64,000 nucleotides of DNA from an uncultured Clostridia bacterium. Lineage in GTDB: Bacteria > Bacillota > Clostridia > Oscillospirales > Ruminococcaceae. How positions within the stretch are numbered: the stretch's first letter is position 1; the number at the start of each line of letters is the position of its first letter. The notes under the pieces were generated by a model, which was given only the letters and a program-made list of their open reading frames with translations, ran no database searches and was not told the origin of the DNA. The DNA lies in assembly GCA_945829235.1 (NCBI GenBank), contig CALZUA010000005.1, forward strand, positions 1 to 64,000, written 5' to 3'. Both the position numbers and the translations under genes were made by a program. Of this stretch, positions 1 to 64,000 are shown in pieces.

Positions 1-2
1 TG

Positions 3-158
3 CGGAAAACGAAATATGCGATTGATTCAAAAATGAAAATTTGCTACAACCCGAATAATCCCGAATTTATGCGGTTTGTCGGGCACCCATTTCCGTTGCC
101 GTTGGGATTGATACTTCTTTCCATCGGCGCTGTTCTGATTTTCTGCTATTTTCTTTAA
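3..158 (+). CDS. C-terminus of a DUF3592-like membrane protein (partial)
   Basis: An open frame enters from the left edge and stops at TAA 156-158. The last 51 residues read as a short polar stretch with an NPNNPE motif followed by one hydrophobic segment of about 20 residues ending the protein. The YNPNNPE-then-TM arrangement is typical of the end of DUF3592 membrane proteins, but with so little sequence this is only a family-level guess. The start lies outside the window. Confidence 0.5.
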   Translation, partial: RKTKYAIDSKMKICYNPNNPEFMRFVGHPFPLPLGLILLSIGAVLIFCYFL

Positions 159-247
159 GACCGCAGAGTAAACTGTGTCGGAAAATCTTCGCTATATTAT
201 TCGGAAACGCAAGCATTAACCGAAAGAAACTGTTAGGAGGCATAATT

Positions 248-2671
248 ATGTCAAACGAGATAAGATTTTGTGAAAACTGCGGCAAGCAGATTATAATGGG
301 CTCAAGGTTCTGCGGGCATTGCGGATATGACCTTGGCGTTGCACAACAGCCGCAGGTGCAGCAAGTTCAGCAGTATCCGCAAGTGCAGCAAGTTCCGCAA
401 GCACAGAGATCAAGGCGGCGGCGCAGTAAAAAGCCGTTGGTCATTACAATTACATCTGTTGTTCTGGTGGCAAGTCTTGCGATAACAGGATTTTGGTATC
501 CCGGCTTCATCAGAAATATGTTTACGGGCGGCAAATCTGACGACAAACCCGTAACAATGATAGAAGCAAAGGCGGCGTCTGCGAAAATTCCTGCTGATAC
601 AAACGGAAAAGGAACGACAGTCGGCAGCGTTGCGGAAAACGGATTTTCGATTCATGTTGAAGACGGCGCATTTTCACAGGACGGTACACTGACAGTAACT
701 CCTTTCGATGAGAAAAAGTTCGCCAAAATTGAGAACAAATCCGCTTATGAATTTCTTTCTACTCCTGTAGAAATAGACTGCGACTCTTATTCGGGCGGAT
801 TTTTTGCGGAAGATGTGGTTTACACCGTTCCTATGCCAAAAGATGCGGATGATTTGGGCAGGTATGTGTTCGGATATTTTGAAGAAGAAACGGGCGAGGT
901 GCGCTATCTGGAGCCTGACAGCTATGACCTCGAAAACGGCACGATGTCTGTTGTGCTTCCGCATTTCTCAAGTTGGTTCGGCGCGAAGCTTACAAAGGAA
1001 CAGGAAAAGGAGCTGTTTCTGGAAAAGTACAGTATGCAGCTTGCAATCGAGGAGTCGGAGCAAAAACGCGCGGCTGCCGAGCTGGAGCCTTATGTTAAGG
1101 CGAAAGTTAAGGCGCTTGGGCTGACGGAAAAAGCTACCGCTGACCTTGTTCAGTCAACACTAAATTATATGAGCGGCTGTTTTAAGGACGCAGAAGGCAA
1201 TAAAATTGATTGGAAAGAAACGGCAGGCAAGGCCATCACCTCTGTTGCAAGAGGAGTGTACGAAAAAGATCCCGAAACCATTCAAAGCGGTCTGGAGGAC
1301 ACGCTCAACGGCGCGCTGATGCACGCGTGGGAAGAGAACAAATTCAACGACAAAATCGATAAGGTGCTGGGTTCGGAATTTGCGGGAGGAGCAGTAGGTA
1401 CGCTTCTTTCCAGCTCAAACGGAGTTGCCCGAATGGCAGGAAGACTGATGGAGGGCGACGTTAAGGGTGCGATGGAGGAACTTGGCGGCGTAATGCAGAA
1501 TGTTCATCCGTCGGTGGAATTTTGCACCAAGGGTGCGACATTGCTGGTTTCTCTTGGAAATACCGCCATGGTCAACTGGAAATCAAATATGATAGACGAG
1601 ATGTATAATATCTACAAACACGGTGCGACCGGTTTATTCGGAATTGAGGTACAACCCCAGAATAAAGAATCGTTCCTTAAGTACTTTAACAACGAATATG
1701 GCGGAATATCCGCTTACAGGTGCGTTTCCCGTTTTTACAATCTTGACAAAATCGCGGAGATATGCGAGAGATACGGCTGGGAAGAAAAGACTTACAACGA
1801 ATTGTCCGAAGAAAAGAAAGCAATATTTAATAAGCGCGCTCAAGACTCGCTTATGGAATACTTTGAACTTCGCTTGAAGCAGGAGAAGCGCGCGGAAGAA
1901 ATAAAAGAGCTCGAGAGCAGGAATATTGACTCAATGCTCAATCCGTACTATGGCGCACTTAATTCCAGATATTACAGGGAATTTTTCGGGGAGGAGTCCG
2001 AAAGCGATTACAGCATGACCAATAGGCTTGAGCGTCTTGTCAATGTAAAAAGATTCATCTCGCAGTACATCGACATGAATAGGCTTGAATGGCTTTCTAA
2101 AGACCCCGAATGCACTAATATGGGTGATCTTCTGAATAAATGGATAATGCTTGCTTCCAAAAACAAGAAGAGCGTTGCTATCGATGAATTCATCAAATAC
2201 CTTAAAGAAATAGATTTGCTGAGAAAGGAATTTGATACCGATAATTCGAGCAATACATCATCATCTACCTCTACATCATCATCTTCTTCGGTTGAATCAA
2301 GCGATATATCGGAACCCGACGTTGAGCCGATGTTTGAAGGCGGTATTGACGCATTTATGGGAGAATGGTATGACGCGGACGGAAAGCGGACTATCTTATA
2401 CAGAGAAGGCGACAATGTCATCGTGAAACAACCCGATTTGCCGTGGTACGGCGGTGATGTCTGCTGCACGGAGTATACGGCTGAACTGGACGAGAGCACA
2501 GCAACGCTCACTCTTAAAGGCATCACAACGTGGGTTAGCAGCTCGCTGGATTCCGACGAACGGCAGCTTGAGATGGACGCGTCAAGCTCCAGCAAGTCTT
2601 TCACCGCAACGGAGTTCTACGATGGAGGGATTATGGCTGTCATATCTTCGGGAAAGACTTTGACAAGATAG
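248..2671 (+). CDS. Zinc-ribbon, single-pass membrane protein with large outer domain
   Basis: 807 residues with GGAGG 8 nt before the ATG. An N-terminal zinc ribbon (Cys8, Cys11, Cys22, Cys25) is followed by a Q/V/P-rich spacer (about 35-55), a basic cluster RSRRRRSKK and one membrane helix (about 65-85). The order predicts a cytoplasmic zinc ribbon and a large outside domain. The outer part is mostly helical and charged, has a Ser/Thr-rich linker near residues 665-690, and ends in a small compact C-terminal domain of about 110 residues. This architecture (zinc_ribbon_2, TM, unknown extracellular part) is common in Clostridia and its function is not known. It is monocistronic as far as can be seen. 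Confidence 0.75.
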   Translation: MSNEIRFCENCGKQIIMGSRFCGHCGYDLGVAQQPQVQQVQQYPQVQQVPQAQRSRRRRSKKPLVITITSVVLVASLAITGFWYPGFIRNMFTGGKSDDKPVTMIEAKAASAKIPADTNGKGTTVGSVAENGFSIHVEDGAFSQDGTLTVTPFDEKKFAKIENKSAYEFLSTPVEIDCDSYSGGFFAEDVVYTVPMPKDADDLGRYVFGYFEEETGEVRYLEPDSYDLENGTMSVVLPHFSSWFGAKLTKEQEKELFLEKYSMQLAIEESEQKRAAAELEPYVKAKVKALGLTEKATADLVQSTLNYMSGCFKDAEGNKIDWKETAGKAITSVARGVYEKDPETIQSGLEDTLNGALMHAWEENKFNDKIDKVLGSEFAGGAVGTLLSSSNGVARMAGRLMEGDVKGAMEELGGVMQNVHPSVEFCTKGATLLVSLGNTAMVNWKSNMIDEMYNIYKHGATGLFGIEVQPQNKESFLKYFNNEYGGISAYRCVSRFYNLDKIAEICERYGWEEKTYNELSEEKKAIFNKRAQDSLMEYFELRLKQEKRAEEIKELESRNIDSMLNPYYGALNSRYYREFFGEESESDYSMTNRLERLVNVKRFISQYIDMNRLEWLSKDPECTNMGDLLNKWIMLASKNKKSVAIDEFIKYLKEIDLLRKEFDTDNSSNTSSSTSTSSSSSVESSDISEPDVEPMFEGGIDAFMGEWYDADGKRTILYREGDNVIVKQPDLPWYGGDVCCTEYTAELDESTATLTLKGITTWVSSSLDSDERQLEMDASSSSKSFTATEFYDGGIMAVISSGKTLTR

Positions 2672-2786
2672 GACAGGTGCGTGAAAAATGCCGCCCTGCT
2701 CCTTGTATTAACGAGCGTGCCTTTGCAAACCGCATAATTGACGGTGAGCAGAGTATGTAAATAAAATTTTTTTTTGGAGGAAAACT

Positions 2787-3372
2787 ATGAAATAGATTAT
2801 TACACTCACACTTGCAGCGATTATGGCGCTTTCAATTACCGGTTGCGAGAAGGACGAAAAAGCCGAGCGAAAGCAGCGGCAAATCGTCAAGCTCGGTTCA
2901 GACAGAGCAAAGCGCTCCCGAAGTCGCCGAAAACTTTGATACCACAACCGTTGAGGGCTATCTGAATACATTCGGATTTACAACAGAAGATGTGGAATGC
3001 TATGCCTTTACCCGTGTTGACGCCTTAAGCCATGACGCATCGGGGAATGTCACTTCAGTCGGTGTTTTCACATACGATTATTTGGGGACTGATATTTATA
3101 CTTGGCTTGAAAAATTTCTTAAAGATTTGGAAGCCGTATCCGATGACGGTGTTGTGAAAAATTCCGGCAAGCTGAAGTCCGGCAACGAACAGTGGACGGA
3201 AGAGTTTGTGACCAATAAGGAAAACGGGTGGGATGAAGATAAAAATAGAATGATTCTTGACGGCGTATATTTGTATAAAGGCAAGAAAGTCGGAATTTAT
3301 CTGGAGTGTTATACCTTTGTCGCAAGCAGCTCCAATCAGGGAGATTCAAAGCCTTCTATCGTAAAGGTCTGA
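2787..3372 (+). pseudogene. Broken lipoprotein gene
   Basis: A GGAGG at 2777-2781 precedes ATG 2787, but codon 3 is TAG. Read through, the frame gives a clear lipoprotein signal peptide ending in the lipobox SITGC (Cys codon 2844-2846). The frame must then shift by one near 2853-2862 to enter a 150-codon open frame with a Ser-rich linker and a secreted domain ending at TGA 3370-3372. The stop could be one base change from a Lys codon (AAG to TAG). A nonsense mutation plus a frameshift makes it dead unless both are assembly errors. The 3' end touches the left end of the IS256-derived element. Function of the domain is not recognised. Confidence 0.7.
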
Positions 3373-4300
3373 AAAAAGAACTGTGTAAACACGAATAATC
3401 CCGAAAAACGTAACAATACTAAAAATGCAGTCAAACAGGGCAACGCTGGGGAGCGACCCGACGTAGCTGCAAGATATACGGTGAAGAGCAGCGGAGAAAT
3501 TCGCTGCTTTTCATACTTCACCGGTATCTTCCAGCGGATAAACCCCGGGGTTCGGGGCAGAGCCCCGAATAGCCCCTATGCTGCGAATCTGTCCTCAAAA
3601 TAAATCATGAATTGAGCGTAAGCCAGCCCCCAATCACGCACCGGCATAGTCCATTTCTTGGAGATTTCGGCAACGCTCATATAAACGACCTTGCGAATAG
3701 AGTCATCGGTCGGAAAAATCGACTTGGATTTGGTGAATTTCCGTACCTTCAAGCGGACGGTTCTGCCACTCGTTGACTTCGGGAAGAATTTTGTCGGTTA
3801 TCCTCGAAACCAATCCTTGCGAAATCTCGGTTCCGTAGATTTGCTTTAACGTATCTTCGATGTCACGCTGGGACATTCCCTTGGCATACATCTGCATTAT
3901 TTTCTGTTCAATTTCATCGGTTCTTGTCTGTCGTTTTTCGATGACTTTTGGCTCAAATTCGCCGTTCCTGTCGCGAGGAACTGCGATTTCGCATTCCCCG
4001 TAATCGCTGATTATGGTCTTTTTGCCGTAACCGTTGCGACTGTTTCCGGAGTTGTTCCCGGCAACGGAATTCTTCTCATAGCCGAGATGTTCGTCCATTT
4101 CTGCCTCGAGCATCTGCTCAATAGTACCGGCAAAAAGCCGTTTCAACTTTGCCTGAATATCTCCTGTCGTCCGGCAGTCCGCCATCAGTAGCTTTACCAG
4201 TTCCATCTCTTTTTCGTCCAGTCCGTGTGTTCTTTTCACGTGCAATACCTCACTTTCTCTGTGGGTATTATTGGCACTTACACGGTTGGTTATTCAGACT
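3367..4300. mobile_element. Internally deleted IS256-family element, copy 1
   Basis: The ends form an imperfect inverted repeat: the left end GTCTGAA...AACTGTGTAA and the reverse complement of the right end GTCTGAA...AACCGTGTAA share TGAA, GTGTAA and AATAAT blocks. Inside lies a minus-strand transposase lacking its catalytic core. About 150 bp at the left carry a GC-rich hairpin (ccccggggttcggggc, near 3543-3568). A second copy with the same internal deletion lies at 38994-39983 in the same orientation. No 8-bp target duplication is obvious. The exact ends are my estimate from the inverted repeat. Confidence 0.75.
3576..4239 (-). pseudogene. IS256-family (Mutator) transposase, core deleted
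   Basis: The N-terminal 160 or so residues match the IS256/Mutator pattern (LFAGTIEQMLEAEMDEHLGY, then a helix-turn-helix-like region KGMSQRDIEDTLKQIYG and WQNRPLE). Directly after NRPLEG the sequence jumps, out of frame, to the family's C-terminal end (FPTDDS, KKWT, FEDRFAA, stop at 3576-3578). About half the protein, including the DDE catalytic residues, is gone. The start is probably GTG 4237-4239 (the sister copy has ATG there). It cannot act as a transposase alone, and could only be moved by a full-length relative elsewhere. Confidence 0.85.
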
Positions 4301-4312
4301 CTAACAAATAAT

Positions 4313-4351
4313 GCAAAAGAGCTTCACAGATAATGTGACGCTCTTTTTTGC
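4313..4351 (-). terminator. Terminator after the radical SAM gene
   Basis: GCAAAAGAGC pairs with GCTCTTTTTTGC around an inner TCACA/TGTGA stem, 3 nt beyond the stop codon of the minus-strand radical SAM gene. T-runs on both strands suggest it could work both ways. Confidence 0.8.
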
Positions 4352-4353
4352 AA

Positions 4354-5772
4354 TCAATTCTTCTGTTCAATTTTAGCAATTCCGTTAAGACGCTCACGCA
4401 GCTTTTGGTCATAGTTTTCACCGAAATAAATGCACGCCGCTCTGTCGCTACCCATAAGGTCGTTTCCGGCGGTATCGAGCGCGCTTGCACGACAGCTCCC
4501 GCCGCAGCGTGTGCGGTATTGACAGGAACCGCACTTTTTGTTGATATCCCAGAACTGCTCCAGCCTTGTGTCAATCAGTTTCATATAGCTGCTGTCGGTA
4601 AGTCCCTTTTTCAGCCCAATTTCCGTGATAAGCGGGAAATCCTTCATTATCTCATCAAACGAGGACAGCGAAAGGCACGGCAGCATACGTCCCTCGGGAG
4701 ATATGTAGAGAGTATTCCGTGCGTGACCGCAAAGCGTCATTCTCGAGCAGTCCATATCAGCGGGATATTTTTCAAGCGGAATTCGATATTCCCGCTTGCC
4801 CTTGCAGCCCCAGAAAAACCCGCCCAGCATCAGCGAAAGCGGCATTCCGTCCTCGAAAAAATGCGGAACATAGTCAAGATAAATCTCGAACAGCTCCTCC
4901 ATTTCAATGCTTGCATTTTCGCCGGTTGTGCGAAGCCAAAGCTCGGTTTCGGAAACGGGATTTACCTTGCAGCTTGAAACGCCGTGCGCTCCGAGCGTGT
5001 TTATACTTTGCCGAAGAAGGTGCTTGTTCTTTTGATGAAGGCAAAGCTCGCTGCCTGTCGGAAAGCCTCTCTCGGCGCACAAATCAAACGCTTTCAGCAC
5101 AATCTCGCCCGCTTTATCGATACCGCGAAGCCAGTCGTGCATTCCCTCGTCACCGTCGTAGCTCATATTGAACTCGGGCTTTTGCCCATAGCTTTCCAGC
5201 ATATTCAGCAGCTTTTCGTTAACCAAAAAACCGTTCGAGTAAATCTGCGTTATCTTGATTTTCCGCTTTGAAAGCTCGCGGACAATATCCTCAAAATCGC
5301 TTCTGACAAGCGGCTCGCCGCCTGTAAGCGAAACCCGCGTTATACCGCACTTGTCAATCTGCCGTATAATATCCATCGCGGTTTCGTGAGAAAGCTCGCC
5401 TAGTTTTGCCTCGGGCGCGGACATATAGCAGTGCCGACAGCGATAGTTGCACTTGCCCGTTACAGACCAGTGCGCGCTGCTTACAAAGCGGTTTTCGTAC
5501 AGCTTGTATTTTTGGTCGTCCGTTAACTCCGCGCCGTATTCACACTCTCTTGCAATGCCGTTTTTCACAAGCTCCGTCACGATTTTCCGCACATTTTCGG
5601 GAAAAATCGGCAGCGTGCAGTCGGTTTTTCCGTCGCAGAGCGAAAGCGCCCAGAACGTGTCCTTGTTCACGAACTGTATCGAGTTATCAGGTCGGCGAAG
5701 CAGCGCGTAGGGCAGCTTGTCATAACCGCGCAGACAGCAAGGTTCGTTCAGTATGTAGAATTTTCCGTTCAT
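4354..5772 (-). CDS. Radical SAM/SPASM protein, putative RiPP maturase
   Basis: 472 residues. An N-terminal region of about 100 residues resembling the peptide-binding (RRE-like) part of RiPP maturases is followed by the radical SAM cluster motif CNYRCRHC (Cys108, 112, 115), TGGEPL in the SAM-binding region, and a Cys-rich SPASM domain at about 345-445 (CGxCxYRxxCGGxC) expected to hold auxiliary Fe-S clusters. Such enzymes install thioether or C-C crosslinks on precursor peptides. A decayed double-glycine precursor lies just upstream on the same strand (5807-6105), which supports the RiPP role. The frame is intact, so it may still act on a peptide encoded elsewhere. The N-terminal domain assignment is inference. 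Confidence 0.85.
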   Translation of the reverse strand: MNGKFYILNEPCCLRGYDKLPYALLRRPDNSIQFVNKDTFWALSLCDGKTDCTLPIFPENVRKIVTELVKNGIARECEYGAELTDDQKYKLYENRFVSSAHWSVTGKCNYRCRHCYMSAPEAKLGELSHETAMDIIRQIDKCGITRVSLTGGEPLVRSDFEDIVRELSKRKIKITQIYSNGFLVNEKLLNMLESYGQKPEFNMSYDGDEGMHDWLRGIDKAGEIVLKAFDLCAERGFPTGSELCLHQKNKHLLRQSINTLGAHGVSSCKVNPVSETELWLRTTGENASIEMEELFEIYLDYVPHFFEDGMPLSLMLGGFFWGCKGKREYRIPLEKYPADMDCSRMTLCGHARNTLYISPEGRMLPCLSLSSFDEIMKDFPLITEIGLKKGLTDSSYMKLIDTRLEQFWDINKKCGSCQYRTRCGGSCRASALDTAGNDLMGSDRAACIYFGENYDQKLRERLNGIAKIEQKN

Positions 5773-5806
5773 TGTTACTCCGATAATTTGTTTGCGTTTG
5801 TTGGAT

Positions 5807-6105
5807 TTATCTTACAATGCCCGTTCCTCTGGACATGCAAAAGCACCGTTTTTTGCCGCCGGCAACCGCTTCAAGCTCATCATCGCTGAGTTCACCAGCG
5901 GGAGCTTTTAAATCCTCCGCAGTAAGCTCCACGCCTTATTCTTTCATCAGCTCGGTCATTTTCGCCTGCATTTCGGCTTGGTGTTTTTCAACAATCTCTT
6001 TCAGCTTTTCGTTAAGCTCGGGGTGCTCCTGAAATACCTTTTTAACTGTTCCTGTTTCTGCATAGCGCAGTCTGTGTATAAGAATTGTAAAAAGTCAAAA
6101 CAGGC
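5807..6105 (-). pseudogene. Broken RiPP precursor with double-glycine leader
   Basis: Reading leftward, the frame gives a helical acidic leader (VKKVFQEHPELNEKLKEIVE, then TELMKE), a TAA stop (complement of 5934-5936), then GVELTAEDLKAPAGELSDDE and LEAVAGG, followed by a short Cys-containing core KKRCFCMSRGTGIVR and stop 5807-5809. ELSDDELEAVAGG is the classic Nif11/NHLP-type leader end, with cleavage expected after GG. The leader's first residues (FLQFLYTDCAMQ) lie in another frame, so there is a frameshift near 6050-6060 as well as the nonsense codon. It ends about 35 nt upstream of the maturase start. Not translatable as one peptide as sequenced. Confidence 0.7.
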
Positions 6106-6280
6106 AGTCTTCCCAATCGCGAGAAACGAGAAACTATGCGGGCGGTTGTCGGCGCGGACGATGCAAATCGCGCACAAAAGCAAAAGCTGAATCAGCGTGC
6201 CTGCGGCTACACATTATCAACTCAACGAACGCCGACACAGAGCCAATACATTAAATTCGTTAGCTATACGAATATGAAAA

Positions 6281-6314
6281 ACGACCAAAGAAGATATCAT
6301 CTCTCTTTGGTCGT
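6281..6314 (-). terminator. Hairpin terminator
   Basis: ACGACCAAAGA pairs perfectly with TCTTTGGTCGT over 11 bp, and on the minus strand is followed by TTTT. It lies about 145 nt past the stop of the nucleotidyltransferase-like gene and probably ends its transcript. Confidence 0.65.
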
Positions 6315-6457
6315 CTGTTCTGTTAGTAATCTGCTCTATCATTGGGAATTTGTCAAGTTTATTTTCACGTTTTTCATTCTGCGCGTGGAATTTGCCGACA
6401 AGAGTTATTGACAAATTTCGATTTTTCAATCTGTTTTTTTGCCCTACAAACCGGCAT

Positions 6458-7258
6458 TTATCTTTTGATTTCTTCAATTAAATAGGCACTTAATTTATTT
6501 AAATCAGATTCCGGCAGTTCGTACTGTTCATCTTCATACCATATTTTCATCGCAAGCTTTGGCAGATAGCTTAATTCTTCGGGTACGTTTTCTATCATCC
6601 ACAAACCGCCGTCATATTTCGATAGTATCTTTTTTTCTTTCTTAAAAGACAATATTCTACCCAAAATCAAAATATTGCTGGCAAAATATCTGGGATCGTA
6701 AGCATGAAAATCATAATCGTCTATATCTGAACTGATAGCTGTCCAAAAATCATCATCAGAAATGTCACCAAACACATTGGATATTTCCTTACCATACAAA
6801 ACTATTCCGCTTTGATTGATAAGCTTAATATAACTGGTTACATCTGCATCCGGAAATTCATTATCAACCACATAGCATTCAGCATCCTTATCAGCAAGTT
6901 TTTCCTGATATTTTTCCGTCCAGAAATCGCTGTAATGAAAAACACAATTTCCCGGTGTTTTCCATTCCCTTGCGTCATTTAGCAGTATTGTGGACATTTC
7001 CAATGGGCAAGGCTTTTTGTCAATTTCAATTATTTCCTTTGCAATAGACAATTTTGTTGGGATATCCAAAGATTTATTCACAACAACTAAAATATCAATA
7101 TCCCCAGATTTAGGATTGAAAGCATTTAATACGATTGAACCATGAAGATATACTCCAACTAATTCATCATTCATATATTTTTCCCATATATTGACTACCT
7201 TTTCTATCTGATGACTGATTTCTTCAGGTAAATCATTGTAACCAACTAAATTACTCAT
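6458..7258 (-). CDS. Aminoglycoside nucleotidyltransferase-like protein
   Basis: 266 residues. The nucleotidyltransferase motif is clear: HGSIVLNAFNPKSGDIDILV, with Gly40-Ser41 and the metal-binding Asp53 and Asp55. The rest has the acidic, Trp/Tyr-rich helical character and length (about 260) of ANT(3'')/ANT(9) adenylyltransferases (AadA-like, DUF4111 C-terminal part). By family knowledge these transfer AMP from ATP to streptomycin or spectinomycin; substrate cannot be read from sequence. It is expressed from the leftward half of a divergent promoter pair at 7386-7414. The AT-rich codon use differs from the preceding genes, which fits acquisition by transfer. Confidence 0.75.
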   Translation of the reverse strand: MSNLVGYNDLPEEISHQIEKVVNIWEKYMNDELVGVYLHGSIVLNAFNPKSGDIDILVVVNKSLDIPTKLSIAKEIIEIDKKPCPLEMSTILLNDAREWKTPGNCVFHYSDFWTEKYQEKLADKDAECYVVDNEFPDADVTSYIKLINQSGIVLYGKEISNVFGDISDDDFWTAISSDIDDYDFHAYDPRYFASNILILGRILSFKKEKKILSKYDGGLWMIENVPEELSYLPKLAMKIWYEDEQYELPESDLNKLSAYLIEEIKR

Positions 7259-7367
7259 GTTTTCACTCCACCTTTTCTATATTCTAAATGTCAAATTCCG
7301 ATTAACAATGCAACCTTCCTGCACCATAAACCTATTTTTCAGTCTTGAAATTTTAACTGCGTTATAG

Positions 7368-7516
7368 CTAACGAGCGTTTTCATCATTATACCACACTAT
7401 CGCCCTGTTGTCAAGAAATAAAACAACGCAAATATAAGTTTATTTTTCCTTTTTTATTATTACTGCTCTTGACAACAGTGAAGCGAAATGCTATAATATA
7501 AGAAAACGAACGTTAG
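7368..7516. promoter_or_regulatory. Back-to-back promoters with matched operator-like sites
   Basis: Leftward: TTGACA (complement of 7409-7414), 17 nt, TATAAT (complement of 7386-7391). Rightward: TTGACA 7469-7474, 18 nt or 17 to the first in-register TATAAT at 7493-7498. Each is followed by nearly the same 15-mer at the expected transcription start: GAAAACGCTCGTTAG (leftward, 7368-7382) and GAAAACGAACGTTAG (rightward, 7502-7516). The -35 region (TTGACAACAG) is also shared. The paired site may be an operator for one repressor serving both sides. The left promoter serves the nucleotidyltransferase-like gene; what the right one originally served is unclear. Confidence 0.65.
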
Positions 7517-7571
7517 TCGCGCGAGAAGGTTTATGATTTATAAGAAACAGAAAATCTGAGGTAATTTGTAA

Positions 7572-7697
7572 CGCGATTGCAATGGCACCTGTGGTGTTCT
7601 CCTATATGGGGGATTTTATAACGGAAAAGTTCTATTGTACGGAATAAGCTTTGTTCTCTCGGTGATTTCACTTATATGGTATAATTGTGTATTATAA
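7572..7697 (+). pseudogene. Possible tail of a small membrane protein
   Basis: Between the rightward promoter and the next gene an open frame without a start codon encodes 41 residues ending in a hydrophobic segment (YGISFVLSVISLIWYNCVL) and TAA. It looks like the C-terminal helix of a lost membrane protein, perhaps the original partner of the rightward promoter. Too short to assign. Nothing else is visible in 7517-7789. Confidence 0.25.
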
Positions 7698-7789
7698 CCA
7701 TGCCACCGAAACTACACTTGCCAATTTGTGTTACTCTGTTACAGCTGCATAGCTTGACATTTTCCGAAAGACAGGAGGTTAATAAGAAA

Positions 7790-8968
7790 ATGAATTTTTC
7801 CAAGCAGATTATTAACGAATACAGAAGAAAAGCCGACAAGCGAGTTGCTTTTGTTTGCAGAATGATGATAGGCTTTATACTGTCGATTGCGCTGCTGAAT
7901 ATCGTCGGGATTTTCATAATAGAGCCCGTTCCGCTGTATGTGACAGTTGCTGTTTCGATTATTGATTTTTTCCTTCCCACACTGTTTTATAATATACTGA
8001 AAATCCACTCTTTAAAAATAAGATATCTTATTCTGGCAATTCTGGTTATTCAGTCCGGTCTTATGTATGCGGTGCTTTCCTATCACACAATAATTATGCT
8101 GGTATTCCCGCTTGTGATGTCGTGCTTGTACAGCAGCAAAAAGGAAGTTATCTTCACGACAATCCTCAGCATTCCTATGATTATCGGTTCACACCTTGCG
8201 GCGTTTTATCTGAAAACCATTCCCGATGAACCGCTGGTTACACTTAAAGGAACAATTATGTACGGAATTATCCCAAGAATGCTTCAATTCTTGGCTGTAG
8301 CAGTAATATGCTATTTTATCTCCGACAGAATTGAAAAGCTTGTCGATACTCTTGCGAAAAAGAACAACGAGCTGTACGAGGACCAGGAAAACCTTATTCT
8401 CTCGCTCTCGCAGATTATCGAAAACAAATCCGAGAACACGGGACAGCACGTTCGCCGCGTTAGTGAATACACCTCGGTTTTGTGCAAGAGTCTGGGATAT
8501 GACGACGAAGGAAGCTGGAAGATAAGTCTTGCGTCAATGATGCACGACGTGGGAAAAATTATGATACCCGAGTCATTGCTGGAAAAACCCGGAAAGCTGA
8601 CGGACGAAGAATTTGAGATTATGAAAAAGCATACGCAGTACGGAAAGCAAATGCTCGAAACATCGCCGGGCGAGCTGTTCAATATCTCAACCGAAATCGC
8701 ATATCAGCATCACGAGCGTTGGGACGGCACAGGCTACATAGGTTTAAAGGGTGAGGAAATTTCACGCCACGCAAGATGCGTAGCACTTGCAGATGTTTTC
8801 GATGCGCTGGTCAGCCGCAGAGCCTACAAAAAACCGTGGCCGCCCGAGAAAGCCCGCGAGGAAATCGTGTCGCAGAGCGGTAAGCATTTTGACCCGGTTG
8901 TTGTTGAAGCATTTACGAAAAATTTCGACAAGTTTCTTGAAATTATGGAACGCTACCCCGATGAATAG
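7790..8968 (+). CDS. Membrane-bound HD-GYP domain protein
   Basis: 392 residues from ATG 7790, chosen because AGGAGG lies at 7773-7778. About six membrane segments fill residues 20-195, then a coiled linker and a C-terminal HD-GYP domain: HVRRVSEY, MMHDVGK (near residue 250) and HHERWDGTGYIGL (near 306). HD-GYP proteins hydrolyse cyclic di-GMP through the HD metal centre. Here the signature GYP tripeptide is GYI, while the metal-binding His/Asp residues are kept, so activity is plausible but not certain. The membrane part has no recognised ligand-binding domain. A second HD-GYP gene lies 1.5 kb downstream. Confidence 0.85.
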   Translation: MNFSKQIINEYRRKADKRVAFVCRMMIGFILSIALLNIVGIFIIEPVPLYVTVAVSIIDFFLPTLFYNILKIHSLKIRYLILAILVIQSGLMYAVLSYHTIIMLVFPLVMSCLYSSKKEVIFTTILSIPMIIGSHLAAFYLKTIPDEPLVTLKGTIMYGIIPRMLQFLAVAVICYFISDRIEKLVDTLAKKNNELYEDQENLILSLSQIIENKSENTGQHVRRVSEYTSVLCKSLGYDDEGSWKISLASMMHDVGKIMIPESLLEKPGKLTDEEFEIMKKHTQYGKQMLETSPGELFNISTEIAYQHHERWDGTGYIGLKGEEISRHARCVALADVFDALVSRRAYKKPWPPEKAREEIVSQSGKHFDPVVVEAFTKNFDKFLEIMERYPDE

Positions 8969-9432
8969 TTTCTTGTCCAATCGCACTTGAGTATGCTCTG
9001 TCAGTAAACCGGTGCAGAATCATTAACTTTCAGACAAGTCAATAGAGAAAACAATATAGAGATTATTGCGGCAACATAATAACCTGCCCTTCCCCCAAGA
9101 ATTATTGATGGAGCTAAGATTTTCTTAGCTCCATATCATTTTCGGGTTTGACTTGTCACGCTTTCGGGGAATTTGCACACCGAGGCGTCACCGTCCTGTG
9201 AAATTCATCACATTTTTCAAAATCACCAATATCTCAAGTACGGATATCCTCATTATGGGGCTATGTAAGTTATAGTCATATTTCCTGATTGGTAGTATTA
9301 TTTCAGAATGTTAGAAAAAATGTAGCAGGAAGAAAGCTCGCTACTGCGGATAGATGATTCGTTCAAGATGATAATTGTGGGCTAAAATAAATGTGTATGC
9401 TAATCTTTTGCTATGACAATAGGAGATAAATT
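8969..9432. other. Intergenic stretch
   Basis: Apart from the terminator hairpin at 9108-9134, no coding potential, repeat or recognised riboswitch is seen. The last 30 nt carry the ribosome site TAGGAGA of the following gene. Confidence 0.5.
9108..9134 (+). terminator. Hairpin terminator after the HD-GYP gene
   Basis: ATGGAGCTAAGA and TCTTAGCTCCAT form a perfect 12-bp stem with a TTT loop. The downstream T-run is weak (ATCATTTT), so function as a terminator is likely but not certain. Confidence 0.6.
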
Positions 9433-10467
9433 ATGGTTTATTTAGTGTGTTTTATTCTGTCAATAGTGATGTTTCTTTGGGTAATCGTCAGGAGCGACTC
9501 TTTCAGAATAAATCAGATAATGTTGATAGTTGTAACAATGGCAGGTAATGGTGGATACTATGCTCTTGCAACATCAACCTGCCTTGAAAAGGCAATTCTT
9601 GCAAACAATCTGACATATTTAATCGGGATATTTTCGCCAATGCTTCTTTTATTAAATATATGTGAAATTTGTCGGTTCAAGCTTCCGCGCCGATTGGTTG
9701 CAGCAATGTATTCAATTCAGATGCTACTTTATTTGAGTGTATGCACAACGGGTAAATATGAGATTTTCTATAAAACAGTTCAGTTTAATATGGACGAAAA
9801 AGGAGTTTATCTGACAAAGACATACGGTCCAATGCACACAGTGTATCTGATTATGATGTTTTTATTTCTTGTGGCAGGAATATGCGTTTCAATATATTCA
9901 AGCAAAAAAAGAAATATAGTCAGCTATAAAAACATTGATTTGATGGTTTTTGTGATTATCGCAATAGTCGTGACATACGCTATCCAACGCTTTCTTCATT
10001 TAACGGTGGAGCTTATGCCGATTGTGTTTACATTTGGCATTGTTGTTATTTTAGTTCCCATTACCAAAATAAGGAACTTTTCCGTTGACGGAAATAAGGA
10101 AATAATTAGCGAGAAACTTGAGAAATCGGGATATATTGTTTTTACGAAGAAGCTATACTATATGGGGTGCAACAAGACCGCCGCAGAACTCTTTCCCGAG
10201 CTTGAGAAATGGGAACTCGAAAAGAAAGTCCCCGGAAGCGGCGGAAGATTTAATACTTTTTTGCGTCAGCCTCTGATGCAATATATAAACTCAAATCTCA
10301 AAGAACCGTTAAAGGGTAAATCATTTGTAATTAAGGAAAAGAGCTTTGGATTTTCAATCAGATGTCTGAACAGCGGGAAACGGCATATAGGCTACATAAT
10401 CGAATTGATTGACATTACGGATTTGTTGGATAATCAGACTGACTGTAAAGCGGAAATGGTTAAATGA
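9433..10467 (+). CDS. 7TM sensor protein with PAS-like C-terminal domain
   Basis: 344 residues, AGGAGA before the ATG. Seven hydrophobic segments fill residues 1-215 in the pattern of the histidine-kinase N-terminal 7TM module, followed by a cytoplasmic domain of about 120 residues with PAS-like features (SGYIVFTKKLYYMGCNKTAAELF) ending IGYIIELIDITDL. No kinase, GGDEF or HD domain follows in the same protein. The next gene starts 13 nt downstream and encodes an HD-GYP protein, so the two are probably one operon and may form a sensor and c-di-GMP output pair (inference). Confidence 0.7.
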   Translation: MVYLVCFILSIVMFLWVIVRSDSFRINQIMLIVVTMAGNGGYYALATSTCLEKAILANNLTYLIGIFSPMLLLLNICEICRFKLPRRLVAAMYSIQMLLYLSVCTTGKYEIFYKTVQFNMDEKGVYLTKTYGPMHTVYLIMMFLFLVAGICVSIYSSKKRNIVSYKNIDLMVFVIIAIVVTYAIQRFLHLTVELMPIVFTFGIVVILVPITKIRNFSVDGNKEIISEKLEKSGYIVFTKKLYYMGCNKTAAELFPELEKWELEKKVPGSGGRFNTFLRQPLMQYINSNLKEPLKGKSFVIKEKSFGFSIRCLNSGKRHIGYIIELIDITDLLDNQTDCKAEMVK

Positions 10468-10480
10468 CTGGAGAGAAACA

Positions 10481-12640
10481 ATGAAAAGAATAATCTCAAC
10501 TGCAGAAATCTTAATCAAATGGTTTGTCTATGGAATGTTGCTTATTACCGTTCTTATTGTTGCCGTAGCTTTATTCAGCAACGATACTGAGGGAGAAGCA
10601 CAAACAGGCTCTTTTGACGCGGTTGGATTCAATGAGGGCTGGACGCTGGAAATGAACGGTAAAACCGAAGCTATAACTCTGCCGGTTACCGTTGACGCCA
10701 AAAGCGGAGATTTTTTGATTATCAAGAATACCTTGCCCGCTGATATACCTAACGAAAGCAGTCTGATGATGAGAGCTTCAATGGAAGATATATACATCTA
10801 CATAAACGGCGAGCTTCGTGAGCAATATGCGATGGAAAGCATATCGGTCGGAGCGTATTCCTTGCCAAGTGCTTATGTTGTCACAGAGCTTTCCGAACAA
10901 GACTCCTGCGCGGAGATTACCGTTCAAATTCGTGTAAAGACACGAGGAACTCTCAATGAAATACTGATTGGTCCGGGAAACAACGTCTGGTTCAGTATAA
11001 TACAGAAAAACATACCCGTTAATGCTGTCGCGTTTGTTGTGTTAATATTAGGCGTTATCCTTATAATAGCCTGGCTGGTTCTGCATCGATTTGAACAGAA
11101 TTCCCGTGCCTCGTTCTTTTTAGGACTGCTTATGACAGACATAGGTATATGGGTGTTCAGCGAGTCAAATCTTCGGCAGATAATTTTTTCAAAACCGTCT
11201 TTGTCGGGATTTTTCGCATATTTCTCTATAGAATTACTTGGGGTATTGGCGAGCTTGTTTTTCGATGAGGTTCAACACAAAAAATACCACAAAATCTATA
11301 TAATCATAGAATCCGTTGTTTGTATTCAACTGACAGTAAATATAATTCTGCACTTTACACACGTTGCGGATTTGTATCAAACCCTGATTTTCTCACATAT
11401 ATGGATGGTTCTGGGACTTGTTTTTGCTGTTGTAAATGTAATTAAGGATATCCGTACAAAGAGGATAAAGCAATACAGTGCAATTGCAGTTGGTATGGTA
11501 TGTTTTCTTGTAACATCGTTGCTGGAGCTGGTTGTTTTCTACATTTCAAGATTTTATGTTTTCGGAATATTTATATGTATAGGTCTTGTTATGCTTACTG
11601 TAGCGACTGTTATTCAAGCTATTATAGACCAAATCAGAATTTCAAGAGAACGTGAAAATAAGCAGACAAGAATGGTAGTAAGTACGATTGAAACTATCGC
11701 AGGAGCTATTGACGCAAAAGATGAATATACGGGCGGTCACTCGGAACGTGTCGGACATTACGCCACAATTTTAGCGCGCGGAATGGCGGCAGATTATGAC
11801 TTTTCCGAAGAGGATATTCTGCGGATACAGTATATTGGAAATATGCACGATATCGGAAAAATAGGCGTAACCGATTCTATTCTTAACAAAGCAGGGCGGC
11901 TTACCGATGATGAATTTTGCCTTATGAAGAAGCACGTTGATATCGGTGCGGAGCTTATGGTGGGAATTGGTGAGAATATTGACGGGCTTGTTGACGGTAT
12001 CCTTTATCATCACGAAAGATTTGACGGAAAAGGCTATCCGAAGGGACTGTCTGACACGGATATTCCGCTTGTTGCACGAATAATATGTCTTGCGGACTGC
12101 TATGACGCTATGACGTCAAACCGTGTTTATAGGAAACGTCTGTCAAACGAGGACGTTCGTGCGGAATTCGTAAAATGCTCCGGCACTCAATTTGACCCTG
12201 CTTTGACCGAGATTTTCGTTCGATTGATAGACAGCGGCGAGATGGTTCCGTACACGGTTGATGGTTTGGCAACCACAAAAACAGGCGATGTACTGAAATC
12301 CGCATTACTTGAGAATTACTTACAAAAGAACGCCAATTCCGAAGAAACAAAGGCAATAAATCCCGCGCACATAAGAATGATGTGCTATATTATGAAACTG
12401 AAGGAGAAAAAGGGCGAACGGGTTAATGTTTTTCTGTTAAAGCTCTTGAATAATAGCGATGAAAATTGGGAAATGACCAACAAACTTCTCAAGACCTTTT
12501 TGCAAGCCGAAGATATAAGTTTGTCGTATAGTGAAAATAAGCGTATTATTTCCCTGTTTGATAAAACGGATGAGCAGATTGAAGGCTTTACTAAAGCCTT
12601 GCACAACAGCACAATTCAGATAGATATTGAAGAGATTTGA
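10481..12640 (+). CDS. 7TMR-type receptor with canonical HD-GYP phosphodiesterase domain
   Basis: 719 residues from ATG 10481 (GGAGAG upstream; longer readings overlap the previous gene). One N-terminal helix is followed by an outside domain of about 170 residues resembling 7TMR sensor modules, then seven membrane helices (about 190-385), a short coiled linker and an HD-GYP domain with every signature residue: HSERVGHY, MHDIGKIG and HHERFDGKGYPKGL. It is therefore expected to hydrolyse cyclic di-GMP. A helical tail of about 120 residues follows, of unknown role. Probably co-transcribed with the 7TM-PAS gene before it. Confidence 0.88.
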   Translation: MKRIISTAEILIKWFVYGMLLITVLIVAVALFSNDTEGEAQTGSFDAVGFNEGWTLEMNGKTEAITLPVTVDAKSGDFLIIKNTLPADIPNESSLMMRASMEDIYIYINGELREQYAMESISVGAYSLPSAYVVTELSEQDSCAEITVQIRVKTRGTLNEILIGPGNNVWFSIIQKNIPVNAVAFVVLILGVILIIAWLVLHRFEQNSRASFFLGLLMTDIGIWVFSESNLRQIIFSKPSLSGFFAYFSIELLGVLASLFFDEVQHKKYHKIYIIIESVVCIQLTVNIILHFTHVADLYQTLIFSHIWMVLGLVFAVVNVIKDIRTKRIKQYSAIAVGMVCFLVTSLLELVVFYISRFYVFGIFICIGLVMLTVATVIQAIIDQIRISRERENKQTRMVVSTIETIAGAIDAKDEYTGGHSERVGHYATILARGMAADYDFSEEDILRIQYIGNMHDIGKIGVTDSILNKAGRLTDDEFCLMKKHVDIGAELMVGIGENIDGLVDGILYHHERFDGKGYPKGLSDTDIPLVARIICLADCYDAMTSNRVYRKRLSNEDVRAEFVKCSGTQFDPALTEIFVRLIDSGEMVPYTVDGLATTKTGDVLKSALLENYLQKNANSEETKAINPAHIRMMCYIMKLKEKKGERVNVFLLKLLNNSDENWEMTNKLLKTFLQAEDISLSYSENKRIISLFDKTDEQIEGFTKALHNSTIQIDIEEI

Positions 12641-12649
12641 TACCAAAAC

Positions 12650-12902
12650 GTGCTTGTCAAGCCCGTAGCAACTATGATTTTTTCGTGTTTACCGAAGTTG
12701 ATTTTTAGGCTGAAACGCTTGTTATTGCTTTGAGAAATCTGCGTGAGGGAAGTGTTGCCTTTTGTTTTTATACCGACATTTTCAAAGGTTTCGCCGTTAA
12801 TCTCAATAATCCCCGAAATCCACGGTTTTGAAGTCGCGTTTTCAATAAGATAATTCTAGTTTTCTTCATCGGTGGTTATGTTGATATCAAGCACATCTTA
12901 AC
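12650..12902 (-). pseudogene. CotH-type spore-coat kinase fragment
   Basis: On the minus strand an open frame with one internal TAG (12856-12858) reads DVLDINITTDEEN, then INGETFENVGIKTKGNTSLT, then FSLKINFG. The pattern NVGIKTKGNTSL followed by a basic S/R-F-KI-F segment is the N-terminal hallmark of CotH proteins, secreted or coat protein kinases. Both ends are missing: no start before DVLD and the sequence loses similarity after KINFGKHEK. A relic of about 80 codons lying between the HD-GYP gene and the cas9 relic. Confidence 0.6.
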
Positions 12903-12917
12903 CGAAAATAAAGGCTC

Positions 12918-12946
12918 TTGACAAATTTCGACAATTATTGTGTACT
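12918..12946 (+). promoter_or_regulatory. Possible cas operon promoter
   Basis: TTGACA 12918-12923, 17 nt, TGTACT 12941-12946, about 70 nt before the cas9 start. The -35 is perfect and the -10 weak. No tracrRNA anti-repeat was found in this intergenic stretch. Confidence 0.35.
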
Positions 12947-13013
12947 GAAAAAAGTAATATTGTTCTTGCAATTCTAAAAAGTGCAAATTGTGGAAAGCGA
13001 AAGGTGAGGAATA

Positions 13014-16000
13014 ATGAATAATTATGACAATTATTTTATGGGACTGGATATCGGAACAAACTCTGTCGGCTGGTGCGTTTCTTATGCGAACTACAAAGTT
13101 CTGAAATACAAAAACAACGCTATGTGGGTGGTATCGCTGTTTGACCCTGAAAATCAAGCGTCTGACAGACGACAACACAGATGCAATCGGAGAAGATTTG
13201 ACAGACGCAATCAGCGAATTTCTCTGTAGGAAGAGCTTTTTGCTAAAGAAATCAGCAAAATTGATTCCGATTTTTTCCTTCGCCGAAAAGAAAGCGCCTT
13301 ATTACCGGAAGACAGGTCTTACGAGAACGGCGGGTATGTCTTTGAAAACCCCGCGCTTGACAAAGCATATCACGACAAATATCCGACAATTCACCATCTG
13401 ATTTGCGATTTAATGAAAAACAAAGCACCCCACGATGTACGGCTTGTGTTTATAGCAGTAGCTTGGATTTTAGCGCATCGCGGGCATTTCTTGCTGGACG
13501 TTGAAGTAAACAATATCGATAAAATCAACAACATTTCCGAGCTTTTTCATAATCTTATGAGCTGGTTTGATACGCAGGAGTATGTGCGTCCGTTTGAATG
13601 TAATCCCGAACAATTCGGAGAAATTCTTACCAACGAAAAACGCAAACAGGAACGCGAGCACAAACTCAAGGATTTGCTTTGGAACGGCAAGAAAGCCGAG
13701 CAGGATTCGGACAGCTCCATAGACGCGGAAAAACTCGTAAAGCTCGTCAGCGGCTTAAAAGTCAAGCTGTCGGAATTGTTTGGCAACCCCGAATACGACG
13801 AAATCGAACACAACAGTATTTCTCTTGCGGACGGTAATTTTGACGAAACCGCCGAGGCTCTTTGCTCCGAAATTGACAGCGATGATATGGAGCTTATAAG
13901 GATTGCAAAATCCATTTTCGACTGGGGACAACTCGAAAATATTCGTAACGGCAAAGATTATATCAGTGAAGCCAAAGTTGAAGTATATGAAACCCACAAA
14001 AAAGACTTGAAATTACTGAAAAGGCTGGTTAAAAAGTACATTCCTAAAAAGTATTTCGAGATTTTCAGAAAGGCTGATGGTAATCTTAATAACTATGTGA
14101 AATATTCGGCTAATCTTAAAAATGCAGACTTGGGCAAAGCCAATGTGTTCAAAAACTGTTTGTGCGAGGATTTCTGCAAGTTTATTAAAGGAGTTTTCAA
14201 TGGGATTGTTCCCGATGAAGAGGACAAGTCCGTTTTTGAACAATAAGGACAAATACGGAACCGTTGCCGATAAAATACTGTCAATTATGAAATTCCGCGT
14301 TCCATATTATGTTGGACCGTTGGTTAATCTTGAAGGAAACGATACCTCTTGGATTGTGCGAAAAGCCGGAAAAATCTATCCGTGGAATTTTGACGAAATG
14401 GTTGACAAGGATAAATCCGAAGAAGAGTTTATCGGCAGAGTGACCGCAAAATGCACCTATATCGCGGGAGAAGATGTTCTTCCGAAAAATTCTCTGCTTT
14501 ATTGCAAATTCAGCGTACTGAATGAAATCAACAATATTCGCATTAACGGCATAAGGCTTGATACTGCCGTTAAGCAAGGCATTTACAACAATGTTTTTTG
14601 CAACACAAAAAGGTTACTCTCAAAAAAATCAAGGATTATCTGTCCTCAACAGGCAATTTCACCGAGGGAAAGGACAAACTCGAGGGCATAGATGTTTCTG
14701 TAAAATCATCACTTAAACCGTATCTTGATTTCAGAAATTTGCTTCAAAGCGGCTTTCTTTCCGAAAATCAGGCGGAAGAAATTATTGCGAGAATTACTGT
14801 AACCACAGACAAAAATCGTCTGAAAAAGTGGCTCAAAGCAAACTTCTCTCTTAACGACAGCGATGTGAAATACATTTCAAATCTTGGATATACCGATTAT
14901 GGCAGGCTTTCAAAGAGGTTTCTTTCCGAGCTTCCCGAGGTTGACTCTGTATCGGGCGAGGTTTTGGGCGGTACTGTTATCGAACAGCTTTGGGAAAACT
15001 CCGTTAATCTTATGGAGCTGTTGAGCGATAACCGCGGGTTTAAATGGCAACTGGACGAATTGAACCAAGAATACTATTCCGAGCACCCCAAAACTATTGA
15101 AGAACGTCTTTCCGATATGTATGTGCCGACCGCTGTACGGCGTGCTGTTATCAGAACTATCGACATTGTTAAAGAAATCAGGAAATTGACCGGCTCTGCT
15201 CCCGCGAAGATTTTTATGGAGATGGCGAGAGACCACACCGATGACCAAAAGGGCAAGAGAACCGTTTCTCGTAAAAGCAAAGTTGAAGAATATCTGAAGA
15301 AAATGCCCGACACCGAAGAGCTTCTGAAACTGCTTGAAAGCAAGTCGGAAAGCGAGTTAAGAAGCGACAGGCTTTTCCTCTATTTTATGCAACAAGGAAA
15401 ATGTATGTATTCGGGAGAACCGATTGATATTGAAGAACTCGGCACAGAACGATATGATATCGACCACATTTTCCCTCAGTCAAAGTTTAAGGACGACAGC
15501 ATCGACAATCGCGTGCTGGTGAAATCAGACATCAATCAGAACGATAAAAAGGACATATATCCCATTGACCCGAAAATACGGTTTAAAATGCACGGCTTTT
15601 GGATTATGTTGCATAAAAACGGGCTTATCAGCGACAAAAAATTCGAGCGGCTTACGCGTTCAACACCGTTCACCGACATCGAGCTTGCGGATTTTATCAA
15701 CAGACAGCTTGTTGAAACAAGACAGTCAACAAAAGCTGTAACGGTTTTGTTGAAAGAAATGTTCCCCGAAACCGAAATTGTGTATGTCAAAGCAGGAATT
15801 GTTTCGGAATTTCGTCAGCTGTATGATATGGTTAAATGCAGAGAGATAAACGATTTGCACCACGCAAAGGACGCTTATCTGAACATTGTTTTGGGAAATG
15901 TTTATGATACAAAATTCACAAAAAATCCGTTGAATTTCATCAAGGAAAACGGCGGAAACAATCACAACTATTCAATGAAAATCACTTCTCTTCTCGACCA

Positions 16001-16964
16001 CGATATACAGCGCGGAAATGTTATCGCTTGGAAGAAAGACGAAACCATCGCAACGGTTAAAAAACAAATGTCGAAGAACAACATCAGATTTGTAAGATAT
16101 TCTTTCTGTCAGAAAGGTGAACTATTTAAACAGGAGCTGTTGAGAAAAGGGCACGGGCAGGTTCCGAGAAAGAAAGGTCTTGATGTTGAGAAATACGGCG
16201 GATATCAGAAATCGGCAATCACATATTTCCTTCTTGCAAAGTATAAAAAGGGGAAGAAACAAATTATAGCTTTAATTCCCGTTGATTTGAGATTTGCCGT
16301 AAACGTCAAAACATTTGACGATAAAGTTAAATTTTGCAGTGATTATGTTGAACAGAATTTCAATGCGAATCTTGAAACAGTTTTGCTTGGCGGGCGGAAA
16401 ATCAAGATAAACACTTTGTTTGAAATTGACGGTTTCAGAGCTAATCTTTCCTGCCGCACGAACAATAATATCTGGTTCAAGGGAGGAATGCAACTTGTTC
16501 TGTCGTGGGAATTCGAGCTTTATGCCAAGAAATTGTCCTCGTATTCCGTAAAGTTCAGCGACGCGGTAAAGTTCAAATCCGATATTCCTCAGATAACAAA
16601 ATACGATAAAATCACGCCGGAACAGAATATTGCTTTGTATGATTTTCTTTATGAAAAGCTTGCCGTTACAAAGTATGGAATTCTGATGCCGACACCGCTT
16701 GAAACGTTGAAAAACAACAGAGAGTTCTTTATAAATCTTCCTGTCGAAAAGCAAGCGATTGCGCTTTTGCATGTGATTGAGCTTTTCGGTTGCTCCAATT
16801 CATCAGGAACCGACCTTACTTTGATAAACGGAGCAAAAAGCACAGGTATTCTCCAGATATCGATGTCGCTTAACGGAACAAAACGCTTTTCCGATATCAG
16901 AATTATAGACCAGTCACCGACAGGTCTTATCGAACATCGCTCGGAAAATCTGCTTGAAGTATGA
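13014..16964 (+). pseudogene. cas9: Type II-A Cas9 nuclease gene, multiply broken
   Basis: Read through its breaks, the gene spans about 1,315 codons, normal for type II-A Cas9. RuvC-I (YFMGLDIGTNSVGW) is at the start, then the bridge helix (RRFDRRNQR), recognition lobe, RuvC-II (KIFMEMARD, near 15,210), HNH (YDIDHIFPQS with its catalytic His, near 15,452-15,481) and RuvC-III (HHAKDAYLNI, near 15,858). Breaks: an in-frame TAG at 13227-13229 where a Leu is usual; a shift near 14,230-14,246, with loss of the usual segment before PFLNNKDKYG (a small deletion, possibly across a repeated CCGTTTTTGA); and a one-base shift near an A-run at 14,605-14,615. No full-length protein can be made, yet catalytic residues are intact, suggesting recent death. 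It overlaps the next gene by 4 nt (ATGA). Confidence 0.9.
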
Positions 16965-17713
16965 GCTGGAGAACCGTTGTTATCACCTGTCGATGCAAGC
17001 TCGACCTCAAACTCGGTTATGTGGTAGTTCGTTCGGAGGATACGAAACGTATTCTTCTGGACGAGGTATCGGTTATAATTGTTGAAAACAACGCGGTTGC
17101 CGTCACAGGCTGTCTGCTGAATGAGCTTGCACTTTTCGGCATCACTTTTTCGAGAAATAGTTCAAATGCAATAAATGCCGCTCTGAATTACGGCTACGCT
17201 CTTATTTTAAGCGCTGTCAATCGTGAAATATGTGCCTGCGGATATCTTACTCAGCTGGGGCTGTTTCACGATAATATGTTTAACGAGTTTAATCTCAGCT
17301 GTGATTTGATGGAGCCGTTCAGAATAGTTGTGGACAGGTTCGTTTTCAAAAGGAAATTCAACATTTTTGAAAGTGAACAGAAACACGAAATGTGCAAAAT
17401 CTTTGAACAGGTGTTTGACGTGGACGGAAATAAGCAATATCTTTGCAACGCGATAAATTTCCGACTGAATGATGAGAAATACAGTTTGGAGGAGAGTATT
17501 TTCAATTATATGCTGAATGTTCGGGAGCTTGATGGCGATAAGATTTTTGTATTTCTGAATCTTATGTCGTTTATCGATGAAGAACAACGGGAGGTGTTTT
17601 TCAAAACAATCGTTGACCATCGTTTCAATACATTGTTTTTAGAACCGCGAGCGGTAAATTCTCACAATTTAGTCAATCAGATTATAATTGATGAGGATTT
17701 TTGCGTAATATAA
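16961..17713 (+). pseudogene. Cas1 with middle deleted, fused in frame to the C-terminus of Csn2
   Basis: An intact 250-codon frame made of three parts. Residues 1-57 (MSWRTVVITCRCKLDLKLGY to CLLNEL) are the Cas1 N-terminus. Residues about 58-164 (ALFGITFSRNSSNAINAALN to KQYLCNAIN) are the Cas1 C-terminal part with LGLFHDNMFN and SCDLMEPFR. About 100 residues between, including the catalytic Glu, are missing. From about residue 165 the sequence (YSLEESIFNYML, DKIFVFLNLMSF, QIIIDEDFCVI) matches the C-terminal half of Csn2. So cas2 and the first half of csn2 were deleted and both joints kept the frame. Integrase activity is not expected. The family assignments come from motif recognition, not a search. 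Confidence 0.8.
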
Positions 17714-17742
17714 TTGACTTTTGGCGAAATTTGTGGTATTAT
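17714..17742 (+). promoter_or_regulatory. CRISPR leader-type promoter
   Basis: TTGACT 17714-17719, 17 nt, TATTAT 17737-17742, directly after the csn2 remnant's stop codon and 21 nt before the first degenerate repeat: the position of the array leader in type II-A loci. It would now drive the unknown ORF at 17826. Confidence 0.6.
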
Positions 17743-17763
17743 ACAAATATACCCTTGAAATAG

Positions 17764-17799
17764 CACGGCGAGTAGTGTTATTTAAGAGGGCAGCAAAAC
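17764..17799 (+). CRISPR. Degenerate CRISPR repeat 1
   Basis: 36 nt with core GAGTAGTGTTATTT followed by GCAGCAAAAC. It matches repeat 2 at 27 of 36 positions, most differences in the first six bases. Type II-A repeats of Clostridia commonly begin GTTTGAGAGTAGTG and end AAAAC. Leader-proximal position. Confidence 0.6.
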
Positions 17800-17825
17800 T
17801 AAATAAATTGAAGGAGACAAATAAT

Positions 17826-18275
17826 ATGAGTACAACGACTATAAACGAGAAGGATTTTCTTATCTATGATTACAACAATGGAAAATTCCATTCTAGACCA
17901 GAAGTTCGTATTAACGACGAAAATTACAAAAAAATTATTGACAATATTAAAGAATTCAAAACTATTTGGGACTATATTGCTTTATTTAACCAAACAGGTC
18001 TAGTTGCTCTGAAAGAAATTAATTACAAAAATGACGATTCGGATCTAAATTTTGATTTTAAAATTGCTTATAGTATGTTCGGAACTTATGTGAAAGACGT
18101 TAACACTGAAAATTATCCAACTGACACAGAAACTGGGGTATATTCTTTAGGCTCTGCATCAGACTGGAATAATTCTCATGATCTTGATATTTTTATGGAA
18201 GATCTTCGTGTTTATTCCGATAGTAAAATGCGTGAAGATATTAGGGCTTTTTATGATATGTCAGATATATATTAA
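17826..18275 (+). CDS. Unknown small acidic protein in the CRISPR array position
   Basis: 149 residues from ATG 17826 with AAGGAG 9 nt upstream (the frame also runs upstream through the repeat, but without a good start). About 28 Asp/Glu against 16 Lys/Arg, no Cys, no signal peptide or membrane segment, so a soluble acidic protein. Base composition is visibly more AT-rich than cas9 or the phage genes next door, suggesting separate origin. It sits exactly between two degenerate CRISPR repeats and behind the leader promoter. I do not recognise the fold. Candidates are an anti-CRISPR (small, acidic, array-adjacent), a phage gene that replaced the spacers, or a toxin/antitoxin-like guard. None is proven by the sequence. 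Confidence 0.7.
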   Translation: MSTTTINEKDFLIYDYNNGKFHSRPEVRINDENYKKIIDNIKEFKTIWDYIALFNQTGLVALKEINYKNDDSDLNFDFKIAYSMFGTYVKDVNTENYPTDTETGVYSLGSASDWNNSHDLDIFMEDLRVYSDSKMREDIRAFYDMSDIY

Positions 18276-18282
18276 GTATGTA

Positions 18283-18318
18283 GTTTGAGAGTAGTGTTAT
18301 TTCAGAGAGTAGCAAAAA
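18283..18318 (+). CRISPR. Degenerate CRISPR repeat 2
   Basis: A 36-nt unit beginning GTTTGAGAGTAGTGTTATTT and ending GAGTAGCAAAAA, close to the expected type II-A repeat, only the last base departing from the AAAAC end. It starts 8 nt after the stop of the unknown ORF. No further unit follows, so only the two repeats of this array remain. Confidence 0.7.
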
Positions 18319-18334
18319 GTCGGTTGTACCGCTC

Positions 18335-18396
18335 AGCGCAAGTGTTGCGCTCATATGAAAAAATTAAAGGGGTCTATCTATTAGTCCCCTTATTCT
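18335..18396 (+). terminator. Hairpin and terminator after the array
   Basis: A perfect 7-bp hairpin AGCGCAA/TTGCGCT with GTG loop (18335-18351) is followed by a second stem AAGGGG/CCCCTT (18367-18390) and ATTCTTTTT. The second is a good intrinsic terminator for transcripts from the leader promoter. Confidence 0.6.
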
Positions 18397-18397
18397 T

Positions 18398-19399
18398 TTT
18401 GAGCAACAACTTGCCGAGCGACTTGACGCGAGCCGTTCCAACGCGCTCCGCCTGATACGCACCGAGAGCAGTCATATCCACAACGCCGCCAAGCTTGACG
18501 CTTACAACGAGTGCGGCTTCGAGTAATACGAGTTTATGGCGAGCCTCGGCGAGTGAACCTGCGAGGTCTGCGGCGGTATGGAAGGCAAGCGGATTAAGCT
18601 CACCGACAAGCAATTTGGTGTGAATTTCCCGCCCCTGCACCCGAACTGCCGCTGTACAACAATCGCCTTCGACCCCGATGACGACCTCTCGGATTTCAAG
18701 GCGGGGGAGCTGGAATATGAAGAGTGGTACGCGAAATATGTCGAGGGCAGGGAACAGTCGAAAGAAAAAGCAAATTCGGGATTGACAAATGGCGAAAAAG
18801 GTGATATAATGAGCTTGGGGAGTGATGATGTGGCTCTTGAGTATCAGCGGTATGGCAGAAATAAAGAAACGTTAATCAACAACACATATATTGAAAGCGG
18901 TGAGTATCGCCGAAAATTTGATAGTGCAACCGATGTTCCTGAGGTGAATAGGTCGATTTATCAATGCTCAAAGGCAGCGCTGAAACATCGCAGTGGTTCT
19001 GTTTTTGAAGATATGTATTGGATTGACAGTAAAAACGGCAAAGTAATTTTGTCGGTTACCGACAGCAGTGACGAGAGAGCTATCATTTATACCGAAAATA
19101 TCAAGAAAACTATTTCGGGGTACAATGATATAATCACTGTTCATTCGCACCCGAGCAGTATGCCGCCGAGCGTATCAGACCTTAATTCTTGCTTCAAAAA
19201 TCATTATAAAATGGGTTTTGTTGCTTGTCACGATGGTCGAGTGTTTGCATATTCTTCTAACGAAGAGGTTAATGAGCGTATATACAGCGCATATATCGAA
19301 AGATTTTTGAAAGACGGGTGCGATGAGTTTAACGCTCAACTAAAGGCACTTGAAAGATTATCACTGAACTTTGATGTTAGCGTGTGGGAGGTGTTGTGA
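18398..19399 (+). pseudogene. Phage MuF-type head protein with JAB-like C-terminal domain
   Basis: The frame reads LRLIRTESSHIHNAAKLDAY, then stops at TAA 18524-18526 and TGA 18554-18556, then TCEVCGGMEGK and PPLHPNCRCTT: the end of the Mu gpF/SPP1 gp7 minor head domain with its Cys pairs. From 18578 it stays open for 273 codons. After a linker the C-terminal domain carries TVHSHPSSMPPSVSDL, the HxHP...S..D metal motif of JAB/MPN peptidases. MuF domains joined to variable enzymatic tails are known phage polymorphic toxins, so the tail may be an effector. The N-terminus is missing. The part after 18578 could still be made if an internal start is used. Confidence 0.7.
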
Positions 19400-19400
19400 A

Positions 19401-19544
19401 ATGGCTGAAAAGGAATATGTTATTGATGATAGGGTGATTATTCCCGATGATATCAAAAAAATGACGAAAGAAGAATTGGACAAGGAAATCAGTCGTTTGG
19501 AAGCAGAAGCGCGCAAATGCAGAAAAGCAGATTCGCGCGAGTGA
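19401..19544 (+). CDS. Small charged protein paired with the MuF-JAB gene
   Basis: 47 codons (MAEKEYVIDDRVIIPDDIKK onward, ending EARKCRKADSRE), starting 1 nt after the stop of the previous gene, with GGGAGG upstream. The second half is a probable helix rich in Glu and Lys. Its tight coupling suggests a partner, possibly immunity, protein for the JAB-tailed protein. No homologue is recognised with certainty. Confidence 0.6.
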   Translation: MAEKEYVIDDRVIIPDDIKKMTKEELDKEISRLEAEARKCRKADSRE

Positions 19545-19566
19545 CTTTTTGACTTGTTGAAGATTT

Positions 19567-19595
19567 AGCGCCTTGCGAGAACAGGGCGCTTTTTC
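19567..19595 (+). terminator. Terminator after the MuF-JAB pair
   Basis: AGCGCC pairs with GGCGCT and is followed by TTTTTCT; 22 nt beyond the stop codon. Confidence 0.75.
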
Positions 19596-19682
19596 TATGC
19601 GTAAAATCCGCGGGGAGCTACCAACGAACCGCGGTTGTCTTTTTAAGGCTCGTGGTCTTCTCCTTTCACCACGGGCAATATC

Positions 19683-19798
19683 GTGGGGCAAAGTGCGATT
19701 AAGGTGGTGCAAATCCTCCTCCCACGGACAAACGGCGGTGTAACAAGACAAACGGAACGGAAAACACCGCTCCCGCGGGTGCAAATCCCGCCGCCGCC
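19683..19798 (+). ncRNA. Two tandem tRNA-like folds in phage sequence
   Basis: Second fold (19734-19798): acceptor-like GGCGGTG pairs with CGCCGCC over 7 bp and encloses a T-arm-like hairpin GCGGG-TGCAAAT-CCCGC; total 65 nt, with no proper D arm or anticodon arm. First fold (19683-19725): GTGGG/CCCAC closing a similar arm around TGCAAAT. The shared loop TGCAAAT resembles the T loop but has G where tRNA has the second T. Not functional tRNAs; possibly a phage-encoded structured RNA before the scaffold gene. Confidence 0.4.
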
Positions 19799-19808
19799 TC
19801 ATATTATC

Positions 19809-19831
19809 GCGCCTTTTCGGGCGCATTTTTT
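19809..19831 (+). terminator. Hairpin terminator
   Basis: GCGCC-TTTTC-GGGCGC followed by ATTTTTT, just after the tRNA-like folds. Confidence 0.6.
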
Positions 19832-19925
19832 GTGCCTCGAACAAGGCATTTAAACGGTTCAATTCCTGCGGCGGCAGGCTAAAAAGCGCATTGTGACACA
19901 ACACATCTAAAATGGAGGTAAAACT

Positions 19926-20093
19926 ATGGATTTTCTCAAGAACATTTTCGGGGACAAGGCTCTCACTTATGCTGAACTCGAAGCGGCGCTTGAAAAGTTA
20001 CGAGCACGGTTTGAGCTGAAACAGAAAATCCCGCCCGAAAGCGTGTGCAGTCGGGCAGGGAATTTGTTTGATTTGGGTTGGATTTCGGAATAA
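19926..20093 (+). pseudogene. Phage scaffold-protein start fused to a sigma-factor tail
   Basis: GGAGG precedes ATG 19926. The first 20 or so codons (MDFLKNIFGDKALTYAELEA) look like the start of a phage minor scaffold (GP20-type) protein. Then ALEKLRARFELK is the end of a sporulation sigma factor, matching the tail of the gene at 22101-22463 nearly base for base (19985-20021). The frame then runs through a repeated hairpin sequence to TAA 20091-20093. A chimaera from recombination, not a real 55-residue protein. Confidence 0.55.
20030..20060 (+). repeat. Dispersed terminator-like hairpin, copy A
   Basis: CCCGCCCGA-AAGCGTGTGCAG-TCGGGCAGGG. The same stem and nearly the same loop recur at 47466-47494 and 54737-54766. 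Confidence 0.6.
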
Positions 20094-20123
20094 TTGGCAT
20101 TAACGCTGTTATCTTCAGACACA

Positions 20124-20507
20124 TTATAAGGAAATATGCTCGTTTTCTATGGAAATCTCCTCTGTTACAGCCCTATCCGCAGAACACCACTCAAATTTTT
20201 CCAGCTCATTCGGCAGCACTCACCGCATTTCCTCGTGCACGGAAAGTTGCGGTTCACCGGACACAATCTCTGCCTCGATAAACACGAACGAAAGCTCGCC
20301 GTAAACGCTTCTGCAATACTCGCGAAGCGGCTTTATGTCTATGCTAAGCTCCTCGCGAAGTTCACGGGTAAGACACTGAAACGGCGTTTCGCCGGGCTCG
20401 GTTTTTCCTCCAGGGAACTCCCAAAGATGAGCGCAGGAGCCGTATGCCCTGCGGCAAATTAGAATTTTTCCGTTGCGGCGGATTATTGCCGCTGTAACTT
20501 CTCTCAT
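20124..20507 (-). pseudogene. NUDIX (MutT-type) hydrolase with a nonsense codon
   Basis: The first 95 codons give MREVTAAIIRRNGKILICRR and the Nudix box GGKTEPGETPFQCLTRELRE-EL, typical of small MutT-like 8-oxo-dGTP or nucleotide pyrophosphohydrolases. A TGA (complement of 20217-20219) falls where these enzymes carry Trp (HEEMR then VLPNELEKFEWCSADRAV). Reading through it the usual C-terminus follows to TAA 20124-20126, giving 126 codons, the normal family length. The stop is therefore probably TGG to TGA. The Nudix box is intact, but the C-terminal helix is lost in the shortened product. Confidence 0.8.
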
Positions 20508-21599
20508 TATCCCACCACCAGTTTGTTTGTTTTTCTGAGGTGTTTCGCCGGAATAGGCGAGTGAAGCCGCCCTGTGATGTTCATTGGCTTTGAACCGGTA
20601 ACGGACAGAAAATCCGCAGTTCCAAGGAAAGTATAAGTCGCCGCTCCCAGCTTATTCGTTTTAAACTCGCGAACGAACAGCAACTCATGCGCTCCCATTA
20701 AACGGTGATTTATGTAACGCTGACCGGTTGGGCTGTCCTGCGAGGTTGTTCACTTGAAACAGCGTTTCGATTATGAAATAATCCTCGTACATCGTGGTAT
20801 GCGAGCAGTCCTTTTCCGCCTTGTTTAACGTGATGAAATGCACGTCCACATTCTTGTCGGGGAGATATTTTTTACCTTCACGAACAGTATTCGGGCGCAG
20901 AAACCCCATTGCCGCAACGAAGCTGAAGCGGCGAAAAATCATCTTCGGTTTTCTGCGTTATTTCCGGCAGAATGTCCGCAAGAAATTCTATCCACCGCCG
21001 TGAATCTATCGCCGAAATTCTCGGTAGCGTTTTGATGATAATTTCTTCCATCGGCTCGGAGAAATCTTCCCGCACTCCCGCCATTACGCAAAGTCTTGAA
21101 AAGCTGTATTTTGTCGCATATATCGCGGATATGTCAAGATTGTAATATGCAAGAAAATTCACCGGAGTGAGCGGCATTCCGGTATCCTCGGTGAATGTCA
21201 CCGGCTTTTTGATTATCGCATTACGGTTGCCGAGAGAGCGATTTATGTTGTCGAGAATGTACTCCGCCGCCTTTTCTCAAGCTGTAAATAATAGCCTTTC
21301 GGCAGGGAAACAAAGCCGTTTTTTATCTCGGACTGAACCGATTTTGAACTGTCGGAAAGCAACGCACAAAACTTCTCCTCAAAGAGGTATTTTCTGTTTG
21401 CCTGACCGATGAAATCCAACACAGTAAGGCAATATTTTCCCTCAAATAATCGCATACCACGTTCCAGTTGCTGTAAAAATACCGTGAGCGATTCGGTCGG
21501 GCGCAGGAAAAGTTTTGACAAAGCCGAGCACTCGTAGCCACCCCTATTCCATTTTGCGTCGGAAAGGTCAACGCTGTCGAAATTCCGAAGTATTGACAC
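20507..21599 (-). pseudogene. DUF3427 superfamily II helicase, C-terminal remnant
   Basis: Read leftward through several frameshifts: FLRPTESLTVFLQQLERGMR with GKYCLTVLDFIGQANRKY is helicase motif VI and its flank (normally QLGRGLR). Later pieces lie in different frames (about 20878-21201, 20685-20942) and the end GAHELLFVREFKTNKLG, YTFLGTADF, PIPAKHLRKTNKLVVG is the DUF3427 terminal domain. The N-terminal two-thirds (PLD and helicase motor) is absent. Its last codon abuts the start of the NUDIX gene, which fits the common helicase-NUDIX neighbourhood in Firmicutes. Non-functional. Confidence 0.8.
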
Positions 21600-21629
21600 A
21601 GCTTTGCGGAATAACTTTTTGTAGCTTGA

Positions 21630-22088
21630 CGAGGTGCGTTATGCCGAGGACAAGTAGCCGCTGGCGGAATTGCGGGATTGACAAACGGCGATGAAAGTGG
21701 TATAATACGAGAGGAAAGTCAAAACCCGATTACGCCGATTTCCGATAATGCAATAGAACGAGTACAAAAGATTAGCATATCGGGATATTCGGACGAACAA
21801 TGCGATTTTATCCAGCAACAACATAAAGAATTGTTGAAATTTTCACGCGAAAACAATAATTGCAACGAAACAGCATTTGTTTTTCAAAAGGGATTGACAG
21901 GAAAGAGCGCGTTTTTAGGCTCCGATGACATACTTGACTTCGGGGACTCTTTAACAAACAAAGGCACAGATTTGTTTGTTATGCATAATCATCCGAGGAA
22001 CGGTAGTTATTCTACAACCGATTTGGTCTTTTTTGCAACCAACAGCAATGTTAAAACGCTAACTATTGTAAATTCAACGATGTTATAG
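21630..22088 (+). pseudogene. Second MuF-linked JAB-like domain fragment
   Basis: An open frame without its own start passes through GGIAGLTNGDESGIIREE, closely resembling the linker of the first MuF-JAB gene (SGLTNGEKGDIM), then a domain with LFVMHNHPRNGSYSTTDLVF, again the HxHP...S..D JAB/MPN metal motif. It stops at TAG 22086-22088 soon after. The head-protein part is missing, and so is the C-terminal end of the domain. It is a second, diverged cassette of the same kind. Confidence 0.6.
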
Positions 22089-22100
22089 CAAATCAAAAAA

Positions 22101-22463
22101 ATGTACTTCCGCAAAATGAAGCACAAGCAGATCGAGCTCTACATCAGCGAGCCTATCGAAAGCGATTCCGAGGGAAACGTGCTCACCATCGAAGATATTA
22201 TTTCAAGCAACATCAACGTCGAGCAAATCGCAGAGCTAAAAATCGACTCGGAACGGCTGTACAGATTTATTCTCGAAGAACTCGATGAGCGCGAGCGTGA
22301 GATTATCTGCAAAAGGTACGGCGTTGCCGATGTGGACGGCTCGGTGTGCAGACCAATGACGCAAAAGGAGATTGCGAAAAAGCTCGGTATCTCGCGCTCG
22401 TATATTTCAAGGATTGAGAAAAGAGCGCTCGAAAAGCTCCGAGCGCGGTTTGAGATGAAATAA
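22101..22463 (+). pseudogene. C-terminal half of a sporulation sigma factor (SigK/SigE type)
   Basis: 120 residues starting MYFRKMKHKQIELYISEPI, then region 4 with the DEREREIICKRYG segment and the helix-turn-helix TQKEIAKKLGISRSYISRIE, ending ALEKLRARFEMK. In full sigma-K this is the part after ENEILM. The N-terminal half (regions 2 and 3) is not in the window. In Bacillus and clostridia sigK can be split near this point by a skin element, so this could be one half of a split gene. It could also be a plain fragment, since pieces of the same gene lie at four other places here. Confidence 0.65.
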
Positions 22464-22528
22464 AAAACGCCCCGCAATAACAGCAGAGCGTTTATCTTTT
22501 GTTCTACACAATTTAACAACCGTTTATA

Positions 22529-22771
22529 TCATTCTCTAACAATAAACCGTTCAATTTTTCCAAGCACATCGGCAATTTCGTTTTCGTCCGTGGAGTTGAT
22601 TTTCAGCACAAGCGGCTTGCTCAAATCCAAGCTGAAAATTCCCATAATCGACTTCGCGTCAATAATATACCTGTCTGCGGCGATGTCGATGTCACATCTG
22701 CACAAGCTCACCGCGCTCACAAAATCTTTTACGTCATTAACCGATGACAGCCTGATTTTAACCTCAGTCAT
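22529..22771 (-). CDS. HPr-like protein without the phosphorylatable His
   Basis: 80 residues with the HPr fold pattern (VKDFVSAVSLCRCDIDIAAD, then the typical DAKSIMGIFSLDLSKPL around the regulatory Ser site). The N-terminal loop lacks the His of true PTS phosphocarriers, so a regulatory, Crh-like role is more likely than phosphate transfer. It overlaps the start region of the carbohydrate-kinase frame's end by 8 nt and is the last gene of the sucrose operon. GAGGAG lies upstream of its ATG. Confidence 0.75.
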   Translation of the reverse strand: MTEVKIRLSSVNDVKDFVSAVSLCRCDIDIAADRYIIDAKSIMGIFSLDLSKPLVLKINSTDENEIADVLGKIERFIVRE

Positions 22772-23735
22772 TTTTGCTCCTCCTCATTCTATCAATGATT
22801 TCCTCTGGTTGCGGCATTATCCTGAGCGCTCCCTTGCGTTCGGTAACCACTGCCGCCGCAGCATTTGCAAAGCTAAGCATATCCGAAAGCTCCTGCTGTA
22901 AGTAATCCCTTAACCCATATTCCAGCACCTTTGATAGTATTGCTCCGCAGAAAGTATCTCCTGCGCCCGTGGTTTCTATCGTTTTTGCAGGAGCGGCAGG
23001 AGCGTAAGCGCTGTTTTTGCCGGAATAAGCGCGGCTCCCGTTTTTGCCGAGCGACAAAAGCAAAAGCCCGATATTGTCGTACCTTTTGCGCAGTTGCTCC
23101 ACAGCACGGTCAAAGTTCTGTTCGCCTGTAAACCATTGTATCTCATTGTCCGATATTTTGAGAATATCACAATTAGCTATTCCGTACGCAATTTTCTCCC
23201 TTGCGTGTTCAACACTATCCCAGAGATTATCCCGCAAATTCGGGTCAAACGAGATTATCAGACCGTTCTTTTTGGCGGCATTAACCGCTTTTTTCGTTGC
23301 CGCTTCGCAAATTTCTCCCGTCATTGAAAGCGAACCGAAGTGAAAAATTCTGCTCTCGGCAATAAGCTGCTCGTCCACATCACCCTCGTTCAGCATCATA
23401 TCCGCGCCGGGGTTTCTGTAAAACGAAAACTCGCGGTCGCTGCCCGGCAGCGTGTGTACAAAAGCAAGAGTTGTGTTCACCGCCTTGTCCGTCACCAGAC
23501 CATCGGTGTTTATCCCGACATCTTCGACAGTTTTTTTGAGTTGCCTGCCGAAAATATCATCGCCGATTTTGCCGATAAAAGCAGTCTTATATCCCAGTTT
23601 ATTCAGCATAGCAAGGACATTGCAAGGAGCACCGCCGGGGTTCGCCTCCATAATCGGATTGCCCTGCGAGCTTGTTCCGTTCTCGGTGAAATCTATCAGC
23701 AACTCGCCAAGCGCGCAAACGTCAAATCTGCTCAT
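22764..23735 (-). CDS. scrK: PfkB-family fructokinase
   Basis: About 323 residues. PfkB signatures are complete: NPGGAPCNVLAMLNKLGY near the start and the ATP/catalytic motif TTGAGDTFCGAIL with its catalytic Asp near the C-terminus. The start at 23735 is preferred over 23741 because GGAGGA then has proper spacing. The stop of the GH32 gene overlaps this start region. In context it phosphorylates fructose released from sucrose or fructans. Substrate is inferred from the neighbours. Confidence 0.85.
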   Translation of the reverse strand: MSRFDVCALGELLIDFTENGTSSQGNPIMEANPGGAPCNVLAMLNKLGYKTAFIGKIGDDIFGRQLKKTVEDVGINTDGLVTDKAVNTTLAFVHTLPGSDREFSFYRNPGADMMLNEGDVDEQLIAESRIFHFGSLSMTGEICEAATKKAVNAAKKNGLIISFDPNLRDNLWDSVEHAREKIAYGIANCDILKISDNEIQWFTGEQNFDRAVEQLRKRYDNIGLLLLSLGKNGSRAYSGKNSAYAPAAPAKTIETTGAGDTFCGAILSKVLEYGLRDYLQQELSDMLSFANAAAAVVTERKGALRIMPQPEEIIDRMRRSKND

Positions 23736-23737
23736 AA

Positions 23738-25012
23738 TCATTCCTCCATAACATACAGCTCGACGTTTCCTACAACCTTGTCCGAAAGGTCGTAAACTGT
23801 ATTTGTAATGACATACTCGCCGCCGTTTATGAAAACCTCAATCATATTTTGGTCAACATAAGCCTCGATATCCGCGCCGCCGTTCAGCACGGGGGTTTCA
23901 AAGACATTCCGCAGCTCCTCGTTATTTCTGATAACACCGCTTCTGTCGGCGATAATTCTGCCCTTTTCTTTTCGGATAATATATCCGCCGATGTTCAGTT
24001 CATCGCCGTTCGAAAGGCTTGCCTTAACCATATAAATACCGTTTGGCGAGGTTGTCTTTCGGGTGAATTTCTCTTGAATATCGGGGTGCGGGTGAAAGAA
24101 AATGTGACCGTCTTTCACCTCGCAAACGCGTGGGATACTGAACATACCTATTGTGTTATTATCCGCAGGCTCGGGCATTCTCAGCCACGCCACAACTATC
24201 CGCCTGCCGTCCTTGTCGGTGGTGCTTTGCGGCGCGTACAGGTCAAGCCCGTAGTCGAGGAATTGATACTTGTTGCCGATTTTCATTGAGCAGGTTTTCT
24301 CGTCAAAATCAACCAGCGTGCAAACCGCCTGATTGCCGTATTGTGTACCCATCGGCGAAAAAATAAGCACATCTGAACCGCCAACCCGAAAATAATCGGG
24401 ACATTCCCACATCCAGCCGCAGCCCTCTGCGGTTGCAAAACTCACATATTCCCAGTGGATAAGGTCGGCGCTTTTGTAAAACAACAGCCTGCCTTTTTTA
24501 TCAACCGTACTTCCGAGAACCATATAAAAATTCCCGTCACCGCCGCGCCAAACCTTCGGGTCGCGAGTATGGGTTCTGTCGCCGATTTTGGTATCGTTAA
24601 TCGGCGGGATAACCGTAGTTTTGTCATCGAAATTATCGAAGCTGAAACCGTCCGCAGACGAGATATGAAGCTGTGCCGCGGTGAATTTATCGTCAAGACA
24701 GCAGTTTGTGTTTTCGGGGTTTGGCGCGTCGTATCTCACACCGGTATATAACAAGTGCATAACCCCGTCCTTTTCGATAGCACTGCCCGAAAAACAGCCG
24801 TCCATATCGTCGGTTTTTGTAGGAAACAGCGCGATATCAAGGTGTTTCCAGTTCATAAGGTCGCTGCTGACAGCGTGTCCCCAGTGCATTCTTCCCCACC
24901 TGGGAGCATAGGGGAAATGCTGATAAAACAGGTGATATTCGCCGTTGAAGAAGATAAACCCGTTCGGGTCGTTTATCCAGCCTCTCGGAGATTTAAGGTG
25001 TATCTCGCTCAT
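23738..25012 (-). CDS. GH32 beta-fructosidase (sucrose/fructan hydrolase)
   Basis: 424 residues, no signal peptide, so intracellular. GH32 motifs in order: GWINDPNG (nucleophile Asp15), HWGH, FSGSA, RDPKVW (near 150) and WECPDYF (acid/base Glu near 205), then a beta-sandwich C-terminal domain. It hydrolyses terminal beta-fructosyl bonds. Because the transporter is of ABC type rather than PTS, the substrate is expected to be unphosphorylated sucrose or short fructo-oligosaccharides. It lies between the ATPase and fructokinase genes in one operon. Confidence 0.9.
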   Translation of the reverse strand: MSEIHLKSPRGWINDPNGFIFFNGEYHLFYQHFPYAPRWGRMHWGHAVSSDLMNWKHLDIALFPTKTDDMDGCFSGSAIEKDGVMHLLYTGVRYDAPNPENTNCCLDDKFTAAQLHISSADGFSFDNFDDKTTVIPPINDTKIGDRTHTRDPKVWRGGDGNFYMVLGSTVDKKGRLLFYKSADLIHWEYVSFATAEGCGWMWECPDYFRVGGSDVLIFSPMGTQYGNQAVCTLVDFDEKTCSMKIGNKYQFLDYGLDLYAPQSTTDKDGRRIVVAWLRMPEPADNNTIGMFSIPRVCEVKDGHIFFHPHPDIQEKFTRKTTSPNGIYMVKASLSNGDELNIGGYIIRKEKGRIIADRSGVIRNNEELRNVFETPVLNGGADIEAYVDQNMIEVFINGGEYVITNTVYDLSDKVVGNVELYVMEE

Positions 25013-25024
25013 TTGATTTCCTCC

Positions 25025-26119
25025 TCAAAAAAGGCACTCTTCCGTTTCCTTGTCAAAGAAATGTATCTTCGAGGGAACGAACGTGAAATCAATGCTATCA
25101 CCGACTTGGCTTATCTCATATTTGGAAACTCTTGCGACTGCAACCGCGCCTCCGAAGGTGAAATACAGATTGTTCTCGTTGCCCATAACCTCGGTGTTCT
25201 CGACAACCGCGCTCTGCTTTCCCTCGCCGTAAACCTCAAGATTTTGCGCGTCAAGCTTGATGTCCTCGCCGCGTATTCCGAGGATAAGACCGCTTGTTTT
25301 CCCGCCGAGCTGATTGATTATATTCTCGGAGAGCGGCATCTGCTTTCCGTCCGCAAATTTCACGGTGTTACCCTCGATAGTCACATCAAAGAAATTCATC
25401 TGCGGAGAACCGATAAAGCCCGCCACAAACTTATTTACAGGGTGGTCGTAAAGTTCCATAGGCTTTCCGACCTGCTGTACAACGCCGTCCTTCATTATAA
25501 CAATTCTGTCCGCCATAGTCATCGCTTCAACCTGGTCGTGGGTGACGTAGATTGTGGTGCTTCCGAGCTGACGGTGGAGCTTGCTTATCTCGTTTCTCAT
25601 ACTCACGCGAAGCTTTGCGTCAAGGTTGGAGAGCGGCTCGTCCATAAGGAACACCTTTGAATCCTTGACGATTGCGCGCCCCAGCGCAACTCTCTGCCGC
25701 TGACCGCCGGAGAGGTTTTTCGGCTTTCTGTTGCGGTATTCCTCAAGACCGAGAATATCAATTGCCCAGTCGGTTTTGCGCTTGATTTCATCGCTCGGTA
25801 CCTTCATATTTTTCAGCCCGTAGGAGATGTTCTTCTCAACGGTCATATGCGGATAAAGTGCGTAATTCTGGAAAACCATCGCAATTCCTCTGTCGCGGGG
25901 AAGAACATTATTCATTTTCTTACCGTCTATGTAAAGCTCGCCGCCCGAGATTTCCTCAAAGCCTGCTATCATTCGCAGTGTTGTGGATTTTCCGCAGCCC
26001 GAAGGACCAACGAAAGCGATAAACTCCTTTTCCTCGATATCGAGATTGAAATCGGTAACCGAATTCTTTGTCGCATTAGGATATTTTTTGCAAAGCCCTT
26101 TTAACTGAATGTAACTCAT
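25025..26119 (-). CDS. msmK: Sugar ABC transporter ATPase, MsmK/UgpC type
   Basis: 364 residues. Walker A GPSGCGKST (near 38-46), Q-loop MVFQNYALYPHM, signature LSGGQRQRVALGRAI, Walker B VFLMDEP and an H-loop VTHDQ. A C-terminal TOBE/MOP-like regulatory domain of about 130 residues is present, as usual for the CUT1 family. It powers import by the two permeases that follow upstream on the same strand (3 nt gap to the permease). Confidence 0.92.
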   Translation of the reverse strand: MSYIQLKGLCKKYPNATKNSVTDFNLDIEEKEFIAFVGPSGCGKSTTLRMIAGFEEISGGELYIDGKKMNNVLPRDRGIAMVFQNYALYPHMTVEKNISYGLKNMKVPSDEIKRKTDWAIDILGLEEYRNRKPKNLSGGQRQRVALGRAIVKDSKVFLMDEPLSNLDAKLRVSMRNEISKLHRQLGSTTIYVTHDQVEAMTMADRIVIMKDGVVQQVGKPMELYDHPVNKFVAGFIGSPQMNFFDVTIEGNTVKFADGKQMPLSENIINQLGGKTSGLILGIRGEDIKLDAQNLEVYGEGKQSAVVENTEVMGNENNLYFTFGGAVAVARVSKYEISQVGDSIDFTFVPSKIHFFDKETEECLF

Positions 26120-26121
26120 AA

Positions 26122-26970
26122 TTAGCCCTCCTTTGAACCTGTCGAAACAACGCCCTCAACGATTTGTTTTGAGAACAGCGAATAGATGATGATAACAGGA
26201 ATTGTTACCAGCGTAATAGCGGCAAGCGTTTGTCCCATTGTTGTATTTTCATTTGCGGTGATTGCGTTAAGACCTATCTGCGCGGTCAGCAGGTCGCTTG
26301 ATGTAAACACCAGCGACGGCCAGAGGTAGTCGTTCCAGACGTTGAGGAACGTAAACACGCTGACGGTTGCCACAACGGTCTTTGACATCGGCAGAACCAT
26401 TGTGAAGAAATACTTCACAGGGCCGCAGTGGTCGAGCTGTGCCGCTTCGTACACATCATCGGGCAGACTCACAAAAACTTGCCTGAACAGGAAGATGTTG
26501 AACGGATTTACAATCATCGGGAGAATGTAGCCGAAAATCGTGTTCAGCAGTCCCATTTTTGCGATGAAAAGGTAGTTTATCGTGATGATGGTTTCCGACG
26601 GAATAATCATCAGCATCATTATTATCAGTAGCCACTTATCCGAAAACGGGAACTTGATTTTCGCAAGAGCGTAGCCCGCAAGTCCGTTGACGATTATACC
26701 GAGAACGATGAGAAGCGCCGCGTATAAAAGCGTATTTCCCATATAGAGGAGGAAGTTTGTGTTGGTTAAAACGGAAACGTAGTTGTCGAAGAAATTTTCG
26801 CTTGGTACCGGCGGGATAAACGCTTGAACCGAGTTCATATCCGCTGTAATTTCTGCGTCCGGCTTGAATGAGTTTGCTATCATCCACACAACAGGGAAGA
26901 GGAAGAACAGCGAAAGCAGTATCATCGCTGCCACAAGAATTATTTTGAGAACTTTATTTCTTGTTTTCAT
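26122..26970 (-). CDS. Sugar ABC permease, MalG/LacG type
   Basis: About 282 residues from the ATG at 26970, which has AGGAGG properly spaced; a longer frame to 27000 has none. Six membrane helices and the cytoplasmic EAA loop (EAAQLDHCGPVKYFFTMVLP) that contacts the ATPase. It overlaps the preceding permease gene by 17 nt, indicating translational coupling. Inner-membrane channel half of the CUT1 importer. Confidence 0.9.
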   Translation of the reverse strand: MKTRNKVLKIILVAAMILLSLFFLFPVVWMIANSFKPDAEITADMNSVQAFIPPVPSENFFDNYVSVLTNTNFLLYMGNTLLYAALLIVLGIIVNGLAGYALAKIKFPFSDKWLLIIMMLMIIPSETIITINYLFIAKMGLLNTIFGYILPMIVNPFNIFLFRQVFVSLPDDVYEAAQLDHCGPVKYFFTMVLPMSKTVVATVSVFTFLNVWNDYLWPSLVFTSSDLLTAQIGLNAITANENTTMGQTLAAITLVTIPVIIIYSLFSKQIVEGVVSTGSKEG

Positions 26971-27847
26971 TTTTGCCCTCCTTATCTTTCGTGAGAACAT
27001 TCTGAATCATCGTTAGCACAATAACAAATATCACGAATACAACCGCCATTGCCGAGGAAAGACCGATTTCCCAGTTTACCGTACCTGTTTCGTAGATATC
27101 GTAAACTATCGTGTAGGTGGAGTTGGACGGACCGCCGCCTGTCATAACCATAGGCTGAACAATCATTCTGAAAGCGCCGATTGTTACCGTGATGAAAACG
27201 AATACGCAAAGCGGCTTCAGTTCGGGGAGAGTGATATCCTTGAATTTCTTCCAAGCGCTTGCGTGGTCCATTTCCGCCGCCTCATAAAGCGCGGGATTTA
27301 TCGCCTGCAAGCCGCCGAGGAAGATTATCATCTGATAACCCATACCTTGCCAAGCGCTCATAAACGCGATTGACGGGAGAGCCTGGTCTGCGCTGTGAAT
27401 AAAGGGCTGCGCGTCAAAGCCGAGATTTGTGAGAATGGTGTTGAGGATACCCTCGGGGCTGTAAATCTGCATCCAAAGTGTAGAAACCACGGCAAGCGAC
27501 ATTACCACGGGAATAAAGAACGCAACCTTGAAATATTTCTTGCACGCGGTGATTTTGTTTATCAGCAGCGCAAGTCCAAGCGCGCCGAAACATTGAACGG
27601 GAACGATTATCAGCACGAATTTAACCGTGTTTAAAAACGACTGCACAAACAAATCGTCGCCGAAAATTTTGGCAAAATTCTCGAACCCGACAAAATGCGT
27701 GGTATTCGGGCTGAGCGCGAAGTAGTCGGTGAATCTGTAAATCAGCGTGAGAATCATCGGAATGAACAGGAACAGCGTCAGCAGCACAAGTGCAGGACCG
27801 AAAAATGCCATTCCCATTATCGAGTTTCGTTTGTTCTTTTTCGTCAT
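26954..27847 (-). CDS. Sugar ABC permease, MalF/LacF type
   Basis: 297 residues with six membrane helices and the EAA loop EAAEMDHASAWKKFKDITLP. The short N-terminus is typical of Gram-positive CUT1 MalF homologues. Its start overlaps the binding-protein stop by 4 nt. Partner of the MalG-type permease next to it. Confidence 0.9.
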   Translation of the reverse strand: MTKKNKRNSIMGMAFFGPALVLLTLFLFIPMILTLIYRFTDYFALSPNTTHFVGFENFAKIFGDDLFVQSFLNTVKFVLIIVPVQCFGALGLALLINKITACKKYFKVAFFIPVVMSLAVVSTLWMQIYSPEGILNTILTNLGFDAQPFIHSADQALPSIAFMSAWQGMGYQMIIFLGGLQAINPALYEAAEMDHASAWKKFKDITLPELKPLCVFVFITVTIGAFRMIVQPMVMTGGGPSNSTYTIVYDIYETGTVNWEIGLSSAMAVVFVIFVIVLTMIQNVLTKDKEGKNENKK

Positions 27848-29163
27848 TTTCTTGTGTAGCGCTCCAGCTTTGCGCGTATCCTTTCTTGAGATTTGTTCAG
27901 CTGTTGGGTTGCGTCCATGCCGCTAATTGCGATGTTCTCAAGCGACTGCTGGAAGGACGAACTCAGCTGGGGGTATGCGGGAGTTTTCGGTCGCGGGTGA
28001 CCGTAATCCCGAAGTTGCTCGTAAAGTGCCTTGTAATTTTCGTCGTCGGTAAATGCGGAAATCTGCTCATAAGCCGCATAGGTTGAGGGCATCGATTTTG
28101 TCTGATTGTACAATTCAAGACCGCTTTCCACACCGCTCATCCATTTCACAAGCTCGGTTGCACCCTCAACGTCCTTCGCACCGGAAGAAACTGCGTAAGC
28201 CCAAGAGCCTGTCGGTGTATAACGACCGCCGTCCCAATCATCGCCGACAATGTACGGCGCAACACCAAGCTCGATACCGGGATAGCTTGTGTAGATTGTG
28301 TTTACCTCCCAAGCACCGTCAAACTTGAATGCGGCGCGTCCGCTTTCAAAGAGATTTTGGATAGGCACGGAGGACATATAACCGTTGTCAACAAGACCTC
28401 TGAAATACTTCATTGTTTCAACGTTTTTATCGGAGTTGAAATAACCATCGGTTGTAAGACCGTCCTCGCTGACAAGGCTTCCGCCGTTTGCCCATATAAA
28501 CGGCGCGTAGTAGTAAATTGTCGCCTCACCGACAGGGAATGTCATATCCAACGCGTAGCCGTTTTTCTCTTTCATTATCGGCTTCAGCTGTTCAAGAATA
28601 TCGAGAAACTCGGAGAACGTCCACGGATTTCCCGCTTCGGGAACATCAATTCCTGCCTCGCGGAGAATTGCCTTGTTGTAGTAGAGCCCCACGCTTGATT
28701 CCATTGCACCGAGGGCGTAGAGCTTGTCGTTGAACGTACCCTGTTCGATTATCGAGTCAAGGTAAATTGATTTTTCTTCATCGGAAAGTTCGGCGAGCGG
28801 CTGTATAATGCCGTTTGCCGCATACGCCGCAACATTCGGACCGTCAACGGTAAGAACATCGGGAAGATTTCCCGACAAAACCGATGCATTCACCTTGTCG
28901 GAATAACCGCCGCCGCTGCCGTTTCGGGGGATAAACTCCACATCGGCGAAATACTTGCCGTTGTAGTGCTCGTTAAAGCTGTTGACCGATTTGAGATAAG
29001 CCTGACCCTCGGGAGTTTCTTCGATAATATGTACCCACAAGCTGATGTATTGCTCGCCCTCGTCATAGCCCTCTATATCGCCGGGGCTGACTTTTCGGCT
29101 GCAGCCGGACAGCATTGTCAAACAGACCGCCGCTGTCGCCAGAATGCTTAGGACTCTTTTCAT
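27844..29163 (-). CDS. Sugar-binding lipoprotein of the ABC importer
   Basis: 439 residues from the ATG at 29163 (GGGTGG upstream). Signal peptide with lipobox MLSGC, then the family-1 extracellular solute-binding fold (VEFIPRNGSGGGYSDKVNAS, later FKFDGAWEV and PTGSWAYAVSS). It captures the sugar outside the cell and feeds the permeases. First gene of the leftward operon, about 67 nt behind the promoter. Sucrose or fructo-oligosaccharide is the expected ligand by context. Confidence 0.9.
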   Translation of the reverse strand: MKRVLSILATAAVCLTMLSGCSRKVSPGDIEGYDEGEQYISLWVHIIEETPEGQAYLKSVNSFNEHYNGKYFADVEFIPRNGSGGGYSDKVNASVLSGNLPDVLTVDGPNVAAYAANGIIQPLAELSDEEKSIYLDSIIEQGTFNDKLYALGAMESSVGLYYNKAILREAGIDVPEAGNPWTFSEFLDILEQLKPIMKEKNGYALDMTFPVGEATIYYYAPFIWANGGSLVSEDGLTTDGYFNSDKNVETMKYFRGLVDNGYMSSVPIQNLFESGRAAFKFDGAWEVNTIYTSYPGIELGVAPYIVGDDWDGGRYTPTGSWAYAVSSGAKDVEGATELVKWMSGVESGLELYNQTKSMPSTYAAYEQISAFTDDENYKALYEQLRDYGHPRPKTPAYPQLSSSFQQSLENIAISGMDATQQLNKSQERIRAKLERYTRK

Positions 29164-29202
29164 TGCAACCACCCTTTCTGTATTTTGTTTTTCGTTTGCT
29201 CG

Positions 29203-29265
29203 TAACCGGTAAAGTAACCGGTTACTTTGCGATTTTATAATACAACATTTTGCAAGCATTGTCAA
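29203..29265 (-). promoter_or_regulatory. Sucrose operon promoter with LacI operator
   Basis: TTGACA (complement of 29260-29265), 17 nt, TATTAT (complement of 29237-29242). The perfect 18-bp palindrome AAAGTAACCGGTTACTTT at 29211-29228 lies just after the transcription start, with an extra half-site TAACCGGTAAAG beside it. Binding of the LacI-type repressor there would block transcription. Confidence 0.8.
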
Positions 29266-29329
29266 TAGTTTTAACACAAGTTTATAGAAAGTCACAAAAA
29301 AATCTTCTTGTTTTGGTAAGATTGTACAA

Positions 29330-29384
29330 AACCGGTTACTTTACCGGTTAACCTATTGAAAAACAGACAGTTCTGTATTATAAT
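29330..29384 (+). promoter_or_regulatory. Repressor gene promoter with LacI operator
   Basis: TTGAAA 29356-29361, 17 nt, TATAAT 29379-29384. The operator AACCGGTTACTTTACCGGTT (29330-29349) ends just before the -35 box. It shares the ACCGGTTACTTT half-site with the operon operator, so autoregulation and looping between the two sites are plausible. Confidence 0.75.
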
Positions 29385-29407
29385 AGAAGAGGAAAGAGGT
29401 GTTTCTT

Positions 29408-30445
29408 TTGAAAAAGAGTAAGGTAACATTTGCGGACATTGCCGAGTACACGGGATTTTCAAAAACAACGATATCCCGCTATTTTAACAATCCCGATTCC
29501 CTCACGCTTGAAAATCAGAGCAAAATAGCCGAGGCTCTCGAGGCACTTGATTACAAGGAAAACAAGCTTGCAAAGGTTCTCGCGAACGGAAAAACCGAGA
29601 TAGTAGGCGTGGTTATACCAAATCTTTATATGCACTACTATTCCGATATACTTAGCCAGCTTATCTCCACATACGAGAAATACGGATACAAGTTTATTGT
29701 ATTTACGGGCAACGAAAATCCCGATGCCGAGCGGAAATGTATCGCGGAACTGCTTGCGTACAATATTGAGGGGCTTGTTATGCTGAGCCACACAATTCCC
29801 TCGGAGGAGCTGAAGTCCTACAATATTCCCGTGGTAACTATTGAACGCGAGGACAAATTTGTGTTTAGCGTAAACACGGACAACTATATGGGAGGTGTGC
29901 AGGCGGCTAGTTTGCTTGTGAAAAGCGGCTGTGATATTGTTTTGCACGTCAACGGCGACCTGCCCGAGGATATTCCCGCGTTTGGCAGAATAAAGGGCTT
30001 TCGCGAATTCTGCGAAAGCAACGGCATTGCTCATCGGGTAATTCTCACCGACCTCGGCAATAATTTCGAGGAAAACCACGACAGGATACTCAGCCTTTTC
30101 AACGAGCTTGAGGAAACCTATCCCGATAAGAACGTTGGCGTATTTATGCCGAATGATACTCACGCAAATATTCTGCTGAACATAATTTTCAGAAAATACG
30201 GCAGACTGCCCGATAAATACCGTATAATCGGCTTCGACAACTCGCCCATTTCCCGTGAAGCGATTATTCCTATAAGTACGATAGGACAGCAGGTAGGAGT
30301 TATGGCTGACACTGCGATGGAGCTATTGATGATGCAGATTAACGAGAGAAGAAAGCGTAAGCCGACAGCGCTTTCCGAGCCGATTCACAAAATAATCACG
30401 CCTATTCTTATCAATCGGGAAACAACTCATTTGGGGCAACGCTGA
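29408..30445 (+). CDS. LacI-family repressor of the sucrose operon
   Basis: About 345 residues from TTG 29408, favoured over GTG 29399 because AAAGAGGTG is well placed for it. N-terminal LacI helix-turn-helix (VTFADIAEYTGFSKTTISRY) and hinge (ALDYKENKLAKVLANGKTEI), then the periplasmic-binding-protein-like effector domain. Divergent from the sucrose operon with two matching operators between them. Effector is probably sucrose, fructose or a phosphorylated derivative (inference). Confidence 0.88.
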   Translation: MKKSKVTFADIAEYTGFSKTTISRYFNNPDSLTLENQSKIAEALEALDYKENKLAKVLANGKTEIVGVVIPNLYMHYYSDILSQLISTYEKYGYKFIVFTGNENPDAERKCIAELLAYNIEGLVMLSHTIPSEELKSYNIPVVTIEREDKFVFSVNTDNYMGGVQAASLLVKSGCDIVLHVNGDLPEDIPAFGRIKGFREFCESNGIAHRVILTDLGNNFEENHDRILSLFNELEETYPDKNVGVFMPNDTHANILLNIIFRKYGRLPDKYRIIGFDNSPISREAIIPISTIGQQVGVMADTAMELLMMQINERRKRKPTALSEPIHKIITPILINRETTHLGQR

Positions 30446-30476
30446 TAATTCGGACGCAGTAAACATAAACGTGCGG

Positions 30477-30548
30477 ACGGCTGGGTGTGCAGACCGATGA
30501 CGCAGAAAGAGATTGAGAAAAAGCTTGGTGTTTCTCGCTCGTACATTA
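30477..30548 (+). repeat. Sigma-factor fragment (helix-turn-helix part)
   Basis: GACGGCTGGGTGTGCAGACC onward encodes DGWVCRPMTQKEIEKKLGVS-RSYI, the region 4 helix-turn-helix of the sigma gene at 22101-22463 (its counterpart begins at 22337). It sits about 30 nt after the LacI gene's stop and then runs into unrelated sequence with a hydrophobic frame I do not recognise. Confidence 0.65.
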
Positions 30549-30670
30549 AATGCACCGGCGTCAAAGCGGTTGCTGAATTTATTGAACCGACAACAATGGT
30601 TGAGTTGCTGTATCTCGGAGCAGGCATTTCCATTATAATTTGTCCGCTAAAGATAGTATTGAAGAAAAAA

Positions 30671-30710
30671 GCTGTAAAGGCGAATTTGCTCGTCCTTACA
30701 GCTTTTTGCT
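30671..30710 (+). terminator. Terminator
   Basis: GCTGTAAAGGCGA pairs with CGTCCTTACAGC (one bulge) followed by TTTTTGC. Probably ends transcripts from the LacI gene and may stop the converging kinase gene as well. Confidence 0.75.
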
Positions 30711-30725
30711 TATGTGTTTATAATT

Positions 30726-33406
30726 TCAACTGCTTTTCTCCAACACACTATGCAACACCTCAATGATTTCATCAAGGTTTATGGGCTTGGAGATGAAACC
30801 GTTCATACCACATTCTGCCGCTGTTTTTTTGTCCTCGTCAAAGGCGTTTGCTGTCATAGCAACAATAGGCACGGAAGCAAGCACAGTATCTTCCAACGCT
30901 CTTATGTTCTTTGTGGCTTCATAGCCGTTCATAACAGGCATTTGAATATCCATAAGCACAAGGTCGTATTCTCCATGCTTTGACGAGGAAATTGTATCTA
31001 CCGCTTCCTTGCCGTTTTCGGCGGTATCTACGATAAATCCGTATTCGTTCAGTATTTCAAAAGCAATCTCACGGTTAAGGTCGTTATCCTCAACAAGCAA
31101 CAACCGCTTACCCTTGAAATTCTCAACCTCAACCACGGCTGACGTATCCTGCTTTGCATCGGCTTCTCCGAGCGCATTCAGCAATGACTCACGCAGGTCG
31201 GACATAAACATAGGCTTTGCACAAAACGCGGTAACTCCTGCGGTTTTTGCCTCAGCCTCAATATCCGTCCAATCGTATGCAGTCAGAATAATTATCGGAG
31301 TATTATCGCCGAGAGAGCGTATCTGCCTTGTTACCTCGATACCGTTCATATCGGGCAAACGCCAATCTATGATATATGCACGGAAAGCATCGTCGATTGC
31401 AATAGCTTGCTTTGCACGGAGTACGGCTTCCTTACCCGATAACGTCCATTCAGACCTCATACCTACACGCAGAAGCATTCTTGCAACGCTGTCGCAGGTA
31501 TCAAAATCATCATCGACAACAAGAGCCTTTAAGCCCTCAAGGGACTTTATTCTGACATCGTGTTTAATCTCAGCCTGCAACCGCATTCTGATTTGGATAA
31601 TAAATTCCGTGCCCTTATCCTGCTCGGTATGCACCTCAATAGTACCGCCCATCATATCTATGATGTTCTTTGCAATAGACATACCAAGTCCCGTGCCTTG
31701 TATCTTGCTTACGGTGGAGTTACGCTCACGCTCAAACGGATTGAAGATGCGCTCCGCAAACTCCTTGCTCATACCGATACCCGTGTCTTTTACACGGAAT
31801 TCGTAAAGACCGGTTTCTTCCGATTTACTTTCAAGCTGAGTTATCCGCACCGACACAGTGCCGCCCGGCGGGGTAAACTTAACCGCATTCGACAGCAGAT
31901 TAAGCAACACCTGATTAAGCCTGACCTTATCGCACAAAACATTCTCGTTGACAACATCAAGAGTATCCGTATACAGCTCAAGCTGTTTTGCGTGTATCTG
32001 TCCGCTGATAATTGTACGAAGGTCGTGGAGAGTGTCGGAGAGGTTGACCTCGGTTTCCTCAAGGTGATAACGGAGTAGGCTTCGCTTCCGCCCTTGCTGT
32101 GAACCGTGTTGGAGTATGCCTTTTCGGAGGTGAGAACAGTTTCGGCTGTGTTCGCCTTTGGCTGACGAAGCTGTGAGTCGGAGGCTTCATAAGCCTGTTG
32201 TGCATTGTATTCACCGGTAATCATCTTTGAAACCACGCCTTTTGAAATGGAGAAGAAATCGTTGGAGGCAATACGGATATACATGTGATTTTGCTCGATT
32301 GTGGGCTTTAAGTTTGATAAATGGTCGGTAAGCTTCATACCAACATTCTTGCTGTAGCTAAGAACATTCTGTCCATTGGCAAGCACATTCTGCGCTTCCT
32401 CGGAGAGCATAGTGTTAAGGATTTTCATTGCCTTTGCACGACGGGATTCATCATTTTCAAGATTTTTGTTCAAAGCCACCTGAAAGTTTGGTGTGGTCAT
32501 CAGCCATTGCTCTCCGTTCTGTCCGAAGTACGGCAGAAGAACAGTGTCCATACCTTGACTCTGGTAGTTAAGAACAAGTCCGGTCGTGTCGCCAATCATA
32601 GCTGCCTCACCTTTTGAGAACATATTAGCCAAAGGGTCATAGTCAATCTGAAGCTTGTCGGGCGTAAGGTTAACGTCCTTTATGAATTTTTCCATATTAT
32701 CAAAAACGGTATGCCAGATGTTATCGTCAAGCCCTACACGCTCTGTGCTTGCGGGGTCGGAATAAGATGTGCGCCAGACAGAACCTTCAACAGAAGTAAG
32801 TTCCGGAACAGACAAGCCCTGCAGAAGCACCATACAGGTATAGTCGTAGGAGAAATCATCGACATAGCCGCGGATTCCAACCTTTTCAAATTCCTGACAA
32901 GCATATACAAAGCTGTCGTAATCCGTGGGTAAAGGGATATTATACTCCTCAAACAGAGCCTTGTTTGCAACAAATCCGTGTACATCGGCGCATACGGGCA
33001 ACCAATTCACACTGCCATCATCGTTGGTAAAGCTTGCTATGTAATTATCATAAACTGCTCCTTCTTCGGAGGTGGTGGATAAATCCATAAGGCTGTCTTT
33101 AAGGGGAGAAGCGTCGTGCAGAGCGAAACGACAGCAAGTGATTATATCGGGCAGCGCACCGTTTTCGTTCATAAACTTGTAATAATCAAGGTCGTTATTA
33201 CCTACTATAAACTGAATGTTAACGTCAGGGAGCTGTGACTGGATATACGGAGCGTATTTTTCATACAGCACCGTAGTCCACAAATAAACGGATATAGTTT
33301 CCTTGTCCTCGTTCTCGGTTGTGGCATTACAGCCCGAAAACAGAGTTACAGTCATCACAACCGTTGTCAAAGCCGATACGATTTTCTTGAAAAAGCTTTT
33401 CTTCAT
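30726..33406 (-). pseudogene. Binding-protein/hybrid histidine kinase fusion with central deletion
   Basis: From the ATG at 33406 (AAGGAAG upstream) come a lipoprotein signal (TLFSGC) and a complete extracellular solute-binding domain of about 440 residues. Near 32,078 the frame changes abruptly: the next frame reads YHLEETEVNLSDTLHDLRTI, a kinase segment, then a HATPase domain (VLLNLLSNAVKF, DTGIGM, GTGLGMSI) and two receiver domains (VVDDDFDT...DWRLPD; LLVEDNDLN...MDIQMP). The membrane helix, linker and phospho-accepting His region are missing. Large binding-protein/hybrid-kinase proteins are common in Lachnospiraceae and relatives. As sequenced, only the truncated binding protein (stop at 31841) could be made. 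Confidence 0.75.
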
Positions 33407-33636
33407 TTTACTTCCTTCTTTGCAGAACCAACTAAATACATTTTGTGCCAAGCAAAAATATACAAACACACTTTTGTTATAACACTTTATTAAATATAGA
33501 TTTATATATTTTTGGCATTTTGTCGTTTTTTGTAGTTTTTTACGGACATATCATAGCAACTTTTCCGAGCGAAAAACGCGCGTTGCCAACACAAGAGAAG
33601 AAGAAATCATCGATGCGTAAATTTATCACGAAAGCA

Positions 33637-33665
33637 TTGATTTTTTGGGAATTATATGTTATAAT
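33637..33665 (+). promoter_or_regulatory. Promoter of the chemoreceptor gene
   Basis: TTGATT 33637-33642, 17 nt, TATAAT 33660-33665, about 35 nt before the probable start codon. Confidence 0.65.
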
Positions 33666-33707
33666 TATTTCACAAGAAAATACAGAAAAATGAAAGGTCA
33701 AAAAAAT

Positions 33708-35543
33708 ATGAAAACAACGTTGAAAGCAAGACTTATGCGCCTTTGCACAATAGCGGTTTCCGGCACGGGTGTTCTTCTGACGGTTTTGTCCGCGGTTGCC
33801 TCATACAATGTTACATACAAGAATAACACAACGCTTGGTGAAAGAATTACCCAAAACTGCGCCGCGTCGATATCCGATGAAATCAGTTTTCTTGAGGAAA
33901 GTCTTGCCTCGGCGGAGCTGTCTGAGGACGGCGATTCGACATTTGACTGCGTGAGCTTATGGGACGACGCCGGATATAAAATCGCAAACGGTGAGTCTGT
34001 TGTTGCAAAAATGAATGACGGCGATTTTGCAATACTTCCCATGGCAGAGTGTGACGGCGATATTGTAAACCTTGCGGCATACAAGAAAGACGGACAGGTC
34101 ATTGTCGGAGAGCTATCGTATGATTATCTGGGCGCTTATCTTGATGGAATTACAGACACGGAATTTGCGTTAGTAACCAACAGTGCGGGCGATGTTATCG
34201 TAAGCTCGGAGGAAAACTATCGGAATACGGGATTGAACATTTCTGCGCTCGGACTTGACAAGGCACTGGGATTTCTTCAAAAAGGTGAGAAAGGCTTTTA
34301 CACGGCTGCCTCTCCTGTTATGGACGGAAAGAAGGCGCTGATAAACTATTCCGTTATCGGCGACACGGATTATTTCATCGTCTATGCGGCTGATTTCGAC
34401 CATTTGTTTGCGGCGTATTACAATATGCTTATATTGCTTGGAGTTTCAATGGTTGCTTGCATAGCAGTTTCTATAATTGCAACAATTATTGTTTCCAAAA
34501 ATATTCTTAATCCTGTGGCAAAGGCAACAGACCGACTTGTTAAGCTCTCGGACGGCGACCTTTCAAGCGAATGTGAGCTGAATAATCGCGGTGATGAAAC
34601 TCAGGTGCTTGCAGAGGCACTTCAGAAAACAGTCGGTGTTCTTTCGTCATATATTAAGGATATCGACAACGTTCTTTCTTCGATAAGCGAGGGCAATCTG
34701 AATGTAAACAGCTCGGTTGATTACAAGGGAGATTTTGTGGGAATAAAACATTCGCTTGACGGGATAGTTAATCGTATGCGTGAAACAATGATTGCGATAA
34801 ATTCTGTCAGCAAAAAGGTTTTCACGGATTCGGAAAATCTTTCGTCCGGCGCACAGTTGCTTGCGGATAACACCTCCAGTGAGGCTTCTGCGATTCAAGA
34901 AATTACCTCGATGACCGAAGGAATTGAAGCGGACGCTGTAAAGAATACCGAGATTACCGGAAAAGCGTCAAAGTTGCTTGAAAGTGTTCTGGACGACATC
35001 GATGAGGGCGGAAATAATATTGTTGATATGACGGAAGCGATGAACGATATAAAGAACGCCTCGGACGAGATACAGAGAGTTATTGCAATTATCGAAGATA
35101 TCGCATTCCAGACAAATATTCTTGCGCTTAATGCGTCTATTGAGGCGGCAAGAGCAGGCGAGCTCGGAAAGGGCTTTGCGGTTGTTGCAGATGAAGTCAG
35201 AACGCTTGCAACAAGGTCCTCCGAGGCGGCGGCTGATACGATGAAGCTGATTGAAAACAGCACCGAGGCTGTTTCGAGAGGCACGGAAATTGCAGGGAAA
35301 ACGCAAGGCTCGTTTGAAACAATAACAGAATCCACAAAGCAGTTTATGGTGCTTATGGAGAACATTTCCTCTGCCTCCGAAGAACAGACAAAGGCAATCC
35401 GTGAGATAAACACGGGGCTTGATAACATTGCCGCAACCATTCAGTCCAACACGGCGTCAGCCGAAGAAAGCGCCGCCGCAAGTCTTGAGCTCAAGGCGCA
35501 GGCGGATATTCTCAATGAACAGGTTTCAATGTTCAAAATATAA
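33708..35543 (+). CDS. Methyl-accepting chemotaxis protein
   Basis: 611 residues from ATG 33708, which has AAAGGT 7 nt upstream; an ATG at 33690 in the same frame has a poorer site. A first membrane helix (about 12-35) is followed by a Cache-like outer sensor domain, a second helix (near 243-265), HAMP and a long coiled-coil signalling domain with the hairpin tip [23 protein letters not shown], which contacts CheA and CheW. No other chemotaxis gene is in the window, so the ligand is unknown. Confidence 0.9.
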
Positions 35544-35555
35544 TTTGCAAAAAAC

Positions 35556-35590
35556 GCGAAAAGCTCCGTGCGCGGTTTGAAAGAGCCTGA
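35556..35590 (+). repeat. Sigma-factor tail fragment
   Basis: GCGAAAAGCTCCGTGCGCGG followed by TTTGAAA matches the 3' end of the sigma gene at 22101-22463 (EKLRARFE). It begins 13 nt after the chemoreceptor stop codon and ends in TGA. Confidence 0.55.
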
Positions 35591-35624
35591 ATAATCAAAA
35601 GTGAAATACGAATAATATGTAGCC

Positions 35625-35666
35625 GCAAAGCTGACTTCAACATAAATAGTCGGCTTTGCTTTTTTA
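35625..35666 (+). terminator. Terminator after the chemoreceptor gene
   Basis: GCAAAGCTGACT pairs with AGTCGGCTTTGC (one G-T pair), followed by TTTTTT. Confidence 0.8.
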
Positions 35667-35699
35667 TATTGGTCGTCCTTGTTTATCATACCCACAGTC

Positions 35700-35935
35700 A
35701 ACAACAAAACAATTCGAGTGAGCAAGGCAAGCGAGGTTTAGATTATTTGCGTAGCGTGGATTACCCCTCTATGCTTGCGTGGATAACGATAAAGCAGGCA
35801 CCGTTGTTTCTTTGGACAAAGGGCAAGACCTGCCTGCTTTGGTTGATGATGTTTGTCGGGAACTTAATATGGGTTTCTTGAAATCAAATCCGCTGTTTTC
35901 GACTACAATAAACTGTTTAAGATAGCGAGGTAAAA
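35700..35935 (+). pseudogene. Degenerate coding scrap with a Toprim-like motif
   Basis: One frame reads KRGLDYLRSVDYPSML and, after a one-base shift near 35,775, another reads CVDNDKAGTVVSLDKGQDLP to TAG just before the next start. DNDKAG resembles the DxDxxG motif of Toprim domains found in phage or plasmid primases. Evidence is thin, and nothing intact can be translated. Confidence 0.3.
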
Positions 35936-35937
35936 GT

Positions 35938-36102
35938 ATGTGTTATTTTGTCGTTGATACATATATTGATGAAGAAAAAGGTCGCGGAGCTTATGACGAG
36001 TACATCGAGAGTGTTGTGCCGATTGTTGAGAGCTACGGCGGCGAGTATATTGTTCGTTCCGAGAAAATCACTTCTTTGTCGCCAAATAGAAAGTGCGAAT
36101 GA
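35938..36102 (+). pseudogene. DUF1330-like protein, N-terminal fragment
   Basis: ATG 35938 behind GAGGT, 54 residues MCYFVVDTYIDEEKGRGAYD, then VPIVESYGGEYIVRSEKITSLSP and TGA. This is the typical first half of small DUF1330 (ferredoxin-like, dimeric) proteins of about 95 residues; the second half is missing. Confidence 0.6.
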
Positions 36103-36129
36103 TAAACTTGCAATTTATCAGTCTGTCTT

Positions 36130-36423
36130 ATGGAACAAGAACAGCGTTTAAATGTTGTTTTTTGCAACTTTAACAAATCGCCCTCTGTTGCCGAAACAGA
36201 GGGTGAAACAATATTGCGAAATAGTATCTGCAAGTGGTTGAAAGCAACTTTTCTACGCGGAAATTTTCGTGTTGTGCGGACAAAAATGTATCTCAACGAT
36301 GTTATTGCTAATTCCATAGAATTTATTGAAATATGCAAAAAATTGAACAATAATGTCGAAAGTTTGTATCTTGCGGATAACGAAAATTTTGTTAAAGCTC
36401 GTCGCTGTCAAGAACCACTGTAA
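36130..36423 (+). CDS. Uncertain ORF
   Basis: 97 codons with a poor ribosome site, overlapping the converging dtd gene by 32 nt. A perfect 9-bp hairpin CCCTCTGTT-GCCG-AACAGAGGG lies inside (36180-36201). Unrecognised; may be a decayed gene end rather than a real gene. Confidence 0.25.
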
Positions 36424-36838
36424 ACGGTCCGTCATTGACGAGCGCAACCTTCATATCCGCGCCGAATTCTCCTGTTTCAACAACGCCGATTTCCTCTTTA
36501 CATTTGTCAATTATATATTCATACAGCGCTTTTGCCATATCGGGCGCACCCGCTTTTACAAATGACGGACGGTTGCCTTTTTTGCAGTCTGCATACAGCG
36601 TAAACTGCGAGATAAGCAAAAGCTCTCCGCCCACGTCCTTTAACGCAAGATTTGTCTTTCCGTTTTCGTCTTCAAACAGCCGCAGGTTAATCATCTTGCG
36701 AATGATTTTATTCGCAGTTTCCTCGGTATCTCCCTCGCCGACTCCTATAAGAACCATAAAGCCTTTTCCGATTTTTCCTTTAATCTCACCGTTAATTGTA
36801 ACGCTTGAGCTAGTTACTCTCTGAATGACAAAACGCAT
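36392..36838 (-). CDS. dtd: D-aminoacyl-tRNA deacylase
   Basis: 148 residues from the ATG at 36838 with AGGAGA upstream. Dtd motifs are intact: MRFVIQRV start, [20 protein letters not shown] (the active-site SQFTL), and [12 protein letters not shown] (the GP motif). It removes D-amino acids mischarged on tRNA in the cytoplasm. Length is normal. Monocistronic here. Confidence 0.93.
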
Positions 36839-37104
36839 TTTCTGTTCTCCTTTTTGCACAATTTATATTATAATTATAGCACATTCAAAGCGAAATTTCA
36901 ATACATTACAGCAAAAGCCGGCAAAGTTGGGTTCGGCGTCACGCCTCAATACGCATTCGTAAAGCTGCCTTTTCTGAGAAATTTTGGGTGCATTTGTAGT
37001 TATTTATTGAAATTTTCATTTGTTTGTGATATAATAAACTTATTGTAAAGCGGAATTATTTGTAGATAGTACACCAAACCAAATTGATGTTTAAGGAGGA
37101 CGGC

Positions 37105-38217
37105 ATGAGAGTATTCGACACATACCGGTTCAATATTGCGGACAAGGTGAAGTTCAAGGACACGCAGCCTTATCTGAAAAATATGCTCGAGGAGCTTGGA
37201 TTTAGCTGGTCTGACCTTGCTTTTTCAGCTGATTCTGTAAGCAGTGACCCGGTGATAGCAAAAACACTGGAAAAATTCCCGAAGCTGAAAAAATACTACC
37301 ATTCCACGGAAAACGGTCCGACAGTATGCAGCTATACAGAAAACTGGTTTAACGGGGAGCTTTTTGCCGACAAATCGGATTATGACGATATATTCACGCT
37401 GTTCTCAAAGATACCGCGCCCGTTAAATATCGCGTTCGGGCATATTCTGCTGAACGGAGTAAACTGGTTCGGAGAAAAGTCCTCCGCACCTGCTCCGGAT
37501 TGGGCTTGGGAAGAAGCAGACCTATCAAAGCTCTCGTATGTACACTACTTTTCCGACTTTATTGCCCAGCACCGCAGCTTCGATGACGGCTTGAAATACA
37601 ACATCATATCCGTTTGCATTGAAACCACAGCAACCCCCGAGCCGCGCGATTCCTCCGCAGTAATCGAAAAGCTGATACCCTATCTCGGCAATCCTGTAAG
37701 TTCAAGCACTAACTGTGTTTTTTCAAAGGAAGATTTCCTAAGATACAAAGAGCTTTCGAGAGAGCACTCTGAATATCTCCGCAATCTTATGACGAATACC
37801 CTGCCGAATCCCAAAGACTATCCCTATCCTTCAGAACATATCCAGCCAATACCTCATCTTGCGGATTTACCGACTATGAAAAAAGCGTTCGCCGGAACAG
37901 GCTTCACGCATAAAAAGGGTAATCCCGGCTGGCTGGGCGAGTACGACTGCCGCGACAGCCACGGACACTTGCATCAGGCGTATATCCAGAAGCTTTCCGA
38001 TGGGTGTACATTCCGTGTTTGGCTTGAGATGCGCGGACACAACTTTGAAATCCGGACTCCTATCGAACTGGATTACCATATGAAAGAGGAGGGCGAGTCG
38101 CTCCCGATACTTCGGGAATTTGCGCTACTCTGCGCCAAAATCCGTGACGAATACGGCGACAAGCTTGCAGAAGATTTCGGCGATACCCCCGAATGGTACT
38201 ACAAATCTAAATTTTGA
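37105..38217 (+). CDS. Unknown cytoplasmic protein
   Basis: 370 residues from ATG 37105 (AAGGAGG 6 nt upstream). No signal peptide, membrane segment or recognised motif. It is rich in aromatic residues and His, with segments such as FGHILLNGVNWFGE and WLGEYDCRDSHGHLHQAYIQ. Well-kept codons and a good ribosome site argue it is real. Monocistronic, downstream of a probable promoter in the AT-rich stretch before 37,084. I cannot assign a function. Confidence 0.7.
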   Translation: MRVFDTYRFNIADKVKFKDTQPYLKNMLEELGFSWSDLAFSADSVSSDPVIAKTLEKFPKLKKYYHSTENGPTVCSYTENWFNGELFADKSDYDDIFTLFSKIPRPLNIAFGHILLNGVNWFGEKSSAPAPDWAWEEADLSKLSYVHYFSDFIAQHRSFDDGLKYNIISVCIETTATPEPRDSSAVIEKLIPYLGNPVSSSTNCVFSKEDFLRYKELSREHSEYLRNLMTNTLPNPKDYPYPSEHIQPIPHLADLPTMKKAFAGTGFTHKKGNPGWLGEYDCRDSHGHLHQAYIQKLSDGCTFRVWLEMRGHNFEIRTPIELDYHMKEEGESLPILREFALLCAKIRDEYGDKLAEDFGDTPEWYYKSKF

Positions 38218-38242
38218 GTTCTAACCGTTAGAATAATGCTGT

Positions 38243-38352
38243 CCTAAAAGCAGAAGCAGGTTGTTGCCGCAAACGGCAGTCAGTATCTGGAGGAAAAGCG
38301 CACAAAATTCAAGGAAATCGCAAAATACAACAAGTCAAACCGTAAAAAATAG
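38243..38352 (+). pseudogene. Gene-end fragment
   Basis: A start-less frame of about 35 codons, QKQKQVVAANGSQYLEEKRT and then KFKEIAKYNKSNRKK, ends in TAG. It looks like a basic C-terminal tail of some protein; origin unknown. Confidence 0.25.
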
Positions 38353-38419
38353 TTTGTGTAGATTTCCCGAAACAACTCTACAATACAGATTCCCGAAATC
38401 TATGATAAAATAAAACTAT

Positions 38420-38993
38420 CAAAAACAGCATTTCGCAAACGAGGAAGAATCAAGCACATCTGCTTCGAGCAGCTCTGAAGAAAACACCTCGGCTTCTTCA
38501 AGTTCATCGGAAGCCGAAAGCAGTTCGTCAAGCAGTTCGGAAAGCTCAACAAGTGCTTAAAGTTCGATCAGTTCGTCTAGTTCAAGCAGACCTACAAATC
38601 CTCCTAAAGACGAGGAATATGTAATCATTGCCGGCGAGAGGTATGATATCGCGACGACGACTTATTATGGTGCTTTTTGGGGTCAAGAGTTATCGGACGA
38701 GGATTTAAAATCAATTGGGAAATTAAAAAATGTAACAAGGGTTACAATAGAACAAAACACTCTTACAGACATTTCGTTTCTTGCAAATCTGAAAAAGCTT
38801 ACAAAACTTGAACTGTCTCTGAATTCAATTAGTGATATTACACCACTTGCAGGACTTACTAATTTAAAAGAAATATGGTTAAGTAGTAATAAAATAACCG
38901 ATATCTCTCCGCTTGCAGGGCTTACAAACTTGGAAAAACTGTATTTACATACTAATGATATCAGCGATGTTTCTCCGATTGCTTTAAATTCGG
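38420..38993 (+). pseudogene. Leucine-rich-repeat surface protein fragment
   Basis: A start-less frame encodes a Ser/Glu-rich linker, an in-frame TAA (near 38,559), more Ser linker, then a domain and at least three internalin-type 22-residue repeats (LTKLELSLNSISDITPLAGL, LTNLKEIWLSSNKITDISPL, LTNLEKLYLHTNDISDVSPI). The gene is cut off at 38,993 by the IS256-derived element. Signal peptide and C-terminal end are both missing. A surface-binding protein relic. Confidence 0.75.
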
Positions 38994-39983
38994 GTCTGAA
39001 AAAAGAACTGTGTAAACACGAATAATCCCGAAAAACGTAACAATACTAAATACGCAGCCAAACAGGGCAACGCTGGGGAGCGCCCCGACGCAGTTGCAAG
39101 ATATACGGTGAAGAGCAGCGGAGCAATTCGCTGCTTTTCAGACTTCACCGGTATTCTTCAGCGGATAAACCCCGGGGGTACGGGGTGGTCTCCCCCTGTG
39201 GGGGAGGTGTCACGAAGTGACAGAGGGGCTGACCGACAGACCAGAGCCCCCGAATGCCGTTAAGCCGCGAACCTGTCCTCAAAATAATTCATGAATTGAG
39301 CGTAAGCCAGCCCCCAGTCGCGCACCGGCATAGTCCATTTCTTGGAGATTTCGGCAACGCTCATATAAACGACCTTGCGAATAGAGTCATCGGTCGGAAA
39401 AATCGACTTGGATTTGGTGAATTTCCGTACCTTCAAGCGGACGGTTCTGCCACTCGTTGACTTCGGGAAGAATTTTGTCGGTTATCCTCGAAACCAACCC
39501 TTGCGAAATTTCGGTTCCGTAGATTTGCTTTATCGTATCTTCGATGTCACGTTGTTACATACCTTTCGCATACATTTGCAAGATTTTCTGTTCAATCTCG
39601 TCGGTTCGTGTCTGTCGTTTTTCGATGACTTTTGGCTCAAATTCTCCGTTCCTGTCGCGGGGAACAGCGATTTCGCACTCGCCATAATCGCTGATTATGG
39701 TATTTTTGCCGTAACCGTTGCGGCTGTTTCCGGAGTTGTTACCGGCAACAGAGTTCTTCTCATAGCCGAGATGCTCGTCCATTTCTGCCTCAAGCATCTG
39801 CTCAATCGTACCGGCAAAAAGCCGTTTCAACTTCGCCTGAATATCTCCTGTTGTCCGGCAATCCGCCATCAGCAGCTTTACCAGTTCCATCTCTTTTTCG
39901 TCCAGTCCGTGTGTTCTTTTCATGTGTAATACCTCACTTTCTTGTGGGTATTATTGGCATTTACACGGTTCGATATTCAACCT
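38994..39983. mobile_element. Internally deleted IS256-family element, copy 2
   Basis: Same orientation, same end sequences (left GGTCTGAA...GAACTGTGTAA) and same internal transposase deletion junction as copy 1. It carries about 56 bp extra near 39,176-39,250, including the small repeat GGTGTCACGAAGTGACAGAG. It interrupts the LRR gene. Right end near TTCAACC, 39976-39982. Confidence 0.75.
39260..39923 (-). pseudogene. IS256-family transposase, core deleted, copy 2
   Basis: As in copy 1, the N-terminal 160 residues are joined out of frame to the C-terminal end (FEDRFAA, stop at 39260-39262). It starts with ATG where copy 1 has GTG. It has an additional TAA after YAKGM (near 39,553), where copy 1 has Ser. 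No catalytic core. Confidence 0.85.
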
Positions 39984-40046
39984 CTTATTCCGAAATGGAC
40001 AGAAAATTACCGGCTTTCCATTTGACTTATTTACGCTCTTGTCTGT

Positions 40047-41435
40047 TTATGGCTTGTTCAGCTCAGCCAGCAGTTCCGAGCGATTTGCACAGCCGGTCTT
40101 TTTTAAGATGTTACGAACATGAAACTTTACCGTGTTTTCGGAAATAAATAATTTTGCTGAAATTTCACCGTTAGAAGCACCCTTTGTGATTAGGGTGAGA
40201 ACTTCCGTTTCTCTTGAGGACAGTTCGTATTTTTTGATAAACGCAGTCAGGCGTTCTTCGGGGTTCGGTAATGACTCGGAAACAGGCATATACAGCTTGT
40301 TGTACAGCGTGAAGAAAACCACAAATGCCGCAACGAAGCATACGCTGGATACTGTTACAAGTGGAATGAGCTTGTCGTTAAGCATAATTCCTGCTAAATT
40401 ACCCCCTGCGTCGCCTATTCTGCCAAACATCAACCCAAATCCCGCAACATAGAAAAGTTCTCCGTTCATTCGGGCAATATCCGAGAATAAAACCACGCGA
40501 AATACCGCAAGAAATCCAAAGAACAAATAACCGAGAATCCATATAACAATACTTACGTTTACTTCATTTGACAGAGCAATCATTGCAAACGGGAAAAACA
40601 GCGCCGCAAGACAGCTGATTGCCCCGAACTTTCTGCTTCGGTCGCCGATAATTCCTGCTATTATCAGACCAACCGCATAGAAGGCTCTGGAAAACTCAAG
40701 ACTGATTCCCGAGGAAATATCCGCCATCGGAAAATAAAATCCAATCCCGCGTGTCAGACTTACCAACAATACGGTAAGTCCTGCCAAAGCCAAGGTGCCT
40801 TTTGACACGCTTCCTCCCGTAAAAGAAATTTTTTCCGAACGCAAAAAATCTTTTTCCGTGATAACAAGTCCGATTGTAATGGAAACAAAAATACCATAGG
40901 TGATAAGCGCGTATCCCGAGCGGAGGAAATTCGAGTTGTTCGCAAGAGAAAGCAACCACGAAAATATACTGGACGCGGCGTATGCTCCGCCAAAGACAAT
41001 TGACCTATATTTTTGCTCAACCTTTGCCGCAAGTAAAGCGAGATAAAATCCCGCGATTATTCCGTGAAACAGGTTCATCAGGTAGCCAAAAATCAAGATT
41101 AACAGGAAATTTTTGGATAAAGCGGACAGGATAATAAACACGAAATCCGTGGCTATGCTGGCAATGAAAACCGATTTCCTTGAGAAAAAGTCTTTTTTCC
41201 GCTTTGTTAAAATGCTGAATACAAATAGCCCAATCGCCTGAAATACATATCCGATTACTTCCGTGAGCCAATCCACCGCCGAGGCTTCGGCAAAATTCAT
41301 TAAATTATAGAGCCATGTTAAATATCCCGCCGATGTCCAGAGGAAACATAGTGCAATAATCACACTACACCTAAGGTTAGTATAAAGGGTAGTGCGCGAT
41401 TCCTTTGAGCTTTTTAATCCATCGGTAATGTTCAT
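40047..41435 (-). CDS. MFS-like 12-TM protein with LuxR-type DNA-binding tail
   Basis: 462 residues. Twelve hydrophobic segments fill residues 20-390 in an MFS-like arrangement, followed by a GerE/LuxR helix-turn-helix: LSSRETEVLTLITKGASNGE, ISAKLFISENTVKFHVRNIL. Membrane-embedded LuxR regulators of this kind occur in Actinobacteria (Eggerthella) and Clostridia. They are thought to sense a small molecule at the membrane and act on neighbouring genes. No adjacent target is obvious, since the next gene is a fragment. Confidence 0.8.
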   Translation of the reverse strand: MNITDGLKSSKESRTTLYTNLRCSVIIALCFLWTSAGYLTWLYNLMNFAEASAVDWLTEVIGYVFQAIGLFVFSILTKRKKDFFSRKSVFIASIATDFVFIILSALSKNFLLILIFGYLMNLFHGIIAGFYLALLAAKVEQKYRSIVFGGAYAASSIFSWLLSLANNSNFLRSGYALITYGIFVSITIGLVITEKDFLRSEKISFTGGSVSKGTLALAGLTVLLVSLTRGIGFYFPMADISSGISLEFSRAFYAVGLIIAGIIGDRSRKFGAISCLAALFFPFAMIALSNEVNVSIVIWILGYLFFGFLAVFRVVLFSDIARMNGELFYVAGFGLMFGRIGDAGGNLAGIMLNDKLIPLVTVSSVCFVAAFVVFFTLYNKLYMPVSESLPNPEERLTAFIKKYELSSRETEVLTLITKGASNGEISAKLFISENTVKFHVRNILKKTGCANRSELLAELNKP

Positions 41436-41657
41436 TTAGCTATTCTCCTATGCAATTGTTAATTTAACTCTTTAGTCTATTATAGCGCATTTGTTTTGAA
41501 TTTTCAATAGGTTTAAAGCAATTTCAGCCCACCTACACCAAAACTACCCCTATTTTTTCACGCTTTTGTTCAGCAATATTATACCGTGGGGTAGTAGTAA
41601 ACAATTCCAAAAAGTTGTGATATTTAATTGTAGGTTCGTGGCATTGAAAGTTTTGAT

Positions 41658-42420
41658 TTACTTGACAACTTCCCATAATTCGACCGGATTGCAAATTGAA
41701 CAAGCCGATGTGTATATTTTTTCATCGCTAATCGGAATGTTCGTTGTTGGGAAAAGCTCGTCTGCTGTAAATTTCTCAAAACCAACGGTTTTTACAGTGC
41801 CGTTTGCAATGTCAACAACCGAAACCGAGCCTTTAGGGTCAACCGTACCGTCTGCGTAGCCGTTTCGCGGTTCACCCTCGTTTGCAGTGAGTATTGTCGA
41901 ATTATCTGCAAAGATAACCATATCGGGTTGAACGCCGACGCTGTAAAGAACGGGATTTACAAACTCACCGTTTTCACCGAAAGAAAATACCGCAACCGCG
42001 CCGTTTTTGGAATAATCCTCGTGCTGAATACAAGCGGCAAGCTTTGTTTTGTCGGGCGAAACCGCAACGCTTGTTATATCGCCGTAAACGAAGTCACCGA
42101 GATTTTCCGCCTTTGAAACAAGCTCTTTCACGTCAAATTCTGTACCGGAAAGCTTTGCGACATCATCGCTTTTTTCCATTCCGCCGACATTGATAGCGGC
42201 AATTGCGCCCTTAATTCCGCTAACTGCGTAAGCATAGCCGTTTACCTTGTTAAAGACCACAATTTCCATACTTCCGCCGTCCGCGCTTATTGCACCGGAA
42301 TCGTATCTTGCAACAAGCTCTGCCGAAAGAGCGGCGTTTTCGTTTTCAAAGCCTGCGGGTTTCTCCGCATAAGCGCAAACCGCGCTTGCCGATAAAATCA
42401 GTCCTGCCGATACTGCGGCA
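41658..42420 (-). pseudogene. Choice-of-anchor I-type secreted protein, truncated
   Basis: Signal-peptide-like AAVSAGLILSASAVCAYAEK is followed by a beta-propeller-like region (VFNKVNGYAYAVSGIKGAIA, YGDITSVAVSPDKTKLAA, ILTANEGEPRNGYADGTVDP). ANEGEPR is the hallmark of the choice-of-anchor I / phytase-like esterase group. No ATG or usable start lies before the signal peptide (a TAG is 9 codons upstream) and the frame stops after about 240 codons, far short of the family's usual 500 or more. Both ends are gone. Confidence 0.65.
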
Positions 42421-42427
42421 GGACTGA
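42395..42427 (+). terminator. Strong hairpin inside the truncated gene's 5' end
   Basis: AATCAGTCCTGCCG-ATACTG-CGGCAGGACTGATT forms a perfect 14-bp stem followed by TTTT on the plus strand. It coincides with the signal-peptide codons on the minus strand. No plus-strand gene precedes it. Confidence 0.7.
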
Positions 42428-42555
42428 TTTTTTGGTCAAGCTAATCTTATCACAATTTCCGGTTGCTGTCAATGAATTTTACCGAAATTTAAGCTCCTTT
42501 TACAAAGATTTAACAGGCTTTTCTTGTCGGGAAACACACAGCATCAGGTGAAAAC

Positions 42556-42581
42556 AGAGCGGCTTCTCACCGCTCTTTTTG
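42556..42581. terminator. Terminator
   Basis: AGAGCGG-CTTCTCA-CCGCTCT followed by TTTTT on plus and preceded by AAAA on minus. It probably serves the minus-strand gene ending at 42665. Confidence 0.65.
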
Positions 42582-42664
42582 TATCATATTTTTGCTCTTT
42601 TCTTAAGAGATGTTATTTCTAATCTGTATAATTATCGAAATATCGCGGCTTGCGGTATTTTTTG

Positions 42665-43945
42665 TCACGGCAGATTGACTTTTGTAACCTTCTGTTCACC
42701 GCAGTAAAGCAGTTCATACTCAAAACCAATCGCGGCAAGTTCCTCGCAGAACGCGTCAAAATAGAGATTTTCCTGCCATTGCTGAGTGATGTTCAGAAAG
42801 AACGAATTGTTCACCGACATCACTTCAATAAAAATGCTTTCACTCGCGTTTTCAACCTCTGCCTCGGTGACATAGCGTTCGGCAGCACCAAGCTTAGCGG
42901 GTCCCACATAGCTCACACCAAAGGTTGAGGTGTTTTTGTAGTTGCTCATAATTTTTTGCATAAACTGCTTCTTGCCTTCAACCGTGGGGATTTGGGCAAT
43001 TGCCGAGTATAGCTTTGTGGAATTTTTGATACCCGCCAATAGCCGATTGTGGTCGGATAAAAGCAGGAGCTTTCCTCTTAAAGCCGTTGCTTGCACCGCA
43101 AAAGGCTTGTCTTTAATCTTGCCGCTGTAAGGCAGATAAGCAAGTGTTATCGTAGAGCCTTTATACATCGGCGCGTCAAGAGCCGGCCGAAGATTCATCG
43201 CCATTCCGGATATAATCGGACGCTTGTTTTGTGGATTGAGCTTGTCGATAGCACGGCTCATCAGCAACGAGAACAAAACGCCCGGCGTGCCGTCCTGAGT
43301 GCGGCAATATTGGATAACCTGTTTTTCCGACAAACGAAGCTGATAGCACTTTCGGTTGCTTAAAGTTATACGAGGGTCATCGAACAGACTGAGTGCGGGA
43401 GAATTGCTCGGTGTTTTCACCTTGACGGAAATTTCATCTTCATTTGGAAGCCTGCGCTCGCCGCTCATTATCTTTATGTAGGGGTTATCCCATTCATACT
43501 GCGGTATTGAGCCGTCGTTTATTTGTACACCGTCAGCCGGTAGGGAAGCGTCATAGCGTTGTTGGCAGTAGTAGTAAAGCAACGTGCGCGCAAACCTCAT
43601 TGTGCCGCAACCGTCCGAAAGTCCGTGAAACACATTGAGCCAAATTAAATCCTCCCAAAAGCTTATTGCCAACAGATAACCGTTGGAAGCATCACCGCCA
43701 AGCTCAATCGGCTCATTGGTGTGCCTTACCACGAACGGCTCACTGTTCTTCACGAGCACATATTCCTGTTCGGTTCGACTGCACCGCACGGCATAGTAAG
43801 GGTAACGCTTCATCGAAAGCTCTGCCGCTTTTTGTAGCAATTCGCCGTCCACCGAGTCTTTAAGACGAAACTTGATGCGATAGGTCTGCGGATTTTCTTC
43901 ATACGAACCATAGAAATATGTTGATTCACAAATTATTTTTTCCAT
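42665..43945 (-). CDS. Condensation/acyltransferase-fold protein
   Basis: 426 residues without signal peptide. The motif HGLSDG at about residue 107 corresponds to the HHxxxDG catalytic motif of CoA-dependent acyltransferases (condensation, alcohol O-acetyltransferase and PapA-like enzymes). The first His is Phe here but the catalytic His and the Asp-Gly are present. The second half has the usual FSLLMSRAID...NLRPAL and FGVSYVGPAKLG regions. Likely an acyl transfer enzyme acting on lipid or peptide. No NRPS or PKS gene is nearby. Its promoter lies in the AT-rich stretch before 43,990. Confidence 0.7.
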   Translation of the reverse strand: MEKIICESTYFYGSYEENPQTYRIKFRLKDSVDGELLQKAAELSMKRYPYYAVRCSRTEQEYVLVKNSEPFVVRHTNEPIELGGDASNGYLLAISFWEDLIWLNVFHGLSDGCGTMRFARTLLYYYCQQRYDASLPADGVQINDGSIPQYEWDNPYIKIMSGERRLPNEDEISVKVKTPSNSPALSLFDDPRITLSNRKCYQLRLSEKQVIQYCRTQDGTPGVLFSLLMSRAIDKLNPQNKRPIISGMAMNLRPALDAPMYKGSTITLAYLPYSGKIKDKPFAVQATALRGKLLLLSDHNRLLAGIKNSTKLYSAIAQIPTVEGKKQFMQKIMSNYKNTSTFGVSYVGPAKLGAAERYVTEAEVENASESIFIEVMSVNNSFFLNITQQWQENLYFDAFCEELAAIGFEYELLYCGEQKVTKVNLP

Positions 43946-44051
43946 ATCATTCTCTCCTTTAACTATATTTGATTCTACACTTTTCTTTCAATTATTATAC
44001 AATTATAAGCGTATTATGTCAAGATTTTAACCCCTTAAAACAGTCAACATC

Positions 44052-44132
44052 AAGCTTAAAATCAACTCGGAGCGGCTGTATGGGTTTATTCTCGAGGAAC
44101 TTGACGAGCGCTCGAAAAACTCAGGGCGAGGT
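44052..44132 (+). repeat. Sigma-factor fragment with internal deletion
   Basis: Encodes LKINSERLYGFILEELDER directly joined to SKNSGRG or, in another frame, ALEKLRAR. It matches 22231-22290 and the last 30 bases of the sigma gene at 22101-22463, with the part between lost. It lies between two minus-strand genes. Confidence 0.6.
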
Positions 44133-44141
44133 TGCTTATTT

Positions 44142-44927
44142 TTATGATTGCCCGCGATTCAAAAGCATCGCGCAGGTTTCCTCCGCCCAGCTGTACTGTT
44201 TCATATATTCACCCCTGAAAGGCGGCTCGCCGCACTGCAAAAAGCGGAAATAATCACAATCCACAAGCTCGGTATTCAGCGAGTAGCTATGTATTCCCGA
44301 GCGCAACAGAACATCTTCCACACCAACGCTTTCCAGTGTTTTCCGAAGGTCGCTGAACGCTTGCCGCAGGTAATTCATATTTTTGATATCGTCGGTGTTT
44401 TCCTGCCAGATAATCGCGCAAATCTGCTTTGACGTAATCCCCGAGCCGAAACGGTCGGTCAGAACCGCCAGCACCTCTTTTGCAATGGAACGTTTAAAGG
44501 TAAGCGGTTTTCCGTCGGCAAACACCTCAAATGTGCCGAAACAGCGTATTGTGAGCAGTTTTTTCGTTTTGACGGTCAACTTGATATGGTCAATTTCCCG
44601 TTGAACAGCCTCAGCGGTAATCGGCTTCATAAGATAACCCGAAACGTGTATTTTAAACGCGTCAACGGCATACTCGGAATGTCCCGTGCAGAAAACAATC
44701 TTCATTTTCGGCTGTATTTCCAAGAGCTTTTCGGCAAGAGCAAGCCCGCCCATTCCGCGCATACTTATGTCCAAAAATGCGACATCTGCGGCGTTTTCTT
44801 TTGCCCATTCAAGCGCGGCGGAACAGCTTGTAAATTCGGTTACTCCGTCAATATCGGGAGAGGCTTTAACTGCCGCGGAAAGCGCGTTCAGCATAAGCCG
44901 CTCATCATCTACAGCGAGTGCTTTCAT
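44142..44927 (-). CDS. Response regulator with SARP/BTAD-like output
   Basis: 261 residues from the ATG at 44927, which overlaps the kinase stop (ATGA). Receiver domain with acidic pocket VDDE, phospho-acceptor in VAFLDIS and Lys in GYLMKP. The C-terminal half (RCFGTFEVFADGKPLTFKRS, ITSKQICAIIW, LRQAFSDLRKTLESVG) is a winged-helix transcription-activation domain of the OmpR/SARP kind rather than LytTR. Works with the kinase gene immediately upstream; targets unknown. Confidence 0.85.
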   Translation of the reverse strand: MKALAVDDERLMLNALSAAVKASPDIDGVTEFTSCSAALEWAKENAADVAFLDISMRGMGGLALAEKLLEIQPKMKIVFCTGHSEYAVDAFKIHVSGYLMKPITAEAVQREIDHIKLTVKTKKLLTIRCFGTFEVFADGKPLTFKRSIAKEVLAVLTDRFGSGITSKQICAIIWQENTDDIKNMNYLRQAFSDLRKTLESVGVEDVLLRSGIHSYSLNTELVDCDYFRFLQCGEPPFRGEYMKQYSWAEETCAMLLNRGQS

Positions 44928-46228
44928 CACGAAACCTCCTTTGGAATAGTAATAACAGCGGTTGTCCCGCAACCCAACTTGCTGTCCACAACAAGCGTGC
45001 CTTCGCACATTGTTTCGATGCGTTCGCGGATATTTTTTATCCCGATGTGTTGCTTATCGTCAAGCTGTTCGTTCACGTCAAAACCAACCCCGTTGTCGCT
45101 CACTTTTACGCAATATTCATCATCGGTTTCATAAGCGGAAACGGTGACGCTGCCGCCTTTTTCCAAGCCCATCAGCCCGTGTTTTATTGCGTTTTCCACG
45201 AGTGGTTGAACGGACAATGCGGGCAGGAAAAAATCATCGCACCGCACATCAAAATTCACGGTTATATCGGGAAACCGCACCTTCTCTATGTTGACATAAT
45301 GCCTGACGTGCTCGAGCTCTCGGCTTAAAAGAATGGGCTTGTTGTTACCAAGCTCACTGAAATTTCCGCGAAGATACTGCGAAAAATCCCGCGTGAGCGT
45401 AGCCGCCTTTTCGGGTTGTTCAAGACATAATTGACATATCGAGCCGAGCGTGTTGTAGATAAAATGAGGTTGGATTTGGCTTATCATTGCGGCAATACGT
45501 TGTTCCGTGAGATTGCGTTCTTTTTCGGCAAGCTTGATTTCAGTTTGAGCCAATCGCCGCATAGTTTCGCGTTGAAAAATGATAAACATTATTATGAGAG
45601 AAAGCGTTGTGGCTATACTTAACGGAGTCGCGTCCCAGAACAACAGCAAGGGCTGAACAGCCACCGGCAAAATGCTGAACGACAGCAGCGAGAGCGTTCC
45701 CCGCAAGGAAAGCGCCTTGTGATGACTGATTACAATGCTCATTGCAATCAACATTGTGACAATATCCAGCACCCTTACCAGCCAATACAATGGACCATCT
45801 GTATAACAACCGTTTTCGTCAACTCCGAACAGCATTTCGTTAAAGAGGGAAATTATTATCAATATAAAATATACGCCGCAGATACAGGCATTGATATGCA
45901 CCATAATTCGGTGAACCTTATCGGTTTTCTCGCTGATAAATTCCAGCAGACAGTAGCTGTACAGTACGATAAGTATCGCTCCTCCGCCAAATGCACATAG
46001 CTCCGATATTTTCAGCAACGCAAGATTTTGTGTATTTCCGCCAAAAAACCATAGCCCCGTTTCTCCGAGCAGGGTTATAATATTATCCGCAAGAAGCGCG
46101 ATGAACAGTTTTATAAACGGTCGTTTCGGGGTATTGTCGGCGGCTGTTCCGACAAGCAGCGCCAGCGTAACCAGTATTGCGAACAGATACAGCCCGATAT
46201 TCAGAGAAATATTTTCGTTGAAATCCAC
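44927..46228 (-). CDS. LytS/YehU-type membrane histidine kinase
   Basis: 433 residues from GTG 46228 (AAGGCGG upstream). Seven or so membrane helices fill residues 10-215, then a coiled segment, the His_kinase motif ISQIQPHFIYNTLGSI with the phospho-accepting His, and a HATPase domain (VQPLVENAIKHGL, VSDNGVGF, GIGIKNIRERI-like). It is translationally coupled to its response regulator. Ligand unknown. Confidence 0.88.
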   Translation of the reverse strand: MDFNENISLNIGLYLFAILVTLALLVGTAADNTPKRPFIKLFIALLADNIITLLGETGLWFFGGNTQNLALLKISELCAFGGGAILIVLYSYCLLEFISEKTDKVHRIMVHINACICGVYFILIIISLFNEMLFGVDENGCYTDGPLYWLVRVLDIVTMLIAMSIVISHHKALSLRGTLSLLSFSILPVAVQPLLLFWDATPLSIATTLSLIIMFIIFQRETMRRLAQTEIKLAEKERNLTEQRIAAMISQIQPHFIYNTLGSICQLCLEQPEKAATLTRDFSQYLRGNFSELGNNKPILLSRELEHVRHYVNIEKVRFPDITVNFDVRCDDFFLPALSVQPLVENAIKHGLMGLEKGGSVTVSAYETDDEYCVKVSDNGVGFDVNEQLDDKQHIGIKNIRERIETMCEGTLVVDSKLGCGTTAVITIPKEVS

Positions 46229-46334
46229 CGCGGAAACACCGCCTTTTCAATTTTTATTTCATTATACTCCATTAAATCGGGAAATTCAAGTAGGTTGAAT
46301 AATTTTGTTGCTCTCGGTAATATTCAGCCTTAAC

Positions 46335-46521
46335 CTTTAGAACGGGAGAAATGCTCTACGGCTAAATTATCCGGCAGATTTCGTCAAGCACCTGACAAGC
46401 AGTTTTTTGAACGACATCAGAAGTGATTATGTAAACTCATGTAAGCAGATATACAGCGAGCAAAAGAATCTTGAAACATTCGATGCAATTTGGAACATAA
46501 TTCCGTTTTATTTTCCCTCAT
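46335..46521 (+). pseudogene. Gene-end fragment
   Basis: A start-less plus-strand frame of about 60 codons (LNYPADFVKHLTSSFLNDIR, then SDYVNSCKQIYSEQKNLETF and DAIWNIIPFYFPS) ends in TAA and overlaps the converging creatininase gene by 14 nt. It looks like the C-terminus of a helical protein. Not assignable. Confidence 0.3.
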
Positions 46522-47353
46522 AAAAATACCGATACAAGCTCCTTGCAAACGCTTCGTAAACCTTGTCCATATCGGCGCGGATATATCGATAACCCGCAGG
46601 GTCGCCGACATACGCTTTCGGAACTAAAGCAATATTTTCAGCATTTCCCTCGTTCCATTTGCGGCGGTCATCACCCTTGAGCATTGTCGGTTTTAGCCCG
46701 TCAAGCTTTTCTTCGCGAACCATATCGGGACAAATATCCAGCATTAACGCTGTTTCAAACGCCGCCGCGTGAATATCAAACTCGTCCTCGGGCCATTTCT
46801 CGATTTCAAATGCTTCGTCAAGTTGCATCGGCGCAATCTTGATAAGATAATCCTCATCGCCGTTGAAACCCATATACTGCGCGTCGTCCTCATATTCAAC
46901 CCAGTAAGATTTCATTTTGAGCGTTTTATTCGATTCAACAATGGTTTTCAGCATTGCATTTCGCTGAACACTATCTCCGTGAGCGTTCAGAATAACAACG
47001 TTTTGGAAACCGAAACGGTCAAGCGAAGCAAGAATATCGCTAACGGCGGCAATAATGTTTTCTTCCGATGAAGTGAAGGTTCCGGCAAATTGCCGCGTCA
47101 TCGCCTGCGTTCCTCCAAAATAAAACGGCGGTGCAACAACACATTTTCCGCCTTGCAATTCAAAGTGCCGTTTAACCTCCAACGCTTGATTTAATGCGGT
47201 AAAAATGTCCGTTCCGAGCGGAAGGTGAGGACCGTGTGCTTCGACAACACCCGCGGGAAAAAGCACCACGGCATTGTCCTTAACCGCCGCTTCAACCTCC
47301 TCGTATGTCATTCCCATCATTGTTTGATAAAGACAGTCAAAGTTGTATTTCAT
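46508..47353 (-). CDS. Creatininase-family amidohydrolase
   Basis: 281 residues, no signal peptide. Family metal motifs: VVEAHGPHLPLGTD near residue 37 and VILNAHGDSVQ near 120. EAFEIEKWPEDEFDIHAAAF and ETALML supply the later Glu. The family includes creatinine amidohydrolase and formamidopyrimidine (FAPy) deformylase ArfB; which one cannot be told. A stand-alone gene with an AT-rich upstream region. Confidence 0.8.
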   Translation of the reverse strand: MKYNFDCLYQTMMGMTYEEVEAAVKDNAVVLFPAGVVEAHGPHLPLGTDIFTALNQALEVKRHFELQGGKCVVAPPFYFGGTQAMTRQFAGTFTSSEENIIAAVSDILASLDRFGFQNVVILNAHGDSVQRNAMLKTIVESNKTLKMKSYWVEYEDDAQYMGFNGDEDYLIKIAPMQLDEAFEIEKWPEDEFDIHAAAFETALMLDICPDMVREEKLDGLKPTMLKGDDRRKWNEGNAENIALVPKAYVGDPAGYRYIRADMDKVYEAFARSLYRYFYEGK

Positions 47354-47465
47354 CGCAACCTCCGATTATATTTGTTGATGATAATTATACCATAAACGTT
47401 CAGAAAAGTCAATTGAAACGGCATAAAATTGTTTTCCGATATCAAACGGTTTGAGCAGAAAAAAA

Positions 47466-47494
47466 CCGCCCGAAAGCGCTTGCAGTCGAGCGGG
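47466..47494 (+). repeat. Dispersed terminator-like hairpin, copy B
   Basis: CCGCCCGA-AAGCGCTTGCAG-TCGAGCGGGG; diverged copy of the hairpins at 20030 and 54737. It lies in the 380-nt gap between the creatininase and deacetylase genes, which otherwise holds only the promoter at 47570. Confidence 0.55.
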
Positions 47495-47569
47495 GATTTG
47501 GTTATTCGAGATTATTTGCGATTGCGTTGTTTTTGTGCAAGCAATGCACGATTGTTGATGTCGGTGAAG

Positions 47570-47598
47570 TTGACATTCGGGAATGGTTATGCTATAAT
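47570..47598 (+). promoter_or_regulatory. Promoter of the deacetylase gene
   Basis: TTGACA 47570-47575, 17 nt, TATAAT 47593-47598: a consensus sigma-A promoter, with a leader of about 125 nt before the start codon. Confidence 0.8.
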
Positions 47599-47732
47599 AT
47601 TGCTATGCGAAATGAAATATCCGGTAAAACGAATGTTTTGATAATCGCAAACCTTGAGCCGATGACCGTGAAATAATTTCATCGAGAAATCAGCGTCTAC
47701 ATTGAATTTGGCTTGATAAAGAGGGGAGAAAA

Positions 47733-48428
47733 ATGAATATTGCACTTTTAACAATTGATGATGTTTCATCCAAGAATACACCTGCGATTGTGGATTATCT
47801 TAACGAAAAGGGGATTAAGGCAATCCTTTTTGCCACGGGAGCGAATGTTGAGCGGTTTTACGAGGAAGCGGTTTATGCTGTTAAAAACGGAATGATTGTC
47901 GGAAACCACGGCTATTCGCACCCTGCTTTTTCAACGTTAACTTTGGAAGAATGTATTGATGAGATTGAGAAATGCGAGAGGGTTCTGGACAGGCTGTATA
48001 ACGACAGCTTAGTTGAGCGGAAATTCAGACCGTTTCGCTTCCCTTACGGCGACAAGGGTGGCAAAAACAAGGACGCCTTGCAGGATTATTTGCAAGCGAA
48101 GGGCTTTGATAAGGTTGACGATACGCAAATTCCCTATCAATGGTGGAAAGAAAAAAGCTTGGATACGGATATCGATACATATTGGACGTTCGATTTTGCA
48201 GAGTATATGATTCGCCCTAATTCGGGTTTCACAAAGGAATTTGTCTGGCAAAAAATGCATGATACAAACCCTGATTCGGGAGCGGCTTTGTTTGCCGAGA
48301 ACAACAGGCATATTCTGCTTTTGCACGCACACGATGAAACCGAGCAGATGTTGCCCGAATATTACAAGCTGTTTATCGAGCATCTTTTGGAAAATGGTTT
48401 TGTGTTTGATGAACCGAGGTTTTTATAG
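47733..48428 (+). CDS. Polysaccharide deacetylase (NodB domain)
   Basis: 231 residues, GGGGAG upstream of the ATG. NodB motifs: TIDDV (metal Asp), GNHGYSHP (metal HxxxH) and RFPYGD, with LLLHAHD near the end. No signal peptide is seen, so it may be cytoplasmic or the substrate small. Such enzymes remove N- or O-acetyl groups from chitooligosaccharides, peptidoglycan or xylan; substrate not decidable. Its 3' end overlaps the converging membrane-protein gene by 6 nt. Confidence 0.85.
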   Translation: MNIALLTIDDVSSKNTPAIVDYLNEKGIKAILFATGANVERFYEEAVYAVKNGMIVGNHGYSHPAFSTLTLEECIDEIEKCERVLDRLYNDSLVERKFRPFRFPYGDKGGKNKDALQDYLQAKGFDKVDDTQIPYQWWKEKSLDTDIDTYWTFDFAEYMIRPNSGFTKEFVWQKMHDTNPDSGAALFAENNRHILLLHAHDETEQMLPEYYKLFIEHLLENGFVFDEPRFL

Positions 48429-49034
48429 ATTATGTAATATGATTTTCTCAACGGGTTTGCGGAGAAATTTGGTTATGATTTTTATCACAAATCCCGTGCA
48501 AAGCGCGGAAATAATCGTGCCCTCGCGCGTTCCGACGATTTCACCGTTGAAGAAAATCAACGACAGCACAACTGCCGAGATAACGCAAAAAACGTCAAAT
48601 CCAACCTTCACATATCCAAATTCAAGATGCGATTTATCCGAAATTGCCTTTACAAGCGCTTCTCCGGAGTTCATAATAACGTTTGCGATAACGGACAGCG
48701 AAATCCCGAACGCAAGCACAATTATCCCGATAACCAGCATCAGAATTTGCATAAAATAGCCGTTCAGCGGTATCACGGAAACGCCCATCATTCCCAAATC
48801 CGTGAACCAGCCAAATAAAAACGAGAGCGGAATTTGCAGAAGCTGATACAGCTTGAAATCCTTGCGAAGAATCAGGATCTGAGCTAAAATCAGCACGCAA
48901 TTCCAGATTATAAGCCAGTTTCCCAAGCTCATTACGGGGAATTTCAGGCTCATAACATTTGCGACCGATGAAATGGGCGTAACGCCAAGATTGCCGTGTT
49001 TTGTGAAGGCAACGCCAATTCCCGCGAAAAACAA
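48423..49034 (-). CDS. YczE/YitT-like membrane protein, start uncertain
   Basis: About 203 residues with five or six membrane helices (GVAFTKHGNLGVTPISSVAN, PLSFLFGWFTDL), the pattern of the YczE/YyaS family. Homologues begin about 13 residues earlier (KETFRRYIVFIIGL is readable upstream to 49,073), but no ATG, GTG or TTG is there and a TAG precedes it. The true start may therefore have been lost, leaving TTG 49034 as the only usable start, which would cut into the first helix. Possibly recently inactivated. Confidence 0.65.
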   Translation of the reverse strand: MFFAGIGVAFTKHGNLGVTPISSVANVMSLKFPVMSLGNWLIIWNCVLILAQILILRKDFKLYQLLQIPLSFLFGWFTDLGMMGVSVIPLNGYFMQILMLVIGIIVLAFGISLSVIANVIMNSGEALVKAISDKSHLEFGYVKVGFDVFCVISAVVLSLIFFNGEIVGTREGTIISALCTGFVIKIITKFLRKPVEKIILHNL

Positions 49035-49127
49035 GCCGATGATGAAAACTATGTACCGGCGAAAAGTCTCTTTTAAGACCGCAGTCTAATCGGGATTTTT
49101 GGCTATTGCAGAGCGTTTTCGGACAAA

Positions 49128-49652
49128 TTATTTGTTGTGAAGATTTTCTTTAATTTTATTTATAGCAGTTTCCGAATTACACTTGCCGAGCGCAACGTCG
49201 TATATATGTGGGCAAAACGTTTCTGCCGCGTTGGGCAAACCCTCTGTAAGGATTTTCAGCGATTCGGACGCGTTTTCGCCAAGAAAATCAGTGTAGGAAA
49301 ACAGCTTTGTTAAGCAAATTTCCCCTTCGTATGTAACCTCGATTTGAAAGGAAAACAAACTCTCAGGTTTAGTAATAATTTCATTGATGAAGTCGATGAG
49401 CTTGAGAAGCTCCTCTTTGTTTTCGGGTTTTTCCCGCGGCATTTTTCGTGCGTCTTCAATGTCAAACACGCTCGCTTCGATGAACTCCTCGTGAAACCAA
49501 ATACGCGTTTCAAGCGTTTTTTCGGTACAACGCTCTTTTCCTTCATTAACGAAGGAAACAAAGGGAGCTTCATTATCCACATCCTCGGAATATTTTACAC
49601 AATTATCAAGGTGGGAAAGAATTGCTTCATACGCTGTTCTTTTGTAACTCAT
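49128..49652 (-). CDS. Unknown protein
   Basis: 174 residues, AGGAGG before the ATG, soluble and acidic (SEDVDNEAPFVSF, KMPREKPENKEELLKLIDFI). No motif recognised. Last of a run of same-strand small genes behind the WYL regulator; 45 nt after the previous one. Confidence 0.65.
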   Translation of the reverse strand: MSYKRTAYEAILSHLDNCVKYSEDVDNEAPFVSFVNEGKERCTEKTLETRIWFHEEFIEASVFDIEDARKMPREKPENKEELLKLIDFINEIITKPESLFSFQIEVTYEGEICLTKLFSYTDFLGENASESLKILTEGLPNAAETFCPHIYDVALGKCNSETAINKIKENLHNK

Positions 49653-49697
49653 AATGTCCTCCTTTTAACGGCTTTCAGAGTATATTTATTTCGCCCG

Positions 49698-50219
49698 TTA
49701 AGAGCGATTTTTACTGTTTTCAATTGCAACCTTATGTTTATCGTAGCAGGAATTGCATAACGTTCTAATCCAGCGAAGGTCGGTTCTGAGAACGCCTTCG
49801 TGCCCACATATTTCGCAGGTGTGTTTTGAGCGTTCTTCGGCTTTCCGAACTATGTCGGCAATATCTTGCCTTAGCTTTTGTTTTTTCTCATCAACACTTT
49901 CATTGCTCGTTTCAAAACGTACACTTGTTCCGCTTCCAAGACAATCGAAAGCGGCGATGCCGCACGGCGCGTCCTCGTAACCATAATAGAACCGAAGCGT
50001 ACCGAATTTTTCCTTGATTTGCGTGGGAACAAAATCGACAGGCACGCCCTCCTCGGCGTATCTGTCGGAGATTTGGCGGCAACAATCACTTAACAGCTCA
50101 TACCAACCATCGCCGCAATCACAGCCGAAACAGCGGTAAAGATTTTTTTCTTCGTCAACATTGTTCTGCTTCATAAAAGGAAAATCCCGCTGAAGCATAA
50201 GCTCGAGTTCACTTTTCAT
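49698..50219 (-). CDS. Unknown protein with C-terminal zinc ribbon
   Basis: 173 residues with GGAGGT upstream. An N-terminal aromatic/Cys segment (RCFGCDCGDGWYELLSDCCR), a compact middle (KEKFGTLRFYYGYEDAPCG), a helix, and a C-terminal CEICGHEGVLRTDLRWIRTL-CNSC zinc ribbon. Proteins with this layout occur as small accessory genes in Firmicutes and Bacteroidetes; function not known to me. Confidence 0.65.
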   Translation of the reverse strand: MKSELELMLQRDFPFMKQNNVDEEKNLYRCFGCDCGDGWYELLSDCCRQISDRYAEEGVPVDFVPTQIKEKFGTLRFYYGYEDAPCGIAAFDCLGSGTSVRFETSNESVDEKKQKLRQDIADIVRKAEERSKHTCEICGHEGVLRTDLRWIRTLCNSCYDKHKVAIENSKNRS

Positions 50220-50271
50220 AAGCAGTACCTCCGTTTAATAGAATTTTTTCGGAAAAACCGTATTTCGCAAA

Positions 50272-50976
50272 TTATCTTGAATAAAACTCCTCTCCCGTAT
50301 CCAAACAAATTGCCGCAAGTCTGCCGCCTTTTATGTATGCACCGCAGTCGATTGCGATATGATTATTCGCACGGAAAACATAGCCGGGACGCGGATTGTC
50401 AAGAATTTTCTGAGTTGGCGTGTGACCGGTTACCGTGTAAATGTCGTCAAAATAGGGAATAGCATAGTTTATTCTCTCCCACACAAGGTCGTCAACCGAG
50501 TATTCGTCCAAAGGCTTATTGGGGGCAAATCCCTTTATCGCCGCGTGAACCAGCAAATAATTTTTCCCGCCGGCGCTTACTTTTTTATACGGAGCAAACC
50601 CGCTTATGTACTCCAAAATTTCGCGTCGCTCGTCTGAATCAAGCTTTGTAAACTCGCCGATTGTGCTGTTTGCACCGATTTTAATCCAGTTCGACATCAT
50701 TTCAAGCTCTTTTGAATTAAACCGGTTAACAATATCCCGAGTTATCGTTCCAAGCAACAGCTTGAGTCCCTCGCAAGCCAAAACCTCGTGATTGCCGATA
50801 ATCGGAATAATGTTCTTCCTCGTCATCATATACCGAAGCACCTTAACGGGCTCCGCGCCTCGGTCAACCACATCTCCCAGAACATAGAGCGTGTCGTTTT
50901 CGCTGAAATTTATCTTTTGAAGAAGCGCAAGGAACTGCTTGTATTCGCCGTGAATATCACTGATTGCGTAAATCAT
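50272..50976 (-). CDS. Calcineurin-like phosphoesterase (Ser/Thr phosphatase or ApaH-like)
   Basis: 234 residues, AGGAGG upstream. All metal motifs are present: DIHGEY, GDVVDRG, GNHE and, late, VTGHTPTQKI with IDCGAYI. This is the bacterial PPP-type phosphatase/diadenosine tetraphosphatase layout. Cytoplasmic. It lies mid-way in the run of small genes behind the WYL regulator. Confidence 0.88.
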   Translation of the reverse strand: MIYAISDIHGEYKQFLALLQKINFSENDTLYVLGDVVDRGAEPVKVLRYMMTRKNIIPIIGNHEVLACEGLKLLLGTITRDIVNRFNSKELEMMSNWIKIGANSTIGEFTKLDSDERREILEYISGFAPYKKVSAGGKNYLLVHAAIKGFAPNKPLDEYSVDDLVWERINYAIPYFDDIYTVTGHTPTQKILDNPRPGYVFRANNHIAIDCGAYIKGGRLAAICLDTGEEFYSR

Positions 50977-51026
50977 AAAACCTCCTGTTTAAACGGTATT
51001 TTAACAGATTTCCACCGAACAACCGC

Positions 51027-51665
51027 TTATAACAGCCCGATTTCCGTCATCGCTTGAGTCAAGAGCCTGAGAATATAATCGGAGCTGTTAGTTTGATTTG
51101 GAAGCTCTTCGTTATCGCTGAAAATTCTCGGGAAATAATAGTTGTTTTTAATTTTAGATTTTTTGGCTTCAAGACTTTCATTTTGATTGATTGATATTCC
51201 GCTATTCCAAAGCGGCCCGCCGCCTATTGCAAGCACAACCTGATAGTTGCCGTCGGGTTTTTTGTGGAAATTGCCGCTTTTGCTGTCGAAATCGCAAAAA
51301 TCCGGATTTGCATTGATTTTATCGCTGAAGTTATCGGTTTGTTCAGCCTTGTCAACCGTATCCTTTGTTATCGAATAAGGCATTATGTGAATGCAGGTAA
51401 CATCACGGTATTGATTGTTCAGCTTGTCTGCCGCGTCATTTGACAATGACAGCTTAGCCCAGTAAACCACATCTTTATATTGTGACGATAACTTGTGTTG
51501 TTCGTACTTAAAAGCACTTGGCTTTTTCCGCTCGACAACGCTTTGAAGCTCTTCGCGGGCAATTCCCCAAAACTTGATTTTCTCAATCATTTTTTGGGTA
51601 TCTTTATCCAGTTTCTCCATCGCCCCGATAACATCTTCCAAAAATTCTCTCATAATACTCTCCAT
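51027..51665 (-). CDS. Unknown protein
   Basis: 212 residues from the ATG at 51665 with AAGGAGG 7 nt before it. Hydrophilic, begins with a helical region (MREFLEDVIGAMEKLDKDTQ), then a mixed domain with VVLAIGGGPLWNSGISINQN. No known motif. 18 nt after the previous gene, so co-transcribed. Confidence 0.65.
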   Translation of the reverse strand: MESIMREFLEDVIGAMEKLDKDTQKMIEKIKFWGIAREELQSVVERKKPSAFKYEQHKLSSQYKDVVYWAKLSLSNDAADKLNNQYRDVTCIHIMPYSITKDTVDKAEQTDNFSDKINANPDFCDFDSKSGNFHKKPDGNYQVVLAIGGGPLWNSGISINQNESLEAKKSKIKNNYYFPRIFSDNEELPNQTNSSDYILRLLTQAMTEIGLL

Positions 51666-51683
51666 AATAAACCCTCCTTATAG

Positions 51684-51980
51684 TTAAAGAAAATAATCCA
51701 AAACCATATCCAGCAAAAATCCGTTTTCTGCATCATTCATTATAAAGTCCAGATAATCTTGGAGTTTTTCAAGAGTTTCTTTCGATATATGACCGCATTT
51801 TGCCGAAAATTCCAAAATATCATCAGCATACATTGTCTTGGCAGATTTCGCTTCTTCGTCTGTAAACCTCTCGGCAGTGTGCAAAATATCCCACAAACTA
51901 TGGGAGATTTCGGCTTCTTTTGCGGTTAATTCGGGCCAAAGTTCTCCGAGATACTCTTCAACAGTTTTTTCGGTAATCAT
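51684..51980 (-). CDS. Small acidic helical protein, unknown
   Basis: 98 residues, strongly acidic and predicted all-helical (EEYLGELWPELTAKEAEISH). AGAGAGGT upstream. It follows the WYL regulator by 23 nt and precedes the 212-residue gene by 18 nt. Confidence 0.65.
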   Translation of the reverse strand: MITEKTVEEYLGELWPELTAKEAEISHSLWDILHTAERFTDEEAKSAKTMYADDILEFSAKCGHISKETLEKLQDYLDFIMNDAENGFLLDMVLDYFL

Positions 51981-52003
51981 TTTTTTACCTCTCTTTTTAA
52001 ATT

Positions 52004-53002
52004 TTAGTTCTGCTCATATTTCTCAGCAATCGCGCGCGCTTTTTCCGCAACCCTTTGGCGATATTCGGGACTTATTATTTCAACGATATCGCTTGCGGTG
52101 TACGCGAGGTCAAGGACAATCTTTTCGGCGGCGACGACCTCGATTAAATCGTGGTTTTCATCGATTGAATTAAGCAATTTTATGCTTCCGAAAATGTCGA
52201 GAACAAGCGCGTATCGGTCGCTTCTGACTTTAAGCGTAACCGTAACGGGTTCGCCGTACATCATACCGTGGTGTTGAGCAATCAACTGCTCTATATCCGC
52301 ATTCCAAAGCTCTTTTATCTTATTTTTGTCAAGACGTTTCTCATCGATAATCTTGATATCGGTCATAAGGTCAACGCGGTAAATCGAAAGGTTTTTGTAT
52401 GGCGGAGTATTGGCGAAAAGATAGATTTTGTTTTCGCTTTCGACTAACTCGTAAGGATTTACAATATATGTTCGCTTGTTAACTGTTTGCGTCAGATAAC
52501 CTTTATGGTTGTAGCCTTTGAATTCAAACGAAATCTGCTTGTCAAGCCGAATTGCGTTTTTAATCAAAGCTGTATTTGGGTGAACATCTTCGTGGCGAAC
52601 GGTGTGAATGGGAATAAAATTGTTCTTGTCGAATTTAAAAAGCACGGACAGCTTTTCGAGGATAGAATCGGTTGCATTATCGTCAAGTCCCATTCGCATT
52701 ACGCCTTCGGCAAGAATCTCAAGCTCGTCGGCATTGAACTCCGGCGAATAATAAATATCGGAAATTCTGCCGTTTTTATCCTTTGAGTATTTGATGATGT
52801 TCGGGTATTCATTGATAAGCCGGCGAATTGTCTGCGAGAGCGCCTTTACGCCGTTTTCGGTATTGATTGAGAAATCCTCTCCGTCAACATTCTTCAAAAG
52901 AAGGTTGATTTCTTTCTGAGTGAGCGGGTGAGCACTGTCTGAGTTTTCCTTGATAACCTTCAGCATTTTTAACATTCGCAGGGATTTGTTTTTCTTGACC
53001 AT
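52004..53002 (-). CDS. WYL-domain transcriptional regulator
   Basis: 332 residues. N-terminal winged-helix region (SLRMLKMLKVIKENSDSAHP onward), then a WYL domain (ISFEFKGYNHKG, the strand YIVNPYELVESENKIYLFAN) and the C-terminal WCX extension (VTVTLKVRSDRYALVLDIFG). WYL proteins bind a nucleic-acid or nucleotide ligand and often control defence or DNA-repair loci. First gene of a leftward run of six. Confidence 0.85.
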   Translation of the reverse strand: MVKKNKSLRMLKMLKVIKENSDSAHPLTQKEINLLLKNVDGEDFSINTENGVKALSQTIRRLINEYPNIIKYSKDKNGRISDIYYSPEFNADELEILAEGVMRMGLDDNATDSILEKLSVLFKFDKNNFIPIHTVRHEDVHPNTALIKNAIRLDKQISFEFKGYNHKGYLTQTVNKRTYIVNPYELVESENKIYLFANTPPYKNLSIYRVDLMTDIKIIDEKRLDKNKIKELWNADIEQLIAQHHGMMYGEPVTVTLKVRSDRYALVLDIFGSIKLLNSIDENHDLIEVVAAEKIVLDLAYTASDIVEIISPEYRQRVAEKARAIAEKYEQN

Positions 53003-53023
53003 TTTTCCACCTCCTGTAATCTA

Positions 53024-53051
53024 ATTATAGCATAATTTCGATGAATTTCAA
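53024..53051 (-). promoter_or_regulatory. Promoter of the WYL operon
   Basis: TTGAAA (complement of 53046-53051), 16 nt, TATAAT (complement of 53024-53029), then AGGAGG close to the ATG. Confidence 0.7.
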
Positions 53052-53142
53052 CAGTTTTTTTCGCATAAAAAATCTATGTGGACAAAAAGTACACATACCG
53101 AGTCGCCTGAATTTGAAATTTGGGGAAAATTTCATTTCGCAC

Positions 53143-53171
53143 TTGATTAACAGGAAAAAATATGCTATAAT
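53143..53171 (+). promoter_or_regulatory. Promoter of the fucosidase gene
   Basis: TTGATT 53143-53148, 17 nt, TATAAT 53166-53171, about 60 nt before the start codon. Confidence 0.7.
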
Positions 53172-53230
53172 TATAATAGTAATGCTTGAAAAAACACACC
53201 GTCAATATCAGTAAAGGAAGGTTATCCGAA

Positions 53231-54706
53231 ATGTACGATATGAAACCGTATCTCGAGAGGATTAACGAGGTTATCCGAAACGGCGAATACAAGGACGACT
53301 GGAGCTCGCTTTCCGCATACCGTCTGCCCGAATGGTACAGAAAAGCGAAATTCGGCATTTTTATCCACTGGGGTGCATACAGCGTTCCCGCATATGCAAA
53401 CGAGTGGTATTCGCGGAATATGTATGTGCAAGGCTCAAACGAATACGAGCACCACATCAAGACCTACGGAAAACACGCCGAGTTCGGCTACAAGGACTTT
53501 ATCCCGATGTTCAAGGCGGAGAAATTCTCGCCCGATGAATGGGCGGAGCTTTTCTCAAAGGCGGGTGCAAGGTATGTTTTGCCGGTTGCCGAGCACCACG
53601 ATGGGTTTCAGATGTACCGCAGTGAAATTTCGCACTGGAACGCGTTTGAGATGGGACCTCACCGCGATGTTCTCGGGGAATTGAAGAAGAGCTGTGAAGC
53701 GCGCGGATTGAAAGTCGGCACGTCCTCACACCGCGCGGAACACTGGTTCTTTCTGGGTGAGGGGAAAAACTTTGACAGCGATATCAAAGAACCGCTTGAG
53801 CGCGGCGATTTTTACTGGCCGTCGCTTCCGTTTTTTAATGAACATGACCTGTTTTCCAAGCCCGAGCCAACCGAGGAGTTCCTGAACGATTGGCTTGTAC
53901 GCACCTGCGAGATTGTTGACCGGTATCAGCCCGAGGTGCTGTATTTTGACTGGTGGATTCAGCACAGCGCGTTCAAGCCGTATCTGAAAAAGCTGGCGGC
54001 GTATTACTACAACCGCGCTTCAGAACGCGGCAAGGGCGCTGTCATCAACTACAAGCACGATGCTTTTCAGTTCGGCACGGCTGTTCCCGATGTGGAGCGC
54101 GGACAGTTCGCCGATATCAAGCACTATTACTGGCAGACGGACACGTCTGTTGCGCTCAATTCGTGGTGCTACACAACCGAAAACGTTTATCGTCCCGCGT
54201 ATGAGATTGTTCGCGACCTTGTGGATATTGTCAGCAAGAACGGAAATCTGCTGTTAAACATCGGTCCGAAATCCGACGGCACAATTCCCGATGAGGACAG
54301 GCAGATTTTGCTTGATATCGGGAAGTGGCTTGAGATAAACGGCGAGGCAATCTACGACACTACCACTTGGCGAAAGTCGGGTGAGGGACCGACCGTTGTT
54401 GAGGACGGACAGTTCTCGGACGGAATAAAGAAGAATTTCACCTCGCAGGACATTCGCTTCACCACCGCAAACGGTTTTCTTTACGCGACTGCCTTGAAGA
54501 ACAGCGAAAACGGCGAGTACGTCATCACATCGCTTGGCGAGCTGGACGCTTCAAAGCACGCGAATTTCCACGGTATCATCAAGAGCGTCGAGGTGCTCGG
54601 AACGGACGTTTTGCCCGAGTGGAAGCGCCAAACTGACGGTTTGCATATCAGAACCGATTACAAAAACGGCGAGTTTCCTGTGGTTTTCCGAATCGGAGTG
54701 GACTAA
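53231..54706 (+). CDS. Alpha-L-fucosidase, GH29
   Basis: 491 residues from ATG 53231 (AAGGAAGG upstream), no signal peptide, so intracellular. GH29 pattern: WYRKAKFGIFIHWGAYSVPA, EHHDGFQMY, and the nucleophile Asp in EVLYFDWWIQ near residue 240, followed by GNLLLNIGPKSDGTIP. It releases L-fucose from oligosaccharides such as host mucin or milk glycans. C-terminal beta domain of about 130 residues. Monocistronic between a promoter and a strong terminator; no fucose-use genes nearby. Confidence 0.92.
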   Translation: MYDMKPYLERINEVIRNGEYKDDWSSLSAYRLPEWYRKAKFGIFIHWGAYSVPAYANEWYSRNMYVQGSNEYEHHIKTYGKHAEFGYKDFIPMFKAEKFSPDEWAELFSKAGARYVLPVAEHHDGFQMYRSEISHWNAFEMGPHRDVLGELKKSCEARGLKVGTSSHRAEHWFFLGEGKNFDSDIKEPLERGDFYWPSLPFFNEHDLFSKPEPTEEFLNDWLVRTCEIVDRYQPEVLYFDWWIQHSAFKPYLKKLAAYYYNRASERGKGAVINYKHDAFQFGTAVPDVERGQFADIKHYYWQTDTSVALNSWCYTTENVYRPAYEIVRDLVDIVSKNGNLLLNIGPKSDGTIPDEDRQILLDIGKWLEINGEAIYDTTTWRKSGEGPTVVEDGQFSDGIKKNFTSQDIRFTTANGFLYATALKNSENGEYVITSLGELDASKHANFHGIIKSVEVLGTDVLPEWKRQTDGLHIRTDYKNGEFPVVFRIGVD

Positions 54707-54736
54707 TTTACATTAAAATCATCTCGAATAAAATAA

Positions 54737-54770
54737 CCCGCCCGAAAGCGTGTGCAGTCGGGCGGGAATT
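54737..54770 (+). terminator. Terminator after the fucosidase; dispersed hairpin copy C
   Basis: CCCGCCCGA-AAGCGTGTGCAG-TCGGGCGGG followed by AATTTTTG. Nearly identical, including the loop, to the hairpin at 20030-20060. Confidence 0.85.
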
Positions 54771-54781
54771 TTTGCTTGGAT

Positions 54782-55231
54782 TTATGAATTTTCGTGAACC
54801 TTTTCGTTGATTTTGCGAAGCTTACGTTTCATCGCGGAATATTGACCGAACCAAATTGCCGCATAGCTTGCCGCGAAAATTCCGAAATAAGAGAGAATTC
54901 CGACAACGTCGTGCGGCATCCAGTACATAATATAAGCAGTCGGGAAGGTTGCCGAGGAGCAGATTAGCAGATGAATAACGGTCATTTTCAGCAAGCTCCA
55001 GTCCTTTTGCCAGATAACCGATGCTCCGCCGAAAGCCGCTCCGTAGAGCATCGAGAACACAGCCTGCAGAACAACCGCGGTTATTTCCGAACCGACATCG
55101 GCGGCAAACTCCGGAACAACCGCGTAATACTTGCCCTCGCCGATAAGACAGGAAATGACGATTGTAATAACATAAGAAATTGCCAGCCCGATGGGAGCAC
55201 CGATAAGACATTGTTTAATAACTTTTTTCAT
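54782..55231 (-). CDS. DUF3021 membrane protein
   Basis: 149 residues from the ATG at 55231. Four membrane helices (IGAPIGLAISYVITIVISCL, VLQAVFSMLYGAAFGGASVI, then two more) and a basic C-terminus, the DUF3021 pattern. These are nearly always encoded next to a LytTR regulator, as here (10 nt gap). The pair is thought to be an autoregulated membrane-responsive switch; exact role unknown. Confidence 0.85.
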   Translation of the reverse strand: MKKVIKQCLIGAPIGLAISYVITIVISCLIGEGKYYAVVPEFAADVGSEITAVVLQAVFSMLYGAAFGGASVIWQKDWSLLKMTVIHLLICSSATFPTAYIMYWMPHDVVGILSYFGIFAASYAAIWFGQYSAMKRKLRKINEKVHENS

Positions 55232-55241
55232 AATGTACACC

Positions 55242-55682
55242 TCAAATACCCAAAATTTCTTTAATTCTCGACACATATCTCCGTGAAACGTAGGTTTTTG
55301 TTCCGTTGGAGAGAGTGACGCAGATTGTGCCGCTTAAACTTAGGTCAAAATTTTTGACCTTTCTGAGATTGATGATCTCGGAGTTGGAAATTCTTGCAAA
55401 GCGTTCGCTTTTCAATTTCTCCTCCATTTCATAGAGCCGCGGACGAAGTATGTATTCACCCGTTTCGGTTACCGCGTAAACCTTTGAATTTGCGGCGTAA
55501 ATTCGCAGAATATCCCGCGGTTCAAGAATGGAAACTTTTTCATCAATAAACCCTAAAACCGTATTCGCACTTGTTTCGGAAATTCTGCGGACAATTTCGT
55601 TCACCTCATCCGTCACCTTGTCGGTCAAAATGACAACCTTTGGTTCGCTAAACTCGCTGTCCAGCTTAATCTCAACCTTCAC
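55242..55682 (-). CDS. LytTR-domain DNA-binding regulator
   Basis: 146 residues from GTG 55682 with GGAGGT upstream. An N-terminal small domain is followed by a LytTR domain (EPRDILRIYAANSKVYAVTE, FARISNSEIINLRKVKNFDL, the terminal YVSRRYVSRIKEILGI). No receiver domain, so it is probably controlled by its DUF3021 partner, translated immediately after it. Confidence 0.85.
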   Translation of the reverse strand: MKVEIKLDSEFSEPKVVILTDKVTDEVNEIVRRISETSANTVLGFIDEKVSILEPRDILRIYAANSKVYAVTETGEYILRPRLYEMEEKLKSERFARISNSEIINLRKVKNFDLSLSGTICVTLSNGTKTYVSRRYVSRIKEILGI

Positions 55683-55925
55683 TGTTTCACCTCCGTTTCT
55701 TGTTGTCTTAATTATATACGATAACTCGCGTTTTGTCCAGCGATTTTTAACAGGTGGTTGATTTGGGGAAATAAGTGGTATTTTTTTTAACAAATTTCAT
55801 AAACCTACTAGCACAATTCGTCAAAATATGCTATAATAAATAAGTGTGTTTGCAAAAAAAACAAAATTTTCAAAAAAATTTTTGAAAAAACGAAACGCAG
55901 ACAAAAAAATGTTGTGTATATAGAT

Positions 55926-55946
55926 AGGGACGTAAAAAATCCCTAG
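55926..55946 (+). promoter_or_regulatory. Hairpin before the ECF sigma ribosome site
   Basis: TAGGGA-CGTAAAAAA-TCCCTA lies 3 nt before the GGAAGGAG ribosome site of the sigma gene. It could tune translation initiation. Upstream, TATAAT at about 55,831 is a possible -10 box. Confidence 0.4.
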
Positions 55947-55959
55947 GGAAGGAGCGCAA

Positions 55960-56514
55960 ATGGACGACGAAAAAATTGTCGGACTTTTTTGGCAGCGCGA
56001 TGAAAAGGCAATTTCCGAAACCTCCGCGAAATACGGGAAGCTTTGCGGGAAAATTGCTTACGGTATTCTCGGAAATCCGCAGGACAGCGAGGAGATTGTA
56101 AATTCGGCGTACTTGCGGTTGTGGGAGTCAATTCCCCCGAAAAAGCCAAACCCGTTTATGCCGTTTCTCGCGAAGATTGTCAGAAATCTTGCACTTAACC
56201 GATATAAAGCCGAGCATACTCAAAAACGCTATGCAGGTGAATTTGCCGTATCTTTGGACGAGCTTGACGAGTGTATTCCCGACAAGAAAAGCGCGCCGAG
56301 CGATGCCGGACAAATCCGCGAAGCGCTGAACGCTTTTCTCGAGGAACAAAAACCCGAGTCGCGGAAAATTTTCGTGTTAAGATATTTTTACTGCGAAAGT
56401 ATCGAAGAAATCGCGGTGAAAACGGGTTATTCCGAGGGCAAGATAAAATCGCTCCTGTTTCGTTTACGGCAAAAACTAAAAACTCACCTTGAAAGCGAGG
56501 GGATTTCGGTATGA
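55960..56514 (+). CDS. ECF-type RNA polymerase sigma factor
   Basis: 184 residues. Sigma region 2 (GKIAYGILGNPQDSEEIVNS-AYLRLW, FLAKIVRNLALNRYK) and region 4 (RKIFVLRYFYCESIEEIAVK-TGYSEGKIKSLLFRLRQKLK). Its stop overlaps the next start by 4 nt. Expected to direct transcription of an envelope-related regulon, including its own operon, under control of the next gene's product. Confidence 0.9.
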   Translation: MDDEKIVGLFWQRDEKAISETSAKYGKLCGKIAYGILGNPQDSEEIVNSAYLRLWESIPPKKPNPFMPFLAKIVRNLALNRYKAEHTQKRYAGEFAVSLDELDECIPDKKSAPSDAGQIREALNAFLEEQKPESRKIFVLRYFYCESIEEIAVKTGYSEGKIKSLLFRLRQKLKTHLESEGISV

Positions 56515-57065
56515 AAAATGAGGCTCTTCAAGACGCTGTTTCAATGCTTGACGACAAGTACATTGAGGAAGCGCAACAGCCTTTTCCAAAGCGGAAAATC
56601 GCTCCCACGGCGATTAAAATATGCTTAGCGGCAGCGGCTTGCGCAGCGACAGTTTGCGCGGTTATGTTCATTCCGCATGGCAGGGCGGCCGATATTCTCG
56701 TTTTTGGGAAAAATCCGTCTGCAAGTCCGGTTGCCGTGCGCAGTTGCGACAACGAGGTCGGCGTAATTCGAGCGTTCGCGGTTGAATATCTTGACATTCC
56801 CGTGAGCATTACTTCATCGGACAAAACCGTTGTCGGAATTTCCGGCGGCACTTTGTACGTTGAAGGCGACAAGGAAAACGTTTATAATGCCGACTTTGAG
56901 CTTGAGTTATTCGGCAACGCTTCGCTTGTGTGGACTGTTCCGCTGAGCGACAGGAGCGTTGAGTATGAGCTTACGGCGCAGACGGGAAAGCACAGCCGCG
57001 TTCTCACGCTCTCGTTTGATGAAAGCGAAAACAAGTGGACGGTTTGTGAAAAATCCGCAGGTTAA
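56511..57065 (+). CDS. Single-pass membrane protein, putative anti-sigma factor
   Basis: 184 residues: a short cytoplasmic part of about 30 residues, one membrane helix (AIKICLAAAACAATVCAVMF) and a beta-rich outer domain. The position directly after an ECF sigma gene, with translational coupling, is that of an anti-sigma factor, though the cytoplasmic part lacks a recognisable zinc anti-sigma motif. Function by context. Confidence 0.65.
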   Translation: MKNEALQDAVSMLDDKYIEEAQQPFPKRKIAPTAIKICLAAAACAATVCAVMFIPHGRAADILVFGKNPSASPVAVRSCDNEVGVIRAFAVEYLDIPVSITSSDKTVVGISGGTLYVEGDKENVYNADFELELFGNASLVWTVPLSDRSVEYELTAQTGKHSRVLTLSFDESENKWTVCEKSAG

Positions 57066-57087
57066 CAAGACAGTAAAGGAGAAAAAT

Positions 57088-57975
57088 ATGAAGAAAATTT
57101 CAGCAATTTTAGCGGCAGTACTTATGGCGGTTTCGCTCACCGCATGCAACTCGAACAAGGAAAATTCCTCGTCAAGCGGCTCTGAGAGCTCATCGACAAG
57201 CTCTTCATCAAGCAGTTCTTCGAGTTCAACAGAGAGCAGTTCTTCAAGTAGCTCTTCGTCAAGCAGTTCCTCGAGTTCAACCGAAAGCTCCTCGAGTTCA
57301 ACCGAGAGTTCTTCGAGTTCAACCGAAAGCTCATCTTCATCAAGCAGTAGTTCTTCGTCAAGCAGTTCCTCGAGTTCAACCGAGAGTTCTTCTTCGAGCA
57401 GTAGTTCATCGAGTAGCTCGTCAAGTTCAACGGAGAGTTCTTCGAGTTCAACCGAAAGCAAGCCCGATACAAGCGAACCCGAAAGCAAGCCCGAGGAGGG
57501 AAGCATTACCGACGCTGTAACCTTGCTCAACAATGTCTACGCGCTGTTCGGTGAGAACGAGCGTTTTGCGGCAACCGGCGGTGATTTCAGCACCGGCGAG
57601 TTGATTGAGGGAGCGGGCGTTTACGGTTTGGCTGAACCCGATGGAATTGATTATGCGGTAGGCTATCCCGCGGCTGAAATCGCGAAAATTGACAGCGCGG
57701 CAACCCTCACTCACATGATGAATCAGAACACCTTCTCGTCCGGCGCGTATCACGTTGTTGCGGGAACGGACGTTGCGGCGCTCGCCGAGGCAATCCGCGC
57801 GAACATTCAGGGACGTATGTGGATGTGCGGTTTCCCCGACAAGCTGATTGTGGCAACGGTTGACGATTATGTCATCAGCGCTTTCGGCAAAAATCAGCAG
57901 ATTGACTCGTTTACCAAGCACCTTGCCGAAGCTTATCCCAACTCGAAAATTTTGATTGAAGAGCCTATTTTATGA
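57088..57975 (+). CDS. Lipoprotein with long poly-Ser linker and DUF4358-like domain
   Basis: 295 residues from ATG 57088 (AAAGGAG upstream). Signal peptide with lipobox VSLTAC, then about 100 residues of almost pure Ser interspersed with TE (SSSTESSSS repeats), then a domain of about 155 residues (DAVTLLNNVYALFGENERFA, ...KLIVATVDDYVISAFGK) of DUF4358 type. The Ser tract is built from mixed TCN/AGY codons in short tandem DNA repeats, likely prone to length change. Anchored outside the cell with the linker spanning the wall. Confidence 0.8.
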   Translation: MKKISAILAAVLMAVSLTACNSNKENSSSSGSESSSTSSSSSSSSSSTESSSSSSSSSSSSSSSTESSSSSTESSSSSTESSSSSSSSSSSSSSSSSTESSSSSSSSSSSSSSSTESSSSSTESKPDTSEPESKPEEGSITDAVTLLNNVYALFGENERFAATGGDFSTGELIEGAGVYGLAEPDGIDYAVGYPAAEIAKIDSAATLTHMMNQNTFSSGAYHVVAGTDVAALAEAIRANIQGRMWMCGFPDKLIVATVDDYVISAFGKNQQIDSFTKHLAEAYPNSKILIEEPIL

Positions 57976-58988
57976 TGAAGAAAAAGTTTATTTCAGCAAC
58001 GATTTTAGCGGCACTGTTACTCACGGGTTGCTCAAAGGAAAGTGGCGTTTCCTCGGATAGTTCAACAAGCAGTTCAACCTCGGAGGCTGTTTCCACGGAC
58101 AATTCGTCCGAATCATCGACAAACGGTGAGGAGAGCGAGTATGTTTCGGGTTCACGCGATGACAACGGGGTTTATGTTGTTGACGGGTACGCGGCAAAGC
58201 TTGAGTACCCTCTCAACGAGAAGAACATAAACTATGCGGCAAAGCGCTTTGCGTATGTTCACGAGCAGTATTTGAGCGGCAAGTGCGACAACATTTTTAT
58301 GACGGTTGTACCCGACAAGAATTATTTTCTTGCAGAGCAAAATGGTTACCCGTCGCTTGATTACAACGAGCTTGCCGAGATGCTCACGAAGCAGATGGAT
58401 TACGCGAAATACATCGACATTTACCCGATGCTGGAGTTGTCCGATTATTACCGTACGGACACGCACTGGCGGCAGGAAAAAATTGTTGATATAGCAAAGT
58501 TTATCGCGGGGGAGATGGGAGTTTCGCTTTCGGCGGAGTACACGGAAACCACGCTTCCCGAGCCGTTTTACGGTATTCATTGCCGACAGTCGGGGATTTC
58601 GATTGAACCGGACACGCTGATTTATCTCAACAATCAGATTTTGCAGGATTGCAAGGTGTTTGACGGCGAAACGAACAGCTATATTGACGTGTACAATTTG
58701 GAACTCGCCTCGGGCAAGGACGCGTATGAAATCTTCCTCTCAGGAGCAAAATCCCTGCTCACCATCGAAAACCCGAACGCGACAACCGACAAGGAGCTTC
58801 TGATATTCCGCGACTCCTTTGCGAGCAGTATTGCGCCGCTTTTTGCGGAGGGTTATTCAAAGATAACGCTGATTGACATACGTTATCTTGCGCCTCAGCT
58901 TTTGGGCAATTTCGTGACCTTCAACGGTCAGGACGTGCTTTTCATGTATAGCGCGCCCGTTCTCAACAACAGCGTCACCTTCAAATAA
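57972..58988 (+). CDS. DHHW-type lipoprotein
   Basis: 338 residues, overlapping the previous stop. Lipobox ALLLTGC, Ser/Thr linker, then a domain with YYRTDTHWRQE near residue 164 and IFRDSFASSIAPL near 275. T/D-x-HW and RDSF are the hallmarks of DHHW/AlgX-like SGNH-fold proteins that assist acetylation of surface polysaccharides, often together with DUF4358 lipoproteins and an MBOAT acyltransferase. No MBOAT gene is in the window. Last gene of the sigma operon. Confidence 0.82.
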   Translation: MMKKKFISATILAALLLTGCSKESGVSSDSSTSSSTSEAVSTDNSSESSTNGEESEYVSGSRDDNGVYVVDGYAAKLEYPLNEKNINYAAKRFAYVHEQYLSGKCDNIFMTVVPDKNYFLAEQNGYPSLDYNELAEMLTKQMDYAKYIDIYPMLELSDYYRTDTHWRQEKIVDIAKFIAGEMGVSLSAEYTETTLPEPFYGIHCRQSGISIEPDTLIYLNNQILQDCKVFDGETNSYIDVYNLELASGKDAYEIFLSGAKSLLTIENPNATTDKELLIFRDSFASSIAPLFAEGYSKITLIDIRYLAPQLLGNFVTFNGQDVLFMYSAPVLNNSVTFK

Positions 58989-58994
58989 ATTCGC

Positions 58995-59036
58995 AAAAAA
59001 CCCGAGTTTTTCATCGCAAAAGCTCGGGTTTTTTGT
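58995..59036 (+). terminator. Terminator of the sigma operon
   Basis: AAAACCCGAG pairs with CTCGGGTTTT, followed by TTG; 7 nt after the stop codon. Confidence 0.85.
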
Positions 59037-59075
59037 ATTCAATTTTACAAAATGAAAAGGGGAAATGTCGTAAAT

Positions 59076-60047
59076 CTAAATTGAGTCTTCCTTATGAGCG
59101 AGAACATCGGACAGCATTTCAATGTTCTCTATTTCAGCATTGATAAATTGACTGCTGATGTACTCAATGCTGGTCAGGGTTACGCGAACAAATGTCATAT
59201 CCCCAATGCCAAGTCCCGCCCCATCGCATTTCAAATCCTGAATATATCCGCACTGTATTTCCGGTGTTTCACTGAACGCTGAAAAGTCGTTGCCGATATA
59301 ATTTGTACGTTCGCAAAACTTCGGTTTATTGCCTAAAATCGGCAACTTGCTCTCGGTTGGTGTAAAGTATAACAAGCCTCCGTCAGGGTCATAGCTACTT
59401 CGTGAGTTTGCCCCCAAAAAGCCTTCAAGAGTAACCGAACCCTCAAACTGAGCAAGAGGTTTGTTGGAATCGGTGCCAAAATGATATCCGTCATAATAAT
59501 ACGGCTCGGGGGTATTCTCGTAATCATCGATTTTAAACTCCGAAACCGCGTCCACAAGCTTCAGCCCGCAAATTTCTTCGCCAACATTTACGCGCTTGCA
59601 TTTATTTTTGTTTTCGGGAATTTCACCTTTGAACAAAATATCATCAAACATTTTGCTGTGCTGATAATTATTGTAAGCAACACCGGAAGGCTCTGTAAAA
59701 TACTGAAATCCCTCGCACAAAACCGAAGTGTTATAGTCGGTTTTTGTGAGTTCGGCGGCGGTTTTATCCGTTCCGTCAATTGCAGAAATTTCCGATGTGT
59801 AAATCGGCTCTCCGTCAAGACCGATGAAAACCGTTGGTTCACCTTTGGGAATTTCGGGGACAATCGGTACTGACTGACTATTTCCTGAGGAACTTTCTGT
59901 GCTTGAACTTGTTGTTGAAGATGAGTTCTTGCTTGATGAGAGGCTGTTATCGGGCACTGTTTTATCGTTGTTATTGCAACCACCTAAAATCGCTGACGAA
60001 ATCACAACCAGTGCAGAAAAAATTACAATTGCTACTCTTGATTTCAT
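59076..60047 (-). CDS. Lipoprotein of unknown function
   Basis: 323 residues. Signal peptide with lipobox AILGGC, Ser/Thr-rich linker (about 35-60), then a soluble domain with no recognised motif. GAGGTGAT upstream of the ATG. Convergent with the sigma operon and monocistronic. The Ser-linker design is like that of the two lipoproteins before it. Confidence 0.7.
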   Translation of the reverse strand: MKSRVAIVIFSALVVISSAILGGCNNNDKTVPDNSLSSSKNSSSTTSSSTESSSGNSQSVPIVPEIPKGEPTVFIGLDGEPIYTSEISAIDGTDKTAAELTKTDYNTSVLCEGFQYFTEPSGVAYNNYQHSKMFDDILFKGEIPENKNKCKRVNVGEEICGLKLVDAVSEFKIDDYENTPEPYYYDGYHFGTDSNKPLAQFEGSVTLEGFLGANSRSSYDPDGGLLYFTPTESKLPILGNKPKFCERTNYIGNDFSAFSETPEIQCGYIQDLKCDGAGLGIGDMTFVRVTLTSIEYISSQFINAEIENIEMLSDVLAHKEDSI

Positions 60048-60254
60048 AATATCACCTCATAGAGTTTATTTGCAGACATTTTTTGGAGAATTTGTCCTTA
60101 TATAAATATAGATGCGAAAAATTTATATTGTCGTGCAAAATTTGTCAAAATAATTTTGAATACGCAATTTTTGTTGAATATAGCTAAATCAATCGAGCAA
60201 TTTTTGTCAATATAGATTTTTTCATAAAAATGAGTGAATAATTTCAAATTTATG

Positions 60255-60283
60255 TTTACAAAAACACAAAAATTAAGTATAAT
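60255..60283 (+). promoter_or_regulatory. Promoter of the cyclic-nucleotide-binding gene
   Basis: TTTACA 60255-60260, 17 nt, TATAAT 60278-60283. The 60,048-60,254 stretch before it is very AT-rich and has no visible gene. Confidence 0.7.
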
Positions 60284-60317
60284 ATTATAGGATAATAAAC
60301 TAATAGGGAGGATTATT

Positions 60318-60803
60318 ATGGACAAAAAACCACTGATGGCGTTATTCAATGATAATGAGGTGATGATTCGGGAGGGCGATACAAGAAGCGAAATGTATAA
60401 AATTATCTCCGGAAAAGCGGCGCTGTATCTGCATTTCGGAGAAGAGAACGAGTATTTTATCGGCGTGCTTTCAGCGGGAAAGTGCTTCGGAGATGTATCG
60501 CTTCTGGCAGGAAAGCCAAGCCCTTATACCGTTGTGGCAGTGGGTGAAGTTATGGTAATGCGCATCCAAGCAGAGCAGTTTGAGGGCTTTGTGCGGGACA
60601 ATGCCAAAAACGCCGTAGACATTATGAAGAACATGGCGACAAGAATAGTTATGCTTAATGCAAACCTCAATTTACTTGCTGACGAGTTGTCTGTCCTTGC
60701 AAAAGAAGTTGAAAAAACCCCGCAGGCTCTGAATTATACGGACATAACCCAAAAGATAAGAATGTACCAGATTGCCGGAATTACCGGAGGTCTTTCCGAC
60801 TAG
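60318..60803 (+). CDS. Cyclic-nucleotide-binding-domain protein without DNA-binding domain
   Basis: 161 residues, GGGAGG upstream. A complete Crp-like beta-barrel (MIREGDTRSEMYKIISGKAA, CFGDVSLLAGKPSPYTVVA, VMRIQAEQFEGFV) followed by a helix and a short tail, but no helix-turn-helix. It therefore cannot act as a Crp-type regulator by itself and may be a partner subunit. Ligand unknown; the phosphate-binding R-x-A pattern of cAMP sites is not obvious. Confidence 0.8.
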   Translation: MDKKPLMALFNDNEVMIREGDTRSEMYKIISGKAALYLHFGEENEYFIGVLSAGKCFGDVSLLAGKPSPYTVVAVGEVMVMRIQAEQFEGFVRDNAKNAVDIMKNMATRIVMLNANLNLLADELSVLAKEVEKTPQALNYTDITQKIRMYQIAGITGGLSD

Positions 60804-60893
60804 GTTTGAGTCAATTTTAATAATTCGCCCAAAGAACAAACCGCAGGCGAAATAGGTTGAACAAAAAGTAAGATTTACGAAGAAAACTCAGAA

Positions 60894-60924
60894 AAAAGTC
60901 GGGCTTGAAAAAGTCCGACTTTTC
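60894..60924 (+). terminator. Terminator
   Basis: AAAAGTCGG pairs with CCGACTTTT, followed by CTG; about 90 nt after the previous gene. Confidence 0.7.
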
Positions 60925-60936
60925 TGTAATTGTGAC

Positions 60937-61292
60937 GATTTGTCAGCTTCGGGCACAAAAATTGCCCCTAGCTCAAACTAGGGGCGAAATACGCCGCCGG
61001 TCGCACCGGCTGACTAATTGTTACCAAAATGATTTGTCAGCTTCGGGCACAAAAATTGCCCCTAGCTCAAACTAGGGGCGAAATACGCCGCCGGTCGCAC
61101 CGGCTGACTAATTGTTACCAAAATGATTTGTCAGCTTCGGGCACAAAAATTGCCCCTAGCTCAAACTAGGGGCGAAATACGCCGCCGGTCGCACCGGCTG
61201 ACTAATTGTTACCAAAATGATTTGTCAGCTTCGGGCACAAAAATTGCCCCTAGCTCAAACTAGGGGCGAAATACGCCGCCGGTCGCACCGGC
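60937..61292. repeat. 94-bp tandem repeat, 3.8 copies, each with a terminator
   Basis: Identical units start at 60937, 61031, 61125 and 61219; the fourth is cut by the tRNA 3' end. Each holds GCCCCTAG-CTCAAA-CTAGGGGC (on the minus strand followed by AATTTTTG, a good intrinsic terminator) and a second hairpin GCCGGT-CGC-ACCGGC. They lie directly downstream of tRNA-Leu on the minus strand, so the tRNA transcript meets up to four terminators in series. Confidence 0.9.
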
Positions 61293-61379
61293 TGGTGCAG
61301 GTGACGGGACTTGAACCCACACGACCTCGCGATCACTAGCACCTGAAGCTAGCGCGTCTGCCAATTCCGCCACACCTGC
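61293..61379 (-). tRNA. tRNA-Leu (CAG), CCA encoded
   Basis: 87 nt. Acceptor GCAGGTG pairs with CACCTGC, discriminator A and encoded CCA (61293-61295 complement). Anticodon stem CTAGC/GCTAG with loop TTCAGGT, anticodon CAG; a long variable arm as in class II tRNAs; T arm with GTTCAAGTC. Transcribed leftward. Confidence 0.93.
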
Positions 61380-61415
61380 GTATAAAATCCAATGGTTTCC
61401 CACTGAACATACAAT

Positions 61416-61444
61416 ATTATATCACAATGCTCACGGTTTGTCAA
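61416..61444 (-). promoter_or_regulatory. tRNA-Leu promoter
   Basis: TTGACA (complement of 61439-61444), 17 nt, TATAAT (complement of 61416-61421), about 37 nt before the tRNA. Confidence 0.85.
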
Positions 61445-61495
61445 GTAGTTTTTCCAAAAAAGTGCCTAAATTTTCACTTAAACATCGGGCCAAAA

Positions 61496-62679
61496 TGCGC
61501 GGAATATTCAAAGAGTTCGATAAAAACAAGAGAAAGAATTTTGTCAGACCTGCGGCAAATCACGAGTTGAGCCGCAAAAATCAATTTACGTTCAAAGGCT
61601 GATAATAACTGCAATAATAATTATTTGCATTTGTATTAGGATTTGTGATTATGTATCAAAAGGTTTCAAGGAAATGTGCATTTATCTTTTTGCCGCAAAT
61701 GCCGATGATTGTCCAAGCATTATTGAAAAGGTTTGCACGCTTTCGGTTGTTTGCCGAAAAAATCCCTTGCGAATTTGATTATATGAACGTTTTTATGTCA
61801 ACGGAAACGGATAATAAAAACGACAAATATACACAAAATGTTCTTTTTCTTTTCAGCGATTACGAGCATTTGACAAAGCACCTGCTAAAATATTTCGTTA
61901 ATTCTGTGGCTAATTTGCCGACTGAGGAGCAGTTCAAAAACAAGACCAAAACCGTTCTTGTCGGCGAAAAAGCCGGAAGCACGATTTATCTAAAGGACGC
62001 GAAGGACGAAATATTTGCCTTTACACCGGAATTTCAATTCGACGATAATGGGAAAATAATTACATTTGACGAAAAATATGATGTTTGCGGAAGATTTAAC
62101 GGCAACGGAATTGTTTTCTTTTGGGGCTCTCAGCCGAATAACGCAATGATTTCAGGTCTTCAGTTTCAAATGTCTGATATAATCAGCGAAAAGCAGGCGC
62201 AGGAAATTTATGAGCTTTATACTGAAATCTTTGGTCAGGAAACGGCTTATTTACAGCTTCCCAAGATACAAGGTCTGCTTGAACAGCGCACAAACGCCGC
62301 AAATATTCTTGTATCCTTGCTGTTAATTGTAATTTTGGTATTGAATATAATGCTTGTTTTCAGGTATTTGCTGTCATCAAAAAAGAAAATTTTTGCGGTT
62401 TTCAGATTTTGCGGCTTTAACAAATCCGTCTGCTTAAAATACAGCTTTGCTGAGTTTATGTTGATTTCGCTTGTTTCATCGGCAATGTCAATATTCGTGT
62501 TCAATCAGATTTTAAAACCGTTTATGACAAATTATTACAGCATCTTCAACACCGTTTTTACTGCCGATTATTATTTTTTCCTTTTCGGAATGTTTACTGC
62601 CGCCTGCGCCTTAATGTTCTTTATTTACATAGCGCCGTCGCTTTCTAAATCCGTAACGGCTGAGCTTCGCGAGATATAA
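61496..62679 (+). pseudogene. FtsX-type ABC permease with disrupted 5' end
   Basis: From about 61,765 the frame is open and gives an extracellular domain, three membrane helices (ILVSLLLIVILVLNIMLVFR; LISLVSSAMSIFVFNQIL; FFLFGMFTAACALMFFIYIA) and the FtsX C-terminus. Upstream, related pieces lie in other frames: a basic N-terminus MRGIFKEFDKNKRKNFVRPA (61496-61603), then a helix LIITAIIIICICIRI with GFKEMCIYLFAANADDCPSI. Two frameshifts (near 61,600 and 61,755) are needed to join them. As sequenced only the frame from about 61,645 can be read, without the first membrane helix. Probably dead or mis-assembled. It precedes a second permease and an ATPase. Confidence 0.55.
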
Positions 62680-62690
62680 GGGGGCAAGAT

Positions 62691-63818
62691 ATGAATACGA
62701 TAAAAATTACGCTTCTAGCATTTAAGAAAAACACATTTACATTCATTCTTGTAATTGCACAGCTTGCCGTGCTGTTCCTTGCAGAAAACTATATGGTTTC
62801 GGCGCTTGTTGAGCGTGAAATGCAATTTTCGCCGTTCAAGCCCGTCTTCAACGAAAACACAGCATTTGTTTATGACAGTGAATATGTAAAAAACGCGGCA
62901 ATGCTCGGCATTGACTCAAAAGCGTCGCGTGAGATGTTGCTTTGTGAAATAAAGGACGAGTATAAAATTTATGATGTAATGTCATTTACAAACGGCGAAT
63001 ACACCGTTTATTCCGTAAGCGATGATATTTACGCCTCGCTTGCTCTGCCGCTTGCCTTCGGGAATTATGGAAGCGCTGTCGGCTCGTTTGGAACGCCGGC
63101 GGGAGAAAAAGAAATATTCTTTCCCGATGGAACAGATTTAAAGCTGGAAACAAGCGGCGCACTTACTGCTTCAACCTATATTCCCACAATGATGAGCTTA
63201 TCATCGCAGGATATGACAGCCGGCGATTTTTATTATACCTCGGTAAATGAGCGCAATATAATTCTGACAAATCGCTCGTCTATCGGCGGATACGAGCAAC
63301 ATTTTCGGCTTAGCAGCGGATTTCTGATTGAGTTTAAAAGCGACACGGCTCGAAATTTTGAAGCGCTTAAAGGTGTGGCGTTAACCGTTCCTACAACCGA
63401 AATTGCCGAAAACACAAATAAAGCTCTGAAAAAGGATTTGCTAAAATTTATCCCGCTTGTGGGAACGGTGTTGATTATCGTCATAATCGGGATTATATGC
63501 ATTTCGATTATTATTTTTAAAGAAAGCGAGCGAAGAAACGCGGTTTTATGGATATGCGGCTATTCAAGAGCAGGAATAATCGGCGTTCAGACTGTTGGAA
63601 TTGCATTGATGACCGCATTATCTGTAATAATTTCGCTTGCAACATACGGACTGCTGAAAATAAGCGGCAATGAAATGGTTATCGGCATAAATCTGACATT
63701 TGAAAATTTCATTGTTACTTTTATAACCTGTATGCTTCTTTCGGCAATTTCATCTGTTGTTCCCGCGTTGAAGTGCCGTAAAGTATCCCCCGCAGAGTAC
63801 ATCAGGAGGGCATTGTAA
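62691..63818 (+). CDS. FtsX-type ABC permease
   Basis: 375 residues, GGGGGC upstream. N-terminal membrane helix ([20 protein letters not shown]), an extracellular domain of about 200 residues, then three helices ([58 protein letters not shown]) ending [14 protein letters not shown], typical of MacB/FtsX-type permeases. Its stop overlaps the ATPase start (TAATG). A likely half-transporter for antimicrobial peptide export or lipoprotein handling; role not fixed by sequence. Confidence 0.8.
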
Positions 63819-64000
63819 TGATTGAATTGAAAAACATAACTAAAATCTACAATTCAAAAAAACAATACTGCTTCCAAGCGCTTAACGGAATATCTTTCGC
63901 CGTAAATGACGGAGATTTTTGTGCAATTATCGGAAAATCAGGTTCGGGGAAATCAACCTTGCTTCACATAATCGGTATGCTTGATACATTTTCAAGCGGC
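63818..64000 (+). CDS. ABC exporter ATPase, MacB/LolD type (partial)
   Basis: The first 61 codons only; AGGAGG 8 nt before ATG 63818. [20 protein letters not shown] and Walker [19 protein letters not shown] are the typical start of MacB/LolD-family ATPases paired with FtsX-type permeases. The window ends before the signature motif. Confidence 0.88.

Follow-up and report, generated by a model that had tools for sequence, protein, structure and literature searches.

A decayed type II-A locus with an open reading frame in the spacer slot

The window, that is, the whole stretch of DNA analysed, is 64 kb long and forms the beginning of a 180-kb contig in a 3.2-Mb genome. Positions 13014–17713 hold a decayed type II-A cas operon, which is followed by the leader, two repeats and a possible terminator (Table 1). 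There are no spacers between repeats 1 and 2; a 483-nt insert bearing an ORF of 149 codons occupies the array slot, as the initial annotation had described, and this anatomy can be taken as practically certain.

Table 1. Features of the type II-A locus of the window
Feature	Position	Strand	Basis
cas9 pseudogene	13014–16964	+	stop at 13227–13229; frame changes near 14243 and 14590
cas1 without its middle part, joined in frame to the csn2 end (250-residue ORF)	16961–17713	+	
Promoter-like hexamers of the leader, TTGACT and TATTAT, 17 nt apart	17714–17742	+	same place in relatives' leaders
Anti-repeat segment of the leader, complementary to the repeat and pairing with repeat 1	17751–17766	+	fold; segment also in relatives
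Repeat 1, with leader sequence in place of its 5' end (core 17770–17799)	17764–17799	+	
483-nt insert in the spacer slot	17800–18282	+	
Ribosome site GAAGGAG	17810–17816	+	sequence
149-codon ORF, orphan acidic protein	17826–18275	+	homologue in G283
Repeat 2, degenerate last repeat	18283–18318	+	
Possible terminator hairpin with T-rich tail	18367–18399	+	fold, −12.9 kcal/mol for 18355–18400

Concerning the cas genes, cas9 has at least three lesions, while the 149-codon ORF stays intact, and cas2 is gone. A tracrRNA-like element directly upstream of cas9 was not found in the window; it is present in the related loci L022–L030. The best other repeat-like site of the window, at position 9289, is weak, with a score of 24 vs 34–52 for the tracrRNA-like element in eight relatives, and an Rfam scan of the window returned one tRNA only. 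The set of working cas9, cas1, cas2 and csn2 with a tracrRNA, which characterises a type II-A array, is not found in the window. Four separate loci have lost adaptation genes or hold them in shortened form, yet preserve the extreme end of csn2 beside the leader: the window (16961–17713), L004 (4144–4380; an uncultured Ruminococcus locus of the same family as the window genome), L024 (5988–6808) and L040 (upstream of the array; the array locus of genome G283, where the csn2 end precedes the leader). The csn2 end is perhaps retained because it borders the leader promoter. Directly after the array of the window, at 18396–19399, lie the remains of a MuF/SPP1 gp7-type phage head protein, with two in-frame stops in their upstream part.

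The repeat and leader of the window are common to type II-A loci of relatives (L004, L022–L026, L028–L030 and L040), and the repeat, far from being absent from the arrays of relatives, represents a real family among them. With 3 mismatches allowed, the two-repeat pattern matched only repeats 1 and 2 in the 3.2-Mb genome, with 0 matches for a backwards control; two repeat patterns had 0 matches in IMG/VR. In L004, L023–L026 and L040 the leader has, in this order, a promoter-like site, the anti-repeat segment and the nonamer GAGTAGTGT, and a short stretch then leads to the first repeat, where GAGTAGTGT occurs again. The distance between the two nonamers is 33–34 bp in L023–L026 and 45 bp in L004; L022 and L028–L030 have the nonamer in variant form. 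The anti-repeat segment is found in 10 of the 11 relatives' leaders which were read (the exception is L027). In the window, the leader GAGTAGTGT continues straight into the remainder of the repeat. The element annotated as degenerate repeat 1 is indeed a repeat, but one damaged at its 5' end, and it is best read as the leader nonamer joined to the first repeat through a deletion of ~33 bp between the two copies. Repeat 2 is degenerate, as annotated. The proposed leader promoter is supported mainly by its same position in relatives' leaders, because the region has 5 such promoter-like sites vs a shuffle mean of 3.7. The proposed terminator is seen as a fold, but a consensus scan called 0 terminators.

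In type II-A arrays, leader and first repeat are reported to pair in a hairpin (Liao et al. 2022, as described in PMC12080349). The leader/repeat-1 hairpin of the window has a folding energy of −16.9 kcal/mol vs a mean of −7.5 (sd 2.5) in 300 base shuffles; the type II-A leader hairpin is thus predicted to be shortened by the fusion but kept, and the ribosome site of the ORF lies outside it. Compared with such arrays as far as that source describes them, the window shares the repeat family of its relatives, the anti-repeat leader segment and the hairpin with repeat 1, and differs in having no spacers, a shortened stretch between leader segment and repeat, and an ORF after the repeat.

The ORF is tightly placed, with 26 nt between repeat 1 and its start and 7 nt between its end and repeat 2, and the ribosome site claimed for it is present. 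Among 5000 base shuffles of the insert the longest ORF had 117 codons and none reached 149; this measure gives 155 codons for the real insert, as it allows an earlier TTG start. The acidic and AT-rich character noted initially is borne out: the product has a pI of 4.45 and a net charge of −12.3, and the GC content of the ORF is 29.8% vs 43.8% for the window, a value as low as that being found in 0.4% of the window's 450-base stretches. In the intact array of L022, the first spacer (minus strand, oriented 7470–7499) resembles a ribosome site with a start codon (AAAAGGAGGCGAATCATAATGG), in the same place as those of the window, possibly by chance.

The only clear homologue found for the ORF

The ORF had been called unrecognised, and it matched no family of Pfam, NCBIfam or PADLOC and no phage or plasmid protein at E values up to 1. 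Matches to PDB chains were at chance level (E = 0.81 and 1.5), with none for a two-sequence profile, and a single-sequence AlphaFold2 model of the product was unusable (mean pLDDT 36.6). A match to an ordinary phage or housekeeping family, which would have spoken against the initial annotation, did not appear. One match to PHROG 18787 (E = 0.0031) was taken as chance: in a scan which lacked a positive control this family was seen in 0 of 297 family genomes, in the phylum set it was seen in 1 of 398 genomes as two scraps in 31-residue frames, and the G283 homologue has no match to it. A match in G022 (E = 0.0057; 2 of 100 genomes, the other being the window's own) is a 74-residue ORF in a different setting and was also taken as chance.

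Word scans of IMG/VR and of a species genome collection returned no relative of the ORF. The IMG/VR scans depend on near-exact words, so that relatives could escape them; the species-collection scan missed the G283 homologue, which indicates that word scans are insensitive, if a like genome is present in that collection. Distant-mode DNA searches with positions 17700–18420 of the window against phages, and with the G283 insert against phages and plasmids, were empty, so the copy in phages that the initial annotation suggested looking for was not found. Among the open-licence papers listed by searches for genes inside CRISPR arrays, none describes such a case, as far as titles and the starts of abstracts tell.

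We compared the ORF with genome sets that contain one genome per species and overlap with each other. At E ≤ 0.001 a match is found in two of 396 family genomes (the window's own and G283) and in one of 398 phylum genomes (its own), and the two-sequence profile matches one of 40 genomes of the G283 genus, namely G283 itself. By sequence, the one clear homologue that these comparisons brought up also lies within a decayed type II-A array, in a different genus; this is new, and it answers the suggested search beside other type II-A arrays. The two proteins, the known members of the family, are 43% identical over 144 residues (E = 4.5e-34), and the homologue has 155 residues, a pI of 4.29 and a charge of −13.4. 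The blocks FNQTGxVA and KIAYSMFGT...DVNxxNYPTDxxTGVY are common to both. Over 148 codons of the two aligned genes the identity by codon position is 0.62, 0.61 and 0.37, as expected of a protein under constraint; the silent sites are saturated, too much so to give a dN/dS value.

The array of G283 has a leader and seven repeats. After repeat 4 there is a gap of 871 bp instead of ~30, and both repeats which bound it have 0 mismatches to the consensus. The insert opens with a 92-codon frame whose beginning is missing, the upstream remnant, and the stop of this frame overlaps the start of the homologue as ATGA, an operon-like join. The only hint to the nature of the remnant is a weak match to the C-terminal end of a P4-family phage/plasmid primase model (E = 0.12). 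IMG/VR matches of the remnant in L041 and L042 were rejected, as they span 24 residues close to the beginning of a protein of 2930 residues (seen in L041; L042 is alike); the IMG/VR matches L044–L048 are not homologues and were also rejected. No Pfam family, including helix-turn-helix regulators, is found in the ORF product, the homologue or the remnant. A relative of the window's Cas9 was not found in G283, with a query that matched 18 of 297 genomes. Without its insert the G283 array amounts to 401 bp of ~2.4 Mb, so one random landing in it has a chance of ~2 in 10,000.

Inserts in type II-A arrays and the number of entries

The two ORFs (43%) are more alike than the loci in which they lie, and this speaks for separate entries: window and G283 share 24% identity over the 46 residues of their csn2 tails, while G283 has 50–54% with L024, L025 and L026, and the window has 41% with L022. 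Also, a large gap within the array is absent from eight of the nine arrays L022–L030 (all but L024). We therefore lean towards separate entries, or transfer from array to array, as a better fit than descent from one filled array; with csn2 tails of 46 residues only, this is a leaning and not a proof, and a single ancestral insert behind both copies is disfavoured to that extent. CRISPR arrays seem to have picked up this family more than once, and we consider recurrent, separate entry into type II-A arrays to be probable.

Looking at the loci together, large inserts are found in all three with a broken or missing cas9 (the window, L024 and G283) and in none of the nine with a full-length cas9 frame (Fisher P = 0.0045, post hoc; a full-length open frame is all that 'intact' means here). 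The 12 loci are those of the window and G283 and of ten of the 17 other genomes from the Cas9 search (L022–L030, and G191, whose locus is L004). Outside the count are G102, G263 and G354, which have other repeats or no array in the scan, and G321, G330, G362 and G363, which were covered only by short loci. L029 and L030 are hardly independent, as their csn2 tails are identical, and the arrays of L004, L023 and L026 run into contig ends. In L024, whose cas9 is broken up into one frame of 540 codons and one of 835, a 4102-bp insert (7200–11301) inside the array contains a glycoside hydrolase, a regulator and a transposase, all recognised by eye. This insert shows that a dead array can take up DNA without an anti-Cas9 gene, and such inserts of other kinds are the best argument against the ORF as the cause of the decay.

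These counts, and the unrelated genes of the L024 insert, are what would be expected of passive insertion: with cas9 dead the array would no longer be kept clean, and a piece of stray DNA could settle in it, carrying an unrelated small gene that is still open by chance. This is the main rival explanation, and we rate it as somewhat unlikely. The chance insertion already considered in the initial annotation is weakened by the second array-borne copy and still stands as a rival. Against it are the recurrence of one very rare family in two arrays that belong to different sublineages, which is the best argument for a special link between family and array slot, the intact state of the ORF next to the cas9 lesions, and its tight fit between the repeats.

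An element which targets array DNA could also have brought the gene in as transposon- or integrase-borne cargo. L024 shows that several genes with a transposase can land in such an array, and the G283 insert has, 6 and 37 nt from its two ends, a 14-nt imperfect direct repeat (86% alike), which may be chance or a trace of entry. Like transposon insertions in arrays, the ORF-bearing inserts are foreign DNA between two repeats; they differ in that neither has terminal inverted repeats reported, and no match to transposase or integrase families is seen in the frames scanned, namely the ORF, the homologue and the upstream remnant, which makes this route quite unlikely.

Origin and possible role of the ORF product

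The best reading overall, which we hold tentatively at a little under even chances, is that the spacer slot of the decayed type II-A array has captured DNA of a mobile element, which can be expressed there from the leader promoter. The mobile-element origin by itself is fairly likely, given the low GC content of the ORF, its truncated operon partner in G283 and the hint of a primase; against a mobile source stands the lack of a phage, plasmid or IMG/VR copy in the searches described above. The DNA, in G283 a 5'-truncated upstream gene with the ORF homologue, would have come into the array as an insert the size of a gene, through repeat-to-repeat recombination or the integration of an over-long spacer, as the intact repeats flanking the G283 insert suggest. 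Expression from the leader promoter would explain why the gene was retained. In the least certain steps, the acidic protein would have served in counter-defence by blocking Cas9 or its guide RNA, and the cas genes and spacers would have decayed after this block.

An anti-Cas9 role of the product is plausible, and as a specific assignment, a Cas9-directed inhibitor is possible rather than probable. Genes of anti-CRISPRs frequently, but not obligatorily, have a linked helix-turn-helix regulator. The ORF product resembles type II anti-CRISPR proteins in being small, acidic, an orphan and located beside a disabled Cas9 locus; it differs in lying inside the array and in having no phage or plasmid copy found and no significant PDB sequence match. 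As cas9 is already broken in the window genome, there may be nothing left in it for an anti-CRISPR to inhibit. The widest form of the proposal, in which arrays act as gene-capture slots with repeat-bounded, leader-expressed 'spacers' the size of genes, and one captured family is an anti-Cas9 gene which silenced the system for good and left a dead locus, is less likely than not by a wide measure. If the array slot can capture and express genes, arrays would be possible entry points for genes, including those which end immunity, besides being records of invaders. The small protein family named here is so far known only inside type II-A arrays, and its two members can be tested directly against the intact Cas9 systems of relatives.

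Other roles were considered for a gene which uses the array promoter as its expression site. It could be of use in defence or in superinfection exclusion, with no relation to Cas9, which would agree with the constraint on its coding sequence and with the CBASS-like cyclase, E2 and SAVED effector adjoining the G283 array; neither the ORF nor the homologue matches a PADLOC family, and we find this explanation very unlikely. L040 has, at 11368–13711 and 6427–8187, these CBASS-like genes, whose SAVED effector matches its models in their later part only, and a resolvase-type recombinase.

The initial annotation had also proposed a guard toxin with a CreTA-like arrangement; such a toxin would be released when Cas9 fails. 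In CreTA, a guide from one or two degenerate repeats acts with Cascade to repress a toxic RNA (PMC9458426). The window has degenerate repeats next to a small gene, as in the guards covered by that source, and its Cas9 is dead; it differs from them in having a gene for a 149-residue protein, not a toxic RNA, between the repeats, and in being a type II locus. We abandon this proposal as highly improbable, since the two repeats enclose no guide of spacer size and the locus lacks a working effector; moreover, a tracrRNA element was not found, and the host evidently survives with its Cas9 broken. Racr and solitary repeat units, as far as they are described in PMC10651486, are similar to the window in their repeat copies, promoter-like site and absence of working cas genes, and differ in that the window holds the chromosomal remains of an array next to cas remnants, on a 180-kb contig, and not a repeat in a virus.
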